Below the pieces are notes generated by a model that did not search any database, had not been told where the DNA came from, and was given only the letters and a program-made list of their open reading frames with translations. Shown piece by piece: positions 1 through 64,000 of a stretch of 64,000 nt of DNA. The stretch lies in NCBI RefSeq assembly GCF_021184045.1, contig NZ_CP073710.1, positions 2,180,685 to 2,244,684 on the forward strand. Direction: 5' to 3'. Positions within the stretch are counted from its first letter, which is position 1, and every line of letters begins with the position of its first letter. The position numbers and the translations under genes are program-made. The DNA is from Methanococcoides orientis (GTDB lineage: Archaea; Halobacteriota; Methanosarcinia; Methanosarcinales; Methanosarcinaceae).

Positions 1-1048
1 GTCCATCAGCATCCACAACCACTTTCTTACAGAAAGGTATTATCTTTGAGATCGCTGCTTTTGTCCTGTCTGCTCTTCCAAGACCCATTCCAATGACCAC
101 TACATCATGTGATGTTATCAGTTCGGCTATCTTTTCAACATCCTCTTCACAAAGGATATCTGATGAAAGTTGTCTTACTATTATATTAGGGGAATATGAT
201 GCAATAGTTTCTGCAACACTGGCAGGAGCAGCTACGGTGACAATATCAGCACCTATTCGCAACGCTGCCATGGCTGCAAGTGCCGGTGCACCGGAATAAG
301 GTCCGCCTCCAACGATAAGTATCCTGCCGGAATTGCCTTTGTGGCTATCTGCACGGCGCCTTTGAAGGACTTTCAGGTCCCCTGCTCCGACGCATTTTTC
401 TGCATCTTCACATACTCCGATATTTACGACTTTAACCTCGGAAGTATATTCGCCGGCAAGGGATGTCGTAAGTCCTGTCTTCATTTCATGAAAAGTGAGG
501 GTAATATCTGCGATCACTGCTTTGTCAATCTCTCCTCCATCGGGGTCAAAGCCTGATGGTACATCAACTGCGATCACCGGTTTACCTGATCCGTTGATCA
601 GATCGATGATGGTGGATTCTGTTTCTCTCAGTTTTCCGCTGATCCCGGTTCCAAGCAGTGCATCTACAATAATATCGGAATCATCGATCCATCCTGTATT
701 CTGAAGTTGTGATGCATCTGTGAGTTCAAGGGTCCCTTTAATACTGCAGTGTTTGAGGATATTGAAGTTATGTCTTGCATCATCTGTCCTTATGTGGCTT
801 GACTGTCCTGCAAGTACGACATAAACCATTATTTTCGGATCTGATGCCAGATGTCTCGCAGCAACGAACGCATCTCCTCCGTTGTTCCCCCTGCCTGCAA
901 TGAAGAGGACCTTTCCGCTCCCGATCCGCTCCTTTACTTCGCGTGCAATGGCAGCTCCTGCATTTTCCATAAGTTGCAGTCCTTTGAGCCCAAGATATTC
1001 ACAGTTGGCATCGATTGCCTGCATTCGCGAAGATGTTATCGACCTCAT
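1..1048 (-). CDS. nnr: Bifunctional NAD(P)H-hydrate epimerase / ADP-dependent dehydratase (3' end outside window)
   Basis: Repairs hydrated NADH/NADPH in the cytoplasm: the N-terminal YjeF domain epimerizes NAD(P)HX and the C-terminal kinase-like domain dehydrates it. The minus-strand frame is open from ATG at 1048 to the window edge, about 349 residues, with the C-terminus missing. Visible motifs are NNGGDAFVAARHL near residue 56, DALLGTG, PSGFDPDGG, then the junction HKGNSGRILIVGGGPYSG and the dehydratase segment GMGLGRADRT. The last visible residues, VVDADG, lead into the active-site region that is cut off. It is divergent from the TrkA-N/DHH gene. Family assignment is firm; completeness cannot be judged. 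Confidence 0.93.
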   Translation of the reverse strand, partial: MRSITSSRMQAIDANCEYLGLKGLQLMENAGAAIAREVKERIGSGKVLFIAGRGNNGGDAFVAARHLASDPKIMVYVVLAGQSSHIRTDDARHNFNILKHCSIKGTLELTDASQLQNTGWIDDSDIIVDALLGTGISGKLRETESTIIDLINGSGKPVIAVDVPSGFDPDGGEIDKAVIADITLTFHEMKTGLTTSLAGEYTSEVKVVNIGVCEDAEKCVGAGDLKVLQRRRADSHKGNSGRILIVGGGPYSGAPALAAMAALRIGADIVTVAAPASVAETIASYSPNIIVRQLSSDILCEEDVEKIAELITSHDVVVIGMGLGRADRTKAAISKIIPFCKKVVVDADG

Positions 1049-1245
1049 GTTCCTCTATTATTCTTTAGTTTGCATTGTATTTAGATGTATCAATAATGTT
1101 ACTGATCTTGGATGATGTCCGGAATAAGTTCGATGTTGTTCCCGATGACCTTTTATTCCTGTACATTTTTTCACCGAAAGAACCTTAATACTGGATAAAG
1201 AATTATAGCTTACAAGGAGGTATAACAATACCCGCTTTAAAAGAA

Positions 1246-2694
1246 ATGGATGCCCCGGTCAAGAAATGGTTGAATCCAACATATCTGATACTTGGAAGTG
1301 GAAGTATCGGTTTTGCTGTTGCAAAGGAGCTTCGTGAGCTCGATAAAGACCTTATAATTATTGACAGGGACACACAAAAGGTAGAAACACTGCGTGAAGA
1401 GGCATATGAGGCCTTCGCAGGTGATATTTCAGATCCTGATATTTTTCAGCATGTAAATCCAAAGGAACTTTCCGGAATACTTGTTCTGAGTTCTGATAAT
1501 GATGCCAATAAAAAGGCACTTGAAAACATAGCCAGTCTGGAACTGGATGATACTTACTGCGTTGCCAGGGCATCTGATGTCATAAGTATGCAGGAGATGG
1601 ACGGACTTGGTGCAGATCTTGTTGTAATGCCTTCAAGACTGGTTGCAAGATCGGTCGCAAGGTCTCTGGGTCGTGCAGAATCCCTGCGCCGTGGAAACAA
1701 ATTGTCCCAGTGGTTCAAAGGAATTTCCGGCAAAGACCTTGCTATTGTAGTTCATGATAATCCTGATCCGGATGCAATTGCCAGTGCTCTTGCACTGCAA
1801 AAGATCGCGGATTCATTTGATGTGAGATCATCTATTCTGTACCATGGTGAGATAGGCCATCAGGAGAACAAAGCATTCGTAAACCTCCTTGGTATTGACC
1901 TTAACAGGATGGAAGAACACAATATCTCTGAATTTGATGATATTGCAATGGTGGATTGCGCTGTGCCTGGTGCTAATAACATGCTCTCTTCGGGTACGCA
2001 TCTTGGCATCGTCCTTGACCACCACCCTCTGGGGGAGATTGAGATCGATGCTGATTTTGTGGATATTCGCCCCAACGTAGGAGCATCCGCCACAATACTT
2101 ACCAAGTATCTCCAGGAGCTTAATATCGAAATTGAAAGTGAGCTTGCAACGGCTCTGCTTTATGGTATCAGGACTGATACACTGGATTTCAGGAGAAACA
2201 CGGATTCAGCAGACCTGTCTGCAGCAGCATTCCTTTATCCTCTGGCTGACCATGAGATACTGGACCAGCTTGAACGGCCATCCATGTCTCTTGAGACACT
2301 TGATATCCTTGGTGAAGCCATTATTAACAGGCAGGTGATCGGCAGTTATCTCCTGACCAATGTTGGTGTAGTTCGTGACCGTGATACACTTCCGCAGGCA
2401 TCTGATTATCTGCTTAATCTTGAAGGGGTTTCAACATCCATTGTTTTCGGGGTTTCCGAAGACCGGATCTTCCTTTCAGGCAGAAGCAATGATATCAGGG
2501 TCAACCTCGGTGAAGTGCTCAGGAAGGCCTTCGGAGAGGAAGCCGCAGGAGGTCATTCAAATGCTGCAGGAGCCCAGATCCCGCTTGGAGTGTTCAGCGA
2601 TATAAAGGATCGTCAAACACTTCTGAGGCTTGTCAACGAAGCAGTTGTTAAGAAATTCCTCAATGCGATAGGTGTTGACGAGACTGTAGAATAA
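1246..2694 (+). CDS. TrkA-N / DHH-DHHA1 family phosphoesterase
   Basis: A Rossmann-type TrkA-N domain (residues about 12-130, dinucleotide motif ILGSGSIG) is fused to a DHH phosphoesterase: VHDNPDPDAIAS near residue 168, metal motif LDHHPLG near 260 and DHHA1 motif GGHSNAAGA near 440. DHH enzymes of this type cleave phosphodiesters in small nucleotides such as nanoRNA, pAp or cyclic dinucleotides; the substrate here is unknown, and the TrkA-N part may sense NAD(H) or another nucleotide. The first ATG (1246) is used here, but the strong SD AAGGAGG (1214-1220) lies 25 bases upstream of it and points instead to an in-frame ATA at 1228. Downstream lies the YkgJ-type gene, 31 bases away. Confidence 0.88.
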   Translation: MDAPVKKWLNPTYLILGSGSIGFAVAKELRELDKDLIIIDRDTQKVETLREEAYEAFAGDISDPDIFQHVNPKELSGILVLSSDNDANKKALENIASLELDDTYCVARASDVISMQEMDGLGADLVVMPSRLVARSVARSLGRAESLRRGNKLSQWFKGISGKDLAIVVHDNPDPDAIASALALQKIADSFDVRSSILYHGEIGHQENKAFVNLLGIDLNRMEEHNISEFDDIAMVDCAVPGANNMLSSGTHLGIVLDHHPLGEIEIDADFVDIRPNVGASATILTKYLQELNIEIESELATALLYGIRTDTLDFRRNTDSADLSAAAFLYPLADHEILDQLERPSMSLETLDILGEAIINRQVIGSYLLTNVGVVRDRDTLPQASDYLLNLEGVSTSIVFGVSEDRIFLSGRSNDIRVNLGEVLRKAFGEEAAGGHSNAAGAQIPLGVFSDIKDRQTLLRLVNEAVVKKFLNAIGVDETVE

Positions 2695-2725
2695 ATCTTC
2701 TGATACTTAATACGAATAACAGACC

Positions 2726-3496
2726 ATGTTCTCTAATTACCGGCAGTCTTTGATCAAAGGCCTTCAGGAAGAGCTTGAAGCTGCCGGCTCTATTTTAATT
2801 GAAGATATTGCATCACAGATACGTGAGATCGGTTTCTCATGTCGGATGTGTGGAAGCTGTTGTAAAAGATCAGGCGGTGACAACCGTGTTTTTCTTACAT
2901 CTGCGGATAGGGAAATGCTGGAAGGGTGTTCGACATGTCCTAAAGATGCTGCTATTCCAATGCTTCCGGATGGGATGGATATGTACTCTTCATCTTCCGT
3001 TCGTGAACATCTTCATGAGTTCGAGCTCGATTCGAAAGGACGGCTGAACACTTTTGGCTGGATGCTTAAAAGGAAGGAGTCGGGAGACTGTCTTTTTCTT
3101 GGAAATGATGGGGGGGTCAGTGGTGAAGATGACCTGTGCAATGATGACTTTTGCGAAGGTAACGTTCACAACCGATGCAGTATTTATGCTAACAGGTCGA
3201 TGCTTTGCAGGACCTATCCTTTCTATATCAACAATGGGGAGTTAAATACCTCTGAGTGTGAGGGATTGGGAGATGATATCTCTTATGAGGATTCCATTAT
3301 TCTTGCAAGGGATCTGGTCGAGAGGTATGTTACAGAAATAAAAGATACGACCCTTCTCTATGAAAATTTTGAGGAAATACATACCTCTCCTGGCTCGCTT
3401 GATATTTTCAATAATATCCTTTCAGGTGGGGATCTCAGCTTTGTTGTTCATGATTGTACTGGAATGTCCATCTTTTCACTTAAATTATATGAGTGA
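2726..3496 (+). CDS. YkgJ family cysteine cluster protein
   Basis: A 256-residue protein of the YkgJ/CxxCxxCC family, thought to bind zinc or iron. The N-terminal cluster CRMCGSCCKRSGG lies near residue 39 and a second group of cysteines (CNDDFCEG, RCSIYANRSMLCRTYPF) near 140-165; the CRxYPF ending is typical of the family. It has no signal peptide or membrane segment, so it is probably cytoplasmic. It follows the DHH gene by 31 bases and may be cotranscribed with it. The biochemical role of the family is not settled. Identification rests on the cysteine pattern. Confidence 0.82.
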   Translation: MFSNYRQSLIKGLQEELEAAGSILIEDIASQIREIGFSCRMCGSCCKRSGGDNRVFLTSADREMLEGCSTCPKDAAIPMLPDGMDMYSSSSVREHLHEFELDSKGRLNTFGWMLKRKESGDCLFLGNDGGVSGEDDLCNDDFCEGNVHNRCSIYANRSMLCRTYPFYINNGELNTSECEGLGDDISYEDSIILARDLVERYVTEIKDTTLLYENFEEIHTSPGSLDIFNNILSGGDLSFVVHDCTGMSIFSLKLYE

Positions 3497-3550
3497 CCAT
3501 GTTCATCGATTGTTTTATTTATAAGATATGCCTTAATTGGACTGATTACC

Positions 3551-4837
3551 ATGGCCAATAGTAATGATCATCCAATGACGATCTCAGAGAAGATCTTCTC
3601 CAAAGCTTCAGGAAAACCGGTGAAAGCAGGAGAGTTTGTACTTGCGAACATCGATCGTGCAATGACTCACGACATCACAGGACCACTCGCAGTAGAGGGT
3701 TTCTACGACATCATGCGTGACAAGGAAGAGAAAAAGGTCTGGGACCCAAGCAAGATCGTGATCGTTTTTGACCATCAGGTCCCTGCTGATTCTCTCCATG
3801 CATCTGCAAACCACATTATGCTCCGAAAATTTGCAAAGGAGCAGGACATACTGAACTATGACGTTTATGAAGGTGTCTGCCATCAGGTCATGCCTGAGAT
3901 GGGGCATGTAAGGCCCGGTGATCTTATCGTGGGCTCTGACTCACACACATGTGCATATGGTTCCCTTGGTGCTTTCTCTACCGGTGTCGGATCGACCGAT
4001 ATGGCAGCAGTTTTCGCATCCGGAAAGCTCTGGTTCAAGGTTCCTGACACGATCAGGTTCGAGGTTAACGGAAAGCTTCCAAAAAATGTCTATTCCAAGG
4101 ATCTCATCCTGCACCTGATCGGCGATGTCGGTGCAGAGGGCGCCAGGTACATGGCAGCTGAATATGCCGGTTCCGCCATCGAGGATCTTTCGATCTCAGA
4201 ACGTATGACAGTTTCCAATATGGCAATTGAAATGGGTGGAAAAGCAGGTATCATCGAACCGGACAAGGTAACAGAGGCATACCTCCAGGAGCGTATTCCT
4301 GATTACAAGCTGGATCCATACTGGAAATCCGATGATGAAGCAGAATATGCAGAGTTCCATGACTACGATGTATCTGATCTTGAACCACAGGTCGCATGTC
4401 CTCACAATGTTGACAATGTGAAGCCGGTAACCGAAGTTGAAGGTACTAAGCTTGACCAGATCTTTGTTGGTTCCTGTACCAACGGTCGCTTTGAGGATAT
4501 CAAGATCGTGGCTGAGATGATGGGTGATGAACCAGTCGCAAAAGGCGTACGTCTGCTTATCATTCCTGCATCAAGGACAGAATACATGAAGGTACTGCGT
4601 GCAGGATACGTAGAACAGTTCATGGAAGCTGGTGCAATGGTCGAGTCCCCATGCTGTGGTCCATGTATGGGCGGGTCCTTTGGTCTGCTCGGTGATGGCG
4701 AGGTCGGTCTGGCAACATCCAACCGTAACTTCAAGGGACGTGAAGGTAGTCCGGAATCATTCGTATATCTTAGTTCACCTGCAACCGCTGCAGCATCTGC
4801 ACTTACAGGCGAGATAACTGATCCAAGAAAGATCTGA
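3551..4837 (+). CDS. leuC: 3-isopropylmalate dehydratase / homoaconitase large subunit
   Basis: Large catalytic subunit of an aconitase-superfamily dehydratase, 428 residues, the size of the archaeal LeuC/HacA group. Iron-sulfur ligands are visible in SDSHTC (near 130), VGSCTNGR (near 310) and CCGPCMGG (near 372). Methanogens carry two such enzymes: isopropylmalate isomerase for leucine, and homoaconitase (AksD) for the 2-oxosuberate arm of coenzyme B; the sequence alone does not separate them. The small subunit is not adjacent. The gene stands alone and ends in a strong hairpin terminator at 4834. Family certain, substrate uncertain. Confidence 0.88.
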
Positions 4838-4866
4838 GAGTTACCTCTCAGTTCTCTTTTTTTATT
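4834..4866 (+). terminator. Hairpin plus T-run after the dehydratase gene
   Basis: CTGAGAG (4834-4840) and CTCTCAG (4845-4851) form a perfect 7-bp stem with a TTAC loop, followed by a T-rich run. The stem overlaps the stop codon. It looks like a bacterial intrinsic terminator; archaeal termination mostly needs only the T-run. Confidence 0.75.
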
Positions 4867-5024
4867 TGGTGACCAAAACAGATATATCTGAATATTGATT
4901 ACTGAGTCAAGACGTTGGATTATAAACCAACATGATTCCGTCATATTTTGTAGGATTACAAGCCAACGTCACATTGCTTCTTATCCTTAGAATCATTATC
5001 TTCTTAAAAAAGAAAGCTGATCCG

Positions 5025-5429
5025 TTATTTCTGGAACAGCTGTTTGATTATGTCTCTTGCACTGAGTATTCCTATCGGTCGGTAGGAAGCACCTACGGTC
5101 TCTTCGGACATGACGATCAGGCGGTGTACTTTTTTATCAACCATCAGGTCTGCAGCATCATGAACGGTGGAGGATGGGCTTATCGTTTCTACTGAGTCGG
5201 ACATAATGTCTTCAACTGAAGATATCTCCCAGTTCTTGTCCTTCATTTTGCGTAGGATATCTACATCAGATATGACGCCAAAGGTTTCACCGTTCTCTTC
5301 TATAGCCACTATGGCAGAGACATTATTGTCTGCCATTGTCCTGGCTATTTCAACAGCATTTGATTCCATCGGTACCGTTACTACTCCTCTTGTCATAACG
5401 TCTTTGACCTGCATGTTTTCTGCTATCAA
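5025..5429 (-). CDS. CBS domain-pair protein
   Basis: A 134-residue protein made of two tandem CBS motifs and nothing else (MQVKDVMTRGVVTVP at the start of the first, VEDIMSDSVETISPSSTVHDAADLM at the start of the second, given here only as landmarks near residues 6 and 70). Stand-alone CBS pairs bind adenine nucleotides or S-adenosylmethionine and act as small regulatory modules; the partner is unknown. It is divergent from hisE. A second CBS protein lies on the other side of hisE. No catalytic domain is present. Confidence 0.88.
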   Translation of the reverse strand: MIAENMQVKDVMTRGVVTVPMESNAVEIARTMADNNVSAIVAIEENGETFGVISDVDILRKMKDKNWEISSVEDIMSDSVETISPSSTVHDAADLMVDKKVHRLIVMSEETVGASYRPIGILSARDIIKQLFQK

Positions 5430-5534
5430 TTTCCTTCCTCCTTATTATCTCCGGAATATTCAGTGTTTAGTATTCAGCGTTCGATACCTACAGCATATGG
5501 TTACTGTTACAATATTTATTTTTGAAGAACTAGG

Positions 5535-5542
5535 TATAAATA
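5535..5542 (+). promoter_or_regulatory. TATA box for hisE
   Basis: TATAAATA sits in an AT-rich stretch about 130 bases upstream of hisE, matching the archaeal box A. It implies a leader of about 100 bases. That leader contains an SD-like AAAGGAG (5569-5575) followed by a 13-codon open frame with no standard start. Confidence 0.5.
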
Positions 5543-5669
5543 AGCATCGGGTAATTGAAATCCTTTTTAAAGGAGTAGCACAATAGCTAAGTTATCCGAT
5601 CCTAGGTTCCGGAAAAATGTTTAATAATTAAATTTACAACAAAAAAATGTTTATAATGGAGTTTTCCCA

Positions 5670-5969
5670 ATGGCTGATGCAGATATGTCTGTCCTGAACG
5701 AAGTATTTGATGTGATAATGGATCGCAAGAACAATCCTGTTGAGGGATCATACGTTTGTTCTCTTCTTGAACACAGGAAAGGGATCAATAAGATCCTTGA
5801 AAAAGTGGGTGAAGAGACTGCAGAAACGATCCTTGCTGTAAAGGACGATGACAAAAAAGAGATCATCTACGAGACTTCTGACCTTTTGTTCCATCTTCTT
5901 GTCATGCTGGCGGCAACAGGTGTAAGCCTTGAAGATATCTCTGAAGAAATGAAAAAAAGAAGGCATTAA
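5670..5969 (+). CDS. hisE: Phosphoribosyl-ATP pyrophosphohydrolase
   Basis: Second step of histidine biosynthesis: hydrolysis of phosphoribosyl-ATP to phosphoribosyl-AMP and pyrophosphate. At 99 residues it is the length of stand-alone HisE. The MazG-like metal-binding pattern is clear: [14 protein letters not shown] near residue 46 and [17 protein letters not shown] near 65. It is a single gene flanked by two CBS-domain genes on the opposite strand, and converges with the CBS/HTH regulator with only 7 bases between stop codons. Confidence 0.95.
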
Positions 5970-5989
5970 GGTCGTATCAGTATACGACC
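5970..5989. terminator. Hairpin between hisE and the CBS/HTH gene
   Basis: GGTCGTAT (5970-5977), loop CAGT, ATACGACC (5982-5989): a perfect 8-bp stem in the 7-base gap and the last codons of the convergent gene. The minus-strand side is followed by a T-run (the A-rich end of hisE), so it may serve mainly the CBS/HTH gene. Confidence 0.55.
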
Positions 5990-6852
5990 AATTCATGCAA
6001 TACGTCTGTTTTTGAAATCATTCCTTTTGGAACTCCCTCAACTGTGACAATTAGTCTGCCGATGTTGTGATCATCGAACATTTTCACAGCATCACTGAGG
6101 GACGATTCGCCGTCTATTGTGATGATGTTCTTCGTCATGATATCTTTTACTTTGAGGTTGATCTTGCCACTTGCAAGAGTTTCCCCGATATCCATGAAAG
6201 TTGCTATGCCTACTATCCTTCCATGCTCTTCTACCGGAGCACCATGTATCTTATTTTTGATAAATACACGTGCAGCTTCCTGAATGGTTGCGTTTGCATC
6301 GACCGAGATCGTATCTTTCTTTATATAATGCTTAACTGACTTCTTTGGCAGGGAAACCATTTCGGTTATCTTGAACAGTAACAGATTTTCTGTATCATCT
6401 CGTCCAACTACCTCTCCCCTTACTATCAGGCGGTTTACCGGTGTGGGTCCTACCTGAACAAGGTCTCCTCCGGCGAATTCCTTGATATTTCCTAGCACTT
6501 TCAGTCTGCCGCTGCACATTTCAGGATGCCTTACTGTTGTAAAACTGATCTCTGCAACAGTAGCTCCCTTGACCATGTCCTCATTTCTGTATAGTGGAAC
6601 TTCGGCTTCCTTGTCCATGGATGTAACATTCAGTGCTTCATATGCTGCACCTGTAGCGCGATAACCGCCTTTTGGACCGGGTACACCTTCGACTAGTCCC
6701 AGCATCTTGAGTGATTGCATCTGGTTCCTTACGGTACCGGGGTTCCTGTCTATAAGCTCAGCGATCTCTTCGCCTTTTACTGCTGAATCCTTCTGACGTT
6801 GAAGGTTGATCAATTCGATAATTATCTCTTTTTGAATAGGTGTAAGTTCCAT
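5977..6852 (-). CDS. HTH and CBS domain transcriptional regulator
   Basis: A 291-residue protein with an N-terminal winged helix (residues about 1-65; IAELIDRNPGTVRNQMQSLK is the likely recognition region), a middle domain of about 90 residues and two C-terminal CBS motifs (from about 165: SVKHYIKKDTISVDANATI, and KVDIMTKNIIT-like text near 235). This archaeal architecture suggests a DNA-binding protein whose CBS pair senses an adenine nucleotide. It is divergent from the Nog1 GTPase gene and convergent with hisE. The regulated genes are unknown; autoregulation from the 150-base divergent region is possible. Confidence 0.85.
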   Translation of the reverse strand: MELTPIQKEIIIELINLQRQKDSAVKGEEIAELIDRNPGTVRNQMQSLKMLGLVEGVPGPKGGYRATGAAYEALNVTSMDKEAEVPLYRNEDMVKGATVAEISFTTVRHPEMCSGRLKVLGNIKEFAGGDLVQVGPTPVNRLIVRGEVVGRDDTENLLLFKITEMVSLPKKSVKHYIKKDTISVDANATIQEAARVFIKNKIHGAPVEEHGRIVGIATFMDIGETLASGKINLKVKDIMTKNIITIDGESSLSDAVKMFDDHNIGRLIVTVEGVPKGMISKTDVLHELVVY

Positions 6853-7002
6853 GAGATCACCGTTTTCTTTCGATAAACTTACTCAAAAGAACTATATATA
6901 CATGTTGTAGGATTTGAAATGGATGATAATGAAAAATACTTCTCAAGGAACAAAACTATATAGCTTACGAGAGTTTCAGCCTGAATATAAAAGGTAAAAA
7001 TT

Positions 7003-7995
7003 ATGATATTTGAGAAGATTCACACTGTCCCTACTTCTGATGAACTTATAGACAAGGCATTTCGAAGAGCTACGCGTGCAAAAGCAGGCAAGACCGTAAG
7101 GGACAAGGATAGTGCCATGAGGGCGCATGAATCAATGATCATGACCTCCGGTAACATTCTTTCTGATAACCTGTCGAACATTGTCAGGCGTTTCCCGAAT
7201 TTTGATGACCTCCCTGAATTCTATTATGAGCTCGCTGACATAGTGGTAGGTGTTGATGATCTTCGTCAGGCCCTTGGTGGGGTTGACTGGGCAAGTAACA
7301 AGCTCCATGAGATATCCAGGGAGTATGTTGGTAAGATCCGTAGTAGCAAGGATCCTGTTTCAACACGTAAAGAGGCATTTGGACGTATGGGATCTATAAT
7401 GTCAACTGTCAGCAAACACCTCGTTTTCCTGAACGAGGCCCGCAATCTGCTGAGGACGCTTCCTGATGTGCGTGATGAGCCTACCATTGTTGTGGCCGGC
7501 TATCCGAACGTGGGAAAATCCAGCTTTGTTTCAATGATCACCGGTGCAAGTCCTGAAGTTGCATCCTATCCTTTCACAACTAAAGGTGTTCTGATCGGTC
7601 ATTTCATGCGAGGTCTTGAACGTTATCAGGTGATCGATACTCCTGGTCTTCTGGACAGGCCGATGGCTGAACGAAATGATGTTGAAAGGCAGGCAGTAAC
7701 TGCTATTAAATACCTGGATGCTGTTGTGCTCTTTATCCTCGATGCAAGTGAGACATGCGGTTATGAGATTGAAGACCAGAAGCGCTTGCTGGATGAAGTT
7801 GTCCAGAACTTTGAACTGCCGGTCTACGTGGTGGCGAACAAATCTGATCATCCAAGGTTCGAACTGCCTGAATTTGTAGATGTGAAAATGTCTACTGCTA
7901 CTGGTGAGAACATTGATTCCATTGTAGACAAGCTTGTCGAAATGATCGACGAGAACAAAAAAGAAAATGAAGATGATCAGTCTCTCTTTGACTGA
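7003..7995 (+). CDS. Nog1-type GTP-binding protein
   Basis: A 330-residue GTPase of the OBG/Nog1 group. An N-terminal helical Nog1 domain (about 1-155) precedes the G domain: G1 AGYPNVGKSS near residue 165, G3 VIDTPGLLDRP near 210 and G4 VVANKSDHPRF near 278. Nog1 proteins act in large ribosomal subunit assembly. The eukaryotic C-terminal extension is absent, as in other archaea. The start is supported by AAAAGGT just upstream. Its stop codon abuts that of the convergent aminotransferase gene with no gap. Confidence 0.92.
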   Translation: MIFEKIHTVPTSDELIDKAFRRATRAKAGKTVRDKDSAMRAHESMIMTSGNILSDNLSNIVRRFPNFDDLPEFYYELADIVVGVDDLRQALGGVDWASNKLHEISREYVGKIRSSKDPVSTRKEAFGRMGSIMSTVSKHLVFLNEARNLLRTLPDVRDEPTIVVAGYPNVGKSSFVSMITGASPEVASYPFTTKGVLIGHFMRGLERYQVIDTPGLLDRPMAERNDVERQAVTAIKYLDAVVLFILDASETCGYEIEDQKRLLDEVVQNFELPVYVVANKSDHPRFELPEFVDVKMSTATGENIDSIVDKLVEMIDENKKENEDDQSLFD

Positions 7996-8010
7996 TTAAA
8001 GTACTTTTTT
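7976..8010. terminator. Terminator hairpin spanning two abutting stop codons
   Basis: ATCAGTC (7976-7982), 7-base loop, GACTGAT (7990-7996), then TAAAGTAC and six Ts. The stem is built from the last codons of the Nog1 gene and reaches into the stop codon of the convergent aminotransferase gene. Confidence 0.65.
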
Positions 8011-9108
8011 CATGATCTCAAGTGCCCTGTTGATATCCTCCATGGATGTGGCATAAGAGATCCTTATATAACCGTCACCGTTCTGTCCAAAGGCAGTTCC
8101 GGGTACTACTACAACACCGTTTGATATCAATTTTGTAGCAACTTCTGCACTGTCATCCACCTTTGGGAACATGTAAAATGCACCTTTTGGTGTTTCACAT
8201 TCCATTCCAAGCTCATTGAGACCTTTAACAAGTACATCCCTGCGTCTTTTGAACTCGTCACGCATTTCAAATACTGATTCCTGTGGTCCGGTGATGGCTG
8301 CAAGTGCAGCTTTTTGTGCAATTGAGTTGGCACAGGCCTGTACGTACTGGTGAACTTTCAGCATCTGTTCAGTGTATTCCTGATTGGCAGCAGTATAGCC
8401 CACGCGCCATCCGGTCATGGAGTATGTTTTGGAAACTGCATTGATGGTGATCACATTATCCGTGAACTGTGCAGGGCTTACGTGTTCCCCTTCATAGATG
8501 AAGTACTCATAGACCTCATCAGAAATGAGAGTGACATTATGATCATCTGCAATATCTGCATAAGCCTTCATATCGGCTTTTGAAAGTACTCCGCCGGTGG
8601 GGTTACATGGGGAGTTAACGATAATTGCTTTTGTTTTCGGAGTGATTCTCTCAAGAACGTTCTCCGGTCTCATTGTCAGGTCTTCCCCGAGCGGAACTCC
8701 GACAACTTTTCCTCCCATAAATCCCGTTAGTGCATTGTATGATACAAATCCGGGATCTGCGATCATGACCTCGTCACCGGGATCGACAAGTGCTGCAAGA
8801 GCTATCTCGAGTGCCTCGGATGCTCCGGATGTTACTATGATGCCGTCCGGGCTGACCTCGAATCCATTGTCCCGTTCGAATTTGCGGCTCAATGCTTCTC
8901 TTAATTCTACAATGCCTGATCCGTAGGTGTATCCTGTAAATCCCTCGTTAATGGCATCGATGGCTGCCTGCCTTATGTGTGCAGGCGTGTCAAAATCGGG
9001 CTGGCCAAGGCCAAGGTTGATAGCATCTGATCCGGCAGCTTCGAACATCTTCCTGATGCCGGATATATCTACATTGAGAACCCTTTGTGCAAATTCTTTG
9101 GAACTCAT
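7996..9108 (-). CDS. Class I/II aminotransferase (aspartate aminotransferase type)
   Basis: A PLP-dependent aminotransferase of 370 residues, fold type I. SKTYSMTGWRVGY near residue 228 carries the PLP-binding lysine and the arginine of the phosphate site; NSPCNPTGGV near 165 and SDEVYEYFIY near 193 are the usual cofactor contacts. It probably makes aspartate or another amino acid from its oxo-acid in the cytoplasm; the exact substrate is not readable. It lies 12 bases after the hexuloisomerase gene on the same strand, so the two are likely cotranscribed. Confidence 0.9.
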   Translation of the reverse strand: MSSKEFAQRVLNVDISGIRKMFEAAGSDAINLGLGQPDFDTPAHIRQAAIDAINEGFTGYTYGSGIVELREALSRKFERDNGFEVSPDGIIVTSGASEALEIALAALVDPGDEVMIADPGFVSYNALTGFMGGKVVGVPLGEDLTMRPENVLERITPKTKAIIVNSPCNPTGGVLSKADMKAYADIADDHNVTLISDEVYEYFIYEGEHVSPAQFTDNVITINAVSKTYSMTGWRVGYTAANQEYTEQMLKVHQYVQACANSIAQKAALAAITGPQESVFEMRDEFKRRRDVLVKGLNELGMECETPKGAFYMFPKVDDSAEVATKLISNGVVVVPGTAFGQNGDGYIRISYATSMEDINRALEIMKKVL

Positions 9109-9120
9109 GTCAGATCCTCT

Positions 9121-9732
9121 TTACTCAAGTTTGGCGTGACGTGATTTCAGATCGTCCTCGGAAGCTCCGGTAATGGAGATAAGTTCTGCTACCATTGCAT
9201 CCAGGAAAACGAGTGATGATATCTCAAAGGATGTTCCAAGTGGTGTGAGGTGTGAATATTCTCCTCGCATATGCCTTTCGAGGTAGCCTCCGGTATCGTC
9301 CTTTGTTCTTCCTTTGATCTCCATGGCGATGTCAGAAAGATTGCCAAGGGTTGATTCCTTGTTTGATGTTACTGTGATAAGGGTTGCACCGATATCTTTT
9401 GTGATCCTGCCAAGGTCTGAGATAGATCTTGTTTCTCCTGATCCGGATATTGCAATTACTGCATCTCCTTTACGGACTGCAGGAGTAGTTGATTCTCCGA
9501 CGACATAGGATCGCAGTCCAAGGTGCATCAGGCGCATTGCAAATGCTTTTCCCACGAGACCGGAACGACCTGCTCCCATGACAAAGATGCTGTCAGCTTC
9601 CATGATTTGTGTTAACATCTGTCTGATGTCTTCTTTGTCAATGCTTTCGGCTACACTTTCGAGATGATGTGCCATAAGCTCGATGGATGAGATCAAATGT
9701 TCGCACTCTGTTGAAGATATTATATCTTTCAT
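9121..9732 (-). CDS. hxlB: 6-phospho-3-hexuloisomerase
   Basis: A SIS-domain isomerase of 203 residues that interconverts hexulose 6-phosphate and fructose 6-phosphate. In methanogens the reverse ribulose monophosphate route supplies pentose phosphates. Motifs: MGAGRSGLVGKAFAMRLMHL near residue 52 and VIAISGSGETRSI near 92, typical of PHI. The synthase partner is not adjacent. It is likely transcribed with the aminotransferase 12 bases downstream and perhaps the Era/DUF2073 group upstream. Other SIS isomerases are possible but the length and motifs fit PHI best. Confidence 0.87.
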   Translation of the reverse strand: MKDIISSTECEHLISSIELMAHHLESVAESIDKEDIRQMLTQIMEADSIFVMGAGRSGLVGKAFAMRLMHLGLRSYVVGESTTPAVRKGDAVIAISGSGETRSISDLGRITKDIGATLITVTSNKESTLGNLSDIAMEIKGRTKDDTGGYLERHMRGEYSHLTPLGTSFEISSLVFLDAMVAELISITGASEDDLKSRHAKLE

Positions 9733-9777
9733 TAACTATATTCCTCCTGCACTTAAGGGCAAGTATCAGCGCTTACC

Positions 9778-10263
9778 TTACTCTTTGTATATAATCTCTT
9801 TTATGCTCCAGCCTTTTATCTTCCTGAATTCATCTGAAAGCTTGGTAATATCCGAATCGTCGCCGTTCCAGTAGATGTCCAGATTAGCATCACCGGTCTT
9901 CAGTTCTTCGATAATATTCTCTGCCAGGTGGAACAGTGCTTTGTTGCTATGGAATGGCACATTGAACATGGCGCGATATCCATTATCTGCTTTAGCATAT
10001 GATACCAGCACATATCCATTGCTTTCATAGTTGGTTATGGAATCAAAATCACAAATAAGCTCGGTTTCGTAGACTGCTGATTTATCTACTTTTGAGATGG
10101 CAATAAGGGTCTGGCCTACTACGACATCAGGGGTCTGCCGGCCAAACCATACCGATATCTTACCATAAGTGCAGACCACATTCACGTCGTCACTTCCCAT
10201 CTCATAGGATGAAAGGGAATGGACCTGGACGTTGGTCCTGGATCTATCGTAAGAGTTTTTCAT
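9778..10263 (-). CDS. Conserved-looking hypothetical protein next to DUF2073
   Basis: A 161-residue protein I do not recognise. It has no membrane segment, signal peptide or cysteine motif and reads as a mixed alpha/beta cytoplasmic protein with many aromatic residues and an acidic patch (YWNGDDSDITKL near 130). It starts 15 bases after the DUF2073 gene on the same strand and precedes hexuloisomerase by 45 bases. Position suggests it belongs to the Era-like GTPase/DUF2073 transcription unit; a role in the same process is only a guess. Confidence 0.7.
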   Translation of the reverse strand: MKNSYDRSRTNVQVHSLSSYEMGSDDVNVVCTYGKISVWFGRQTPDVVVGQTLIAISKVDKSAVYETELICDFDSITNYESNGYVLVSYAKADNGYRAMFNVPFHSNKALFHLAENIIEELKTGDANLDIYWNGDDSDITKLSDEFRKIKGWSIKEIIYKE

Positions 10264-10278
10264 TAATTTACCACGCGG

Positions 10279-10647
10279 TTATTTGTTTGACACAAGTGCA
10301 CTTATCATGTCACGATCTTTTTTCAGTGTTTTTAACTTATTTGCAGGCCCAATTACAGTAAGTCTGGTGCGTACAACATTCTTCTTGAACAGCTTTCCGA
10401 TCAACGAGCCATCTGGTTGTGAAGGGTAACTTTCCATTTCAATGCCTGCAAAGTCATCCGGCTGGATCTGTGTCATGGTCATTTCGATAAGAGTTGCCTC
10501 CTCTTCGGGAGTGAGTCCTTTCTCAAGAACAAGGATCTTGCCACTCTTGACCTCGTCTATAATAAATCTGATCTTCTCAACAGGTGGCATCTTTGCAAGC
10601 CTGTCCTCTGAGACCAAGTCCATTTGAATACCCTGCATTGCGATCAC
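10279..10647 (-). CDS. DUF2073 family protein
   Basis: A 122-residue archaeal protein of the DUF2073 family, regularly found beside an Era-like GTPase. It begins with a GTG that overlaps the GTPase stop by four bases; an ATG at 10638 with GGGTGA just upstream is an alternative start. Landmarks are KIRFIIDEVKSGKILVLEKG near residue 25 and a basic C-terminal half. Translational coupling with the GTPase implies joint function, probably in ribosome or RNA-related work, but the biochemistry is not established. Confidence 0.82.
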   Translation of the reverse strand: MIAMQGIQMDLVSEDRLAKMPPVEKIRFIIDEVKSGKILVLEKGLTPEEEATLIEMTMTQIQPDDFAGIEMESYPSQPDGSLIGKLFKKNVVRTRLTVIGPANKLKTLKKDRDMISALVSNK

Positions 10648-11279
10648 CCAAACCTCTTAGCGATCTCATCATAGAAAGTTTCTATGTTCTTTCCTTCAAG
10701 GGCTGATATTGCTACCATTGGATGCTGTGGGAATGCTTCTCTTATTGTAGATGGGGATGACTCCGGCAGATCTACCTTGTTCGCAACGATCAGCAGAGGC
10801 AGGCTTCGTGCTTCCATGTTGCCTATGACCGTTACATTGACCTGTGTGTAAGGGTCTTCCGTAGCATCCATCACCAGGATAACTCCGTCAAGGTTCTCCA
10901 GCCATTTCACAGCTTCAATAACACCTTCAGTAGCTTCCTTTGCTCTTCTCTTGGATTCTGCTTCATTCATACCCTGTTCCATGAACTCATGGAAATCGAT
11001 CTTGGTAGCAAGACCCGGGGTGTCAATAATATCAAGGCTAATGGAACCGCCGTTGGACTGTATGGTCACACCTTCTCTACGCCTTGCACGGCGTGTTTCG
11101 TGAGCAATGTGTGAAACAGAACCCATTGCGTCACCGGTCCAGTCCCTGACTATCCTGTTTGCAAGAGTTGTCTTCCCGGCATTAGGCGGACCATAGATTC
11201 CTATCCTTGCATTCTTTTTGTTAAACAACTTCTTGAAGAAGTTTGAAAAATTTTTCTTAAAAGATCTTATTACGCCCAT
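10644..11279 (-). CDS. Era-like GTP-binding protein
   Basis: A 211-residue small GTPase. After a basic N-terminal helix rich in Lys and Phe (first 22 residues) come G1 GIYGPPNAGKTTLANRI, G3 IDTPGLATKIDFHEF near 90 and G4 IVANKVDLPES near 160. The KH domain of bacterial Era is absent; this is the archaeal Era-like family paired with DUF2073. The basic N-terminus may touch RNA or membrane. First gene of a minus-strand unit with DUF2073 and the hypothetical protein. Confidence 0.88.
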   Translation of the reverse strand: MGVIRSFKKNFSNFFKKLFNKKNARIGIYGPPNAGKTTLANRIVRDWTGDAMGSVSHIAHETRRARRREGVTIQSNGGSISLDIIDTPGLATKIDFHEFMEQGMNEAESKRRAKEATEGVIEAVKWLENLDGVILVMDATEDPYTQVNVTVIGNMEARSLPLLIVANKVDLPESSPSTIREAFPQHPMVAISALEGKNIETFYDEIAKRFG

Positions 11280-11403
11280 CCATTTCCTCCGAGTTAGATC
11301 GTGATATCTACTAAAATCTATGATGATTTGATATTACTCATACCTTATAAATAATCGCTTAAATTTTCATTTGATCCTGTTCCGTCCTGACCTCATTGGA
11401 CCA

Positions 11404-12411
11404 TTATTTGCTCTGGACAATTGCCATTGACAGATTGATCGCAAATTCTGCAATATTTGCCCCGTACTCTCCTATTCTGTCGATACTGTCTGCCACGGTC
11501 CCCAGCGCCACAATCGCTTCAGGGGAATCAAGGTCAAGAAGTGATGCGTTCAGTTCATTTATCCTTGCTTTCGTACCATCGACCTTTGATATCACCTGGT
11601 TGGCAAGATCAGTGTTCTGGTTGTATAATGCATCTATGGCATCTTCCACCATATCCCTTGAAGTGGTGCTGGAGCTTTCGATGAGTGCCATGGTATCTGC
11701 CGGTATCGGGCTGTCAAGTGTGGCTGCTATCTTTGCTATCTTGAATGCGTGGTCTGCGATACGTTCCAGTGAACTTGCAGAAAGACGCAGGTCGTGGTAC
11801 TCATCAATTGTGGTCTCTGATGTATCGGGAAGGCGGCTTCCCCGAAGTACTGTCCTGAACTGTTTTGAAATAAGCAGGAAAAGCCTGTCCACTTCGTCAT
11901 CACGTTCGATAACATCAAGCGCAAGGTCGTGGTCCTGGGTTTTCAGTGCCTGCATTGCGTCCTTCAACATTGAATTTGATATCAGGAACATTCTCCTGAC
12001 ACTTTTTTTAATTGAAACCTCGTTGGGATTCAAAAGGTCCTGGATCAGCACAGAGTTTGCGGTCTCTTCGATGATCTCCGGCCCAATGAGCTTGTAACAG
12101 ATGTTCCTTATGATCTTCTTTTGCTCAGCCTGTATTCGGTTGGCCCTGATCTCAATTATGTCCGGACCCGATAGATATGCTGCTATCAGCAGCCTTACAA
12201 GTTCGTCTCCAAAGCATGCGTTAACATCAATAATATTCTTTTTTTTAGAGTTTCTGGAACTTCCCTCAGCTGCAATGTTTAGGGTTCCATCTTGCTGTGG
12301 CTGGAGCGTTACCTGTGAACCAGTTGTAATTCCGGCACGTTCGGCCCACTTCTTTGGAAGGGATACAATATATGTGGATCCGCCGGTCTGCTGTATTTTT
12401 CTAGTTTCCAT
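11404..12411 (-). CDS. AbrB/PhoU domain phosphate uptake regulator
   Basis: A 335-residue archaeal regulator with an N-terminal SpoVT/AbrB DNA-binding domain (residues 1-45; GGSTYIVSLPKKWAERAGI) and two PhoU-like helical bundles (about 110-330). PhoU proteins bind metal clusters and signal phosphate status to the Pst transporter; the AbrB fusion suggests that this one acts on DNA directly. No pst genes are in the window. It is monocistronic, with about 120 bases of AT-rich DNA on either side. Family firm, target genes unknown. Confidence 0.88.
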   Translation of the reverse strand: METRKIQQTGGSTYIVSLPKKWAERAGITTGSQVTLQPQQDGTLNIAAEGSSRNSKKKNIIDVNACFGDELVRLLIAAYLSGPDIIEIRANRIQAEQKKIIRNICYKLIGPEIIEETANSVLIQDLLNPNEVSIKKSVRRMFLISNSMLKDAMQALKTQDHDLALDVIERDDEVDRLFLLISKQFRTVLRGSRLPDTSETTIDEYHDLRLSASSLERIADHAFKIAKIAATLDSPIPADTMALIESSSTTSRDMVEDAIDALYNQNTDLANQVISKVDGTKARINELNASLLDLDSPEAIVALGTVADSIDRIGEYGANIAEFAINLSMAIVQSK

Positions 12412-12541
12412 ATAATCCGCCTATCTCAGGTCATAAATCTATGTATGAGTATATAGTTTGGCGTGTGTATATATGTTTAGGAAAAGTTAGGTTAGATAAG
12501 TAAAAAATATTGTTAAAAAGCATGGTTTGCTGATATGATCT

Positions 12542-13180
12542 TCAATATCCATACTTCCCAATAAGTGGCACAAAAATAACAGCTCCCCAAGACTTGTAGC
12601 TGACCTTGCCTTTCATATCTTTTTTCACAACGACAAGTTGCTGCTCACCATTGCCTACCGGGATCGCCATTATGCCTTCAGGTGCCAGCTGATCAATAAG
12701 TGGTCGTGGAACTTCCGGTGCTGCAGAGGTCACACTGATCCGTTCATAGGGTGCATGTTCGGCTAGGCCACAGGACCCATCGTCCTGAAGAACGGTGACA
12801 TTCCTGTATCCTGCTCTTTTGAGGTTCTTCTCTGCAAAATAAGCCAGCTCGGGTATGCGTTCCACTGTATAGATGTGACCTTCATCTCCTACAAGTTCTG
12901 CCATAACAGCAGCATTGTAGCCCGACCCACTTCCAACCTCCAGGATCTTCATTCCACTGGAAATGTCCAGCAGTTCACACATGATCGCGACCATGTGTGG
13001 TGCCGAGATCGTCTGGTCATGCCCGATAGGGAGGGGCATGTCCATATATGCGGTCTCCTGAAATCTCTCAGGTACAAAAAGGTGCCTTGGGACGTGCATC
13101 ATCGCGCCAAGGACTCTGTCACTGATCCCGTTTATCTTCAGGGAATCTATCAGTATCTTTCTTCTCTCTTCGAACTCCAT
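12542..13180 (-). CDS. pcm: Protein-L-isoaspartate O-methyltransferase
   Basis: Repairs isoaspartyl residues in damaged proteins by SAM-dependent methylation. The family block for SAM binding is clear: [18 protein letters not shown] near residue 75, then [20 protein letters not shown] and the region [11 protein letters not shown] near 52 are Pcm signatures. I chose ATG 13180 rather than 13201 because GGGGAGAGG lies 10 bases before it; the longer form would have no spacing for an SD. It overlaps the preceding zinc-finger gene by about 30 bases in another frame, so the two are coupled. Confidence 0.93.
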
Positions 13181-13800
13181 GAAGTCTTTGCCTCTCCCCA
13201 TCCTCTTTTATGTGCTTCGGTAGCAAAGATACGTTTGATATACTTAGCAGGAACTCGATCTCCTTTACGGGACTGGAATCCTCCATCCCTTATCTTGATC
13301 TTGGTTATGTGGAAATCCTTCCTTTCAGCATTGTAGTTCTGGCCTACAACGAACTCGAATTCTCCCGGCACTCTTTTTTCCACAGATGTCGATCCGTTGC
13401 GGACCTTTATTGATATCTTTGTGGTAACTTCGTCTGTGGCACGTCCCCAGATTACATCGATGTTCTCGATCGCTTCCCGGTCTAACCGACGACCGCCTGA
13501 TTCGATAGCAGTGACGATGATCGGGTATACCTCATCTGCTTCTTCATCATCTACCACAAGTTCGTCATCGATATAGATCATTTCTCCGGCGTCGATGTCT
13601 GTGTGAAGTGTGAATGAAACGTCATCCTTGCTGACGATAACCTTAACTTTAACAGGCTTTTTTTCTTCGATTGTAGCGGGATGCACTGCTCCGCATTCGT
13701 GGCATTGGACTACAGGGTTCTGTCCTGGTCTTAAAACATCATGTCCCACTGCATCCTTTGGTGAACACATTGGGCAAACTACTATTATTTCCTCTGTCAT
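13150..13800 (-). CDS. HVO_0476-type zinc finger protein
   Basis: A 216-residue protein with an N-terminal zinc ribbon: CPMC near residue 9 and CHEC near 33. The rest is a beta-rich region ending in a basic tail. It matches the archaeal HVO_0476 family, of unknown function. Its 3' end overlaps the start of pcm, and it follows agmatinase by 55 bases, so it seems to be the third gene of an aIF5A-speB-zinc finger-pcm unit. A nucleic-acid or translation-linked role is plausible from the neighbours but is inference. Confidence 0.8.
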
Positions 13801-13855
13801 GGTCTCTGTCCATATGATTGTTGGGGGTGTGTATAAACTTAACCATGAAGAAATA

Positions 13856-14725
13856 TCAGTTCATTGAAGCAGCGTGTGCAGCAATGAATTCGCGGATAAG
13901 TTTTGTACCAAGGATGGCAGTTTGGCCGCTGTCATATTCGGGTGCGATCTCCACTACATCGAAACCCACTGACATGGGGGCAAGTCCTCTTACGATATCT
14001 CTTACTTCCACAGAACTAAGGCCGAATGGTTCCGGTGTTCCCAGTGCAGGTGCATATGCAGGATCGAGGGCATCCATGTCCAGTGACAGGTAGATGCTGT
14101 CGCAGTTAAGATATTCCTTTATTTCCTGAACAAGTACTTCGGGTCCCTTGGTAGCGACATCCTCAGGTGTATAATAACAGATGTCATTATCTTTTGCGAA
14201 ATCCCATTCTTCCCTTGGGCCACTTCGTACACCTATGGTCACATAATTATCAGTGACCTCGTCACGTATATGTCTTGACACGCAGGCATGGTTGTACTTC
14301 ACACCTTCAAATTCATCACGAAGGTCAAAATGTGCATCCAGTACGACAACTCCAAATTCTCCATCTGCGTTCTTCGCACAGGCTTTAACACATGGTAGGG
14401 TAAGGGAGTGTTCTCCGCCCATCATTATGGGTATCTTTCCTTCATCAGTAATTCCAATGACGTCCAGATAGAGCTCACTAAGCACATCTTCGACCAGAAC
14501 TCCTGCTTCGAAGTTCCCTGCATCATATATGGGAAGCTCAGCAAGATCAATGTCAAAAAAAGAGTTATAACTTTCAAAATTTGCAGAGGCACTCCGCATA
14601 GCATCCGGAGCCCATCTGCTCCCGGCACGGAATGAGGATGTACGATCAAATGGTACTCCAAAAAGGACATACTCGGCAGATTCGGGATCTGCCAGTGCAT
14701 CCATCATGCCAGGCCGGTAGAACAT
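13856..14725 (-). CDS. speB: Agmatinase (ureohydrolase family)
   Basis: Hydrolyses agmatine to putrescine and urea with a binuclear manganese centre. All metal-ligand motifs are present in 289 residues: GGEHSLTLP near 108, VVLDAHFDLR near 131 and SLDMDALDPAYAPALGTPEP near 210. It is 20 bases downstream of aIF5A, which needs a spermidine-derived modification (deoxyhypusine), so polyamine supply and its protein target share a transcript. Arginase and guanidinobutyrase are relatives, but agmatinase is the usual archaeal member. Confidence 0.92.
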   Translation of the reverse strand: MFYRPGMMDALADPESAEYVLFGVPFDRTSSFRAGSRWAPDAMRSASANFESYNSFFDIDLAELPIYDAGNFEAGVLVEDVLSELYLDVIGITDEGKIPIMMGGEHSLTLPCVKACAKNADGEFGVVVLDAHFDLRDEFEGVKYNHACVSRHIRDEVTDNYVTIGVRSGPREEWDFAKDNDICYYTPEDVATKGPEVLVQEIKEYLNCDSIYLSLDMDALDPAYAPALGTPEPFGLSSVEVRDIVRGLAPMSVGFDVVEIAPEYDSGQTAILGTKLIREFIAAHAASMN

Positions 14726-14745
14726 ATTATCCCTTTAAAAAGGGT

Positions 14746-15129
14746 TTATCTAAGGTCGATCTTCATCTTGCCCATGGATGTAAGGTATGTGATATCTCCG
14801 CCTTCAACGACTCTGTCCTTGAACTGTTCAGGGACGGATAGTTCGAATGTGGAGTAATCTTCCATGTCCATGAGTTGAGCAACATCTCCGGAAATGGACA
14901 ATACCTGTGCTGTCTTACGTTCTACGATTGGAACGTATGTCTTGGCGGAAACTGAGCTTATAATGGAACGCTTCTGACCGTCGAAGATACCAATTGCTTC
15001 GATTCTTGCCTTTGCGGAACCATGCTTACCTGGTTTTGATTTTGTGATGCTCTTGATCACACATGGTTCATCACCTTCAAGTACGTACTTACCTTCTTTA
15101 AGTTCTTTAACCTCTACCTGCTGTTTCAT
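14746..15129 (-). CDS. eif5A: Translation initiation factor aIF5A
   Basis: Elongation/initiation factor of 127 residues that relieves ribosome stalling. The hypusination loop SKPGKHGSAKA is intact, with the modified lysine at residue 35. The SH3-like N-domain is followed by an OB-fold C-domain, the normal archaeal length. First gene of a likely unit with speB. A TATA-like TTTATACG on the minus strand near 15225-15235 may be the promoter. Confidence 0.97.
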   Translation of the reverse strand: MKQQVEVKELKEGKYVLEGDEPCVIKSITKSKPGKHGSAKARIEAIGIFDGQKRSIISSVSAKTYVPIVERKTAQVLSISGDVAQLMDMEDYSTFELSVPEQFKDRVVEGGDITYLTSMGKMKIDLR

Positions 15130-15454
15130 TTATGATCCTCCTGTCACTCGTAAAAAAGCGTCAAGTTTTTTATTAATGGATAAATCTGTGCTTATAATTC
15201 TACGTTCTGTATAAGAAGTTAACGTATAAAGCCTTTCAAATGAGTGGAGGTTTCTAAACTATTTAAATTAATGTCCTTCTGAACGTTCTTTTCAGCTATC
15301 ATTTAAAAGCCCAAGTTCTTCAAGCTTTCTTTTTGAAGGCTTTCCACTTTGATGCCAGTCCCGGAAGTGGAATAATCAGACAGAACGCCCTCAAACGCTT
15401 TCCTTTCATTTTTATCTCCGGGTAATTGTTCTGCTCAATTTTACAACGTGGCGG
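15130..15454. other. Intergenic region with aIF5A promoter and a possible gene remnant
   Basis: The right-hand part on the minus strand holds a short open frame from ATG 15409 (MKGKRLRAFCLI...) and, one frame away, a stretch ending at 15292 that reads RDWHQSGKPSKRKLEELGLL before a stop. The second looks like the C-terminus of a real protein but has no start and a stop just upstream, so a frameshifted remnant is possible. The left part, near 15150-15240, is the aIF5A leader and promoter. No RNA gene is apparent. Confidence 0.35.
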
Positions 15455-16156
15455 TCACTTCATCTCTTTGAGAAGTTCATTCTCAAGCCGCTTCCTTCTT
15501 TTGTGATATCGTAACCAGCCTACTCCAAGATATCCTGATATCCCAATGGCTATCAATATGCTTATGACTATAAGCGGATAGGTTGTTTCTACAAGAAGTG
15601 GATTCAGATTCTCCCTTTGCTCATAGGTGGGGTACATAATGTCCCTTATGTCATTGCTGTGGCCAAGTCCAAGGGCATGACCAAGTTCATGAGTGACAAG
15701 TTGTTCCATATTGTCATCGCCGTATTGTTGCCAGGAATAACCTTTGTAATCCCCTACCTCCAGGACGATGTCTGCGTGGACGTATCGACCATTAGCGATC
15801 ATCGGTCTGCAAAAACCGGCAACTCCTTCTTCTGCACCGGTGACCTCTTCCATATTCTCCACCCACATTATGTAGATGTCTGCATCAGAAGTATTGGTAA
15901 GTTCAAAAACAGGTGTGTAACTAAGCTTTCCGTTTCCACCATTTTCCCAGTATTCCAGGGCCCTGATCACCGTGGGTTGATATGATGGGCTGTAATGCGG
16001 GGGTGTGTTCTGCTCATCTATATACACTGTAATTGGGGAATGGTCCCATGGTTCTTCTAAGAATTTGGGATATTCCTTTTCACCTAACAGGCTGGAACCC
16101 GGAATTACAAGTGCAATTATAAGCAGTGCTATGATTATTATTTGCCTGGTGTTCAT
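15455..16156 (-). CDS. Membrane-anchored matrixin-type metalloprotease
   Basis: A 233-residue zinc protease of the M10 group. A signal or anchor helix (residues 5-22) leads to an extracellular domain with the zinc site HELGHALGLGHSND near 152; a downstream Met in DIMYP is the Met-turn. A second hydrophobic segment (about 185-207) is followed by a very basic tail (HKRRKRLENELLKEMK), so the enzyme is held in the membrane with its catalytic part outside. No prodomain cysteine switch is seen. Substrates are unknown; turnover of surface proteins is a reasonable guess. Confidence 0.82.
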   Translation of the reverse strand: MNTRQIIIIALLIIALVIPGSSLLGEKEYPKFLEEPWDHSPITVYIDEQNTPPHYSPSYQPTVIRALEYWENGGNGKLSYTPVFELTNTSDADIYIMWVENMEEVTGAEEGVAGFCRPMIANGRYVHADIVLEVGDYKGYSWQQYGDDNMEQLVTHELGHALGLGHSNDIRDIMYPTYEQRENLNPLLVETTYPLIVISILIAIGISGYLGVGWLRYHKRRKRLENELLKEMK

Positions 16157-16189
16157 AATCTCTCATTCGTTGCAAAGTTGCTTGCTACA

Positions 16190-17614
16190 TTAGAGTTTAT
16201 TTTCAAAGGATAAGTCTTTTTTGGAAGGGACTAAATTCCGGAAGTTGATAGTATACTTTGAGCCTGAACTTCCATCAATATGGATCTCGCCCTGGATCTG
16301 TTCTACAAGTTCATTTACCAGTTTTAGGCCAAGGGTGTCTGTTTCTAATATATCCTTTACAGAGAATCCAATGCCATCATCTTCTACTATAAGGGTGAAA
16401 CGATCGTCAATTTGCTGGAAACTAATGGAGATGGTTCCCTTTCCATCCGAGAAAGCATATTTGAAACTGTTTATAATAAGCTCATTTAATATCAACCCCA
16501 GATTCGTTGCGGTATCAAAGTTCATGAAAATGTCCTTTGATTCGATATTTATGTCTATTAACTCGATCTGGTGTTCGTTCATGTGCTACAGGTAGTTCAC
16601 GACATCCTGCACATAATTGGAAAAATTGACTTTTCCCTTCTCTTTTGAACGGTAAATTCTCTCATTGGCAATTGCGATTGAATGGACTCTGTCCCTGCTT
16701 TTCTCGAAAGCACTGGCAATATCCGGGTCACTGAATTTGGATGACTCAAGGTCAAGAAGGCTGGAAATTACCTGAAGATTGTTCTTGATCCGATGATGTA
16801 TCTCCTTCTCATGTATCTCCTCTGCTTTGATAAGTGCCTCTTCAGCCCTTTTTCTATCGGTTATGTCTTCCCCCGAGCATAAGACTCCGATGATCTCTCC
16901 CTCTCTGTCATGCAGGAGTGAGTTATGCCACTGTATGTGTCTCTCCTTGCCATCCAATCTCAGAATTGGGGCTTCGAAGCTTTCTAAGCCTTCTGTATTC
17001 CCTCCGATAAAACGGTAGAATTGTTCAATTCCCTCTTTTCTGTATCTTTCGGGCACCAGTGTTTCGTAAAAGTCTGCTCCGATCAAAGAACCATCTCTGC
17101 AACCGATTATCTCGCATCCTTTTTTATTCATTAGCTGGATCTTTCGGTCAGTACCAAAAACCGTGATCATAACTCCGGCAATGTTCAGGTAATTGCGTGC
17201 AAGGTTGCGTTCAGATTCATTCTTCTCGTTAAGTTCCTTGATCTTTAGAAGTGATCGGATCCTTGTTTTAAGTTCCAGCTGATCAACAGGTTTTGTCAGG
17301 AACTCATCAGCACCGGCTTCAAATCCTTTTATGCGATCTTTCCTGTTTGAAAGGGCGGATACTATTATCACAGGTATAAATTGGGTGCGTGGATCATTTT
17401 TCAATATGTTGCAAACTTCGTATCCTTCTATATCAGGCATCATAATGTCTATCAGAACAAGGTCGATGTCTTCTTTTTTAATGATGTCAAGACCCTCTTT
17501 TCCATTGTAAGCAGTTAGTACTTCATAGTCAGAGGTCAGGTAGGCCTCCATCAGTTCTAAGATCTTCTGGTTATCATCGACAACCAGTATTTTTGGTAAA
17601 GTGTGGTTCTGCAA
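16190..17614 (-). CDS. Hybrid sensor histidine kinase with one in-frame UAG codon
   Basis: Read through the single TAG (16586-16588), this is a 474-codon kinase: receiver domain (residues 5-125, phosphoacceptor Asp56 in LIDIMMPD), PAS domain (about 135-260), HisKA_2 dimerization region with EIHHRIKNNLQ near 275, then a HATPase_c domain with N-box LGLILNELIINSFKYAF and G-box VEDDGIGF. The TAG is codon 343, between the HisKA_2 and ATPase parts, with no other disruption and no loss of the usual spacing. Standard translation splits it into 16586-17614 and 16190-16582. Readthrough by pyrrolysine, reinitiation at the ATG two codons later, or a nonsense mutation are all possible. Confidence 0.75.
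16586..16588 (-). other. In-frame amber codon, candidate pyrrolysine site
   Basis: TAG on the minus strand joins ...VQDVVNYL to HMNEHQIELID... in the same frame. The organism appears to avoid TAG as a stop. An ATG lies one codon after it without a convincing SD, so the ATPase part could also be made by reinitiation. No Pyl genes are in the window to confirm decoding. Confidence 0.6.
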
Positions 17615-17816
17615 TCTAGTTACCTTCCTGTGGATAAAATTGTTCTATTGAAGGACACTTACTAACGTAACAAGTTTCCTTTGCTAACCTTGTATATATA
17701 GTAAACTATTATCTTTCGGTATGATATATTTCTGAAAAGTATCATCTCTTTTTTTCTATTTTTGACACGTTGGTATTTGGAGGAAACTTGAAATATCTTG
17801 ATGAAAACCTCCTCCT

Positions 17817-18599
17817 ATGCGTAAGATCATTTTGAGTCTGTTCCTCTTAAGTTCCATCCTTTCACTATCAGGATGTGTTGGCCCTGATGAGGCAGCTCCG
17901 GAGCTAACTGTTACTTTTGCAAATGTGACAGAGGTTATCGATGGGGATACCTTTGTCATATCTACTGGTGAGAAGGTCCGTCTTATCGGGGTGGACACTC
18001 CTGAAAGGGGGGAGCCATATTATGATGAAGCAAAACAGTATATGATCGACAATCTTCCTGGAAGGACGGTCAGGCTCGAAGCAGATGTGAGCGATACGGA
18101 TCGATATGGACGTCTGTTAAGATATGTCTGGCTTGATGGTAGTATGGTGAACAATGATCTGGTGCTTTCGGGATTGGCGGTTTCAAAAACCTATGAGCCG
18201 GATACATACTATCAGGATCAACTGGAGGGCTCTGAATCCTATGCAATGGAAAGGGGCGTAGGATTATGGTCTGAGGCAGCCTCTCAGGAAGTATCAAAGA
18301 CTATTATCTCTTATCTTGATGCAGGAAAATATGTGGGGCAGACGGTAACTGTTGAGGGAACTGTGGTGCGCACAACAAAACATGATGGGAATGGTATTAT
18401 TTACCTCAATTTCCATGATCCTTATGAAGGTTATTTTACTGTCGTGATCTGGTCGGAAGATTGGGACCGGTTCCTGCAGAGTCCTGAGGTTTACTATGAT
18501 GGCAAGCATGTGATGGTGACCGGGAAGGTCATTGAATACAAAGGCAGTCCTGAGATAATTGTTGAGAACCCTGCTGAAATTGTTATCGTAAGTGATTGA
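17817..18599 (+). CDS. Lipoprotein thermonuclease (SNase) with C-terminal OB-fold
   Basis: A 260-residue secreted nuclease. The N-terminus has a lipoprotein-like signal (LSLSGC, Cys20), so it is probably tethered outside the membrane. The SNase domain (about 35-165) keeps the catalytic pattern VIDGDTF, RLIGVDTPERG and DTDRYGRLLRY. The C-terminal part (about 175-260) resembles a nucleic-acid-binding OB-fold (VTVEGTVVRTTKHDG). It likely degrades extracellular DNA or RNA. A GGAGG at 17778-17782 lies well upstream of the ATG, and no good SD sits next to the start. Confidence 0.88.
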   Translation: MRKIILSLFLLSSILSLSGCVGPDEAAPELTVTFANVTEVIDGDTFVISTGEKVRLIGVDTPERGEPYYDEAKQYMIDNLPGRTVRLEADVSDTDRYGRLLRYVWLDGSMVNNDLVLSGLAVSKTYEPDTYYQDQLEGSESYAMERGVGLWSEAASQEVSKTIISYLDAGKYVGQTVTVEGTVVRTTKHDGNGIIYLNFHDPYEGYFTVVIWSEDWDRFLQSPEVYYDGKHVMVTGKVIEYKGSPEIIVENPAEIVIVSD

Positions 18600-18644
18600 A
18601 AGGATCACTTCTCTTTTTTGAGAACATAAGATTAATAATTGGTT

Positions 18645-19463
18645 ATGTCGAATCATACCAACATGCAAAAAAGCATAGCTGCAGTTTTTGATAGTGCAGG
18701 AACCCTGTTACACATGTATCGTGTGGCAAAGGATATTAACAGCGGGAAAACGATCACAGGTGTGGAAAGTACTGCTCTTGTAGCTCAGCGCAAGGGTCGT
18801 GCACTGATAGTGCTTCATACAGAGCCGGCTGTGATCCTTAGTGTTGACCGCAACATGCGCGTTATTGATTTCATTGAAGATCATGGGGTAGCTATCGATA
18901 TAAGTTGTGCAAGTATTCCTTTTTCTTTGGACGAGGCTTATGATATAATCAAGGATAGCAATATTAAGATAGGTGATATCCTTCAGGTGGTCGATGCGGT
19001 GAAGGTCCATTGCCCTAAAATATTCTATGTGGCAGCAGGCATAATCGTTGATAGAAATGATCACACTGTTCCATATGTCCTAAGTACAGGAGGCCGAATG
19101 TTCCATGATACTAAGGGTACCATCGATCAATTGAAAGCACGCGGGGTGGATGTTTATATTGCATCAGGTGACAGCAGACGAAATCTCAAGCAGCTTGCAG
19201 GATGCATCGATATACCTATGGAAAGGGTGTACGATATTGCCACTACCCGCGAAAAGGCACGTATAGTTCTTGACCTGAAAGAGAAATATGACCGTGTTTT
19301 GATGGTTGGCGATGGTATGAATGATATCCTTGCCTTGAGGGCTGCGGATATTGGCGTTGTAACGCTTCAACAGGGGGATGAACGCCCCGAAAAACTGGAG
19401 AGATCTGCAGATGTGGTGATCAGGGATATCAGGGAAGTTCTGGACATCGTTGATTCTCTGTAA
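18645..19463 (+). CDS. HAD-superfamily phosphatase, soluble P-type ATPase-like
   Basis: A cytoplasmic HAD protein of about 272 residues. Motif I reads FDSAGTL: the first Asp is present but the acid of typical phosphatases is Ala, as in P-type ATPases that have Thr there. Motif II lies in VYIASGDSRR, and motifs III/IV in a conserved Lys region and VGDGMNDILALRAADIGV, which is also P-type-like. An insertion of about 90 residues separates motif I from the rest. It precedes the MCR activation cluster, 271 bases before atwA, on the same strand. Start chosen at ATG 18645; TTG 18639 and ATG 18663 are alternatives. Substrate unknown. Confidence 0.8.
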   Translation: MSNHTNMQKSIAAVFDSAGTLLHMYRVAKDINSGKTITGVESTALVAQRKGRALIVLHTEPAVILSVDRNMRVIDFIEDHGVAIDISCASIPFSLDEAYDIIKDSNIKIGDILQVVDAVKVHCPKIFYVAAGIIVDRNDHTVPYVLSTGGRMFHDTKGTIDQLKARGVDVYIASGDSRRNLKQLAGCIDIPMERVYDIATTREKARIVLDLKEKYDRVLMVGDGMNDILALRAADIGVVTLQQGDERPEKLERSADVVIRDIREVLDIVDSL

Positions 19464-19645
19464 TGCAATTTTTGCTGTTGTCTGAATGCGGTATTGCTTC
19501 GTTTGATATTGTTTTTGAATGTTAACGGCGATATGGCAATGCGTTATGTTTATGTACTGCATTATGTAATGCTGATATATCCGTAGAGGATAAATTCTTA
19601 ATAATGTTTCAAATTCAAACGTAGTATAAGCGACACTTTAGCGGT

Positions 19646-19664
19646 TTTGTACAGAAAGTACAAA
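19646..19664. promoter_or_regulatory. Inverted repeat upstream of atwA
   Basis: TTTGTAC, spacer AGAAA, GTACAAA: a perfect 7-bp inverted repeat about 71 bases before the atwA start. It could be an operator or an RNA hairpin in the leader. The rest of the 271-base gap (19464-19734) is AT-rich, with TATA-like text near 19590-19605, and holds no gene. Confidence 0.45.
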
Positions 19665-19734
19665 TCTGTTAAGTAGCATAAAATATCATGTAACAAACAG
19701 GTACTTACGCTCAGCCAATATCGGAGGAAAGCAA

Positions 19735-21351
19735 ATGTCATTGTTCATTGAGGTCAAAGACCTGACTATATCTTATGATGGTGTTAATGTTCTGAAAAAC
19801 ATTAATCTTAACATCAATGAAGGTGAGGTCATTGGAATTTTGGGTCGAAGTGGCGCAGGAAAAACCATCCTGATGCACGCTTTGAGGGGAGCCGAAGAAT
19901 ATGAGAATATCTCTGGTTCGATCATCTATCATTTGGCAAGATGTGATAAATGTGATCATATCGATCCGCCAAGCAAGGTAGGTGAAACATGCCGTCACTG
20001 TAAGGGTGACGTGATGAAAGCATTTGATGCGGACTTTGTTGCATTGTCCCTTCATGCTCACGAACGCAAAAACGTTTCCAAACGGATCGCAATCATGCTC
20101 CAGCGTACGTTCGCACTGTATGGTGATGACCAGGTAGTTGCAAATGTCATGAACTCTCTTACTGAGATCGGTTACACTGGTAATGATGCTATGTCAAGGG
20201 CAATGGAGCTTCTTGAGGATGTACGATTGTCCCATCGTATGATGCATGTTGCACGTGACTTAAGCGGTGGGGAAAAACAGAGGGTAGTTCTTGCAAGACA
20301 ACTTGTAAGAAATCCAATGCTGCTTCTTGCTGATGAACCTACAGGTACCCTTGACCCAAGGACTGCAGATGTTGTCCACGATGTCATCGAAAGGGCTGTT
20401 AAGGCTTACAACATGACCATGGTAATTACATCTCATTGGTCCGATGTTATCGAGGAGCTTGCAGACAAGGCCATCATCCTCGACGATGGCGAGGTCGTCA
20501 TGGAGGGTGATCCCCATGAGGTCGCAACTGAGTTCATGAAGATGGTATCACACATTGAAAAGAACGAAAATATCGTTCTTGGTGAACCTATTATCGATGT
20601 AAAGAACCTTGTTAAGAAATACATCTCTGTTACCAGGGGTGTCGTACATGCTGTCAATGATGTTTCCTTTGAAGTAAAGGAAGGAGAGATCTTTGGTCTT
20701 GCAGGTACCAGTGGTGCAGGGAAGACAACAACCTCTGAGATCCTCATGGGTATCGTGCAACCTACAAAAGGAGATATTCGCGTGCGTGTGGGTGATGAAT
20801 GGATCGATATGACAATTCCGGGTCCTGACAACAGGGGTCGGGCTACCAAATACATGGGTATCCTGCATCAGGAATATGGACTTTACACTCACAGAAGCAT
20901 TATTGATAACCTGACAGAGTCTATCGGCATCGATCTTCCTTACGAGCTTGCAGTTCGCAAGGCAATAAAAACACTAATTGCTACCGGTTTCTCTGAAGAG
21001 AAGGCAAAGTCTATCCTGCCAAAGATGGCTGATGACATTAGTGAGGGTGAGAGGCACAGGGTTGCTCTTGCACAGATCCTTATGAAAGAGCCAAACATCA
21101 TTGTGATGGACGAACCTACCGGTACAATGGATCCTATCACTAAGATAGAGGTTACAAGGTCCATTCTTAAGGCACGTGATGAGATGGGTGACACATTTGT
21201 TATCGTTTCACATGACATGGATTTCCTGCAGGAAGCATGTGACCGCGTTGCCCTAATGAGGGATGCTAAGATAGTAGCTGTTGGCGAACCTAATGATGTT
21301 CTTTCCCAGCTTACCGAGGAAGAACGCTTACTTGTTGCGCAGGAAGCATAA
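19735..21351 (+). CDS. atwA: Methyl-coenzyme M reductase system component A2
   Basis: Twin ABC-type ATPase (538 residues) that powers reductive activation of the nickel F430 of methyl-coenzyme M reductase. First cassette: Walker [10 protein letters not shown] near residue 37, signature LSGGEKQR, Walker [10 protein letters not shown]. Between Walker A and signature lies a four-cysteine insertion (CDKCDHID ... CRHCKGD) likely to bind zinc. Second cassette: [10 protein letters not shown] near 325, [17 protein letters not shown]. It has no membrane segments. SD GGAGGA supports the ATG. It leads a cluster with six methanogenesis-marker genes. Confidence 0.96.
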
Positions 21352-21395
21352 GTTTAAAATTGAGCTCCCTATATTATGTAGTGGAGGCGATAATC

Positions 21396-22946
21396 CTGAG
21401 CGGTAAGATTAGTGTTGAGGTCAATAATAATCAGGTAGCATTGCCCCCGGGTTCTACTCTGGGGGATGCTATTAAAGCATCGCAGGCTCCTTACAGGAAA
21501 GGTACCGCTATAGGTATTCTTAAGAAGGACGAAGGTCGCAAAAGCGGTGCTATAATAGATTATGTGGTGAAGACCTCGAAAGGGGACTTCAGGATCGAAC
21601 TGGAAGGCGATTCAGCATCTGCCGATGTATGGGCAGAGCATTTTAATGAATATGAAGGTACAAAGGTTCGTTGGGATTCCAGGGATGCATTGGCATTTGG
21701 TCCCTTCAAAGCTGACATTGTGCCAACTCATTCTTTATTATCACTAAACAAATATGATGTTGTTTTCGGAGCAGGCGGCCTTGACCCGGATAACACTCAT
21801 ATGATAATTGCACTGGAGGACCATTCTTCGGAATATGGTACTCCGGAAGATGGTATTTTTGGTAAGGTCGTAAGCGGGATAAATATCCTGTCCGAGCTTG
21901 GCAGCGGTGACAGCATAATTGGCATTGAGCCTGCTCTGGAATGGGAAGAGACCGGAGAGCATGTGTGTACCACTGACCTGAATACGGTCATTGAGGAAGG
22001 TTTCAGGATATTCACTTACATAGAGGTCGAGATCGACCCGGAAGCACCTGAGGGTGCAGAACATTTCTTTGCGTTGACGCGAGATGGTACCTTCGATGTG
22101 GGATTTGTTTCAAGCTCTTTTATTTCTGATCATTCATTGCATGGCGAGATGTGCAAATTTGAGAATTTTGATCCCCGGACAAAAGGTTCGGTATGGGTCA
22201 GGACAGTGGGTTACGGGACTGGAAAGATGTTCATCGCTAAGGATGACAGGCCTGCAAGTATCATGCATTCGGTTGTAGGAAATCTTTCTCACGGAATAGA
22301 GCTTGTCCAGATGGCAGAGTCCGACCAGAAGCTGATGGTGAAAACCTCTCCTGAACCGGTCTGGCTTTTAGGCCTGTCCTTTAAGGAAGCTGAAGATAAG
22401 CTTTCATCTCTTGGCATTGAGCTTGTAAAGCAGGGTTATACTGAAGATGATGCTGTTATCGTTGAGCAGAAACCTGCACATAGTATTGATGTTCTGAAGG
22501 AAGGAAAGGTGGAAGTTGTAGGTGTTCCGGACTCAAAGCTTGTGAACGTTGAACTTTATGACGAACTTGCTCCCAAGACACTTGATTTCTTCAGGCATGC
22601 TATCGACCTTCAGTTCAAACCGGTTGGTGCACTGCCCATCATGATGACGTATGAGAATACGTACATCTTCAAGGCAGAGAAATCCGCTGAAAAATACAAG
22701 GAGATCCTGCCCGAGAACGTTCCTCAGGGAAAGGTGGCAGCAGGTGAACTTGGTGTTACTAACCAGGCAGCAAAAAGGCATGGTATGGTCGGTGTGAAGC
22801 TTGAGGACGATGACATGTTCGGTCCTACAGGTGAGAAGTTCACAAGTACGAATATCATAGGCCGTATCCTTGAGCCTGAAAAACTTAAGGGCATGAAGGA
22901 CGGGGATATAATGTATGTTATTGAAGCTACAGGGAGTGATCAATGA
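21396..22946 (+). CDS. mmp3: Methanogenesis marker protein 3
   Basis: Protein of about 516 residues matching methanogenesis marker 3, a component found with MCR activation complexes. It is soluble; the C-terminal half resembles a cyclophilin-type peptidyl-prolyl isomerase pattern (ELYDELAPKTLDFFRHAI near residue 390). The start is unclear: SD GTGGAGG (21381-21387) is 8 bases before a CTG at 21396 followed by SGKISVEVNNNQ, while the nearest standard start, TTG 21360, has no SD and lies before it. The gene overlaps mmp6 by four bases (ATGA). Confidence 0.87.
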   Translation: MSGKISVEVNNNQVALPPGSTLGDAIKASQAPYRKGTAIGILKKDEGRKSGAIIDYVVKTSKGDFRIELEGDSASADVWAEHFNEYEGTKVRWDSRDALAFGPFKADIVPTHSLLSLNKYDVVFGAGGLDPDNTHMIIALEDHSSEYGTPEDGIFGKVVSGINILSELGSGDSIIGIEPALEWEETGEHVCTTDLNTVIEEGFRIFTYIEVEIDPEAPEGAEHFFALTRDGTFDVGFVSSSFISDHSLHGEMCKFENFDPRTKGSVWVRTVGYGTGKMFIAKDDRPASIMHSVVGNLSHGIELVQMAESDQKLMVKTSPEPVWLLGLSFKEAEDKLSSLGIELVKQGYTEDDAVIVEQKPAHSIDVLKEGKVEVVGVPDSKLVNVELYDELAPKTLDFFRHAIDLQFKPVGALPIMMTYENTYIFKAEKSAEKYKEILPENVPQGKVAAGELGVTNQAAKRHGMVGVKLEDDDMFGPTGEKFTSTNIIGRILEPEKLKGMKDGDIMYVIEATGSDQ

Positions 22947-23380
22947 TGGCTGAAGCTATTGAGGATAATATCACCAAGATCGTTGTGATAAGTTCTGACA
23001 GCGTCCTGCCAATGGACGCAGCCATGAAGGTATATGAGTCCGAGGACGCCATCACTATCAAAGAGACCTGTTTCGGGACAATGGTGAATGGTCCCAGGGA
23101 TGCTGTTAACAGGGTTGTGGAAACCCTCCGCTCCATGGACCGCAATCACATATTTGTTAAGGAAAGGGGCTTTAAGCCTGGTGCGGAAGTAAGATGTCGT
23201 GCCGGAAGGGGCGGTGGCCCAAGGCCTGGTTTCCATTTCCTGAGGGAAGAGGTTAGCATGCTTCCAATGATAGGCAGGGCACTGGACGAGTATGATGCCG
23301 GTGAGCCGCTTGAAGAAAAGGAAGTTCCCCAAAAACTGGATGTATCGAAGTTGAAAAAGATCATTGATTCAGAATTATGA
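22943..23380 (+). CDS. mmp6: Methanogenesis marker protein 6
   Basis: A 145-residue protein of the marker 6 family, restricted to methanogens. It starts with two ATGs overlapping the mmp3 stop, so it is translationally coupled. The C-terminal half is Gly/Arg-rich around CRAGRGGGPRPGFHF near residue 90. No catalytic motif is recognisable. Its place between mmp3 and mmp5 suggests a role in making or activating methyl-coenzyme M reductase; the exact step is unknown. Confidence 0.88.
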   Translation: MMAEAIEDNITKIVVISSDSVLPMDAAMKVYESEDAITIKETCFGTMVNGPRDAVNRVVETLRSMDRNHIFVKERGFKPGAEVRCRAGRGGGPRPGFHFLREEVSMLPMIGRALDEYDAGEPLEEKEVPQKLDVSKLKKIIDSEL

Positions 23381-23389
23381 GGTGTTATT

Positions 23390-23845
23390 TTGGCAAAAGT
23401 TATCATTTATCCAACAAACAGCCTTATCCTTTCCGACATGGTCGAGAGATTCGGGCATGAGCCTCTTGCTATGATGGAGAAGATACGCGAGAAGATCACT
23501 ACAGTGGGTGTGGATTCTCCTCCTTTGAACATAACTCCCGAGGGACCAAAGCATGGTCTGAAATATGCAGCTGTGGAAGTTCCGGCAGGTGTCAGGGGCA
23601 GGATGTCCATCATTGGTCCGCTAATCGATATTGCGGAAGCTGCAATTATTGTCGGTGATGCGTCCATAAGCTTTGGATGCATGGGATGTGCACGTACAAA
23701 TGAGCTGACGAAGTTTCTCATAAGGGAGAAGGACATTCCTGTTCTTGAAATACAATATCCTCACACGGAAGAGGAAGGAAAGGCTTTCGTGTACAATATA
23801 GCAGAGTTCCTGAAAGCCTTGCCAACCGGGGGTGATGATGAATGA
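23390..23845 (+). CDS. mmp5: Methanogenesis marker protein 5
   Basis: A 151-residue marker 5 protein starting at TTG, with GAGGTG upstream. Two cysteines in [12 protein letters not shown] near residue 100 could bind metal. The protein is soluble. It overlaps mmp15 by four bases. Its association with the following BadF-type ATPase is constant in methanogens. Function beyond MCR biogenesis is not established. Confidence 0.88.
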
Positions 23846-25083
23846 GTGAAAAAGATCAGGTATTGATAGCACTTGTTTCATGTGGAAGTGAGTATGCAGG
23901 TGTCCAGAAAGAGCTGGAAAGTGCTGCAAGCACCCTGAATGCAAAGTTGGTCTACCCTGAGATGGATGTTGCATCACTTGACACAATAGGTATGGAGTTT
24001 GGGCTGGAAGTCGCAAGCCCTGACCTGAAGCTCATGATGGCAAGGGCAAAAGCAGTTGTAGAAGGCGTTGCCAAGGTGGATGGTGTGTTCGTGACATCAT
24101 GTTTCCGCTGTGCAGAAGCTGCTATTGTCAGGAATGAGATCCGCAGGTATATTTTCCAGAACTCAGGGCTTCCTGTTATCAGTTATTCATTTACTGAACG
24201 TACTACGGCAGCAACTTTGCTGACCCGTCTTGAAGCACTGACCACCATTGCAAGAAGGAAGCACTTACTTGCCAGGGAACATCAGGTCGGCATCACTGCC
24301 GGAATCGATTCCGGCTCGACCACAACCAAGGCAGTTGTGATGAAGGACGATGAGATCATCGGTGAGGGCTGGGTCCCGACAATCAAGGTTCTTGAAAGTG
24401 CGGATACTGCTCTGCAGCAGGCACTGGACCAGGCAGGATTGAAGAGGGAAGATCTCCAGGCAATAGGTACTACCGGTTACGGTCGTTTCCTGATAGGTGA
24501 GCATTTCAATGCTGATCTTGTGCAGGAAGAGATCACCGTGAACTCAAAAGGCGCCGTTTATCTTGCAGGCAAGCAACAGGGCAGTGCAACTGTCATCGAT
24601 ATTGGCGGAATGGACAACAAGGCCATATCCGTACAGGATGGTATTCCCGGCATGTTCACAATGGGTGGTATCTGTGCCGGTGCTTCTGGTCGCTTCCTCG
24701 AGATGACCTCTAAGCGTCTTGGTGTTGAGATCACAGAACTTGGTGACCTTGCTGTGCGGGGTATGGAAAAGAACGTGGAAATGAACAGTTACTGTATCGT
24801 TTTCGGTATCCAGTCCCTTGTAAACTCCCTTGCGAAAGGTTCGATCCCTGAGGATGTAGCCGCTGCAGCTTGCCACAGTGTGGTCGAGCAGATATTTGAA
24901 CAGCAGCTTCAGGAAGTGGAAGTTAAGGAACCACTCATCCTTGTAGGCGGTTCTTCGCTCATTGCAGGTGTTCCAAAAGCCCTCGGCGATCTTTTGAAGG
25001 TCGATGTGCTCGTGCCTCCACATTCACAGCTTATCGGTGCTGTGGGTGCAGCACTTCTGTCATCCGGTTTTGTAAAGGGGTGA
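23842..25083 (+). CDS. mmp15: Methanogenesis marker protein 15 (BadF/BcrA-type ATPase)
   Basis: A 413-residue protein whose C-terminal two thirds is an ASKHA-fold ATPase of the kind that activates 2-hydroxyacyl-CoA dehydratases by ATP-driven electron transfer. The phosphate loop [14 protein letters not shown] lies near residue 153 and the cluster region [20 protein letters not shown] near 275. In that family a 4Fe-4S cluster sits at the dimer interface, which would fit low-potential reduction of F430 in MCR. It overlaps both neighbours by four bases. Confidence 0.92.
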
Positions 25084-25088
25084 TCTTC

Positions 25089-25700
25089 ATGGAACCCCTT
25101 GAGATATTCATTGTAGAGACTACCGAGCCTTCTGAGGCAAAAGCATACGAAAGCATAATGAAGGATATTATCTCTGAGCTTGCTTTTGTAAGGACCATTG
25201 GTAGGATAAAAGTGAGGATAAGGCCCGAGGACTCGCTGTTCATGATGGCCATCGTCCTTCGTAGTGGTCTTCCTCCTATAAAGGCAAAGGAGATATCGTC
25301 TACCGAGCTCGACAGGCCCGGATCAAAGGTGGTAATCACTGTGACGGATGAGAAGACGATCCCTCAATTCCTGGAAAAACTATGGACACAATTTGGAAGG
25401 GCGAATGTCATACAGCCTCAGAGGAATCTGATCGAGGTGATCTCTGATGACCTGGAGGCAACTGAAGATTCAATCGGTGATATTGTTGTAGATGATCCGG
25501 AAAAGTCCCTTCGTGAAAGGCTTGCGGATATGGCAATACGTGCCACTCCTGAGGGTTTCAGGATACGTTACCATTCTCTTGATGATGGTAAGTTCATATT
25601 TGTGGCATCAGAGGATACTATGCAACAGGAATGGATAGACGAGGCCCGTGTAATGCTTGAAGATCTGACAGGAGATGATGTTAATGGCAGCAGTGCTTGA
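25089..25700 (+). CDS. mmp17: Methanogenesis marker protein 17
   Basis: A protein of about 203 residues matching marker 17, which has been found with MCR activation complexes. It is soluble, alpha/beta, and has no cysteine motif. ATG 25089 is preferred over GTG 25080 because AAGGGGTGA is correctly spaced before it. It overlaps mmp7 in another frame by about 17 bases, so the two are coupled. Confidence 0.87.
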   Translation: MEPLEIFIVETTEPSEAKAYESIMKDIISELAFVRTIGRIKVRIRPEDSLFMMAIVLRSGLPPIKAKEISSTELDRPGSKVVITVTDEKTIPQFLEKLWTQFGRANVIQPQRNLIEVISDDLEATEDSIGDIVVDDPEKSLRERLADMAIRATPEGFRIRYHSLDDGKFIFVASEDTMQQEWIDEARVMLEDLTGDDVNGSSA

Positions 25701-26619
25701 ACCATATATCTATGAAGGCGGTATTCACAAACACAGTCTCATCCTTGAACTGCTGGAAGACCTTGGTGGTTATCTTGTACAAAAGACCCCTGCTTCCACA
25801 GAAGTAACCCTTGTCATGCTTATTCCGAAAAAAGATGTTCCTCTTGTGGAGGAACTTTGCAATAAATTGCTGGGGAAACTTACTTCTGCCCCTCTCACAG
25901 GTACTGAGATCGCAGTTGTATCACCTACCCTGGCTTCACATCACCTTCCACATTCAGCATGTGATGTTGCAGAATTCCTGCGTCGAGGAGGTGCAAACAC
26001 CAACATGATAGGTCTTGCAAGAGGAATGGGAAGAAGGGTAGCACTTTCAGCAGACTATGAAAGGAGACTTATCAACGAGCACGATGTTGCAGTGTTCTCC
26101 TTCGGCACTTTCAAGGATTGTATCATCAACAAGAAGCCAAAGCTCTTTGAAGGGATCGACATTCCGATAATTGTTACCGGTGGACCGGACCTTAAAACAG
26201 AGGATGTTCCCGGTTGTGATATCTATGTGGGGGGTATTGGCAGGGTCGCCCACAGGATGAGGAAAGGCCCTGAACTCGATGCAATGGATGTACTTAATGA
26301 AAAGGTCGGTGAGATCATAAACCTCAAGAGGGAGAGGATCTCAAAAGATCCGCTTGTTGTGCTTCCTGCAAGGCTGATGAAGGAAGTGCAGGAGCAGGTT
26401 CCTGATATCCATGATGTTCTTACACCCGCACCAATTACACTTCAGCTCGATGGAATGAGGGTTAAATTGCCGTTTGAAGAGTATCATGAAGCTATTGGTA
26501 ACATTGAGTTTGATGAAGGTTTCAAACTTTCAGATATTGCGGACATCATGCCTTCAAAGATGAAGAACTATGTTCTGATAAAGATCAAACGCAGGTCTGA
26601 GGTAGGATCAATAATTTAA
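25684..26619 (+). CDS. mmp7: Methanogenesis marker protein 7
   Basis: A protein of about 311 residues of the marker 7 family, another part of the MCR activation assembly. Landmarks: LEPYIYEGGIHKHSLILE at the N-terminus, HHLPHSACDVAEFLRRGG near 85 and VTGGPDLKTEDVPGCDIYVG near 160. Three ATGs are close together; 25684 is best placed after the SD GGAGA. The CMD-family gene follows after 26 bases on the same strand. Confidence 0.9.
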   Translation: MAAVLEPYIYEGGIHKHSLILELLEDLGGYLVQKTPASTEVTLVMLIPKKDVPLVEELCNKLLGKLTSAPLTGTEIAVVSPTLASHHLPHSACDVAEFLRRGGANTNMIGLARGMGRRVALSADYERRLINEHDVAVFSFGTFKDCIINKKPKLFEGIDIPIIVTGGPDLKTEDVPGCDIYVGGIGRVAHRMRKGPELDAMDVLNEKVGEIINLKRERISKDPLVVLPARLMKEVQEQVPDIHDVLTPAPITLQLDGMRVKLPFEEYHEAIGNIEFDEGFKLSDIADIMPSKMKNYVLIKIKRRSEVGSII

Positions 26620-26645
26620 TTATATTAGTAGTAGTGAGGATCATT

Positions 26646-27128
26646 ATGGATTTCGAAAAGATCAGGGAGATTGTGGAAAAAGAGCCTGATGAGGCAGTTT
26701 CGGAGGTATTGGAGGGTGTCAGGGAAAGATATGGTGAGGTTCCCTATATCCTGAACTTCATGAAGGATATGCCAGACCTTCTGATACCAAAAGTGATGTA
26801 TGACAATTCCATCATGAGGGAGTTCGAAAGGCTTGATCCCAAGACCATCGAACTGATATGTATCGGCGTTTCTTCTGCAATTCGCTGTGATCACTGTATG
26901 AAGATGCACATTCGTGTGGCACACAGGCTCGGTCTCACAAAAGAAGAGATATTTGATGCTGTCCTGATCGGTGGCGCAATGTCCAATGCGTCTGTCCTTG
27001 CAGAAGGTACCAGAGCTCTTGATCTTGAGTTCAATGGCTCGAAACCCGACTGTGATGAGGAATGTGATGTCTGTAACATCGCTCCCGGTAATAATCGCAA
27101 TGGCTGTAAGGTCGACAATGAAGATTAA
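26646..27128 (+). CDS. Carboxymuconolactone decarboxylase / AhpD family protein
   Basis: A 160-residue AhpD-like protein with the redox pair in SAIRCDHCMKMHIRVAHRLG near residue 80: CxxC plus the downstream His of the family. An additional cysteine-rich C-terminus (CDEECDVCN, then a last Cys) is unusual and might bind metal. It probably acts as a peroxidase or disulfide reductant. It sits 26 bases after mmp7 and may be part of the MCR-activation transcript, where a thiol-redox role would make sense; that link is inference. Start ATG 26646 follows GTGAGG. Confidence 0.86.
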   Translation: MDFEKIREIVEKEPDEAVSEVLEGVRERYGEVPYILNFMKDMPDLLIPKVMYDNSIMREFERLDPKTIELICIGVSSAIRCDHCMKMHIRVAHRLGLTKEEIFDAVLIGGAMSNASVLAEGTRALDLEFNGSKPDCDEECDVCNIAPGNNRNGCKVDNED

Positions 27129-27183
27129 TTTTCATTGATGTATCACTAACAAAAAATGAGTATCAACAATTAATAACAGAAAT

Positions 27184-27236
27184 GAGTGATGTCCACTTTG
27201 ACATTTGACATTTAACATCACTCTTTGTCATTTCTA
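27184..27236 (+). terminator. Long hairpin terminator after the MCR-activation cluster
   Basis: GAGTGATGT (27184-27192) pairs perfectly with ACATCACTC (27215-27223) over a 22-base loop, followed by TTTGTCATTTCTATTTG. It lies between convergent genes and probably ends the atwA-to-CMD transcript. Confidence 0.65.
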
Positions 27237-27284
27237 TTTGTATCTAAACTTCTGATCTTTGCTCTATTTCTTATCTGTTTGTTC

Positions 27285-28184
27285 TTATCCAAGGATCGGT
27301 GTTCCTGAGAGCAGAGCACCTGCAATGTATCCAAGGATAACTCCGCCATTTAGGAATGGCAGTCCTGCCTGTGGTTTTCCTTTCATGACGAAGATGCTCA
27401 GTGCAAAGAAACCTATGATCGTTCCTATCATTGCTCCAAGGGCAGGCTGTGAGATAAATCCGGTGTGCTCGATGAAGACATTTGCTGATACGACCAGAAC
27501 TGTGGGCATGACCGCATCGCCCAGACCCATGAAGAATGCATCCCTCTCGCCTTCTGCTTTAAGGCTGTCTTTTATGAATGAATAGTTCAGCTTTTTTGGG
27601 ATGACGAACAGAATGGGCAGTTTCAGGTCCATGACCCCTTCTGCAAGAGCTATCATGTGTTTTGTCTTGTAGACTGAAATGGCATCATATATTGCCAGCA
27701 GGCTCAGGAGTACTATGGCGGGGACTATCCCGAAGGATATTCCAAAAATAGAACTTGCAGCTGCTCCGATTATTATGCCTGTGATGTCGATGACATACCA
27801 TTCAGGAAACTTGTAAAGCAGTGCTGTCAGGCCTATTGCAAGGGGAATTGCAATTGCATTGCTCATCGCCGGGTTGAATCCTAGGATGAAGAATATTGGA
27901 TAGAATCCATAGTAGACGGTTGCTGCTACTGCAAGAAGTATTGTGAGCTGTATGACCCATTTCATGTTCCTTTTGATAGCCATAAGCAGAAGGAACGTGA
28001 ATACAAGTATGAATCCGATATAATACAATGAATTTGCTGTAGATTCGGGATTTTCCACAGCCCTCATTCCCAGATCTTCCATGGGGGATGCCAAGAAAAG
28101 TGCTAAGGACTGTACAACCAGTATTAATCCGGCCATTACGACCATTGGAATGTAATCCCGGAATGTGTCTTTTTCAGAACTCAC
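27285..28184 (-). CDS. Presenilin/signal-peptide-peptidase family intramembrane aspartyl protease
   Basis: A nine-helix membrane protease of 299 residues, like archaeal presenilin homologues. The two catalytic aspartates are in AIYDAISVY (helix 6, near residue 168) and MGLGDAVMP (helix 7, near 220), and the PAL-like motif is in QAGLPFLNGG near 278. It cleaves within transmembrane segments, perhaps remnant signal peptides. It is monocistronic and convergent with the MCR-activation cluster. Confidence 0.9.
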   Translation of the reverse strand: MSSEKDTFRDYIPMVVMAGLILVVQSLALFLASPMEDLGMRAVENPESTANSLYYIGFILVFTFLLLMAIKRNMKWVIQLTILLAVAATVYYGFYPIFFILGFNPAMSNAIAIPLAIGLTALLYKFPEWYVIDITGIIIGAAASSIFGISFGIVPAIVLLSLLAIYDAISVYKTKHMIALAEGVMDLKLPILFVIPKKLNYSFIKDSLKAEGERDAFFMGLGDAVMPTVLVVSANVFIEHTGFISQPALGAMIGTIIGFFALSIFVMKGKPQAGLPFLNGGVILGYIAGALLSGTPILG

Positions 28185-28314
28185 AATATATGCTCCCTTT
28201 CTATCAAAATTTCTCTGGAAATCTAAATATCTGCACAGTATTTAATAGTATGTAAGAATTATAATACGTATCATCAGCAAAATATTGCTGCAAGCATTTG
28301 TAAATGAGGTAAAA

Positions 28315-28641
28315 ATGATGGATACTCGGGACATTGTATTTTCACTTGTGATGGTTGTATCGTCTTTTGTGCTGACCTATGAATGGCTGGGTAGGTTCAA
28401 ATATAGTCCTGCAAACTCTCTGATCATATTATCTGCCATTGTTATGGTAGGTGCATTGGCTGCTATGATCCTCTCTGTGGACATAAGGCTTCGAAAGATC
28501 GAAAAGAGGCTGGATGAGAAGGAACGTTCTCTTCGCATAAACGTGCAGAGCATTGAAAGTTCAATGGACAAGAAGATGAATGAAGTTATCACTGTGGTCG
28601 ATGAAGCAATGGATACAATGAATAGGAGAACATATCGCTAA
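28315..28641 (+). CDS. Small membrane protein with coiled coil
   Basis: A 109-residue protein I do not recognise. It has two hydrophobic segments (about 6-25 and 37-59), then a charged helix of about 50 residues with heptad spacing (RKIEKRLDEKERSLRI), so it should be a two-pass membrane protein with a cytoplasmic coiled coil. SD GAGGT is 4 bases before the ATG at 28315. A perfect terminator hairpin overlaps its stop. Likely real, function unknown. Confidence 0.7.
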   Translation: MMDTRDIVFSLVMVVSSFVLTYEWLGRFKYSPANSLIILSAIVMVGALAAMILSVDIRLRKIEKRLDEKERSLRINVQSIESSMDKKMNEVITVVDEAMDTMNRRTYR

Positions 28642-28660
28642 TCTCCTATCTTTCTATTCT
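28622..28660 (+). terminator. Hairpin terminator overlapping a stop codon
   Basis: ATAGGAGA (28622-28629) pairs with TCTCCTAT (28642-28649), loop of 12 that contains the stop codon, then a T-rich run. Confidence 0.65.
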
Positions 28661-28807
28661 CTTATTAATTTAAAATTGATATTCAAAATCAGTATTAATT
28701 TATTGCAACAGTCGACAGATGCCGTAAAGCATATTAATGTGGCAGTATTATGTGGACTATATTATAGTACTAGATTTATTGGATTGTTATGTTATAGGGG
28801 AGCGTAT

Positions 28808-29122
28808 ATGCGCATTAATTTAGAACCGATAGGCATAATCAAGAAAGCTGGAAAATATTCAGAGGTGCTTATATACTCTGAATTTGAGCAGGTTGTAAAG
28901 AACCTTGTTTCTAAAGTTGGGAAAAATCCTGTTTGTGGTCAGGAGCTATTGATTGTACATAAGAACGGTAAAGGTGATGATGTACATCAGGTGGAAGTAA
29001 CTAAAACAACAGTTCTCGACCGTGTAGGTAATATCCTTAAAGTTGGCAAGATCAATGCACACGACGATTCAGTAATAGATGTGCGTATCGATGTCAATGA
29101 GGACTTTTCGGGAAACAACTGA
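28808..29122 (+). CDS. Small TrmO-like (UPF0066-related) protein
   Basis: A 104-residue protein that starts MRINLEPIGIIKKAGKYSE, like the PIGxI start of TrmO, the SAM-dependent methyltransferase for N6-threonylcarbamoyladenosine in tRNA. The C-terminus (ILKVGKINAHDDSVIDVRID) also recalls the TrmO ending. The central segment of TrmO, with the usual substrate and SAM residues, is missing, so it may be non-catalytic. ATG 28808 is used because GGGGAG lies just before it; the longer frame from 28676 has no SD. It lies 24 bases before the FEN-1 gene. Confidence 0.6.
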   Translation: MRINLEPIGIIKKAGKYSEVLIYSEFEQVVKNLVSKVGKNPVCGQELLIVHKNGKGDDVHQVEVTKTTVLDRVGNILKVGKINAHDDSVIDVRIDVNEDFSGNN

Positions 29123-29146
29123 CTTTTTTTACAATAAGCAGGTAAC

Positions 29147-30163
29147 ATGGGCACGGATATTGGGGATCTGCTTCAGAAACATACTGTTGAAATAGCTGAG
29201 CTTTCAAACAAGGTCGTTGCTATTGATGCCTATAATACACTTTATCAGTTCTTGAGCATAATCAGACAACGTGACGGCACTCCTCTGAAAGATTCAAGCG
29301 GGCAGGTAACATCCCACCTTTCAGGTATCCTTTACAGGTTCACGAATCTCATTGAGAGCGGTGTCAAGCCTGTTTTTGTTTTTGATGGTAAACCTCCTGA
29401 GTTCAAATCCGGTACCCTTGAAAAGCGTCACGAGATACGCGAAGCTGCAAGTGCAAAATGGGAAGGTGCCAAAGCACAGGGATTTGAGGAAGAAGCATAC
29501 AAGTATGCTCAGGCTTCATCAAAGGTCACTAAGGAGATCATTGAGGATTCGATAAGACTTCTGGAGCTAATGGGCATACCCTATGTGAAAGCACCTTCTG
29601 AAGGGGAGGCACAGGCTTCCTATATGGTACGTAAGGGGGATGCTGACCTCATTGGTTCGCAGGATTATGACTCTCTGCTCTTCGGAGCACCTTCTGTTGT
29701 ACGGAACCTGACAATAACCGGTAAGAGGAAACTCCCTCGCAAGAACCTTTATGTGGATGTTAAGCCGGAGCTGATATCTCTTGAGGAAAGCCTTGAAGAA
29801 CTTGGTGTGACACGTTCACAGCTCATCGATATTGCTATGTGCATAGGGACCGATTACAATCCGGGGCTTGAGAACATCGGTCCGAAAAGGGCTCTTAAAT
29901 TTGTAAAAGAACACGGTAGTATCGAAGGTGTTCTGTCCGAGACCGGCAAGGATATCGAGGATCTTGATGCCAAAAAGGAGTTCTTCATGAACCCTCCGGT
30001 AACTGATGATTATGAACTTAAATGGAAAAAACCTGATCGGGCAGGGATCATTGATTTCCTTTGCAAACAGCACGATTTTTCAGAAGATAGGGTAAATAAG
30101 GTACTCGACCGCCTTGAAGCTAACATGGGTGGCGGACAGAGTACTCTTGACCAGTGGTTCTGA
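29147..30163 (+). CDS. fen: Flap endonuclease 1
   Basis: Structure-specific nuclease that removes RNA-DNA flaps in lagging-strand synthesis and repair. At 338 residues it is the normal archaeal length. N-domain: [15 protein letters not shown]-domain: [35 protein letters not shown] (landmark near 147-180) with the acidic metal ligands. The C-terminus QSTLDQWF is a PIP box for the PCNA clamp. It may be cotranscribed with the TrmO-like gene upstream. Confidence 0.96.
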
Positions 30164-30224
30164 TCGCAGTATTTCTGACTGGTTTGTTAGTTCTCTACTC
30201 ATTTTTTAGTTACGGCATTTCTGA

Positions 30225-31775
30225 TTATTCTTTTATTATCAGGGAATGACCTGTCATTTCGGCTGGCTGTTCTATGTTCATGACGTTCAGGATGGTGGGG
30301 GCTACATCCGAAAGCCTGCCCTTTGATAGTGAAATTCCTTTGTCCTTTGTAACATATACAAAGCGAACCGGGTTACTTGTATGTGCAGTGTGGACGTGTC
30401 CTTGCTCTGTGGAGTGATCGACCATCTTTTCTGCATTTCCATGGTCAGCCATTATCATGGCCTCTCCTCCTGCTTTCAAGACACGGTCGACTATCTTTCC
30501 AACACAATCATCAACGTCTTCCACTGCTTTGATGGCAGCTTCCATTATTCCGGTGTGTCCGACCATGTCCATGTTCGCCAGATTCAGTATGATCACGTCA
30601 TAATCATCGGATCCTATCTTTTTGATGAGCTCTTCGGTGACCTCGTATGCACTCATTTCAGGTTTGAGGTCATAGGTAGCAACCTTTGGCGATGGGATCA
30701 TGCATCTTTCCTCACCTTCGTTCTGTTTTTCCACTCCTCCGTTGAAGAAGAATGTTACATGGGCGTACTTTTCAGTTTCTGCAATGCGCAACTGCTTTAT
30801 CCCTGCCTTGCTGAGGACCTCTCCGAGTGTGTTCTTAAGTTCCTCTGAAGGGAATGCAATGGGCACTGTCAGTTTTTCATCATATTCGGACATGCATACG
30901 TAGTGAACTTCAGGATGCACCTTGCGTTCGAATTTATCGAAATCGTCGTTTACAAAGGCGTATGTAAGCTCTCTTGCACGGTCAGGCCTGAAATTGAAGA
31001 ATATCACGGAATCATTATCTCTGATCGTGGCAACAGGTTTTCCATTCTCATCGACAATCACCGTAGGTTTGATGAACTCATCATCCTCATCTCTTTCGTA
31101 ACCTTCTGAAATCGCGGATACCGGGTCCTTTGACTGAAATCCTATTCCCTGGGTGATGGCATCATATGCTGCCTGTACACGATCCCAGCGGTTATCCCTG
31201 TCCATTGCATAGTATCTTCCAGCGACTGTCGCTGTTCTTGCACACCCTGTGGATTCGCAGAGCCTGACGTGCTCTTTCATATCTTCAAGAGCTGCTCTTG
31301 GCGGAACATCGCGACCATCAAGGAATGCATGTATGTAGATCCTGTCAAGTCCTTTGTTCTTCGCAAATTCAATGAGTGCACGCATGTGGTCCATATGGCT
31401 GTGTACTCCTCCATATGAAAAAAGTCCCATCAAATGAAGGGCTGAACCTTTCTCCTTTGCATTATTGATAGCTTCCAGCAACACAGGGTTTTTGAAGAAA
31501 TCTCCGTTGACAATATCCCGGTTGATACGGGTCAGGTCCTGGTAAACAACACGTCCTGCTCCTATGTTCAGGTGCCCTACCTCTGAGTTCCCCATCTGCC
31601 CTTCAGGAAGCCCGACGTCCTCTCCCGAAGCACTGAGTATCGTATCTGGATACTCCTCTACCAGATGATCAAGGTTGCTGGTGTCAGCCAGTGCGATGGC
31701 ATTTCCTTTATCTTCCGGTGAGTATCCCCAGCCGTCCAGTATCATCAAAAGGAGTGGTCTTTTAGTTAATTTCAT
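30225..31775 (-). CDS. gpmI: 2,3-bisphosphoglycerate-independent phosphoglycerate mutase
   Basis: Interconverts 3- and 2-phosphoglycerate in glycolysis and gluconeogenesis. At 516 residues it is the bacterial-type two-domain GpmI of the alkaline phosphatase superfamily, not the shorter archaeal ApgM. Metal and catalytic motifs: [12 protein letters not shown] at the N-terminus, [17 protein letters not shown] near 58 with the phosphoserine, and [12 protein letters not shown] near 440. It is convergent with FEN-1 and divergent from asd. Bacterial-type GpmI in Methanosarcinaceae is usually seen as acquired. Confidence 0.95.
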
Positions 31776-32030
31776 GGGGGTTAGAATGTATTGATGATAA
31801 TTAAATGCACGGATTTTATTTTCATTTCCGATAATGTAGCTAAAAACAAGGATAGGCTATTTCTATATGTATGATATATAGCAGAATCCGGACTTACAAG
31901 TGGAATTGCTGACCAATTTGGGCAAATTTGAGATTTCCAAAAGCAATATTCACACAATTTCATAATAATTGATGCTAATAAAGAAACTCAGGGTTTTCAT
32001 GGACTCTCAGTAACTAATGGATGAAGAAAA

Positions 32031-33023
32031 ATGAGTTACAAGATAGGAATTATGGGCGCTACTGGTGCAGTGGGCAGGGAAATCGTCGAAGTTCTTCATG
32101 ACAGGAACTTTCCTGTGGAAAGCTTAAGGCTCTATGCATCCGAGAGAAGTGCAGGTAAAACGATCGAGACACCTTTCGGTGCCATCACTATTGAAAATGC
32201 CGGCTCGGCAGATTATTCACAGCTTGACATTGCATTTTTTGCGATCAGCGGGGGCTGGAGCAAGGAGAATGCCAAAAAGGCAACAGATGCAGGTTGCTAC
32301 GTGGTCGACAATAGCAGTGCATTCCGGTATGATGATGCGGTGCCATTAGTTGTTCCTGAGATCAATACTGATGCTATCGGTGACTCTAAGCTTATCGCCA
32401 ATCCTAACTGTACGACTGCCATTGCAGCCATTCCTCTGTACAACCTCCACAAGGAGTATGGTCTGAAGAAGGTCATCATCAGCACCTATCAGGCTACCAG
32501 TGGAGCCGGAGCTGCAGGAATGAGCGAACTGACCGAGGAGACCAGAAACTATCTGGAAGGCAAGGATGTCAAGAACGAGGTCTTTGCTCATCCTATTGCC
32601 TTTAACACAATTCCGCACATCGACAGTTTCCAGGACAACGATTACACCCGTGAGGAGATGAAGGTCGTCTGGGAAACCAGAAAGATATTCGGTGAACCTG
32701 ATATAGCTATCAGCTGCACATGTGTAAGGATTCCTACAATGAGAGTACATGGGGAAAGCATAGTGATCGAGACCGAAAAGGCGATCTCACCTGGGGATGC
32801 AAAGAAATTATTGGGCGAAATCGAGGGCGTTGAACTAAAAGATGATATTGAGAACAACGTTTACCCGATGCCACTGACTGCCACCAAAAAGTATGATGTG
32901 GAAGTTGGCAGAATCAGGCAGAACCTTGTATTCGGTGACCACGGTCTAGAGTTCTTCGTATGTGGTGACCAGATCCTCAAAGGCGCCGCTTTGAATGCTG
33001 TGCAGATAGCTGAAAAACTTTAA
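32031..33023 (+). CDS. asd: Aspartate-semialdehyde dehydrogenase
   Basis: Reduces aspartyl phosphate to aspartate semialdehyde for threonine, methionine and lysine. NADP-binding GATGAVGREIVEVL at the N-terminus, catalytic cysteine in IANPNCTTAIA near residue 126, substrate-binding HIDSFQDND near 200. It has 330 residues, close to the bacterial-type enzymes. It is a single gene with a 255-base divergent upstream region (31776-32030) shared with gpmI; I see no clear repeats there. Confidence 0.95.
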   Translation: MSYKIGIMGATGAVGREIVEVLHDRNFPVESLRLYASERSAGKTIETPFGAITIENAGSADYSQLDIAFFAISGGWSKENAKKATDAGCYVVDNSSAFRYDDAVPLVVPEINTDAIGDSKLIANPNCTTAIAAIPLYNLHKEYGLKKVIISTYQATSGAGAAGMSELTEETRNYLEGKDVKNEVFAHPIAFNTIPHIDSFQDNDYTREEMKVVWETRKIFGEPDIAISCTCVRIPTMRVHGESIVIETEKAISPGDAKKLLGEIEGVELKDDIENNVYPMPLTATKKYDVEVGRIRQNLVFGDHGLEFFVCGDQILKGAALNAVQIAEKL

Positions 33024-33224
33024 CAAAGGATCTTGTATTTGCTAAGGTTAAGGGAACTCATACGTAGTTCTCTTTCCTCTTACTCTTCTTTTTCGGTTTA
33101 ATCTTGTTCTCCTTAATACTCATTTTCCTAAGTTTCATCTCTTCTGAATATTTGAATTTTCTTGAATATTCTCCTCTTTTTATGGAGCAAAATCTTTTTT
33201 TGATAACTTCCCATATTCTTGTCT

Positions 33225-34094
33225 ATGGATATCAGGGACGTCGACTGGAACGAAGTTTGGAAGGAACAGATGAGACTCTATAATGAAGTGGATGGGTCAT
33301 TGGAAAAGGTGGATATCTGGGAGACCAAAGAAAGTGCCAGGAGGTACTGGGAAATGTCCAGGGACAAAGGCGCTGCCAGGATAGAGCATACTCTAAGTGA
33401 GATTGACCTTAAACCGGATTCACGGGTCCTTGATATAGGCTCAGGACCAGGGGCACTTGCAATTCCTATCTCCAAGCGTGTCAGGGAAGTTGTTGCTGTC
33501 GAACCTTCTGATGGTATGATGTCCGTTCTGCAGGAAAATATTGATGAGATGAACATCGACAACATCCGATGCATACACAAAGGCTGGGAAGACATCGATA
33601 TCGAAGAGGTGGGGGATGACTATGATGTTGTCATTGCTTCCTATTCGCTGAGCGTTCCAGATATCAGGCAGGCCTTTGAAAAGATACAGGCAGTTTCCAG
33701 CGGGTCTGTCTATATTTACTGGTTTGCAGGGGAAACCTCCTGGGATAAACAATATAGTGCCATATGGCCTGCCCTTCACAATGAGGAATATCACAGCTCG
33801 CCCAAGTGCAACATAATGTACAACGTTCTCTACGATATGGGCATCTATCCTAACATGAACGTGTTTCCGATAGAGCGAAGTATGTTCTTCTCTTCACTGG
33901 AGGAAGCTGTAAAACACTACATTCCACACTACAGGGCATACACTCCTGGAAAACTAGAGATCCTGAGGGAATATCTGGGTACGGTCCTGCCCCGGAACGA
34001 GGATGGTTCCATCCTGCACATTGGTGATACGATGCGTGTCAGGATGTGGTGGGACAACAGCAGCAATAACCACAACAACAATACTAAAAAGTAA
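33225..34094 (+). CDS. Class I SAM-dependent methyltransferase
   Basis: A 289-residue methyltransferase with the Rossmann motif VLDIGSGPGALAIPISKRV near residue 68 and an acidic loop VAVEPSDGMM. Substrate unknown. A helical N-terminal region of 55 residues precedes the fold. The last 13 residues are Asn/Ser-rich (NNSSNNHNNNTKK) and encoded by an AAC/AGC-rich stretch, perhaps a recent repeat expansion. ATG 33225 is preferred to the TTG at 33219. It is convergent with the MATE gene. Confidence 0.85.
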   Translation: MDIRDVDWNEVWKEQMRLYNEVDGSLEKVDIWETKESARRYWEMSRDKGAARIEHTLSEIDLKPDSRVLDIGSGPGALAIPISKRVREVVAVEPSDGMMSVLQENIDEMNIDNIRCIHKGWEDIDIEEVGDDYDVVIASYSLSVPDIRQAFEKIQAVSSGSVYIYWFAGETSWDKQYSAIWPALHNEEYHSSPKCNIMYNVLYDMGIYPNMNVFPIERSMFFSSLEEAVKHYIPHYRAYTPGKLEILREYLGTVLPRNEDGSILHIGDTMRVRMWWDNSSNNHNNNTKK

Positions 34095-34148
34095 CAAAAA
34101 TAATGGCAACGATAGCAACAGCTGACGTTCAGTTCTTCCATCGTTGTA

Positions 34149-35504
34149 TCATGCAATGGTGTCCTTAAAAGCGCTGTATTCCTTTGCCAGCATTACGAAT
34201 GTCACAAGGAATGAGAGGCTATCGGATATCGGGAAAGCTATCCAGATTCCTTTCAGCTGGTAAAATTGGGGGAGTATCAATACCAGGGGTATCAAAAAGA
34301 GGACCTGTCGACTGATGGAAAGGAAGAATGCAGGTCTTGCTTTTCCAAGTGTCTGGTAGATGGATGCTCCTACTATCTGGAATCCGACAAATGGCAATGC
34401 AAGCACCATGATGCGTGTGGCAGACCTGCCTGCGTCTATCAATTGCTGGTCTGTGGTAAAGATGCTGAACAGCTGGGATGGGAATAGGAACAGTAACAGG
34501 AATCCTGCCATCGATATTACGGTGGTGACCTTTATGGCAAGTGATGTTGAGCTAATGACCCTGTCAAAGTTTTTAGCACCATAATTAAATCCTACAATAG
34601 GCTGCAATCCCTGCACTATGCCTATCATTGGCATAAATGTGAACATGAAAAGGCGGTTGACAACACCAAAGACCGCTATGGGTATATCTCCTCCGTATAT
34701 CGCCAGTGCATTGTTTATTACAATGATCATCAGGCTTCCTGATGCACTTCTTGCAAAAGAGGATGTTCCGATGGTAATTGTCTCTCTGAAAACATCTGAA
34801 TGAGGGATGAGGTTACTTGCATGAAAGTTCAGGCTGCTCATTCCAGTTCTGAAATAATGTACCAGATAGATGGCGCTGACTGCCTGAGATATCACTGTTG
34901 CGATGGCAGCACCCTCTATTCCCATATCAAGGCCGAAGATGAATATAGGGTCTAGTATTATGTTCAGTCCGGCAGATATGAGCATTGTCAGCATGGCAAC
35001 CTTTGCATTGCCTTCTGCGCGAACTATATTATTGACTGTCATTGAGAATGCAAAAAAGATCGTCCCGTACAATATTATTCTCGTATAGTCAAATGCGAAT
35101 GGCAGGATTGTCTCAGTAGCGCCGAACAGTTTCAGAAGGGGTACAATGTAAATGCTTCCCAGTACTGTGATAAGTATGCTGAGTGCCAGTATTGCAGATA
35201 TGGCATTCCCAAGTGCAATATCAGCACGTTTGTAATCCTTTGAACCAAGGCTTCTCGATATTATGGAAGCACTTCCAATTCCAATTGTAAGTGCAACTCC
35301 CATTATTATCATCTGGATCGGGAATGCTATTGTAATACCTGCTATTCCTTGTACACTCTCAGTCCCCAGTGCTCTTCCGACAAATATTGTGTCCACGAGG
35401 TTGTAAAGTGCCTGAACTACCATCCCTATGGTTGCTGGCACTGATAGTTTGAAAAGGACCTTTGAGATGCTTTCTTCTGCAAGCATCCGGGCTCTGGGGT
35501 TCAT
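34149..35504 (-). CDS. MATE family efflux transporter
   Basis: A 12-helix membrane protein of 451 residues that exports organic cations or drugs against Na+ or H+. Family features: SVPATIGMVVQALYNLVDTI near the N-terminus, FVGRALGTESVQGIAGI near 40, and GLQPIVGFNYGAKNFDRV near 290. It looks complete. Its upstream neighbour on the same strand is the decayed gene at 35567-36235, 62 bases away. Substrate unknown. Confidence 0.93.
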   Translation of the reverse strand: MNPRARMLAEESISKVLFKLSVPATIGMVVQALYNLVDTIFVGRALGTESVQGIAGITIAFPIQMIIMGVALTIGIGSASIISRSLGSKDYKRADIALGNAISAILALSILITVLGSIYIVPLLKLFGATETILPFAFDYTRIILYGTIFFAFSMTVNNIVRAEGNAKVAMLTMLISAGLNIILDPIFIFGLDMGIEGAAIATVISQAVSAIYLVHYFRTGMSSLNFHASNLIPHSDVFRETITIGTSSFARSASGSLMIIVINNALAIYGGDIPIAVFGVVNRLFMFTFMPMIGIVQGLQPIVGFNYGAKNFDRVISSTSLAIKVTTVISMAGFLLLFLFPSQLFSIFTTDQQLIDAGRSATRIMVLALPFVGFQIVGASIYQTLGKARPAFFLSISRQVLFLIPLVLILPQFYQLKGIWIAFPISDSLSFLVTFVMLAKEYSAFKDTIA

Positions 35505-35566
35505 TGGTGTTTTCCTCGAAAAGGTTTGGTGGTGAGAAAGAAAACACCTTATAAAACAGTTCCGTA

Positions 35567-36235
35567 TTATCTCTTTTTACGGATATTGTGGCATCGATCG
35601 TCTATCAATAGGGGTATGGTCTCATTGGGCTGTATCTCATTGTAGAAAAAAACAAGTGCCATGGATGACCACTCGATCCTGATCTTTCTGGGGCTGTCCT
35701 TTCCGGGAGCTATATGGTCTAAGATGCTGATCTCGTCTGCAAGATCATAGCCAAAAGTTCTGGCATTTGCAGATTCCATTTCGGGAAATTCCTGTATAAA
35801 TATGTTCGAAATAAATTTGCTTACTACTTCTCTTGAATGTCCGATCACATTTGTGTCGCAGGAGCCGATGTGTATGTTCAGGCCATTTGTATCAGTCCAG
35901 TAATGTGAATTAGGTCTGAATAGTACGTTTCCGGATGGTTCAAAGGGACCGTTTGATCGAGATCGTATATCCATCATCTTTAGTTTCCACATGTTCTTCG
36001 GGTTGGAGGATTCCTTGTAGCAGGTTCTGGTGTTTCTCTACTGATTTCTATCTGTATAGTTTGTGATCTCTGTCGGGATTGAAGGACAATAGTTTTTCAT
36101 TTTCAGCCTCTTGAGTTATCAGGATTTGGTCATTCAATAACTCATTCGACCATCCCGAAATCTTCGTTTTTCTGCTCTTTCAGATCCTTTCCAGATACTT
36201 CATCCGGATAGTGTAATACAATTGGTAGTTATTTT
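35567..36235 (-). pseudogene. Gene relic read in three frames; 141-codon open remnant at 35567-35992
   Basis: The only intact open frame is 35567-35992 (141 codons, MWKLKMMDIRS...), which I do not recognise. Upstream on the same strand, coding-like text continues in other frames: LHYPDEVSGKDLKEQKNEDF (ending in TGA near 36146), then ISGWSNELLNDQILITQEAE running through an in-frame TAG (near 36050) into QNLLQGILQPEEHVETKDDG, which ends beside the start of the 141-codon frame. The pieces follow one another with little loss, which suggests one protein of about 220 residues broken by two frameshifts and an amber. The 141-codon frame may instead be a short real gene. Confidence 0.5.
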
Positions 36236-36350
36236 TCCAAGGGTATATATTAGTGATTTAGTTATTTCTTAGTTGAGTGGTCTAAATTAGTCCAATGGTA
36301 TAATCATATTTTACTTTAATAATATCTGGAAGTCCACTACTATTATACCC
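35993..36350. other. Intergenic stretch: relic plus promoter of the UbiA-type gene
   Basis: The left two thirds is the N-terminal part of the relic above. The right part (36236-36350) is very AT-rich and contains TATA-like TTTACTTTAATAATATC near 36311-36327, about 25-40 bases before the ATG at 36351, so the UbiA-type transcript may be nearly leaderless. No RNA gene or repeat seen. Confidence 0.4.
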
Positions 36351-37283
36351 ATGGCTGAAAAAACAGTAATTTCCACAACTCAGTTAAGCTATCCGAAAAA
36401 CAACAACAATAGCAGCAATCACTTAGTTCTCCCGGACATTTCTAGGCTATGGCCAACCCTGCATCTGTTGAACAGTTCCACGCTGGTTTCAATTTCAGGG
36501 GCTTTGAGGATATATCTTGCTTTCCTTCTGCTCCAGATGCAATTCAATCTTCTCTCTTGTGTTGCAGGTGGGTTGGTCGTCTATGCAGTATATACACTGG
36601 ATCGTGCACTTGATTCTGAAGAAGATGCTGTCAACAGGTCTGAGCTTACAGGTGCGAGAAGGGATGTAGCACTTTTCGTTTCGTTGCTTGCATTTTTAGC
36701 AGGTGCTTATTTCCTGTTCCTCGATGGAATATTACTTCTCGCATTCCTTCCTCTTGTTACCGGTTATCTTTACAGTAAAGGGCTAAAGGTCGGCAAATAC
36801 CATTTAAAACTAAAAGGTGGTCTTGGAGTAAAAAATCTTGTTGTGGGTACAACATGGGGTGCCTTCATTGCCGGTATTGCAGGCTGGTATGCTGAGAGTC
36901 TTTTCCCTGTGATCGCAGTTTTCCTTTTCTTTGGGATCAAACTTTTTGTTAATTCATCTGTCTATGACTTCAAGGACATTAAGGGTGATGCTCTTGCAGG
37001 CATCAAGACTCTGCCAGTGAGTCTTGGTCCACAAAGGACCCGTGATCTCCTGCTGGGCATGCATCTGTTCTCGCACTCTCTTCTGGGACTTTTGATACTT
37101 TCAGATACCATTGCCTATGAGCCTATTATTCTGGTCTACAGCTTCCTCGCAGGAATGATCTGCATACATCGGTTCACAGTACCTACGGAAAATGAGTCAA
37201 AGGGCAGAATGCACAAGCGCCTGTTCGTTGTAGATGGTGAATCAAGTGTGGTGGTAGGATTAAAGGCATTTACAGGGATGTAA
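36351..37283 (+). CDS. UbiA-family prenyltransferase-like membrane protein
   Basis: A 310-residue integral membrane protein of about 8-9 helices. The second aspartate-rich motif is good (VYDFKDIKGD near residue 203). The first is altered: where UbiA enzymes have NDxxDxxxD, this has YTLDRALD (near 80), lacking the leading Asn-Asp. It may transfer a prenyl chain to a lipid or quinone-like acceptor such as methanophenazine, or be specialised; the changed motif makes that uncertain. The first 30 residues are an Asn/Ser-rich soluble segment. The 3' end overlaps the convergent regulator by 14 bases. Confidence 0.78.
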   Translation: MAEKTVISTTQLSYPKNNNNSSNHLVLPDISRLWPTLHLLNSSTLVSISGALRIYLAFLLLQMQFNLLSCVAGGLVVYAVYTLDRALDSEEDAVNRSELTGARRDVALFVSLLAFLAGAYFLFLDGILLLAFLPLVTGYLYSKGLKVGKYHLKLKGGLGVKNLVVGTTWGAFIAGIAGWYAESLFPVIAVFLFFGIKLFVNSSVYDFKDIKGDALAGIKTLPVSLGPQRTRDLLLGMHLFSHSLLGLLILSDTIAYEPIILVYSFLAGMICIHRFTVPTENESKGRMHKRLFVVDGESSVVVGLKAFTGM

Positions 37284-38070
37284 TTTCCCTTGCCTCTTTT
37301 TTGTAATGCTCAAAGAGTTCCTTTCCCCAGTTTGCAATGGTATCTCCTGTGCCTACCAGATCTCTTTGTGGGTCATAGCTCCCATTCTTGAAAAATAGGG
37401 ACAGGGAAAAGAAGTTGTCAGTTGCGACGAATGCAACCTTCGCATTGTCAATAAGGTAAAGCCTTGTTGTGTCTGAATCCAAACAGCTCTGCATCATTTC
37501 GGTGTACTCATTTTTCACTTTTTCAAAGACGTTCCTTGTTAATATAAGGGATGTGGGTACGTTGTTCTTTGAAAGGTTTGAGAAAAATTCCGGATAGCTC
37601 GGTATGAATATTGATGAAACTCCGTAGACCTCTTTTGCTTCGGCAATACTATTAATGAATATCTTGTGGGAATCGTATATGTTCTCAAGACCTTCTTCAT
37701 GGATGGAACACTCACCAAGTTCACATATTCTGTCAAGAAGGTGTTGTGGAATGCCTTCCAGGATGTGTTCTTTCCAAAATGCCTCATTTTTCTCTATTGA
37801 GTGAAGTGTATCGACCAGTGGTCTCAGGTATTTGGCTGCAACTCTGCCAATGGGGGTTATGTGATACTCTTTTTCATCCTTGTAGATAAAGTTGGCAGCT
37901 TCCATTTCTTTCAATCGGGGTGAGATCTCTGGAGAACTGACGTTAAAATGTTCCCTTATTTGGGATAATGATCGTGGTCCTTTTTCTAATAGGAACAGGA
38001 GGTCCTTTCGTTTTTCAGAAAATGTTAAAATGCTTAGTAGCCCTGTTGATTTCAGTTGCATCAACTCCAT
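37270..38070 (-). CDS. Winged-helix transcriptional regulator with FilR1-type C-terminal domain
   Basis: A 266-residue archaeal regulator. The N-terminal winged helix (residues about 8-85) reads LLFLLEKGPRSLSQIREHFN with recognition region SSPEISPRLKEMEAANF. The C-terminal half (about 125-255) matches the methanogen FilR1/DUF1724 domain of Msr-type regulators that control methyltransferase genes in Methanosarcina. The ligand is unknown. A perfect inverted repeat at 38162-38183, about 90 bases upstream of its start, may be its own operator. It overlaps the convergent UbiA-type gene by 14 bases. Confidence 0.85.
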   Translation of the reverse strand: MELMQLKSTGLLSILTFSEKRKDLLFLLEKGPRSLSQIREHFNVSSPEISPRLKEMEAANFIYKDEKEYHITPIGRVAAKYLRPLVDTLHSIEKNEAFWKEHILEGIPQHLLDRICELGECSIHEEGLENIYDSHKIFINSIAEAKEVYGVSSIFIPSYPEFFSNLSKNNVPTSLILTRNVFEKVKNEYTEMMQSCLDSDTTRLYLIDNAKVAFVATDNFFSLSLFFKNGSYDPQRDLVGTGDTIANWGKELFEHYKKEAREITSL

Positions 38071-38161
38071 GGGTGATTGTGTATCAATTGTATATATAGT
38101 TTAGGAAATCTTATTTATATATTCCTGATTTGCTGATGGGGTCACAAATGTGAAATTCATA

Positions 38162-38183
38162 TGACCTCATCATTGTGAGGTCA
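38162..38183. promoter_or_regulatory. Palindrome upstream of the FilR1-type regulator
   Basis: TGACCTCA (38162-38169), spacer TCATTG, TGAGGTCA (38176-38183), a perfect 8-bp inverted repeat; a further GGTCACA half-site lies at 38140-38146. It is 92-113 bases from the regulator start, which suits an operator. It is also downstream of purH, but there is no T-run, so a terminator is less likely. Confidence 0.5.
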
Positions 38184-38295
38184 CATGATATCGATATGTT
38201 TTATTTGTAATCTATTATTCTAATATTTTTACTGAAATACAATTAGACGTATTTGAAACCACATTGGGCTAGCTAACTCCATAAAAATCAAAGGA

Positions 38296-38340
38296 TACAA
38301 AAAATAAGGGAATGTGTAGTTATGTACACATTCTTTTTTG
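38296..38340. terminator. Hairpin terminator at the 3' end of purH
   Basis: GAATGTGT (38310-38317), 8-base loop, ACACATTC (38326-38333); an A-rich flank on the left gives a T-run for the minus-strand purH transcript, and a T-run on the right would suit the other direction. Confidence 0.65.
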
Positions 38341-38344
38341 TCTT

Positions 38345-39961
38345 TCAGTGCAGGAAGTGTCTCATTCCTGTGAAGACCATGGATATGTTCAGGCGATTTG
38401 CAGTGGTGATGACCTCATCATCCCTGATCGATCCGCCCGGGGATATGATGTATCTGATGTTGCTTTCGTCAGCATGAATTATGCTGTCGTCGAATGGGAA
38501 GAAAGCATCTGATGCCATGACACATTCGGAAAGTATGGATTCCCAGTACTCTTCAAAGGGCATATCCGGCTTTTCCCTTTCATAGATCTTTTCAAGGTTC
38601 TCTTTTGCTTTTGTGGTTGCAAGCTTGCGGATGGAATCAACACGGTTTGGTTGTCCTGCACCCATGGAAAGCATCACGAAACATCCTTCACTATATTCAT
38701 ATGCCAGAGTTACAGAGTTTGACTTTGTACTCTTACAGGCAGCGATACAGAACTCTGATAGTTCCCGCTTCTCTTCAGGGTATTGTGCATCTGTCACACA
38801 GTCCCATTTCTCGTAGAGGCCGATGTTCCTTTGCTGTTTCAGCATGCCTCCAATGACATACTTGTATGTGCTATCTGTATCAAAGCTCTCATTGAACTGT
38901 GGAAGCTCAAGCAAGCGAAGGTTTGCGCTTTTTTCCTTCAGGTATTCCAGTGCATCATGCTCGAATCCAGGTGCCAGAATGATCTCGACGAACTTTCCTT
39001 TGAGGAATTCTGCGGATTCCATGTCGAATACGGTGTTCGTACAGATTATACTGCCAAAGGCGGATATTGGGTCGCCGTCCCATGCATGCTGCAATGCTTC
39101 AGTAAGGGTATTTCCAGTTGCAAGTCCGCAGGGGTTATTGTGCTTGACAATAGCAACAGCTGGTTTCTTGTTCCCGACCTCTTTGATGGTCTGGAGTGCA
39201 TTGTCGGCATCAACGTAGTTGTTATAGGAAAGCTCCTTTCCATGCAGTTGTTTTGCATTTGAGAGTGCAGGACCTTCAATTCCCTTCTCTTTGTAAAATG
39301 TTGCTTCCTGGTGCCAGTTCTCACCATAACGCAGTTTGACACCATCTGTGAAGTTCATGCGTAGAACATCCTCTCCAAGCAGTGTTTTGCTCAGGTATGT
39401 GTCAATGGTGCTGTCATAGTCCGCAGTGTGGCGGAATGCCTTTACTGCAAGTGTTTCCCTTGTCTGGTCAGAAACAACACCGGATGATCTTAATTCCTTG
39501 AGGATATGTCCATAATCATCGGGGTCGCATACTACGGCAACAGATGAATAGTTCTTTGCAGCAGAACGTAACAATGTAGGTCCGCCAATATCGATGTTCT
39601 CGATCGCCTCTTCCAGGTTAACACCTTCCTTTGAGATGGTTATCTCAAATGGATAGAGGTTGACTGCAACCATGTCGATAAGCTCTATTGATTCCTTTTC
39701 TGCTTCTCCCATGTGTGAAGCATCTTCCCTAAGGCACAAAAGGCCACCGTGTATCCTTGGATGCAAGGTCTTTACACGGCCTCCCATCATTTCAGGGAAT
39801 CCTGTCACTTCTGAGACATCGGTAGTCTCAATACCCGCATCACGGAGCATCCTTGCAGTTCCGCCAGTCGATATGATCTCTATGTTCAGTTGCTCCAGTC
39901 CTCTTGCAAACTCTACGATTCCAGTTTTGTCAGAGACGCTCAGCAGTGCTCTTTTTACCAA
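38345..39961 (-). CDS. purH: Bifunctional AICAR formyltransferase / IMP cyclohydrolase
   Basis: Last two steps of purine synthesis. The N-terminal IMP cyclohydrolase domain shows ISTGGTARMLRDAG near residue 30 and GRVKTLHPRIHGGLL near 60; the formyltransferase domain shows AIVKHNNPCGLATGN near 265 with the catalytic Lys-His pair. At 538 residues it is the full bacterial-type fusion; many archaea use PurP/PurO instead, so acquisition is likely. It is a single gene and ends with a strong hairpin. Confidence 0.96.
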   Translation of the reverse strand: MVKRALLSVSDKTGIVEFARGLEQLNIEIISTGGTARMLRDAGIETTDVSEVTGFPEMMGGRVKTLHPRIHGGLLCLREDASHMGEAEKESIELIDMVAVNLYPFEITISKEGVNLEEAIENIDIGGPTLLRSAAKNYSSVAVVCDPDDYGHILKELRSSGVVSDQTRETLAVKAFRHTADYDSTIDTYLSKTLLGEDVLRMNFTDGVKLRYGENWHQEATFYKEKGIEGPALSNAKQLHGKELSYNNYVDADNALQTIKEVGNKKPAVAIVKHNNPCGLATGNTLTEALQHAWDGDPISAFGSIICTNTVFDMESAEFLKGKFVEIILAPGFEHDALEYLKEKSANLRLLELPQFNESFDTDSTYKYVIGGMLKQQRNIGLYEKWDCVTDAQYPEEKRELSEFCIAACKSTKSNSVTLAYEYSEGCFVMLSMGAGQPNRVDSIRKLATTKAKENLEKIYEREKPDMPFEEYWESILSECVMASDAFFPFDDSIIHADESNIRYIISPGGSIRDDEVITTANRLNISMVFTGMRHFLH

Positions 39962-40033
39962 AAAATCACCAAATTATGTTGTTATATATTATGTATAAAC
40001 GTTCTGGTTGGCCAATGTGGTACATTGGTCCTT

Positions 40034-41935
40034 TCAGCCAAATTTCACGATCGGGCAAATGTCAATACAGGCGCCACAGTGGATGCATGTTTTTCCAATG
40101 ACTGCTTTTTCGTCCTTGATGGTGATGGAGTTGTTTGGGCATTTCCCCACGCAGACGCCACAACCCATGCATTTCAGGGCACGTCTGACAGATCTTTCCA
40201 CATTGGTCATGAATTTGCGTGCACTCTTCTCGTCATTGCCTCTTGCAGTGATAGTTCCTGAGGCAAAGATCTGTGCACGGTCATCTTCATGCTGTACTGA
40301 AGCCACTCCCTCAATATAAGCAGGCTTTCCGGCAGCACGAAGCTGTCCGGTGCTTTCAATAAGTTCCATATCAAGTGCAATGCCAAAACTACCTTCTGCA
40401 GACATTCCACCTTCGCGACATGGCCTGTATCCGGAGGTCACAGCAAAGTTCAGGTCGCCCTTTACTTCGCTCTTTGGTATGATATTTATCCCTTTCTGTT
40501 TTGCCACTTCTGCAATGGCAGGCGGCAGGGTTTGCCATCTCCACAATCCGTGGTCCACCCATTCTTTTGAGAGTCCCATACGTTCTGCATATTCCAGCAG
40601 GTAGTCATTAAGTCTCTTTTCCATCTGTGGGTGTGTTTCCTTTAAACGCACAATGTCTGCCAGTGATGAGGACGGGCACAGCCAGCATCCGATTCTGTCA
40701 AAACCGCGTTCATACATCACGTTGTATGGTACCTTTGTCTTGAAAATATAAAGCCAGACGTGCATTGCGGTCCAGTCCTGTATTGGGGATGCACCCACCT
40801 GGTTTCCTACCCATGGGTTCTTCCACACACGTTCGCTCTTTGCCCGGGCATCGGACTCATACTTTCTCTGGCCGATAAAAGTGAGACATCCGTTCTCGTA
40901 GTTCTCTTCGATTATCTGTGTGATGGGGCCGAGCTTACATACCTTGCAGCACCAGCGTGCTTCCACAGATGGCGGTCCAAAATTATCAACGCTGTCCCAG
41001 AATGCTTCCTTTGCATCTTTTGTCCTGAGTGGTCTATTGTATAATTTCTCGATCTCTTTTACATTTTCGATGGTTTCAGGGAATTCCAGTCCGGTATCTG
41101 CAAAGAGAAGATCATAATTTTCCAGGCATTCACTTGTCAGCTGTAGTACCGCAAGACTGTCCTTGCCACCGGAATATGAGACCGTGACCGGTTTTTTAAC
41201 GGTTTCGTTGACGTTTTTGATAAATGAATGTGCTTTCTCCTCAAAACGATCGAGGATTTCCGAGTTTGCCTCTACGGCATCGTCCCAGGTCTGCCCACCT
41301 TCCGGAACGTTCAGTTTCTCAGGCTTGCCTTTCCAGCGGGTCTTGACTCCGACACCACGCTTGTGTTCCAGCATATCGGCACCTGACATGCGTGCTCGAC
41401 CGGCAGCGATGATATCTCCTTCGGGGGTAAGTACGACCGTTTCATCGGAATTCTGTATCTCAGGGTCGGCATCAACGATTCCCGGTGCAAGTACGCTTGC
41501 ACCCTTTAATATGAAATTCACAGCTCCGCTGTCCAGTACGACCCATCCTCTCATATCTTTGAGGTCCTTCCCTTCGAAAAGACGTCTTGCGCCGGGCAGT
41601 CTTGGCAATAGTACCCACTGGAGTTTCTCTATCTCAAAACGAATGCTTGCGAGAACTTCTCCATCAACGATGATCTCTTCCATCCTGTCATCGTATGGGG
41701 CTTTGTTCATCACAACAAGATGTCCTTCCGGTATAAGCGGTGCGTTGAACTGCTTCATTGAAACGGCATTGATGTTATCTATATCGTACTGGAATGCCGG
41801 ACGTATATCTCCGGGAGGGGTGACCTCTACCTTTTGAGTGCTCTCTCCACAACTGCATTTCTTCCCAAGTACGGGTACATTACAATTACTGCACCAGTGG
41901 AGAAGCAGTTTTCCAAGATATACAGGTTTTGACAT
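40034..41935 (-). CDS. PAPS reductase-type PP-loop protein fused to sulfite reductase-like and ferredoxin domains
   Basis: A 633-residue multidomain protein. An N-terminal zinc ribbon (WCSNCNVPVLGKKCSCGE) and a PUA-like region (about 60-170) are followed by a PP-loop ATPase of the phosphoadenylylsulfate reductase family (VSYSGGKDSLAVLQL near 255), with cysteines in RWCCKVCKLGPI and DRIGCWLCPSSS. Then comes a half-domain like siroheme reductases (about 480-575) and two 4Fe-4S motifs, CMGCGVCVGKCP and CIHCGACIDICP. It is probably an electron-accepting sulfur-transfer or RNA-thiolation enzyme rather than a true PAPS reductase. Substrate unknown. Confidence 0.85.
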   Translation of the reverse strand: MSKPVYLGKLLLHWCSNCNVPVLGKKCSCGESTQKVEVTPPGDIRPAFQYDIDNINAVSMKQFNAPLIPEGHLVVMNKAPYDDRMEEIIVDGEVLASIRFEIEKLQWVLLPRLPGARRLFEGKDLKDMRGWVVLDSGAVNFILKGASVLAPGIVDADPEIQNSDETVVLTPEGDIIAAGRARMSGADMLEHKRGVGVKTRWKGKPEKLNVPEGGQTWDDAVEANSEILDRFEEKAHSFIKNVNETVKKPVTVSYSGGKDSLAVLQLTSECLENYDLLFADTGLEFPETIENVKEIEKLYNRPLRTKDAKEAFWDSVDNFGPPSVEARWCCKVCKLGPITQIIEENYENGCLTFIGQRKYESDARAKSERVWKNPWVGNQVGASPIQDWTAMHVWLYIFKTKVPYNVMYERGFDRIGCWLCPSSSLADIVRLKETHPQMEKRLNDYLLEYAERMGLSKEWVDHGLWRWQTLPPAIAEVAKQKGINIIPKSEVKGDLNFAVTSGYRPCREGGMSAEGSFGIALDMELIESTGQLRAAGKPAYIEGVASVQHEDDRAQIFASGTITARGNDEKSARKFMTNVERSVRRALKCMGCGVCVGKCPNNSITIKDEKAVIGKTCIHCGACIDICPIVKFG

Positions 41936-41988
41936 CGTAGATGGTCACTGGAAGAATGCATAAATAGGTTTTGGGTGCTGTAACCTTC

Positions 41989-42810
41989 TCAAAAGAGTTT
42001 GGAAGCAAGGGATGACTTCTTAGTAGTGCAGAATTTTGCAAAACTACAATATTTGCAGATAGGCCCTTCTTTCTTTTCAGGCAGGATACCTTCCTTTATA
42101 GTGTCAACACGCTTTCGTATCTTCAGGACCTGTCGGCGGTCTTCTGGTCTGATCTTAACTTTTCGGATATTCCCATGTCTTGCGTATTGTACAAAACCAT
42201 GCTCGACACTATCCTCGTAGTTGTCCTCGAGAAGCATCGCAATAGCTGCAATGTGGATCCTGTCATTTGCCCAAACGCCGGAATCCGGGTATTTGCCTGT
42301 TCTGATACTAAGTGGTACCATCTTTTCTTTGTAGTGCACGATTGCAGAAGGTATGCCTGTCATCTTCAATTTATCAGAATGCAGCACTGGCTCTGTACGA
42401 CATGGTCTTATCATCTGTATGATCTCTTCCCGGCCATGTTTCCTGATAGATTCCGAAAGGTTCGCAGCAATGCTGTCGATCTGCTCAGAAACAATATTTT
42501 CAGCAGTTTCCAGTACTTTGTGAGGTAGGTCCCGTAGTTCGGTAGAATATATTAGTTCCAGCTCGGCCTTTACTCGTTCCATTTCGATGTTAAGTTCGTC
42601 ATGGATATTCTGTTTCTCATCCGTAGTTCTCTCAATAGCATCCGGATATCCAAGAGAAAGTTCCTTTAACATCATGTGCTCGAGGTATTCAGGAGTTATC
42701 TCTGGGGCAAGCTTATGGTTTCGGTATGCATAGTATACTTGGCGGGGACACTTCAGGTAAAGGGTCAGTTCAGAAACATTTGCATGCAGTTTGAGATTTA
42801 TCAAGGGCAT
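41989..42810 (-). CDS. Cas4/RecB-like (PD-(D/E)XK) protein, possibly inactive
   Basis: A 273-residue protein with the Cas4 layout: an N-terminal cysteine in YLKCPRQVYYAYRN and a C-terminal cysteine cluster CKYCSFAKFC that would bind 4Fe-4S. The nuclease core is degenerate: where Cas4 has GxxD and ExK, this reads MTGIPSAIVHYK and PLSIRTGKYP, so the catalytic acids seem lost. No cas genes or CRISPR array lie nearby. It is divergent from the HMG-CoA synthase regulator. A stand-alone, perhaps structural, relative of Cas4 is the best call. Confidence 0.7.
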   Translation of the reverse strand: MPLINLKLHANVSELTLYLKCPRQVYYAYRNHKLAPEITPEYLEHMMLKELSLGYPDAIERTTDEKQNIHDELNIEMERVKAELELIYSTELRDLPHKVLETAENIVSEQIDSIAANLSESIRKHGREEIIQMIRPCRTEPVLHSDKLKMTGIPSAIVHYKEKMVPLSIRTGKYPDSGVWANDRIHIAAIAMLLEDNYEDSVEHGFVQYARHGNIRKVKIRPEDRRQVLKIRKRVDTIKEGILPEKKEGPICKYCSFAKFCTTKKSSLASKLF

Positions 42811-42932
42811 GATTTATAGGACATTATCGGCATTTTATAAATACTTGAACAACATAAGGATTTTTATTCGTCAATTGTCGTAATACCATTCGCTAAATAT
42901 ATATGCAGATTCCTCCTCTTGACTAACGAAGC

Positions 42933-43673
42933 ATGACCGAAGATATGGCCCATGAGAACATCCGTCAGCGTCTGGCTGAAAAGATGGCAGGTGAGATTAC
43001 TTTATCTGAGAAGCCCGGAGAGGCTTTGAAGAAGTGGCGATTGAACTTTGATATTGCCCAAACCGATCTGTCTGGTTATCTTGGTGTATCCCCTTCTGTG
43101 ATAAGTGATTATGAAAGTGGCAGAAGGAAATCTCCTGGTACTCTTATTGTAAGCAAGATCGTAGATGCACTTTTGGAGATAGATACCTCCAAAGGTGGAC
43201 AGAAGATCCATAGCTATGAAGGTATGCTTTATACGGATCCGGGCGCCAAGGCAGTGTATGCCACGTATGAGTATACGTATCCTATACAGCTTGCAAAGCT
43301 TGCAACCCTGATCGAAGCAGATGTTGTGAACAAAGGAGTTGAAAAGCCGCTTTACGGTTTCACTGTTGTGGACAGTAAAAAGGCAATTCTTGAGCTTTCA
43401 TCCCATGAGTTCCAGAAATTGTATGGCTGGAGCACCGAACGTGCAATGATATTCACAAAGGTTTCCACCGGAAAATCACCAATGGTGGCTATCCGCGTCA
43501 CGAATCTGAAACCAGGTGCAGTGGTCATTCACGGAATAAGGGGTAATCAGGTCGATCCGATGGCCAGGAAGATGGCAGAGATAGATCGGATACCACTTCT
43601 TGCAACGACAATGGATATTGATGAACTGGTGGATGTCCTGAAAAAGTACAGCCAGTATCATATAATCGAGTGA
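42933..43673 (+). CDS. HTH (XRE-type) transcriptional regulator upstream of HMG-CoA synthase
   Basis: A 246-residue archaeal protein with a helix-turn-helix of the Cro/CI type (residues about 28-90; LSGYLGVSPSVISDYESGRR) and a C-terminal domain of about 150 residues of unknown fold. The same gene precedes HMG-CoA synthase in many archaea, so it probably controls mevalonate-pathway expression, and it lies 59 bases before hmgS. Whether the C-terminal part senses an intermediate is unknown. Confidence 0.88.
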   Translation: MTEDMAHENIRQRLAEKMAGEITLSEKPGEALKKWRLNFDIAQTDLSGYLGVSPSVISDYESGRRKSPGTLIVSKIVDALLEIDTSKGGQKIHSYEGMLYTDPGAKAVYATYEYTYPIQLAKLATLIEADVVNKGVEKPLYGFTVVDSKKAILELSSHEFQKLYGWSTERAMIFTKVSTGKSPMVAIRVTNLKPGAVVIHGIRGNQVDPMARKMAEIDRIPLLATTMDIDELVDVLKKYSQYHIIE

Positions 43674-43732
43674 AAGAGTATCTCTTTTGGATATATCTTG
43701 AAAACTTTTAATACATCAAAAGGTGAATAAAA

Positions 43733-44782
43733 ATGAGTGTAGGGATTGTCTCGTATGGTGCTTATATTCCTAAATACAGGATAAAAGTAGAAGATATTGC
43801 CCGTGTATGGGGAGATGACGCAGATATTCTCAGTGCAGGTCTGATGGTAAATGAAAAATCAGTGCCTGACATGGATGAGGACACTGCTACAATTGCAGTG
43901 GAGGCTGCAAGGTCCGCAGTAGCACGAAACAACCTAGATCCCAAACGTATTGGAGCCGTTTATACGGGTTCTGAAAGCCACCCTTATGCTGTAAAACCTA
44001 CAAGTACTATTGTGGCTGAGGCTATTGAGGCAACACCAGTTATGACTGCAGCTGATTTTGAATTTGCCTGTAAGGCAGGTACGGCTGCGATCCAGGCATG
44101 TATGGGTCTGGTCTCCAGTGGAATGGTAGATCTTGGACTGGCTATTGGTGCCGATGTTTCCCAGGGAGCTCCTGGCGATGCACTGGAATACACTGCAGCA
44201 GCAGGTGGTGTCGCCTGTATCATCGGTAACAAGGAATCTGAGATGGTAGCAGTTATTGAGGATACTTACTCATTTACTACTGATACCCCTGATTTCTGGA
44301 GACGTGAGGGTATGCCTTATCCTGAGCACGGTGGAAGGTTCACCGGAGAGCCGGGATATTTCAAGCACGTAAGTGGTGCTGCAAAGGGTCTGATGGAAAA
44401 GATGGGTACATCACCTTCTGATTATGATAATGCTGTTTTCCACCAGCCAAATGGTAAATTCCCTTCAAGGGTCGCCAAGATGCTGGGATTCAGCAAAGAG
44501 CAGATCAAACCCGGTCTGGTCGTCCCAAGGTTGGGCAACACATACTCCGGCTCATGTATGATGGGTATTGCCGCAACACTTGACCAGGCAAAACCAGGTG
44601 ACAGGATATTCGCAACAGCATTCGGTTCAGGAGCTGGCGGAGATGCCTTCAGTTTCAGAGTGACCGATAAGATCGATGAGGTACGCGATGCAGCACCTAC
44701 AGTTGAAGGACTGCTGGCAGATCCGATCTATATGGACTATGCAATGTATGCCAAGCATAAAGGAAAGATCAGGCTCGGATGA
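43733..44782 (+). CDS. hmgS: Hydroxymethylglutaryl-CoA synthase
   Basis: Condenses acetyl-CoA with acetoacetyl-CoA to form HMG-CoA, the entry to mevalonate and archaeal lipids. The archaeal-type protein of 349 residues has the catalytic Cys in [16 protein letters not shown] near residue 111 and [17 protein letters not shown] near 235 with the active-site His. It is followed by thiolase and DUF35 genes; in methanogens these three proteins form one complex that channels acetoacetyl-CoA. It overlaps the longest thiolase frame by four bases. Confidence 0.96.
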
Positions 44783-44793
44783 GGGGTGTTGAT

Positions 44794-45966
44794 ATGAGAG
44801 ATGTAGCAATTATTGGTGTAAAGAACACAAAGTTCGGTGAGATGTGGGAACGCTCCTTCAGGGATATCGTTGTGGAAGCAGGTATCGGAGCTATTGAGGA
44901 TTCCGGAGTTAGCGGCGACAGGCTGGATGGCATGTATGTCGGTAACATGAGTGGGGGTCAGTTTGTTGAGCAGGAGCACATTGGTGCTTTGATCGCTGAT
45001 TATTCAGGTCTGTCATTGGACCTTCATATTCCTTCAACACGTGTGGAAGCAGCCTGTGCCTCAGGTGGCCTTGCATTCAGGCAGGCCGTTATGGCAGTTG
45101 CTTCAGGCCATGAGGATATTGTGATGGCAGCAGGTGTTGAAAAGATGACCGATGTTTCATCCACAGCAGCTTCTTCAGCTCTGGCAGCAGCGGCAGACCG
45201 TGAGTGGGAAGGCATAATGGGTGCAACGTTCCCGGGTCTTTATGCAATGATCGCAAGGATGCACATGGACAAGTATGGCACAACCAGTGAACAGATGGCA
45301 TCTGTGGCGGTCAAGAATCACAAGAATGGTTCCATGAACCCTATTGCACAGTACAAGAGCCCTATAACCGTGGACAGTGTACTGAACTCTATCATGGTGG
45401 CAGATCCATTACACATATTCGACTGCTCTCCGATAACAGATGGTGCTGCGGCAGTTGTTCTGGCTCCTGCGGATATTGCACATGAGTACACAGATACTCC
45501 TATTTACATAAAAGCAACAGCACAGGCAAGCGATACCATTGCACTGCATGACCGTCGTGACATCACAACACTGGATGCATCCGTGTCAGCAGGCAAGCGT
45601 GCATTCGAGATGGCAAAGATGACACCAGCTGACATTGACCTTGTTGAGGTCCATGACTGTTTCACCATTGCTGAGATATGTGCTATCGAGGACCTTGGCT
45701 TTGCAAAGAAAGGCGAGGGTGGAAAGATGACCGAAGATGGAGAAACAGCAATTGGCGGCAAAGTAGCTGTGAACACTTCAGGTGGTCTGAAATCATGTGG
45801 TCATCCTGTTGGTGCTACCGGTATCAAGCAGGTTGTGGAGGTCACACAGCAATTGCGCGGCGAGGCTGGCGGACGTCAGGTAGACGGTGCTGAGGTAGGA
45901 ATGACCCACAACGTCGGAGGTTCCGGCGCGACAGCAGTTGTACACATTTTAGCGAGGGAGAGGTGA
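44794..45966 (+). CDS. Acetyl-CoA acetyltransferase (thiolase)
   Basis: Joins two acetyl-CoA to give acetoacetyl-CoA for the mevalonate pathway. About 390 residues, with nucleophilic Cys in [15 protein letters not shown] near 85, HDCFTIAE near 290 and [14 protein letters not shown] near 335 carrying the second cysteine and histidine. ATG 44794 follows GAGGGGTG; an in-frame ATG at 44779 overlaps hmgS. Part of the HMGS-thiolase-DUF35 complex. Confidence 0.93.
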
Positions 45967-45972
45967 TATTCG

Positions 45973-46362
45973 ATGTCTGTAGCAAGATTCTGGAGAAAGC
46001 AGATAAACAGGTATAATCTGGTTGGAACGCACTGCAAGACCTGTGATTCATACTATTATCCCCCACGTAACGTATGCCCTAAATGCAGGCGTGATGGTGA
46101 GATAGAGCCTCACAAGTTCTCCGGCCCCGGAGATATCGTGACCTACACTATCATTCACACAGCAGCAGAAGGTTTTGAACATCAGGCTCCTTATGTGCTT
46201 GCTATCGTTCAGCTGGATGAGGGTCCAAGGTTCACAAGCCAGATAGTTTGCAACCCTGAGGATGTGCATATCGGAATGAAGGTCAAGCCAGTGTTCAGAA
46301 AGCTCGGTGAGAGCGGTGACAATGGTATGATCTATTACGGAACTAAATACGTACCTGCATAA
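45973..46362 (+). CDS. Zn-ribbon OB-fold (DUF35) protein of the thiolase/HMGS complex
   Basis: A 129-residue scaffold protein with a zinc ribbon (CKTCDSYYYPPRNVCPKC near residue 18) and an OB-fold that holds CoA between thiolase and HMG-CoA synthase. Third gene of the mevalonate entry operon, six bases after thiolase. It has no catalytic residues of its own. Identification is by the cysteine spacing and context. Confidence 0.92.
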   Translation: MSVARFWRKQINRYNLVGTHCKTCDSYYYPPRNVCPKCRRDGEIEPHKFSGPGDIVTYTIIHTAAEGFEHQAPYVLAIVQLDEGPRFTSQIVCNPEDVHIGMKVKPVFRKLGESGDNGMIYYGTKYVPA

Positions 46363-46363
46363 G

Positions 46364-46882
46364 ATGATAGAGATCGAGATCAAGGTGCGTGCCGACCATG
46401 GTCCTGTCCTGAACAGGATCCTGGGGATGGGCGCACTCAAGGTCCGAACTGAGGATCACCTTGATGTGTATTACAATGCACCTCATCGTGATTTTGCAGA
46501 AACTGACGAAGCATTGAGATTGCGCAGTGTCAACGGCGGCACGCGCATGACCTACAAGGGCAGGAAGCTTGACAGTGTCTCCAAGACAAGGGAGGAATTC
46601 GAGACCCCTGTGGACGGGACGGCAGCAAAGGGCATTCTTGTCTCCCTTGGTTTTTTTGAATCCGGTATTGTGAAAAAAACACGGGATATCTATCGATACG
46701 ACGATATCACCATCTGCCTTGATTCAGTTGAAGGCCTGGGTGAGTTCGTCGAAGTAGAAACCGTTGCAGATTCGGATATTGATTCTCACAGGGAACGGTT
46801 GTTCGAGTTCCTTGAGAGCATCGGGATAAAAAAAGAGGATTCCATCAGGACATCCTATCTTGAGATGCTGATGGAGAACTAA
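46364..46882 (+). CDS. cyaB: CYTH-domain protein, class IV adenylate cyclase (CyaB) family
   Basis: A 172-residue CYTH tunnel protein. It starts IEIEIKVRA, the ExExK signature, and has the basic and acidic tunnel residues (ALRLRSVNGGTRMTYKG, RDIYRY, GEFVEVETV). CyaB-type CYTH proteins bind triphosphates; archaeal members may be cyclases or thiamine-triphosphatase-like. It begins one base after the DUF35 stop, so it is cotranscribed with lipid genes, although no functional link is known. Ends with a terminator hairpin. Confidence 0.88.
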   Translation: MIEIEIKVRADHGPVLNRILGMGALKVRTEDHLDVYYNAPHRDFAETDEALRLRSVNGGTRMTYKGRKLDSVSKTREEFETPVDGTAAKGILVSLGFFESGIVKKTRDIYRYDDITICLDSVEGLGEFVEVETVADSDIDSHRERLFEFLESIGIKKEDSIRTSYLEMLMEN

Positions 46883-46912
46883 AAGGAGAGTTGTTTCTCC
46901 TTTCTTTTTTAA
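46883..46912 (+). terminator. Hairpin terminator after the mevalonate operon
   Basis: AAGGAGA (46883-46889), 6-base loop, TCTCCTT (46896-46902), then a T-run with one C. Confidence 0.72.
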
Positions 46913-47004
46913 TTTAGGTTCGAGATCAACTTCACATTTGGTGTTGAAGTTTTCCTCGCACCTGTAATTTAATTCACTTTATGTTGACTTGCTGATCTCT
47001 AAAT

Positions 47005-49050
47005 TTACATTATGCCATTTCCAGCATTGGTACCTTTCTCAGGCTGCAACAGGATCGCTTTACCGTCCTCATCGGTTCCTGCAAGTATCATGCCGTTGGA
47101 CTCCACGCCGCAGAGCTTTGCAGGTGCGAGGTTTGTAAGTACAAGAACCTGCTTGCCGGGTAATTCTTCCGGAGAGTGTGACTCTTTGATACCTGCGACG
47201 ATCTGGCGTGCTTCTTCCTCGCCAAGGTCGACCTGCAGTTTAAGCAGTTTCTTGGATTTCTTTATTTCTTCAGCAGAAACGATGGTTCCTATTCTCAGGT
47301 CAAGCTTTGAAAAGTCGTCGAATGTGATCAGTTCTTTCATCTCCTTTGGTTCTTCTTTTTCTTCCTTGCCACTTTCTTTTGCAATGGCTTCCTTAACTCT
47401 TGCAGATGCGATTGCTTCCATCTGTTCTGTCTTTTCATCCTCTATCTTCTCAAAGAGGATGGATGGTTTCTCAAGTGGTGTACCGGCCTTAACAAGTTCT
47501 GTGGCTTCAGCATATCCTGCGGCATGCACATCTGTTGTCATTCCAACCTGCTTCCATGCATCTTCCATTTTGCTTGGCAGGATCGGCTCAAAGAGCAGGC
47601 ACAGTGCCTTTCCAAGCTGTATGCAGTTTGCAACAACTTCGCCGCATGCTTCCTTATTCTCTTTGATGAGCTTCCATGGTTCGTTGGCCTGGAAATAGCT
47701 GTTTCCATATGATGCCAGTGCCATTACGCTGTCGGCATATTTCTTGAACTCATAGTTCTCCATTGCCTCATTTGCAGCGTCAATGGTTGAATTGATCTCA
47801 TCCAGGGTTTCCTGCTTGATCTCACCTACAGGGATTTCCTTGAAGTTCTTATGGGTGAACAGGAGTGTCCTGTACAGGAAGTTTCCGAAAACACCTACAA
47901 GTTCGGTATTGATTTTGTCCTGGAATACCTCCCATGAGAAGTTCAGTTCCTTGGTGTGGGATGTGTAGCTTGCGAGGTAGTAACGGAGCAGGTCCGGGTG
48001 GAATCCATGGTCCAGATAATCTTCTCCTACCCATACGACGTATCCGCGGCTCTTTGAGAACGTCTTGTCCTCTATCTTCACCATTCCTGACGCAACAACT
48101 GCCCAGGGTTGGGTGTATCCGGCACCTTTGAGCATAGCAGGCCAGAAGATGCAGTGGTGGTATATGATATCTCCGCCGATGAAGTGAACGATGCGGGAAT
48201 CTTCTTTCCAGAACTTCTCCCAGCTCTCATTATTTGCTTCTGCCCACTCTTCAGTGAATGCGATGTAACCGATAGGTGCATCCACCCATACATAGACCAC
48301 AAGATCATCATGTCCCGGGAACTGCACTCCCCATTCAAGGTTCCTTGTGATGCACCAGTCGGTGAGTTCCTGTTTTACCCATCCAAGGGCATAGTTCCTT
48401 GCATTGAGGGTCCCTCCGAGATTTTCAAGGTGCTCTATAAGGAAATCCTTAAACTCGGACAGCTTGAAGAAAAAGTGCTCCTGGCTCCTGTATTCGGCAG
48501 GTCCGTTGCATGTGGTACAGGTCGGGTTCTCAAGTTCTCCCGGTTCAAGATGTTTTCCACATCCCTGGTCGCACTCATCTCCCCTTGCCTCTTCCTTGCA
48601 GTGCGGGCATGTTCCTTTCACATACCTGTCCGGGAGGAAGCGGTCACATGAAGGACAATATGCGATCTCGATGGTCTTTGGGAAAACATAGTCGTTTTCT
48701 ATAAGCTTGTTGACAATGTCAGTAGTGCGGTCGTGATTTGTTTGATCATCGGTTGTGCCGAATGCATCGAACATCACGCCCATTTCCTTGAAAGTCTCAT
48801 CGAAATGCTTGTGGTATATCTTTATCAGTTCTTTAGGTGTGGTGTTCAACTCTTCAGCGTTGAATACGATGGGTGTTCCATGCGTATCGGAACCACACAC
48901 AAAAGTGACCTCCTGTCCTGTCTTTCGGAGGGATCTTGTGAATATATCCGCTGGGATATATGTACGCAAATGGCCGACGTGTGCCTTTCCATTTGCATAT
49001 GGCAGCCCACATGTTACGAGGACTGGTTCATTGGATGGGAATTTGGACAT
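47005..49050 (-). CDS. metG: Methionyl-tRNA synthetase
   Basis: Charges tRNA-Met. The class I signatures are HVGH in [19 protein letters not shown] near residue 19 and FSKSRG near 335 for KMSKS. A large zinc domain has [20 protein letters not shown] and two further CxxC pairs. The C-terminal 110 residues form an EMAPII/Trbp111-type tRNA-binding domain ([19 protein letters not shown]), linked by a charged stretch. Length of 681 fits the family. It is convergent with the CYTH gene. Confidence 0.97.
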
Positions 49051-49180
49051 CTTTTATCTCCATTATCATTAGTTTCCTTTTGCATGGTCTACAATAATAA
49101 AATATATTTCGCTTATATTATCAACAAGAGAAGCTTTTTGAATGTTCAGGTCAATCTACAATATATATCAGAGGTATTGG

Positions 49181-50425
49181 ATGACCAATAGTGAAGAACC
49201 TTTTAATTTAAAAGATGATAATGAAGACCTTCTGGATGAAGTCCTGGAAGAATCCACTGAGGAGGTGCCGGATCTGGGGGTATTTGAGATGACTCCGGAA
49301 CCTGATTACACTGAGATCCTGGACAATGCTCATGAGGATGGTGGCATGACGGACAATGTTGTTGTACCATCGGTTGAGTCTACGGAAGAAGGTATTGTGG
49401 CATATAATCCTCCTGTGGAGGTTAATGAAGGGGGATCAACAATACCTCCAAAGGAAGCAATGGGCGTAAAGGAAGAAAAACAGGTTAAACAAACTCCTTC
49501 TTCTCCGAAAAAGAGCCACAAATGGCAATATGTTGCATTGTTTACCGCATTGCTGTTGATAATCGGTGGTAGCTTTGCAGTCATTTACCTGTCCTTCGGT
49601 GGCGAGATATATACTTCTGACAATAAGGTTGCAGTTATCTATGTGCAGGGAACCATGCTGACAGGTAATCTTCCCTCCGGCTTTGGGTACGCAACATCTG
49701 AGGATATATGCAACAGCCTGCGTGAAGCTGCAGCCGATGAAGGCGTCAAGGCCATAGTGCTTAGAGTGAACAGCGGAGGCGGATCGCCGGCAGCAGCAGA
49801 GGAGATCATAACTGAGATCGAGAATGTTCAGGCACAGGGTATCCCGGTAGTTGTTTCCATGGGTGATGTGGCTGCAAGCGCTGCATATCATATTTCTGCA
49901 CCTGCAGACCTGATACTGGCAAACCCTTCTTCGATAACCGGAAGCATTGGTGTGATCGGAGTTTACACGAACCGGTCGGAATATTACGATAATGAGGGAA
50001 TAGATTTCTACATCTCCAAATCCGGTGAGTTCAAGGATATGGGTGGCGACTGGAGAGGCCTTACCTCTGATGAAAAAGAGTATGCTGACACTGTCGTTCT
50101 CAAGGTATACGACCTTTTCATTACCAGTATCTCAGAGCACCGTAATATGACAAAGAGCGAGGTTAAGGATATTGCCGATGGTCGCATCTACATAGCTGTG
50201 GAAGCAAAAGAGATCGGGCTGATCGATGACTTTGGCAATCTGTACGATGCCATTGACGCAGCCGCAGAGCTTGGCGGAATCGAAGGTGAGCCTACAGTAT
50301 ACTATATTAACAGGCCTTCTCTTTCGAGCATACTTTTCGGCACAGAGGAAACGTTCTCTAAAGATACTGTAAAACAACTGGCAAGTTATTATGAGGAAAG
50401 TCCGGTTGGAGTGATCGTCGAGTGA
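49181..50425 (+). CDS. sppA: Signal peptide peptidase SppA (S49 family)
   Basis: A membrane-bound serine protease of about 414 residues that degrades leftover signal peptides. The first 110 residues are acidic and cytoplasmic, followed by one transmembrane helix (VALFTALLLIIGGSFAVIYL near 117). The S49 domain has the nucleophile Ser in VAASAAYHISAPADLILAN and the catalytic Lys in YISKSGEFKDMGG. ATG 49181 follows GAGGT; the upstream frame from 49142 lacks an SD. The long acidic N-terminus is unusual. Confidence 0.9.
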   Translation: MTNSEEPFNLKDDNEDLLDEVLEESTEEVPDLGVFEMTPEPDYTEILDNAHEDGGMTDNVVVPSVESTEEGIVAYNPPVEVNEGGSTIPPKEAMGVKEEKQVKQTPSSPKKSHKWQYVALFTALLLIIGGSFAVIYLSFGGEIYTSDNKVAVIYVQGTMLTGNLPSGFGYATSEDICNSLREAAADEGVKAIVLRVNSGGGSPAAAEEIITEIENVQAQGIPVVVSMGDVAASAAYHISAPADLILANPSSITGSIGVIGVYTNRSEYYDNEGIDFYISKSGEFKDMGGDWRGLTSDEKEYADTVVLKVYDLFITSISEHRNMTKSEVKDIADGRIYIAVEAKEIGLIDDFGNLYDAIDAAAELGGIEGEPTVYYINRPSLSSILFGTEETFSKDTVKQLASYYEESPVGVIVE

Positions 50426-50473
50426 TTGGCGGTCAATCTTTCTGTTTTTGTTCTGAAGTTATTTGAAAAAAGT

Positions 50474-50500
50474 AAAGTGATCTTCTATTGATCACTTTTA
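50474..50500. terminator. Bidirectional hairpin between sppA and the isomerase gene
   Basis: AAAGTGATC (50474-50482), 7-base loop, GATCACTTT (50490-50498), 9-bp stem; A-run to the left and Ts to the right let it act for both convergent genes. It overlaps the stop of the minus-strand gene. Confidence 0.72.
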
Positions 50501-51424
50501 TCCTATATTGGAAAGCTCCCATCCGAGATGTTCCTTGATGATGGTGTAGGCCATCTGTGGGGGGAATGCTCCGACCTCTGTAATTATCATGTCAATGTAT
50601 TCGGCAGGTGTTATGTCGAATGCAGGATTTTTGACCTTCACATTTGGCATTTCTGCAAGGATCGCCGGGTCGATTACTTCATCTGCTGACCTTTCTTCGA
50701 TGTCGATCATGTCACCAAGTATCGTGTTCGGACTGAACTTGAAAGTTTCAGCAACACTAAGGACATTCTTCCTTGCTTCGTGTGCGGCATGTGCCAGTTG
50801 TGATGTTCCTACTTTGTTTACAAGGGCACCATTCACGGTTATTGCATCAGCACCAACTATTACGGTGTCGACCTCCTTCATGGAATATCTTACCGCAGAA
50901 TCCACTATCAATGTTGTGGGGATGCCGTAATCGTTCAGTTCCCTTATGGTAAGCAATCCCTGCCTTCTTGGGCGTGACTCGGTTGCTATTACCGAGATGT
51001 CCTTGCCCTGCTTGAAGGCTGTGGATATAACCGAAAGTGCTGCATGGGAATTGCAGTGTGTCATTATGACGTCTCCGTCATGTATCCTTTTAGCACCGAT
51101 CTTTCCCATCTTTTCAAGAGCTTCTCCTGCCTGTTTGAGGAATACTTCTGCGTTGTGAATTATCTCTTCACGTGCTCCGGGCACATCATCAGAAACGTGG
51201 CGCTTTGTGATCTGCACTGCATTTGGAAGGGATACGGCGGTGGGTCGTGTCTGGATAAGGATATTTGCTGCCTCATCCACTTTTTTGTTAAAATCTTTTA
51301 TGTTGGTGACCTTGAGGCTTAGTACGTAATCACGAAGTGCAGCAGAGGCAGCTTCGGCGATCCTTCCTGCTCCACGTATCTCCATTGTCCTTATTTTTTC
51401 TGCGGTGTCAAGTAATTGCTGCAT
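50498..51424 (-). CDS. Ribose-1,5-bisphosphate isomerase (e2b2 family)
   Basis: Converts ribose 1,5-bisphosphate to ribulose 1,5-bisphosphate for type III RuBisCO in archaeal AMP salvage. An eIF2B-like fold of about 308 residues: EIRGAGRIAEAASAALRDYV near residue 16, HCNSHAALSVI near 125, VIVGADAITVNGALVNKVGT near 200 with the catalytic region. I use ATG 51424 (MQQLLDTAEKIR...); the longer frame to 51466 lacks conservation-like text. Translation initiation factor 2B-like and methylthioribose-phosphate isomerase are relatives. Confidence 0.85.
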   Translation of the reverse strand: MQQLLDTAEKIRTMEIRGAGRIAEAASAALRDYVLSLKVTNIKDFNKKVDEAANILIQTRPTAVSLPNAVQITKRHVSDDVPGAREEIIHNAEVFLKQAGEALEKMGKIGAKRIHDGDVIMTHCNSHAALSVISTAFKQGKDISVIATESRPRRQGLLTIRELNDYGIPTTLIVDSAVRYSMKEVDTVIVGADAITVNGALVNKVGTSQLAHAAHEARKNVLSVAETFKFSPNTILGDMIDIEERSADEVIDPAILAEMPNVKVKNPAFDITPAEYIDMIITEVGAFPPQMAYTIIKEHLGWELSNIG

Positions 51425-51507
51425 AAAGATACATTGGGAGTTAATGCATTTATATATTGATGTCAAATCCGCCTCTCTTATATCAAATCAGGATCAATTA
51501 GCCAAAT

Positions 51508-52872
51508 ATGAACGCAATGGTCTCAATAAATCCTGCAAATGGGAAGGTCAATGGTGATTTTGAATTCCATACTCCTGATGGGGTAAATTCGATACTGAAA
51601 AGGTCCGGGGAAGCGTTCCTGGAATGGAGTGCACTTGCTGCTGCAGAAAGGGCAGTTTATCTTGAGGAAGTCGCTGCTATGCTTCGAAAGGAGAAACAGG
51701 ACCTTGCAGAGATCATTACAAAAGAAATGGGCAAGCCCATAAAACAGTCGCTTCCTGAGGTTGAGAAATGTGCAAGCATGTTCGACTATTTTGCCTCCAA
51801 CATTGAGTCACTTCTTGAGCCTGACGTTGTGGATGACGACCCCTCAGCTTTCATTTCATTCGAGCCTATGGGGGCGATACTTGCTATCAAACCCTGGAAT
51901 TTCCCTCTCTGGCAGGTGCTGAGTGCTGCTTCCCATGTACTTGCAGGTGGAAATACCATGGTTTTGAAGCATTCCAGCTATGTTCCGATGTGTGCTCTTA
52001 AGATCGAAGAGGTCTTTGAGAAGGCAGGTGTTCCAAAAGGTGTGTTCCAGACGCTTCTTGTAGACGGACCTATGGCTTCCTCATTGATATCAAGGCCGGA
52101 AATTGCTGCGGTGTCATTCACGGGTGGGCTTCCTTCAGGTCAGAAAGTGGCTGAAACGGCGGGCAGGAACATGAAGAAATGTGTTCTTGAACTTGGAGGC
52201 AGTGATCCTTTCATCGTATTGGAGGATGCAGATATTGAAATGGCTGCAAAGGTTGCTGTTTCAGGTCGTTTTATCAATACCGGTCAGACCTGCATTTCAT
52301 CCAAACGCTTCATTGTGGCTGAATCAATTGCAGATGAGTTCACAGCTCTCTTTGTGGAAAAGACCCGCGCACTTAAAATGGGTGATCCGATGGACCCTGA
52401 AACAGACCTTGGTCCGCTGGTGCGTGAAGATCAGATGGGACTGCTTGAAGCACAGGTGAATGAAGCAGTTTCAATGGGTGCTAAAGTGGAACTTGAGGGT
52501 GGTAGTATGGGTGGTGAGGGTTACTATTTCTCACCTGTTGTCCTCTCTAATGTGACGCCTGATATGGAGGTCATGAAAAATGAGACATTTGGTCCGATAG
52601 CTCCTATCATTGCAGTTAAAGATGAGGTGGAGGCCATGAGAATTGCCAATGCGACGGAGTTCGGTCTGGGTGCAAGTATCTGGAGCGGGGATGAGGTAAA
52701 GGCCTCTTCACTTGCATGCCAGGTCCAGGCGGGTGTCGTTGGTGTGAATGGCTTTTTCAGGCCCGAGGCAAATTTACCATTTGGCGGTGTGAAGAAGAGT
52801 GGAATTGGAAGGGAACTTTCAAGGTTCGGCTTCTATGAGTTCATGAACATTAAGTCCACAAAAGTGTATTGA
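51508..52872 (+). CDS. NAD(P)-dependent aldehyde dehydrogenase (succinate-semialdehyde dehydrogenase type)
   Basis: Oxidises an aldehyde to the acid in the cytoplasm. The 454-residue ALDH shows KPWNFPLWQ near 130, FTGGLPSGQKVAE near 205, the general-base Glu in VLELGGSDPFIVLEDAD, and the nucleophile Cys in NTGQTCISSKRFIV near 260. It is a single gene, 26 bases before the Trm5-like gene. Substrate is inferred from family likeness only; other short-chain semialdehydes are possible. Confidence 0.9.
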   Translation: MNAMVSINPANGKVNGDFEFHTPDGVNSILKRSGEAFLEWSALAAAERAVYLEEVAAMLRKEKQDLAEIITKEMGKPIKQSLPEVEKCASMFDYFASNIESLLEPDVVDDDPSAFISFEPMGAILAIKPWNFPLWQVLSAASHVLAGGNTMVLKHSSYVPMCALKIEEVFEKAGVPKGVFQTLLVDGPMASSLISRPEIAAVSFTGGLPSGQKVAETAGRNMKKCVLELGGSDPFIVLEDADIEMAAKVAVSGRFINTGQTCISSKRFIVAESIADEFTALFVEKTRALKMGDPMDPETDLGPLVREDQMGLLEAQVNEAVSMGAKVELEGGSMGGEGYYFSPVVLSNVTPDMEVMKNETFGPIAPIIAVKDEVEAMRIANATEFGLGASIWSGDEVKASSLACQVQAGVVGVNGFFRPEANLPFGGVKKSGIGRELSRFGFYEFMNIKSTKVY

Positions 52873-52898
52873 TGAGTTGTGATTAATGAGATCTTACA

Positions 52899-53726
52899 AT
52901 GCGTGGTTCATTACAAGCGGTGATCCTTCCAATGACTTCCTTTGAGCATCCCGATGACTTTCCTGAATGTATACGTCATCTTATTCCCAAACGTTTTGAT
53001 ATTGTCGGGGATGTTGCAGTTGTATCGATCCCTCCCGAATTGTACGATCATAAATTCTCTGTTGCAAAGTATGTAGCTTCAAGGAGGGGCAATATCCGTG
53101 GTGTCCTTAACAAGGTGACAAAGCTGGAAGGTGACCATCGGGTTGCAGGTTTCGAACTTTTACTTGGGGATAGCTCGTTAACAACTCATGCGGAGTTTGG
53201 GATGAGGTATAAGATGGATCTGAAGGACGTTTTTTTCAATGGCAGGCTTGCATTTGAAAGAAAGCGTGTATCCTCCCTGGTTCAAAAGGGGGAAGATGTG
53301 CTGGTTCCTTTCTGCGGTGTCGGTCCATTTGCAATACCTGCTGCAGCAAAGGGTGCAAATGTCATTGCTCTTGAGAAGAACCCGGCAGCTTGTAAATGGC
53401 TGGCTGAGAACATCAGACTGAATCATGTGGGGGATAACATCAGTTCTCTCCTTGCAGATGCATCATTTATTGGGAATATGCTGAATGCAAAGTTTGACAG
53501 GGTAATAATTCCAACCCCCTATGGAATGGATCGTTTCCTTGAGGATGTGCTTCCGCTTGTAAAAATTGGTGGATATTTGCATTTCTATACTTTCAAGACC
53601 CGGGAGCAGATCGAAGTTCTGATCGGGAAATATTCTGATATGGGACTTGATGTGATCAATTACCGACGTTGCGGGAACATTGCTCCGGGTGTTAGCAGGT
53701 GGGTATTCGATATGGTAAAGGTATGA
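52899..53726 (+). CDS. tRNA (guanine37-N1)-methyltransferase, Trm5/Taw22-type
   Basis: A SAM-dependent tRNA methyltransferase of 275 residues in the archaeal Trm5 group. It has an N-terminal RNA-binding region (FDIVGDVAVVSIPPELYDHK), then FFNGRLAFERKRVSSLV, the SAM motif VLVPFCGVGPFAIPAAAKG near 130 and VIALEKNPAACKWL. The catalytic loop reads PTPYGMDRFL rather than the NLPxx form of Trm5b, which points to the Trm5a/Taw22 subgroup active on G37 or wyosine precursors. Position after the ALDH gene gives no further clue. Confidence 0.87.
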   Translation: MRGSLQAVILPMTSFEHPDDFPECIRHLIPKRFDIVGDVAVVSIPPELYDHKFSVAKYVASRRGNIRGVLNKVTKLEGDHRVAGFELLLGDSSLTTHAEFGMRYKMDLKDVFFNGRLAFERKRVSSLVQKGEDVLVPFCGVGPFAIPAAAKGANVIALEKNPAACKWLAENIRLNHVGDNISSLLADASFIGNMLNAKFDRVIIPTPYGMDRFLEDVLPLVKIGGYLHFYTFKTREQIEVLIGKYSDMGLDVINYRRCGNIAPGVSRWVFDMVKV

Positions 53727-53822
53727 TCCTTGTCTCAATCGTTGTCGGCGGTAAATGTTATTAGTTGTGCTGTTCTAGTTTCTGCAAATAAAAACGCTGA
53801 AGGACGCAAGTATGGTGTATGT

Positions 53823-54161
53823 ATGACAGAGGTCACGAAAGTATTGTTGCTGCTCAAAAATATGGTCTATGAAAGTACCAGTCCCATGGAGACCCTTCGG
53901 TTTGCGAATTACTATCGCAAAAAGGGTCTTGATGTGATGGTCGTCCTGTTCGGCCCCATGGGTGTCATTCTTGGAAAGGCTGACAAGTGTGGGTCCCCTG
54001 CCTACGATGAAAAGATCAGGGAATGCATGGAAATGGGTGTGCAATTCAAGTGCTGCAAACTTGGAGCATCGATCATAGGACTGAAAGGGGAGGAGCTTAT
54101 CTCTGGTATTGAGCTCATCGAGTCGCAAGAGATAGCTGAGATGTTCCTGGAATACTCCTAG
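53823..54161 (+). CDS. DsrE-family protein ending in TAG
   Basis: A 112-residue protein of the DsrE/F-like sulfur-transfer fold: VLLLLKNMVYESTSPMETLR at the N-terminus, GLDVMVVLFGPMGVILGKAD near 45 and a Cys pair in FKCCKLGASIIGL near 82. It may shuttle sulfur or act as a small redox protein. ATG 53823 suits the family start; the frame is open upstream to 53730. It is the only gene of the window that ends in TAG; eight more codons follow before a TGA at 54186, so a short readthrough extension is possible. Confidence 0.75.
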   Translation: MTEVTKVLLLLKNMVYESTSPMETLRFANYYRKKGLDVMVVLFGPMGVILGKADKCGSPAYDEKIRECMEMGVQFKCCKLGASIIGLKGEELISGIELIESQEIAEMFLEYS

Positions 54162-54286
54162 GAAGGGCAACTGATCATTACTTTATGAGTCAGATCTGAA
54201 TTTTTGGATATTTTCTCCGTCGATGTCATGAATTTGTTTATTTATGGTTTCCACATCAATCTATCTATATATTTTCAACAGCCACG

Positions 54287-54327
54287 ATAGTTCCAATCGG
54301 AAAGGATATATTATAATTTGGAACTAT
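54287..54327. promoter_or_regulatory. Inverted repeat flanking a TATA-like element upstream of dtdA
   Basis: ATAGTTCCAA (54287-54296) and TTGGAACTAT (54318-54327) form a perfect 10-bp inverted repeat with a 21-base spacer that contains TATATTATA. The layout suggests a repressor or dimeric activator binding around the promoter. It is about 100 bases before the dtdA start. The rest of the 238-base gap holds no gene. Confidence 0.55.
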
Positions 54328-54429
54328 TTCATATGTTCTTGGTTTGGTTCGTATTTTTGTCGATCCGAACAAAACTTAGAATACATATATTGATTTTGAG
54401 TGTCAAACCTGGATCGGAGTCCTATAACT

Positions 54430-55866
54430 ATGCAGACAACTAGCGATAAGGAAAGTTCTACAAACATAATCATTATCTGTTCCACCGTTGATATGGCAGG
54501 ACAGAACATAAAGGATCATTTGCTAAGGCTCAGGGAATGGACCCCTCTGGAGGTTCCTTCTTCTATGGTCGAAGATGTTGCTGAGGTTTATGAGAGTGGC
54601 AATTTCCGGATCGTTGAGGTCAAGGAACATCATATCTATCAGGATGGCGTCGATGAAAAATTAAAGAATGCCGGTCTTCCCTGTGATCTCATAATTTTTG
54701 CTTCCAAGCACAGGAGTGCAGATGGGCGGCGGTTGCTTACTTCTCATTTTACAGGAAATCCGGGATCAGCTGATTTCGGTGGTAATCCGGGTGAGCTGGC
54801 AAAAGCAGCTCCATTTGCTTTACGTTCCATTCTTCTGTCAATGTCTGAAATGGTTGGTGATATTGGCTATGACGTTTCTATGGAGTCAACACATCATGGT
54901 CCTTCAGACCTGAACGTCCCTTCGGTTTATGCGGAGATAGGAAGTTCTGAATCAGAATGGGTCGATACTGCGGTTGGTGATATCGTTGCTCGTGCTATCC
55001 TTGCTGTGGAGCAGGTAAAATGTCCTGTTGCAATTGGTTTTGGGGGTGGGCATTATGCTGCAAGGCAAACTAACCTTATTTTTAGTTCTGATGTGACATT
55101 CGGGCACAATTTCCCGAATTACCAGTTACAGAATGTTGATGAAGGTATGTTCCGGCAGGCAGTTGAGAGGTCAGGTGCTGATCTGGTATACTGTGACAGG
55201 AAATCGATGTCATCTGGGGACCGGAAGAAAGTAAGCGATCTGGCGGCTTCCTTTGGTCTTGAACTGCTAAGGGAGAGTGACATCAAAGAGATGAGGGGTG
55301 TCCATTGGGATGATCTCAGGATCTTCCTGCATAAGGTGAAGGAGCATGATCCATCGGGTCGGGTTAAGTTCTCCGAAGGTATTCGAAAAAGGTTGGGTGA
55401 GGCAGACCTGGCTGACTCAGATAAAGATGGCAGATCTGTAATAACTATAAGGGTGGATCCGGAACTTATCAAGCTGGCCAAATCAGTGGATATTACAGCT
55501 TTGAAGAACGTACTTCAGAACTCAAATATTGTGTATTTTGAATTGGAGGATGCAACTGTCTCAAATGTGTTCTTTACTTTCTGGAAGCAGGATGCAGAGG
55601 ACTTCCTTGCCTTTTTGGTAAACGAATGCATTAAAATACTAAAAGAACGTTATGATACTGAATACGTTTTCGATGAAAACGTGTTGCATATCACGGATGA
55701 TAGGTTCAACCCAGATCTCGCACGAAAAATGGGAGTTCCTCCGGGCCCCATGTTTGGGAAACTGGCCAATGGTGGGTCGGTTACAATAGATGGAAGGGTT
55801 ATCGGGCCAGAAATGGTACGCGAAAGGACAAAAAAAAGTGTTGTGTTGAATAACGCAATCCTTTGA
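54430..55866 (+). CDS. dtdA: D-aminoacyl-tRNA deacylase (archaeal/plant GEK1 type) with C-terminal extension
   Basis: Removes D-amino acids from mischarged tRNA. The N-terminal domain (about 1-270) has the family text IIIICSTVDMAGQNIKDHL, FASKHRSADGRRLLTSHFTG near 105 and ESTHHGPSDLNVPSVYAEIG near 160 (zinc and active-site residues). The C-terminal 190 residues are an extension not needed in shorter homologues, ending in IDGRVIGPEMVRERTKK; its role is unknown. ATG 54430 has CGGAGT before it; an in-frame GTG lies at 54400. Confidence 0.92.
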   Translation: MQTTSDKESSTNIIIICSTVDMAGQNIKDHLLRLREWTPLEVPSSMVEDVAEVYESGNFRIVEVKEHHIYQDGVDEKLKNAGLPCDLIIFASKHRSADGRRLLTSHFTGNPGSADFGGNPGELAKAAPFALRSILLSMSEMVGDIGYDVSMESTHHGPSDLNVPSVYAEIGSSESEWVDTAVGDIVARAILAVEQVKCPVAIGFGGGHYAARQTNLIFSSDVTFGHNFPNYQLQNVDEGMFRQAVERSGADLVYCDRKSMSSGDRKKVSDLAASFGLELLRESDIKEMRGVHWDDLRIFLHKVKEHDPSGRVKFSEGIRKRLGEADLADSDKDGRSVITIRVDPELIKLAKSVDITALKNVLQNSNIVYFELEDATVSNVFFTFWKQDAEDFLAFLVNECIKILKERYDTEYVFDENVLHITDDRFNPDLARKMGVPPGPMFGKLANGGSVTIDGRVIGPEMVRERTKKSVVLNNAIL

Positions 55867-55972
55867 ATGAAAGATGGTAAAGTATAATACAAATATCTAT
55901 CATGTGTATGGTATTAGTATTGTATAATTCCAATAATACATTTGATCATTTTGCTATAGTGGAGAATATGTT

Positions 55973-57076
55973 ATGAAATCCATAGTAGAAGAGGCATTGG
56001 CACGATCTGTAGAAGAGACACAAATTCGTTCCAGCGTCCCGGAACAGAATGACATAAATGCGGAACTCGAAGCGATGCTTAGAGATCTGCAGACGAACAT
56101 CAAGGTCATTGGTTGCGGCGGCGGCGGTTCAAACAGTGCTCAGCGCATGGCGCAGGAAGGCATCAAGGGCGCAGAACTTGTTGCAATAAACACGGATGCA
56201 CAACATCTTTTGAATGTTTCTACCGAGAGCAAGATCCTTATCGGCAAGAAAAAGACAAGAGGTCTTGGTGCTGGTAGTCTGCCGCAGATCGGCGAAGATG
56301 CTGCCCTTGAAAGCATTGATGAGGTGCGTGGGATCGTAGATGGCACTGATATGGTGTTTATTACTGCAGGGCTTGGCGGTGGTACTGGTACAGGTTCCGC
56401 TCCGGTTGTTGCAGAGGCTGCACGTGATACAGGCGCTTTGACAATTGCCGTGGTAACTCTTCCATTCGCTGTCGAAGGTCAGGTAAGGCGCACAAACGCC
56501 GAGGCAGGACTTGAAAGGCTTAGGGATGTTGCAGACACTGTTATCGTAGTTCCTAATGACAAGCTCCTTGAGGTTGTCCCAAGATTACCATTGCAGGCTG
56601 CCTTCAAGGTCTCAGATGAGGTTTTGATGAGAGCTGTAAAAGGTATTACCGAGCTTATCACAAAACCTGGTCTTGTAAACCTTGACTTTGCTGATGTAAG
56701 GACCGTCATGCAGAACGGTGGCGTAGCAATGATAGGTCTTGGTGAAGCCGACGGTGAGAACAAGGCTGTGGAATCTGTCCAGAAAGCATTGAGGAGCCCT
56801 CTTCTTGATGTGGATATCTCCGGTGCTACTTCCGCTCTTGTGAATGTTGTAGGTGGTCCGGATATGACCATTGCAGAAGCAGAGAGCGTTGTACAGGAAG
56901 TCTACAGCAGGATCGATCCAAATGCAAGGTTGATCTGGGGAGCACAGGTAGATCCTGAGCTTGAGCACTCTGTCCGCACAATGCTTGTTGTAACAGGTGT
57001 GAAATCTCCACAGATCTATGGTAGTGGAAGTTCCCAGAACGTTACTCGAAAATACGGTATTGATTTCGTAAAATGA
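55973..57076 (+). CDS. ftsZ: Cell division protein FtsZ
   Basis: Tubulin-like GTPase that forms the division ring. 367 residues with nucleotide motif [14 protein letters not shown] near 47, the tubulin signature [16 protein letters not shown] near 133 and the synergy loop [11 protein letters not shown] near 240. An N-terminal extension of about 40 residues is as in archaeal FtsZ1. It precedes the secE-ribosomal stalk genes, the common euryarchaeal order, but ends with its own terminator. Confidence 0.97.
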
Positions 57077-57077
57077 A

Positions 57078-57100
57078 AAGGAGTTATCTCCTTCTCTTTC
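57078..57100 (+). terminator. Hairpin terminator after ftsZ
   Basis: AAGGAG (57078-57083), loop TTAT, CTCCTT (57088-57093), then a C/T-rich run. Confidence 0.65.
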
Positions 57101-57143
57101 TAATTTGAACCAAATTATTTTTGTGGGGTTCAATCGAAAGGTA

Positions 57144-57152
57144 TTTTATATA
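57144..57152 (+). promoter_or_regulatory. TATA box for the secE-spt5 transcript
   Basis: TTTTATATA fits archaeal box A and lies about 125 bases before the secE ATG. A second AT-rich element, ATATTTAATATAC, lies nearer at about 57228-57242 and could also serve. Confidence 0.45.
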
Positions 57153-57276
57153 GTACGTTATTTAAACGCCGCTAGAATTTATAGTCTGATCGAGGTGTTG
57201 GTACTCTGAATTTGGTCAACCCCGGTCAATCATATTTAATATACTGAAACTGGTTGTGAGAAGTTTGGCAGGTAAT

Positions 57277-57474
57277 ATGTTTGAAGCGCCTAAGATAAAC
57301 CGTAATGTCGGTCAAGTCCTTAAGTCATACCTGAGGGTATTGAAATTGTCCAAGAAGCCTTCAAGGGAAGAGTTCCTCATGATCTCTAAGGTTGCTGGTG
57401 CCGGTATTTTGCTAGTAGGTTTTGTTGGTTTCATTATCTATGTACTGCTGACGGAAGTGCCGAAGTGGGTGTAA
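57277..57474 (+). CDS. secE: Preprotein translocase subunit SecE
   Basis: Small essential subunit of the SecYEG channel (Sec61 gamma). It has 65 residues: an amphipathic helix (YLRVLKLSKKPSREEFLMIS) and one C-terminal transmembrane segment (ILLVGFVGFIIYVLLTEV). ATG 57277 follows GGCAGGT; the GTG at 57256 is less likely. Four bases separate it from spt5, a conserved archaeal pair. Confidence 0.95.
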   Translation: MFEAPKINRNVGQVLKSYLRVLKLSKKPSREEFLMISKVAGAGILLVGFVGFIIYVLLTEVPKWV

Positions 57475-57478
57475 CTGT

Positions 57479-57937
57479 ATGAGTGAAGATGCCGCTATAT
57501 TTGTTGTTAAGACAACTGCTAATCAAGAGCGTTCAGTTGCCGGGATGTTGGCTCAGGTTGCCAGAAAGGACAATCTCGACATAAGAGCTATAATTGCTCC
57601 GGATGAGCTTAAAGGCTATGTACTTCTGGAATCGTCCGATTCCGGTGCTGTAGAACAGGCTATTCAGACGGTTCCTCATGCAAGGACCGTTGTTAAAGGC
57701 CAGTCCAGTATAGCGGAGATCGAACATTTCCTTACACCAAAACCAACCGTCACAGGTATTGTGGAAGGTGCGATCATCGAGGTAACCTCCGGTCCTTTCA
57801 AGGGCGAAAAGGCACGTGTAAAGCGTGTTGATGAGGGTCACGAGGAAATCACGGTCGAGCTGTTCGATGCTGTTGTACCAATACCTATAACTATACGTGG
57901 TGATACTGTACGGATACTCAGGAAGGAAGAATCCTGA
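57479..57937 (+). CDS. spt5: Transcription elongation factor Spt5 (NusG)
   Basis: A processivity factor of RNA polymerase that works with Spt4. 152 residues: an NGN domain (about 1-90, starting AIFVVKTTANQERSVAGML) and one KOW domain (EGAIIEVTSGPFKGEKARVK near 100). No Spt4 gene is adjacent. It is followed by rpl11 after 65 bases, which has its own TATA-like text near 57970. Confidence 0.96.
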   Translation: MSEDAAIFVVKTTANQERSVAGMLAQVARKDNLDIRAIIAPDELKGYVLLESSDSGAVEQAIQTVPHARTVVKGQSSIAEIEHFLTPKPTVTGIVEGAIIEVTSGPFKGEKARVKRVDEGHEEITVELFDAVVPIPITIRGDTVRILRKEES

Positions 57938-58002
57938 TCTGTACCGCATGATTATATTCATTAACTAAAACTAAATTTATAAAATTAAAAAGGTGAATCT
58001 TA

Positions 58003-58491
58003 ATGGCAAGTGTTGTAGAAGCCTTGGTTCCTGGAGGTAAAGCAAATCCGGGCCCTCCACTTGGTCCAGCATTGGGACCTCTTGGTGTAAATATCAAAGA
58101 CGTGATCGATAAGATCAATGACAAAACTAAAGATTACAATGGAATGCAGGTTCCTGTTAAGGTAATTGTCGATGACGACAAGAATGTCGAGATTGAAGTG
58201 GGTACTCCACCAACATCCGCATTGATCCTTAAGGAACTGAACATTGAGAAAGGCTCCGGTGAAGCCGGTACTGTCAATGTTGGTGATCTTTCAATTGCAC
58301 AGGCTGCAAAGGTCGCTCGCATGAAAAAAGACGATATCCTTTCCTATTCCCTCAAGGCTGCAGTTAAAGAGGTCATGGGTACATGTGTACCAATGGGCGT
58401 TACTGTAGAAGGTCTTGATCCAAGGGAATGCCAGAAAGCTGTTGATGAGGGCAAGTTTGACGAAGCTCTTGCAGCAGAAGCATGGAATTAA
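58003..58491 (+). CDS. rpl11: 50S ribosomal protein L11
   Basis: Part of the GTPase-associated centre of the large subunit. At 162 residues it is the archaeal length. The start [20 protein letters not shown] carries the flexible proline switch, and the C-terminal rRNA-binding domain follows ([19 protein letters not shown]). SD AAAGGTG. A stable hairpin lies after the gene. Confidence 0.97.
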
Positions 58492-58524
58492 GGATCGATA
58501 TCTGATCTTAGTATCAAATGAATT

Positions 58525-58545
58525 GGTCGGCCGCCCAGGCTGACC
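58525..58545 (+). terminator. GC-rich hairpin after rpl11
   Basis: GGTCGGCC (58525-58532), loop GCCCA, GGCTGACC (58538-58545), 8 bp with one G-U pair. It could be an attenuator or partial terminator, or part of the leader of the next unit. No long T-run follows. Confidence 0.45.
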
Positions 58546-58551
58546 GACAAG

Positions 58552-58725
58552 TTTAAAATAATTGCTTCATTATTGAAGTGCTCGTAATTGAGATGAAAAT
58601 CTCCTTACTTTAACCGTAGTAGGCCGTAGCGGTCGCATCGGTTGGCATGCAATCTCGTGTGCCCTCCGGATACGGGGTATGACCCTGTATCTGAACATTT
58701 GTTCATTAACTACGGGAGGAATAGA
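58552..58725 (+). promoter_or_regulatory. Internal promoter and structured leader of rpl1
   Basis: TTTAAAATA (58552-58560) is a likely TATA box. The leader folds strongly: CCGTAGT (58614-58620) pairs perfectly with ACTACGG (58709-58715), next to the SD GGGAGGA; inside lie ATACGGGG with CCCTGTAT around a 5-base loop (near 58670-58690) and GAACATTTGTTC. Such folding next to the SD suits translational control, for example autoregulation by L1 as known in Methanococcus, although there the site lies inside the coding region. Confidence 0.5.
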
Positions 58726-59367
58726 ATGGTAGAAGAGACTACTTTAAATCTAGTAAAAGAGTTAGTCGAAGGGTCCCCTGAACGTAAGTTCTCTGAAAGT
58801 GTGGATCTGGCAATTAACTTAAAGAACCTCGATATGAGTCAACCTAAGAACCGTGTGGACGAAGAGATAATTCTTCCCAATGGTCTTGGTAAATCCCTTA
58901 AGATCGCTGTTTTCGCAAAGGGTGAAGTTGGACTCAATGCTAAAGATGCTGGTTCAGACTATGTTCTGACCGAAGAGGATATCCAAGAACTTGGCGAGGA
59001 TAAATCCAAGGCAAGAAGTCTTGCAAATGAGTGCGACTTCTTCATTTCAGAAGTGCAGTACATGCCTCTGATCGGTAAGACCCTCGGTGCAATTCTCGGT
59101 CCTCGTGGAAAGATGCCTGTACCTTTGACTCCTGATAAGAACGTCGCAGATCTTATCAACAGTACGAAGAACTCTATTCGTATAAGGTCAAAAGACAGAC
59201 TTACGTTCCACGTAGCAATTGGTCGCAGAGACATGGATGTCGAAAAGCTGGCAGAGAACATCGAGACAGTTCTGAGCAGGGTCGAGAACTCACTCGAAAA
59301 AGGTAAACATAACCTTAAATCGGTCTATGTTACGACTACTATGGGTAAATCTGTGAGGTTGGTATAA
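58726..59367 (+). CDS. rpl1: 50S ribosomal protein L1
   Basis: L1-stalk protein and, in archaea, translational repressor of its own operon. 213 residues from ATG 58726, which follows GGGAGGA; the longer open frame from TTG 58642 runs through the structured leader and is not coding. The L1 signature is in GKTLGAILGPRGKMPVPLTP near 125. It overlaps the rpl10 ATG by one base (TAATG), so the two are coupled. Confidence 0.97.
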   Translation: MVEETTLNLVKELVEGSPERKFSESVDLAINLKNLDMSQPKNRVDEEIILPNGLGKSLKIAVFAKGEVGLNAKDAGSDYVLTEEDIQELGEDKSKARSLANECDFFISEVQYMPLIGKTLGAILGPRGKMPVPLTPDKNVADLINSTKNSIRIRSKDRLTFHVAIGRRDMDVEKLAENIETVLSRVENSLEKGKHNLKSVYVTTTMGKSVRLV

Positions 59368-60389
59368 TGGCAGAACTTCACCACAGTGAACATATCCCTA
59401 AATGGAAGAAAGATGAGGTAGAGGACATCAAGGGACTCGTCACATCATATCCATTATTAGGTGTTGTGGGTATTGGAGGCATTCCTGCAAAACAGCTTCA
59501 GGCAATGAGAAGGAGCCTTAAGGACGTTGCTGTCCTGAAGGTGTCCAGAAACTCTCTCATAAAAAGAGCGCTCGATGAGTCATCCGATGATATCAAGAAA
59601 ATGGATGATTATGTTGAGGTTCAGACTGCACTGATATTCACAGAAGAGAATCCTTTCAAACTCTACAAGTTGCTTGAGAAGAGCAAGAGTCCTTCCCCTA
59701 TCAAAGGCGGAATGGTCACTCCTAATGATATTATTGTGGAAGCAGGTCCAACAAGCTTCCCACCAGGACCTATACTGGGCGATATGCAGGCTGCAGGAAT
59801 TCCTGCTGCAATCGACGGCGGTAAGGTCGTTATCAAGGAGACCAAGGCAGTTGCAAAGGCCGGAGAGGTCGTACCCCAGAAGCTCGCAGCTATGCTTACA
59901 AGGCTGGAGATCTATCCACTTGAAGTGGGTCTCGATCTAAGGGCTGTTATGGAAGAAGGATCAATCTTTACTCCTGACGTACTCGCAATTGATGAGGAAC
60001 AGATCTTCGCAGACTTCGTACAGGCTACTCAGCAGGCATTCAACCTGTCTGTCAACGCAGTGTACCCAACAACTGAAAACATCAGCACATTACTTGCAAA
60101 AGCAGCTTCAGAATCAAAGAACGTTGCTGTCAACGCTGTGGTATTCGAGCCGGATGTCATGGATATCCTGCTTGGTAAGGCACAGGGCGAGATGATGTCT
60201 GTTGCATCCGCTGCATCCGCTAAGGATGAGGGCGCAGTTGACGATGAGCTGAAAGAGGCACTTGGCGCAGCTGCATCAGCAGCACCAGTTGAATCTGCAG
60301 CTGAAGAGGTCGTTGAAGAGAAGGAAGAAGAAAAAGAAGAGGAAGAAGAGGGCGGCATGGCTGCTGGTCTTGGAGCACTCTTTGGATAA
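59367..60389 (+). CDS. rpl10: 50S ribosomal protein L10 (P0)
   Basis: Base of the ribosomal stalk; binds L11/23S rRNA and several L12 dimers. 340 residues: N-domain with HIPKWKKDEVEDIKGLVTSY, the insertion domain of archaeal/eukaryal P0 (about 110-185), C-terminal helices for L12 and the acidic tail ending [12 protein letters not shown], shared with L12. It overlaps rpl1 by one base. Confidence 0.97.
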   Translation: MAELHHSEHIPKWKKDEVEDIKGLVTSYPLLGVVGIGGIPAKQLQAMRRSLKDVAVLKVSRNSLIKRALDESSDDIKKMDDYVEVQTALIFTEENPFKLYKLLEKSKSPSPIKGGMVTPNDIIVEAGPTSFPPGPILGDMQAAGIPAAIDGGKVVIKETKAVAKAGEVVPQKLAAMLTRLEIYPLEVGLDLRAVMEEGSIFTPDVLAIDEEQIFADFVQATQQAFNLSVNAVYPTTENISTLLAKAASESKNVAVNAVVFEPDVMDILLGKAQGEMMSVASAASAKDEGAVDDELKEALGAAASAAPVESAAEEVVEEKEEEKEEEEEGGMAAGLGALFG

Positions 60390-60435
60390 ACTACTATTAA
60401 AAAATTAATATTAATAACATAAAAGGTGATTTACA

Positions 60436-60741
60436 ATGGAATACATATACGCAGCACTTTTACTACACAACGCTGAGAAAGACATTACAGAAGAAGCAGT
60501 TACAGCAGTACTCACTGCAGCTGGAGTAGACGTTAACGATGCACGTGCAAAGGCACTTGTCGCAGCACTCGAAGATGTTGACATCGCAGACGCAATGGCA
60601 ACCGCAGCATTCGCTGCACCTGCAGCAGCAGCACCTGCAGCAGCAGAGGCACCTGCAGCAGCTGAAGAAGCTCCTGCAGAAGAAGAGAAAGCTGAAGAAG
60701 AAGAGAGCGGCATGGCTGGTCTCGGAGCACTCTTCGGATAA
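60436..60741 (+). CDS. rpl12: 50S ribosomal protein L12 (P1)
   Basis: Stalk protein that recruits translation factors. 101 residues: an N-terminal dimerization domain ([20 protein letters not shown]), an Ala/Pro/Glu-rich hinge and the factor-binding tail [24 protein letters not shown]. Last gene of the unit; a long hairpin with T-run follows. Confidence 0.97.
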
Positions 60742-60754
60742 TTTCTTTCAAAAC

Positions 60755-60793
60755 GATACTCGCATCATGCGGGTATCACCAATCTTTTTTTTC
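60755..60793 (+). terminator. Hairpin terminator after rpl12
   Basis: GATACTCGC (60755-60763), loop ATCAT, GCGGGTATC (60769-60777), 9 bp with one G-U pair, then ACCAATC and a run of Ts. Confidence 0.75.
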
Positions 60794-60934
60794 TTTACTC
60801 ACTTTAAATTCATAAATACTTACACTGTCTCTTTTTACTGTTTGATCTCTCTATCAGAACTATCGTTAGTCAAAAATCGAATAGATCCTTATGGGCAATC
60901 ATAAACTTATTTTAAAGTAGCTGTCCAATGATTC

Positions 60935-61957
60935 TTAATTCTCATCGGCAAGCTCAAAAAATGGGATTGTGGTATCCTTACTCCATTTTTCAAGAAATAC
61001 CAGCATGTGATATTTCATAAATACATGCAATGGCATGATTCCCATTATTGAGAAAAGTATCAACAATGCTATCTCTATGGCTGCAAATGGTGCAAGGATC
61101 AGCCATATGATACTCTGCTGAACGATTTCTGAAAGTGCAAAGTATATAATACCATCAATTAACAGGAAAAGCAATCCTGGCATCAACATGAGGAGGAGTA
61201 TAATGATTCCGAATGCAACCCCACCTCCGGTCCAGAGGATGAATCTTCCGAACCAGTAAGCTATCATCTGTTTCCAGTCCTGCCTGAATGTTGCCACTAC
61301 TTTTTCCAGGGCCTCAATTATCCCGATCTCATCATACATCGAAATGGGGATGCATAGGTAGATAAAAGAGTATATAATGGTGCTAAATATCCATATTATC
61401 AATATGATTGCAACAAGGCTCATTCCTCCTGCAATAAGCATGGGCATAAAACTTGTGGCAGGGTCATTGATCATCTGAATGATTAGGGGTAGTGCTGCCA
61501 TTATGAATATGGCAAAGAAACCTATTGCCAGAACAAAGCGTATTATGAAAAGGTTCAGTCCCATCCTCATGTATCTTTTAGAGGATTCCCATAACCTAAC
61601 ATCATTTTTTGTGATGGATTCCACAAAAACAAAATCCATTACTGATGAGATATACCACAATATCAGGATAAATAGTCCGATAGATCCTACAATTGCAAGT
61701 ATCAATGGCAGGTCGGGTGTGGATGTTATCTGGTCAACGAATACATTTCCATTTGGAATGTAAGAAAAAGGGAGGTCTGGTAAGTCACTGTTGCCTGTGT
61801 TAGGTGTTGAACCGTTGTAACCTGAACTTCCTCCTCCGCCTGCTAAGGCGACGATGATCGCAAGTTTCAGCCACTTTTTTAGATCGAACGGTTCCAGCAG
61901 GCATTGTCTCGTTCTTCTGAGAGCTTTGCCTACTGCATTTACTACAAACCAGTCCAT
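60935..61957 (-). CDS. Multi-pass membrane protein (DUF7544-like)
   Basis: A 340-residue protein with about six hydrophobic segments. It starts MDWFVVNAVGKALRRTRQCL with LEPFDLKKWLKLAIIVALAGG after it, a pattern seen in archaeal and bacterial membrane proteins of unknown role, followed by a Gly/Ser/Asn-rich external loop and helices between about 85 and 320. It ends ELADEN in the cytoplasm. It lies 43 bases after the DEAD-box helicase on the same strand and may be cotranscribed. Function unknown. Confidence 0.75.
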   Translation of the reverse strand: MDWFVVNAVGKALRRTRQCLLEPFDLKKWLKLAIIVALAGGGGSSGYNGSTPNTGNSDLPDLPFSYIPNGNVFVDQITSTPDLPLILAIVGSIGLFILILWYISSVMDFVFVESITKNDVRLWESSKRYMRMGLNLFIIRFVLAIGFFAIFIMAALPLIIQMINDPATSFMPMLIAGGMSLVAIILIIWIFSTIIYSFIYLCIPISMYDEIGIIEALEKVVATFRQDWKQMIAYWFGRFILWTGGGVAFGIIILLLMLMPGLLFLLIDGIIYFALSEIVQQSIIWLILAPFAAIEIALLILFSIMGIMPLHVFMKYHMLVFLEKWSKDTTIPFFELADEN

Positions 61958-62000
61958 AAAAAGAACTAATGATGTTTATATAAAAAGGTGACCGGTAAGG

Positions 62001-63659
62001 TCACTCTGTCTGTCTTTTAACTCCGGTTCTCTTCTTAAATCCGGTACGTGCGCCGGATTTTTTGGATCCGCCATATCCTTCTGATCTTCCAGAGCCTTCA
62101 CCACTTCTTGACTTAGATCCATCATATCCTCCGGACCTTTTTTGGCCTCCGCGTCCTTCTGATCTTCCAGAGCCTTCGCCACTTTTCGGCTTAGATCCGC
62201 CATATCCTCCGGACCTTTTTTGGCCTCCGCGTCCTTCTGATCTTCCAGAGCCTTCGCCACTTTTCGGCTTAGATCCGCCATATCCTCCGGACCTTTTTTG
62301 GCCTCCGCGTCCTTCTGATCTTCCAGAGCCTTCGCCACTTTTCGGCTTAGATCCGCCATATCCTCCGGACCTTTTTTGGCCTCCGCGTCCTTCTGATCTT
62401 CCGGAGTCTTCATCACTTTTCGGCTTAGATCCGCCATATCCTCCAGACCTTTTTTGGCCTCCGCGTCCTTCTGATCTGCGACGTCCGCCGGATTTTTTGA
62501 AGCTGTTCCTGTCATGACGTTTATCTTTTTCGTCCTTTATGACTACCCTTTCAACATCAGGTACAGCTTCCTTTGTGATTGTGAACTTGCGGTGATGTCT
62601 CACGAGCTTTTGGAAAGCATCTGCCTCTCTGTCTGTTAAAACGTTGATGACCTTTCCTTCCTTGCCTGCTCTTGCGGTTCTGCCTATCCTGTGTACATAT
62701 TCATTAACATCATCAGGGATGTCATAATTGTAGACATGTGATACATGAGGAATGTCCAGACCACGAGCAGCAACATCTGTACAGACAAGTGCATGTGCTT
62801 CACTTGAATGGAACTTGTGGAGTGTGCTCTTTCTTTTTGCCTGGGTGTGACCACCATGTATAGCGATCGCATCAATGTCATTTTTCCTGAGGTTCTTCTG
62901 GACGAAATCTACATTGCTTCGTGTGTTACAGAAAACCATCACTAATCCTGACCTCTCTTTTTTCAGGAGGTGGACAAGCAGGGAGAATTTAATTGGTTTT
63001 GGAACATCATAATATACCTGTTCAAGCTTTTCAGGGTCTACATGTGCTTTTGCAAAGACTTTCTGAGGCTCGTTCATGTACTTGCGTGAGAGGTACTTTA
63101 TGTCCTTGGAAACAGTTGCTGAGAAAAGCAATGTTTGTCTTTCTTCCGGACACTCTTTAACGATATCTTCAACATCATCGATGAATCCCATGTCAAGCAT
63201 TCTGTCTGCTTCATCAAGGACCAGCATTTCTACGTTGTCAAGGTCTATTGTACCTCTTCCAATATGGTCCAGAAGTCTGCCAGGTGTCGCAACAACAATA
63301 TCTGCTTTTTCAAGTTGCCTCATCTGTGGGCCAATTGCAACTCCACCGTAGATTGATGCAATTTTTAATCTCTTGTGACGGGAGAACTCTTTCAGTGAGT
63401 TATGGACCTGCTCTGCCAGTTCCCTTGTAGGGGTGAGGACCAGGGCCTTTATTCCCCTTCCAGTCTCAATTTTCTGGATAATGCCACATCCGAATGCGAG
63501 TGTTTTGCCGGATCCGGTAGCTGCTCCTCCAATTATATCCTTTCCTTCAAGGATAAGCGGGATTGCCATTGACTGAATTTCCGTAGGGGCTTCAAAATTC
63601 TTTTCTTCGATTGATCTTAGGATCGCTTCTTCGATCCCTAGGTTTTTAAATGATTCCAT
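62001..63659 (-). CDS. deaD: DEAD-box RNA helicase with Gly/Arg-rich repeat tail
   Basis: ATP-dependent RNA helicase of 552 residues. Core motifs: Q motif APTEIQSMAIP near 20, I AATGSGKT, Ia PTRELAEQV, TPGRLLDHI, II VLDEADRMLDMGF, III FSAT and VI HRIGRTARAG near 325. The C-terminal 190 residues consist of 26-residue Gly/Arg/Ser/Lys repeats (GRGGQKRSGGYGGSKPKS is the core), probably RNA-binding. M. burtonii has a cold-induced helicase of this design that helps translation at low temperature; the same role is likely here. Confidence 0.93.
   Translation of the reverse strand: MESFKNLGIEEAILRSIEEKNFEAPTEIQSMAIPLILEGKDIIGGAATGSGKTLAFGCGIIQKIETGRGIKALVLTPTRELAEQVHNSLKEFSRHKRLKIASIYGGVAIGPQMRQLEKADIVVATPGRLLDHIGRGTIDLDNVEMLVLDEADRMLDMGFIDDVEDIVKECPEERQTLLFSATVSKDIKYLSRKYMNEPQKVFAKAHVDPEKLEQVYYDVPKPIKFSLLVHLLKKERSGLVMVFCNTRSNVDFVQKNLRKNDIDAIAIHGGHTQAKRKSTLHKFHSSEAHALVCTDVAARGLDIPHVSHVYNYDIPDDVNEYVHRIGRTARAGKEGKVINVLTDREADAFQKLVRHHRKFTITKEAVPDVERVVIKDEKDKRHDRNSFKKSGGRRRSEGRGGQKRSGGYGGSKPKSDEDSGRSEGRGGQKRSGGYGGSKPKSGEGSGRSEGRGGQKRSGGYGGSKPKSGEGSGRSEGRGGQKRSGGYGGSKPKSGEGSGRSEGRGGQKRSGGYDGSKSRSGEGSGRSEGYGGSKKSGARTGFKKRTGVKRQTE
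62077..62478. repeat. 78-bp tandem repeat inside deaD
   Basis: The block beginning CCTTCTGATC recurs at 62077, 62155, 62233, 62311, 62389 and 62467, exactly 78 bases (26 codons) apart. The middle copies are nearly identical, and the outer ones carry a few substitutions. It encodes the helicase tail. Because the unit is a multiple of three and lacks stops, other frames also stay open through it; these are not separate genes. Confidence 0.95.
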
Positions 63660-64000
63660 GATGATTACCTGTTAATATATATCTAATTCTTAAAAGAAGA
63701 AGAGCAACGTCTTTGTCTCTCGTTCTTGGCAAATCCCCACCGGAAATCTTGTTAGAAATCATTTTTATATTAATTATGATGGGGGTTTTTAACCTATTTC
63801 GTTTCAGATGCCCTTTCATGAATCTTTCTGCTTATAAACATTGTCCTATAAGAAGCAAAAAAAGGAGCTTTGGAAACATCCTTTCAAAAATATAGTAGTA
63901 TAGTATATACCGGACAAATGCTAAGTTTTATCAATACCGATGGAAGATATAGTGCACTTTAATGAGCATTCGATCAAAGAGTAACCATGTCTAAATTTTC
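63660..64000. other. Upstream region of deaD and possible start of a further gene
   Basis: On the minus strand TTAATATAAAAATG (about 63757-63772) is a likely deaD TATA box, giving a leader of roughly 80 bases or more before the ATG at 63659; GATATATATTAAC lies closer to the start. The remainder is AT-rich. At the right edge an ATG (63987) opens MSKF..., which cannot be judged. No RNA gene or repeat is seen. Confidence 0.35.

Follow-up and report, generated by a model that had tools for sequence, protein, structure and literature searches.

The rpl1 gene of Methanococcoides orientis, which encodes ribosomal protein uL1, lies in a 64,000-nucleotide stretch of contig NZ_CP073710.1 (the window, to whose first letter all positions refer). 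The L11 gene ends at 58491 and is followed by a 234-base gap before the rpl1 start at 58726, and the genes for L10 and L12 lie downstream. The uL1 encoded here is ordinary and intact, since residues 3-210 or 3-211 of its 213 match L1 chains (1dwu, 1cjs), and the nearest named record is the L1 of Methanococcoides vulcani (99% identical). Near the L12 gene, at 62001-63659 on the reverse strand, is a DEAD-box RNA helicase (named by reading the translation), the C-terminus of which contains several near-identical repeats of about 26 residues each; an opposite-strand frame at 62062-62517 is also open. The features of the gap and of the genes behind it are as follows, with the helices numbered from the 5' end.

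58525-58545, forward strand: GC hairpin, a dyad over the BRE (from the sequence; fold z -3.9 for 58525-58548)
58542-58559, forward strand: promoter, BRE-like GACCGACA then TATA-like TTTAAAAT, with the TATA-like box at 58552-58559
58580-58725, forward strand: predicted leader of the rpl1-rpl10-rpl12 mRNA, about 146 nt, its start predicted from the promoter position
58584-58608, forward strand: 5' hairpin P0 (GUAA..GAGAU GAAA AUCUC..UUAC), paired in 11 of 11 loci of the genus (alignment A4)
58614-58619, forward strand: 5' strand of core helix P1, CCGUAG (pattern match; double changes in relatives)
58620-58621, forward strand: two-base 5' loop U-A (N-A in relatives; GA in H76/H77 of 23S rRNA)
58622-58634, forward strand: core inner hairpin P2, GGCCG UAG CGGUC (double changes in relatives)
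58639-58668, forward strand: inserted arm P3 (double changes with group g14)
58669-58691, forward strand: inserted arm P4 (double changes with g14)
58692-58705, forward strand: arm P5, UGAAC AUUU GUUCA (double changes with g14)
58709, forward strand: A directly 5' of the second P1 strand (in all 109 distinct cores)
58710-58715, forward strand: 3' strand of P1, CUACGG, running into the Shine-Dalgarno (SD) sequence
58714-58719, forward strand: SD sequence GGGAGG, its first two G paired in P1
58726-59367, forward strand: rpl1 (ribosomal protein uL1), an open reading frame assigned by homology of its translation
59367-60389, downstream of rpl1: L10, product named by reading the translation
60436-60741, downstream of L10: L12, product named by reading the translation

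The start of the leader was predicted from the promoter. In Methanolobus psychrophilus, 81.6% of primary transcripts have a BRE and TATA box about 19-22 nt from the start, and the mRNAs of ribosomal proteins have a mean 5' UTR of 165 nt (PMC5378194, partial text). The position of the promoter in the window, combined with the Methanolobus spacing, therefore puts the predicted start near 58580. A preliminary description of this DNA had tied its proposal to a start no further downstream than 58620, and the promoter-predicted start lies upstream of that position. Of the 109 distinct leaders, 76 have a BRE/TATA-like element 5' of the core, compared with 0-2 in ten shuffled sets. In 15 of the 33 leaders that have no such element, L11 lies within 64 bases of L1 (L062, parsed as 0, is among them), and L1 is probably read through from L11 at these loci.

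All elements named in the preliminary description (GC hairpin, TATA-like box, CCGTAGT and ACTACGG arms, inner hairpins and SD sequence) are present. Its closed domain also stands, with CCGTAGT at 58614-58620 and ACTACGG at 58709-58715 separated by 88 bases and adjoining the SD sequence. The proposed single compact RNA had to be given up, because the GC hairpin overlaps the BRE, lies 5' of the TATA box and so falls outside the predicted transcript. The right half of its dyad, TTGGTC..GACCGA, is the BRE of the rpl1 promoter. The hairpin was found by eye in all 11 loci of the genus, with small changes that keep the pairing. As it is upstream of both the TATA box and the predicted start, it falls outside the L1 leader RNA, and is probably a DNA element (an operator) or the end of the L11 transcript (a terminator).

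The 201-base stretch 58525-58725 folds with a predicted -80.1 kcal/mol compared to -53.3 +- 4.5 for dinucleotide shuffles (z -6.0), none of 200 shuffles being as good. The closed domain alone (58614-58715) reaches the same z of -6.0 (0 of 300 shuffles as good), the predicted leader -4.9 (1 of 300 as good) and the insert alone (58634-58708) -4.5. Across the SD sequence the unpaired probability is 0.0 at 58714-58715 and 0.16-0.63 at the other four positions. In the 11 loci of alignment A4 one pair of P0 varies on one side and the others are invariant.

To follow the core through relatives, L1 loci were taken from an order-wide search (L1 in 175 of 185 genomes; 30 loci kept), from contigs (73 loci) and from 60 chosen places, the genomes of these sources overlapping. 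No start was obtained for L102, one of the 163 loci, and it was excluded. The core pattern fits 158 of the 162 loci with a usable start, which together hold 109 distinct cores, and the consensus is YYRUAG followed by N and A, then a stem opening with R-Y, an insert of variable length (5-83 nt), A and CUAYGR. Most outer-arm letters and the loop A were fixed by the pattern, so the counts for those are partly built in; the A that precedes P1's 3' strand was not demanded by the search, and all 109 distinct cores have it. The four loci without a fit comprise two at contig ends (L021 and L037), L132, the core of which is farther upstream (13.5 bits), and L100, where no leader core was found. The covariance model R1 (see below) gives L100 only 14.4 bits, at a site inside L11, and this weak site was discounted.

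The covariation analysis proposed in the preliminary description found compensatory changes in both core helices and, together with g14, in the arms of the insert. In an alignment of 33 diverse cores (A2), the paired share of cells is 97.6%, compared with 91.4% for shuffles and 22-57% after sliding the columns. Double-sided changes occur at six of the ten pairs, which is equalled in 2 of 500 shuffles, and the covariation score is reached by none of 500, both comparisons being made with no tree correction for kinship. Further pair types in A2 were not above shuffles, 168 of 500 reaching the observed number. The double changes in P1 fall at pairs 1 and 3 and three outer pairs are invariant; the outer substitutions replace C-G by U-A and G-C by A-U. 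In P2 each of the four counted pairs varies on both sides, the fourth being missing in 8 of the 33 cores. The outer A-U form was found, in the first set of loci, only in 18 distinct cores of one locus group, and the outer U-A form in two families (L144 and L145 of f4; L181 of f11). No variation of P1 was seen within the genus Methanococcoides (11 loci, A4). The core is an asymmetric internal loop between helices kept by compensatory change, as expected of uL1 mRNA sites. Five families, which we guess to be haloarchaea (f13, f18, f22, f23 and f29), have the same core with 1-7 nt in the 3' loop, and the core is also present in g13, at a guess Methanosarcina.

The uL1 protein binds H76-H78 of 23S rRNA, and its mRNA sites resemble that site, in Archaea also (PMC10931766, partial text). 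In the Rfam archaeal LSU alignment the L1 stalk consists of an outer helix, GA, an inner helix starting from G-C, a 3' strand ending in A, and the outer helix again. The stalk of this genome reads GGUAG-GA-GAC...GUC-...ACA-CUACC in that alignment, with the helix layout of the leader. By eye, the 23S of all nine genomes compared retains the GA loop as well as the A that precedes the 3' strand; the first inner pair is C-G instead of G-C in one of the nine (f14). The helix letters vary and do not follow those of the leaders (f8, f9), so the likeness is one of junction and not of a copied stretch. The 23S gene contains the motif GTAGNAR..ACTAC with an inner stem a single time, at the stalk, and 60 shuffles yielded no copy of it; a loose geometry that dispenses with the exact GUAG/CUAC letters is unspecific, with seven places in the 23S gene against a shuffled mean of 3.3 and maximum of 7. 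R1 gave no match to the 23S stalk and ViennaRNA did not return the Rfam fold there, and the likeness was read from the Rfam alignment and from aligned letters. The comparison with the 23S site, also suggested in the preliminary description, gives the core the layout and key bases of the L1 site. Judged from the aligned letters, the core junction repeats H76/H77 of 23S rRNA, the docking place of L1.

R1 was built from A2 and contains no sequence of the window's genus. A direct cmsearch of the 64-kb window returned one match at E up to 10, at 58614-58718 (21.5 bits), and no second match either inside the rpl1 coding region, where a site of Methanococcus type would be expected, or elsewhere in the window. 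Among 60 phylum-wide L1 loci, representing 24 further families, R1 matches 50. The model had been built with 13 of these 60; of the remaining 47 it matched 37, some of them nearly identical to the ones used. The ten loci without a match belong to f10 (6), f12 (2) and f15 (2). A clear leader core is missing despite the presence of L1 at L178-L180, L182, L183, L188, L189, L219-L221 and L100, that is, in three families and Alkanophaga. The match at L225 takes in a long inner hairpin, and that at L208 stops about 70 nt short of the start codon chosen by the script. In L208 (f27), the core is followed by a 19-codon open frame ending in TGATG over the L1 start (by eye), as if this leader controlled a short upstream frame coupled to L1.

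A search with R1 through 184 whole genomes of the order found 150 matches, spread over 147 of them. A comparable L1 position was available for 124 of the 150, and 122 of these lie within 160 nt of the L1 start. The search scores only part of the candidates and a long insert lowers the score; 37 of the 184 genomes gave no match, all 11 of the window's genus among them, and the leader in the window's own genome was missed. Three genomes (G107, G080 and G025) have a second match. In G107 and G080 the second match falls inside or opposite open frames seemingly unrelated to ribosomes.

In Methanococcoides and one further genus, g14, the 3' loop of the core holds an insert of 75 nt with three extra hairpins. 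In the genus alignment (A4, 11 loci) 97.3% of cells pair, with double changes at only two pairs; the genus alone is weak evidence for the insert, because a two-column slide gives three double-change pairs. A model built from Methanococcoides alone (R2) matches four g14 leaders at full length with 56-62 bits, and the arm sequences of these are much diverged. In the joint alignment of the genus and g14 (A6), 11 of 36 pairs are double-changed compared with a shuffled mean of 4.7, and none of 500 shuffles has as many, in an alignment that was fitted to the R2 structure and so leans towards it, and in which some basal arm pairs fail in four sequences. All of these changes are in the upper helix of P3 (five of seven pairs), in P4 (four of ten; two pairs when the genus is taken alone) and in P5 (two of five). 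A GAAC/GUUC-type hairpin occurs at the place of P5 in many other Methanosarcinaceae leaders (by eye). R2 found one match in each of 18 of 40 genomes, 17 directly before L1 and one (G100) with no comparable L1 position; no second copy was found in the 40 genomes among the 97 candidates scored per genome, a search that a weak copy could escape.

Inserts in other leaders differ greatly in size. Among the 75 distinct cores with inserts of at least 16 nt, 47 have five or fewer of 100 shuffles folding as well, and this is so for 19 of the 22 with inserts above 40 nt. The insert of L012 forms two arms and shorter inserts usually one hairpin, and many Methanomicrobiales-type loci and f5 have 5-8 nt in the loop, with no space for a hairpin. 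By eye, L132 (g6) and L123 (g13) have repeats within the core's 3' loop or close to it, the repeated piece in L123 being its P5-like hairpin, which suggests growth of the insert by duplication in these two. Selection maintains the inserted arms of the window's leader as RNA structure. Their place is probably outside the L1 contact, where they would set the stability or kinetics of P1. A composite switch, in which the three-arm domain splits the L1 site and adds a second input (temperature, salt or a ligand, for example) that gates a P1 which L1 can grip, is unlikely; if true, two signals would be read at one start site.

The leader is very probably a site for autoregulation by L1. The preliminary description had suggested that an upstream leader may carry the L1 site, and the core, its place, the compensatory changes and the 23S layout, all computational, speak in favour. 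The leader adjoins the start of the rpl1 cistron on the L1 operon mRNA, placed there by means of the predicted start. Of the 109 distinct leaders, 103 have the SD sequence at a distance of 0-3 nt from P1's 3' strand, and the end of P1 precedes the start codon by 8-13 nt across leaders and the AUG by 10 nt in the window. Surplus L1 that finds no free 23S rRNA would bind the core (P1, the N-A/A asymmetric loop and P2) and clamp P1, whose 3' strand holds the first two G of the SD sequence. A protein clamping P1 would be expected to block the ribosome because these two G lie in P1, so close to the AUG, and initiation on rpl1 would then fail. Translation of the downstream L10 and L12 cistrons would fall with that of rpl1, and free 23S rRNA would release the repression. 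Binding by L1, repression, release by 23S rRNA and the effect on L10 and L12 are proposed here by analogy with the established behaviour of L1 elsewhere (PMC10931766, partial text).

Structure in a 5' UTR may instead serve mRNA stability or cold-dependent control of translation, with no need for L1. Long 5' UTRs are common in the psychrophilic Methanolobus psychrophilus, its ribosomal protein mRNAs included (PMC5378194, partial text), and the three-arm insert, being limited to a few genera and lying outside the L1 core, would suit such a role. However, the core is almost limited to L1 genes, keeps a near-constant distance to the L1 start and is laid out like the 23S site of the same protein, which a generic stabiliser would not need, and we consider this explanation quite unlikely. 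A sensor of another kind, responding either to the operon's own L10-L12 complex or to a small molecule held at the inserted junction, is very improbable. L10 and L12 are encoded downstream of rpl1, and the insert is a multi-arm junction kept in two genera with compensatory changes, as such a sensor might be, but the insert is missing in most relatives that share the core and the arm sequences differ much between genera, unlike a typical ligand pocket. Rfam contains L10 leaders and riboswitches, yet no Rfam family matches: Rfam 15 returned none at the gathering score for the whole window, and a relaxed search of 58480-58900 gave only four weak unrelated matches (E 2.2-7.8). No described L10(L12) leader family matched the window, which leaves room for an archaeal L10 site of another kind.

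It is hardly credible that the hairpins act purely at the DNA level, as terminator of the L11 transcript or operator of the promoter, with no RNA regulator. In keeping with this, the GC hairpin shares bases with the BRE and is retained across the genus, but the explanation applies to 58525-58545 only, whereas the core lies 3' of the promoter and has compensatory changes of RNA type (G-C to A-U and C-G to U-A).

Shimmin and Dennis are said to have described in 1989 a Halobacterium L1-L10-L12 mRNA with a short 23S-like L1 site between the promoter and the SD sequence of rpl1. The leader in the window has in common with this Halobacterium example a 23S-like site before the rpl1 SD sequence, and differs from the loci guessed to be haloarchaeal, with their 1-7 nt in the 3' loop, by its 75 nt with three hairpins. 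In Methanococcus vannielii, according to work by Mayer and by Koehrer in 1998 and by Nevskaya in 2005 (PMC10931766 cites the last two), L1 reportedly represses its own mRNA through a 23S-like site, which is said to lie about 30 nt inside the coding region. The sites of M. vannielii and of the window are both 23S-like, the first reportedly being in the coding region and the second before the SD sequence. The contrast with Methanococcus drawn in the preliminary description holds for this gene, but the upstream site is no exception: it is the common one across the phylum, with Halobacterium as a reported precedent.

Bacterial L1 sites on rplK-rplA mRNAs are irregular stem-loops with an internal bulge and resemble 23S rRNA; they are located before L1 in Actinobacteria and Cyanobacteria, before L11 in Proteobacteria and before both genes in Firmicutes (PMC10931766, partial text). 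The unit in the window differs from these in its order L1-L10-L12, its own predicted promoter and its three-arm insert. A handful of archaeal cis-regulatory RNAs had been confirmed or predicted by 2020, among them ribosomal protein leaders predicted for S15, eL15 and L4, some of which are rRNA-like, and in the part of that paper available an L1 leader is absent from Table 1 of new archaeal leaders (PMC7247131). Our literature search, which covered few subscription papers and some sources in part, found no L1 leader described in Methanosarcinales. Switches of this kind are known. Judged by Rfam 15 and the literature searched, with some papers available in part, what is new is how broadly the core occurs, that three families lack it, and its three-arm form.

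The presence of the core at the L1 start in most sampled families, and its absence in three, offers a clean system for studying how likeness to rRNA evolves. The range from 5 to 83 nt in the same loop likewise suits the study of how far a ribosomal protein site can be rebuilt and still be recognisable. Since the core is present in g13, genetics would be possible there if that group is Methanosarcina, as we guess.
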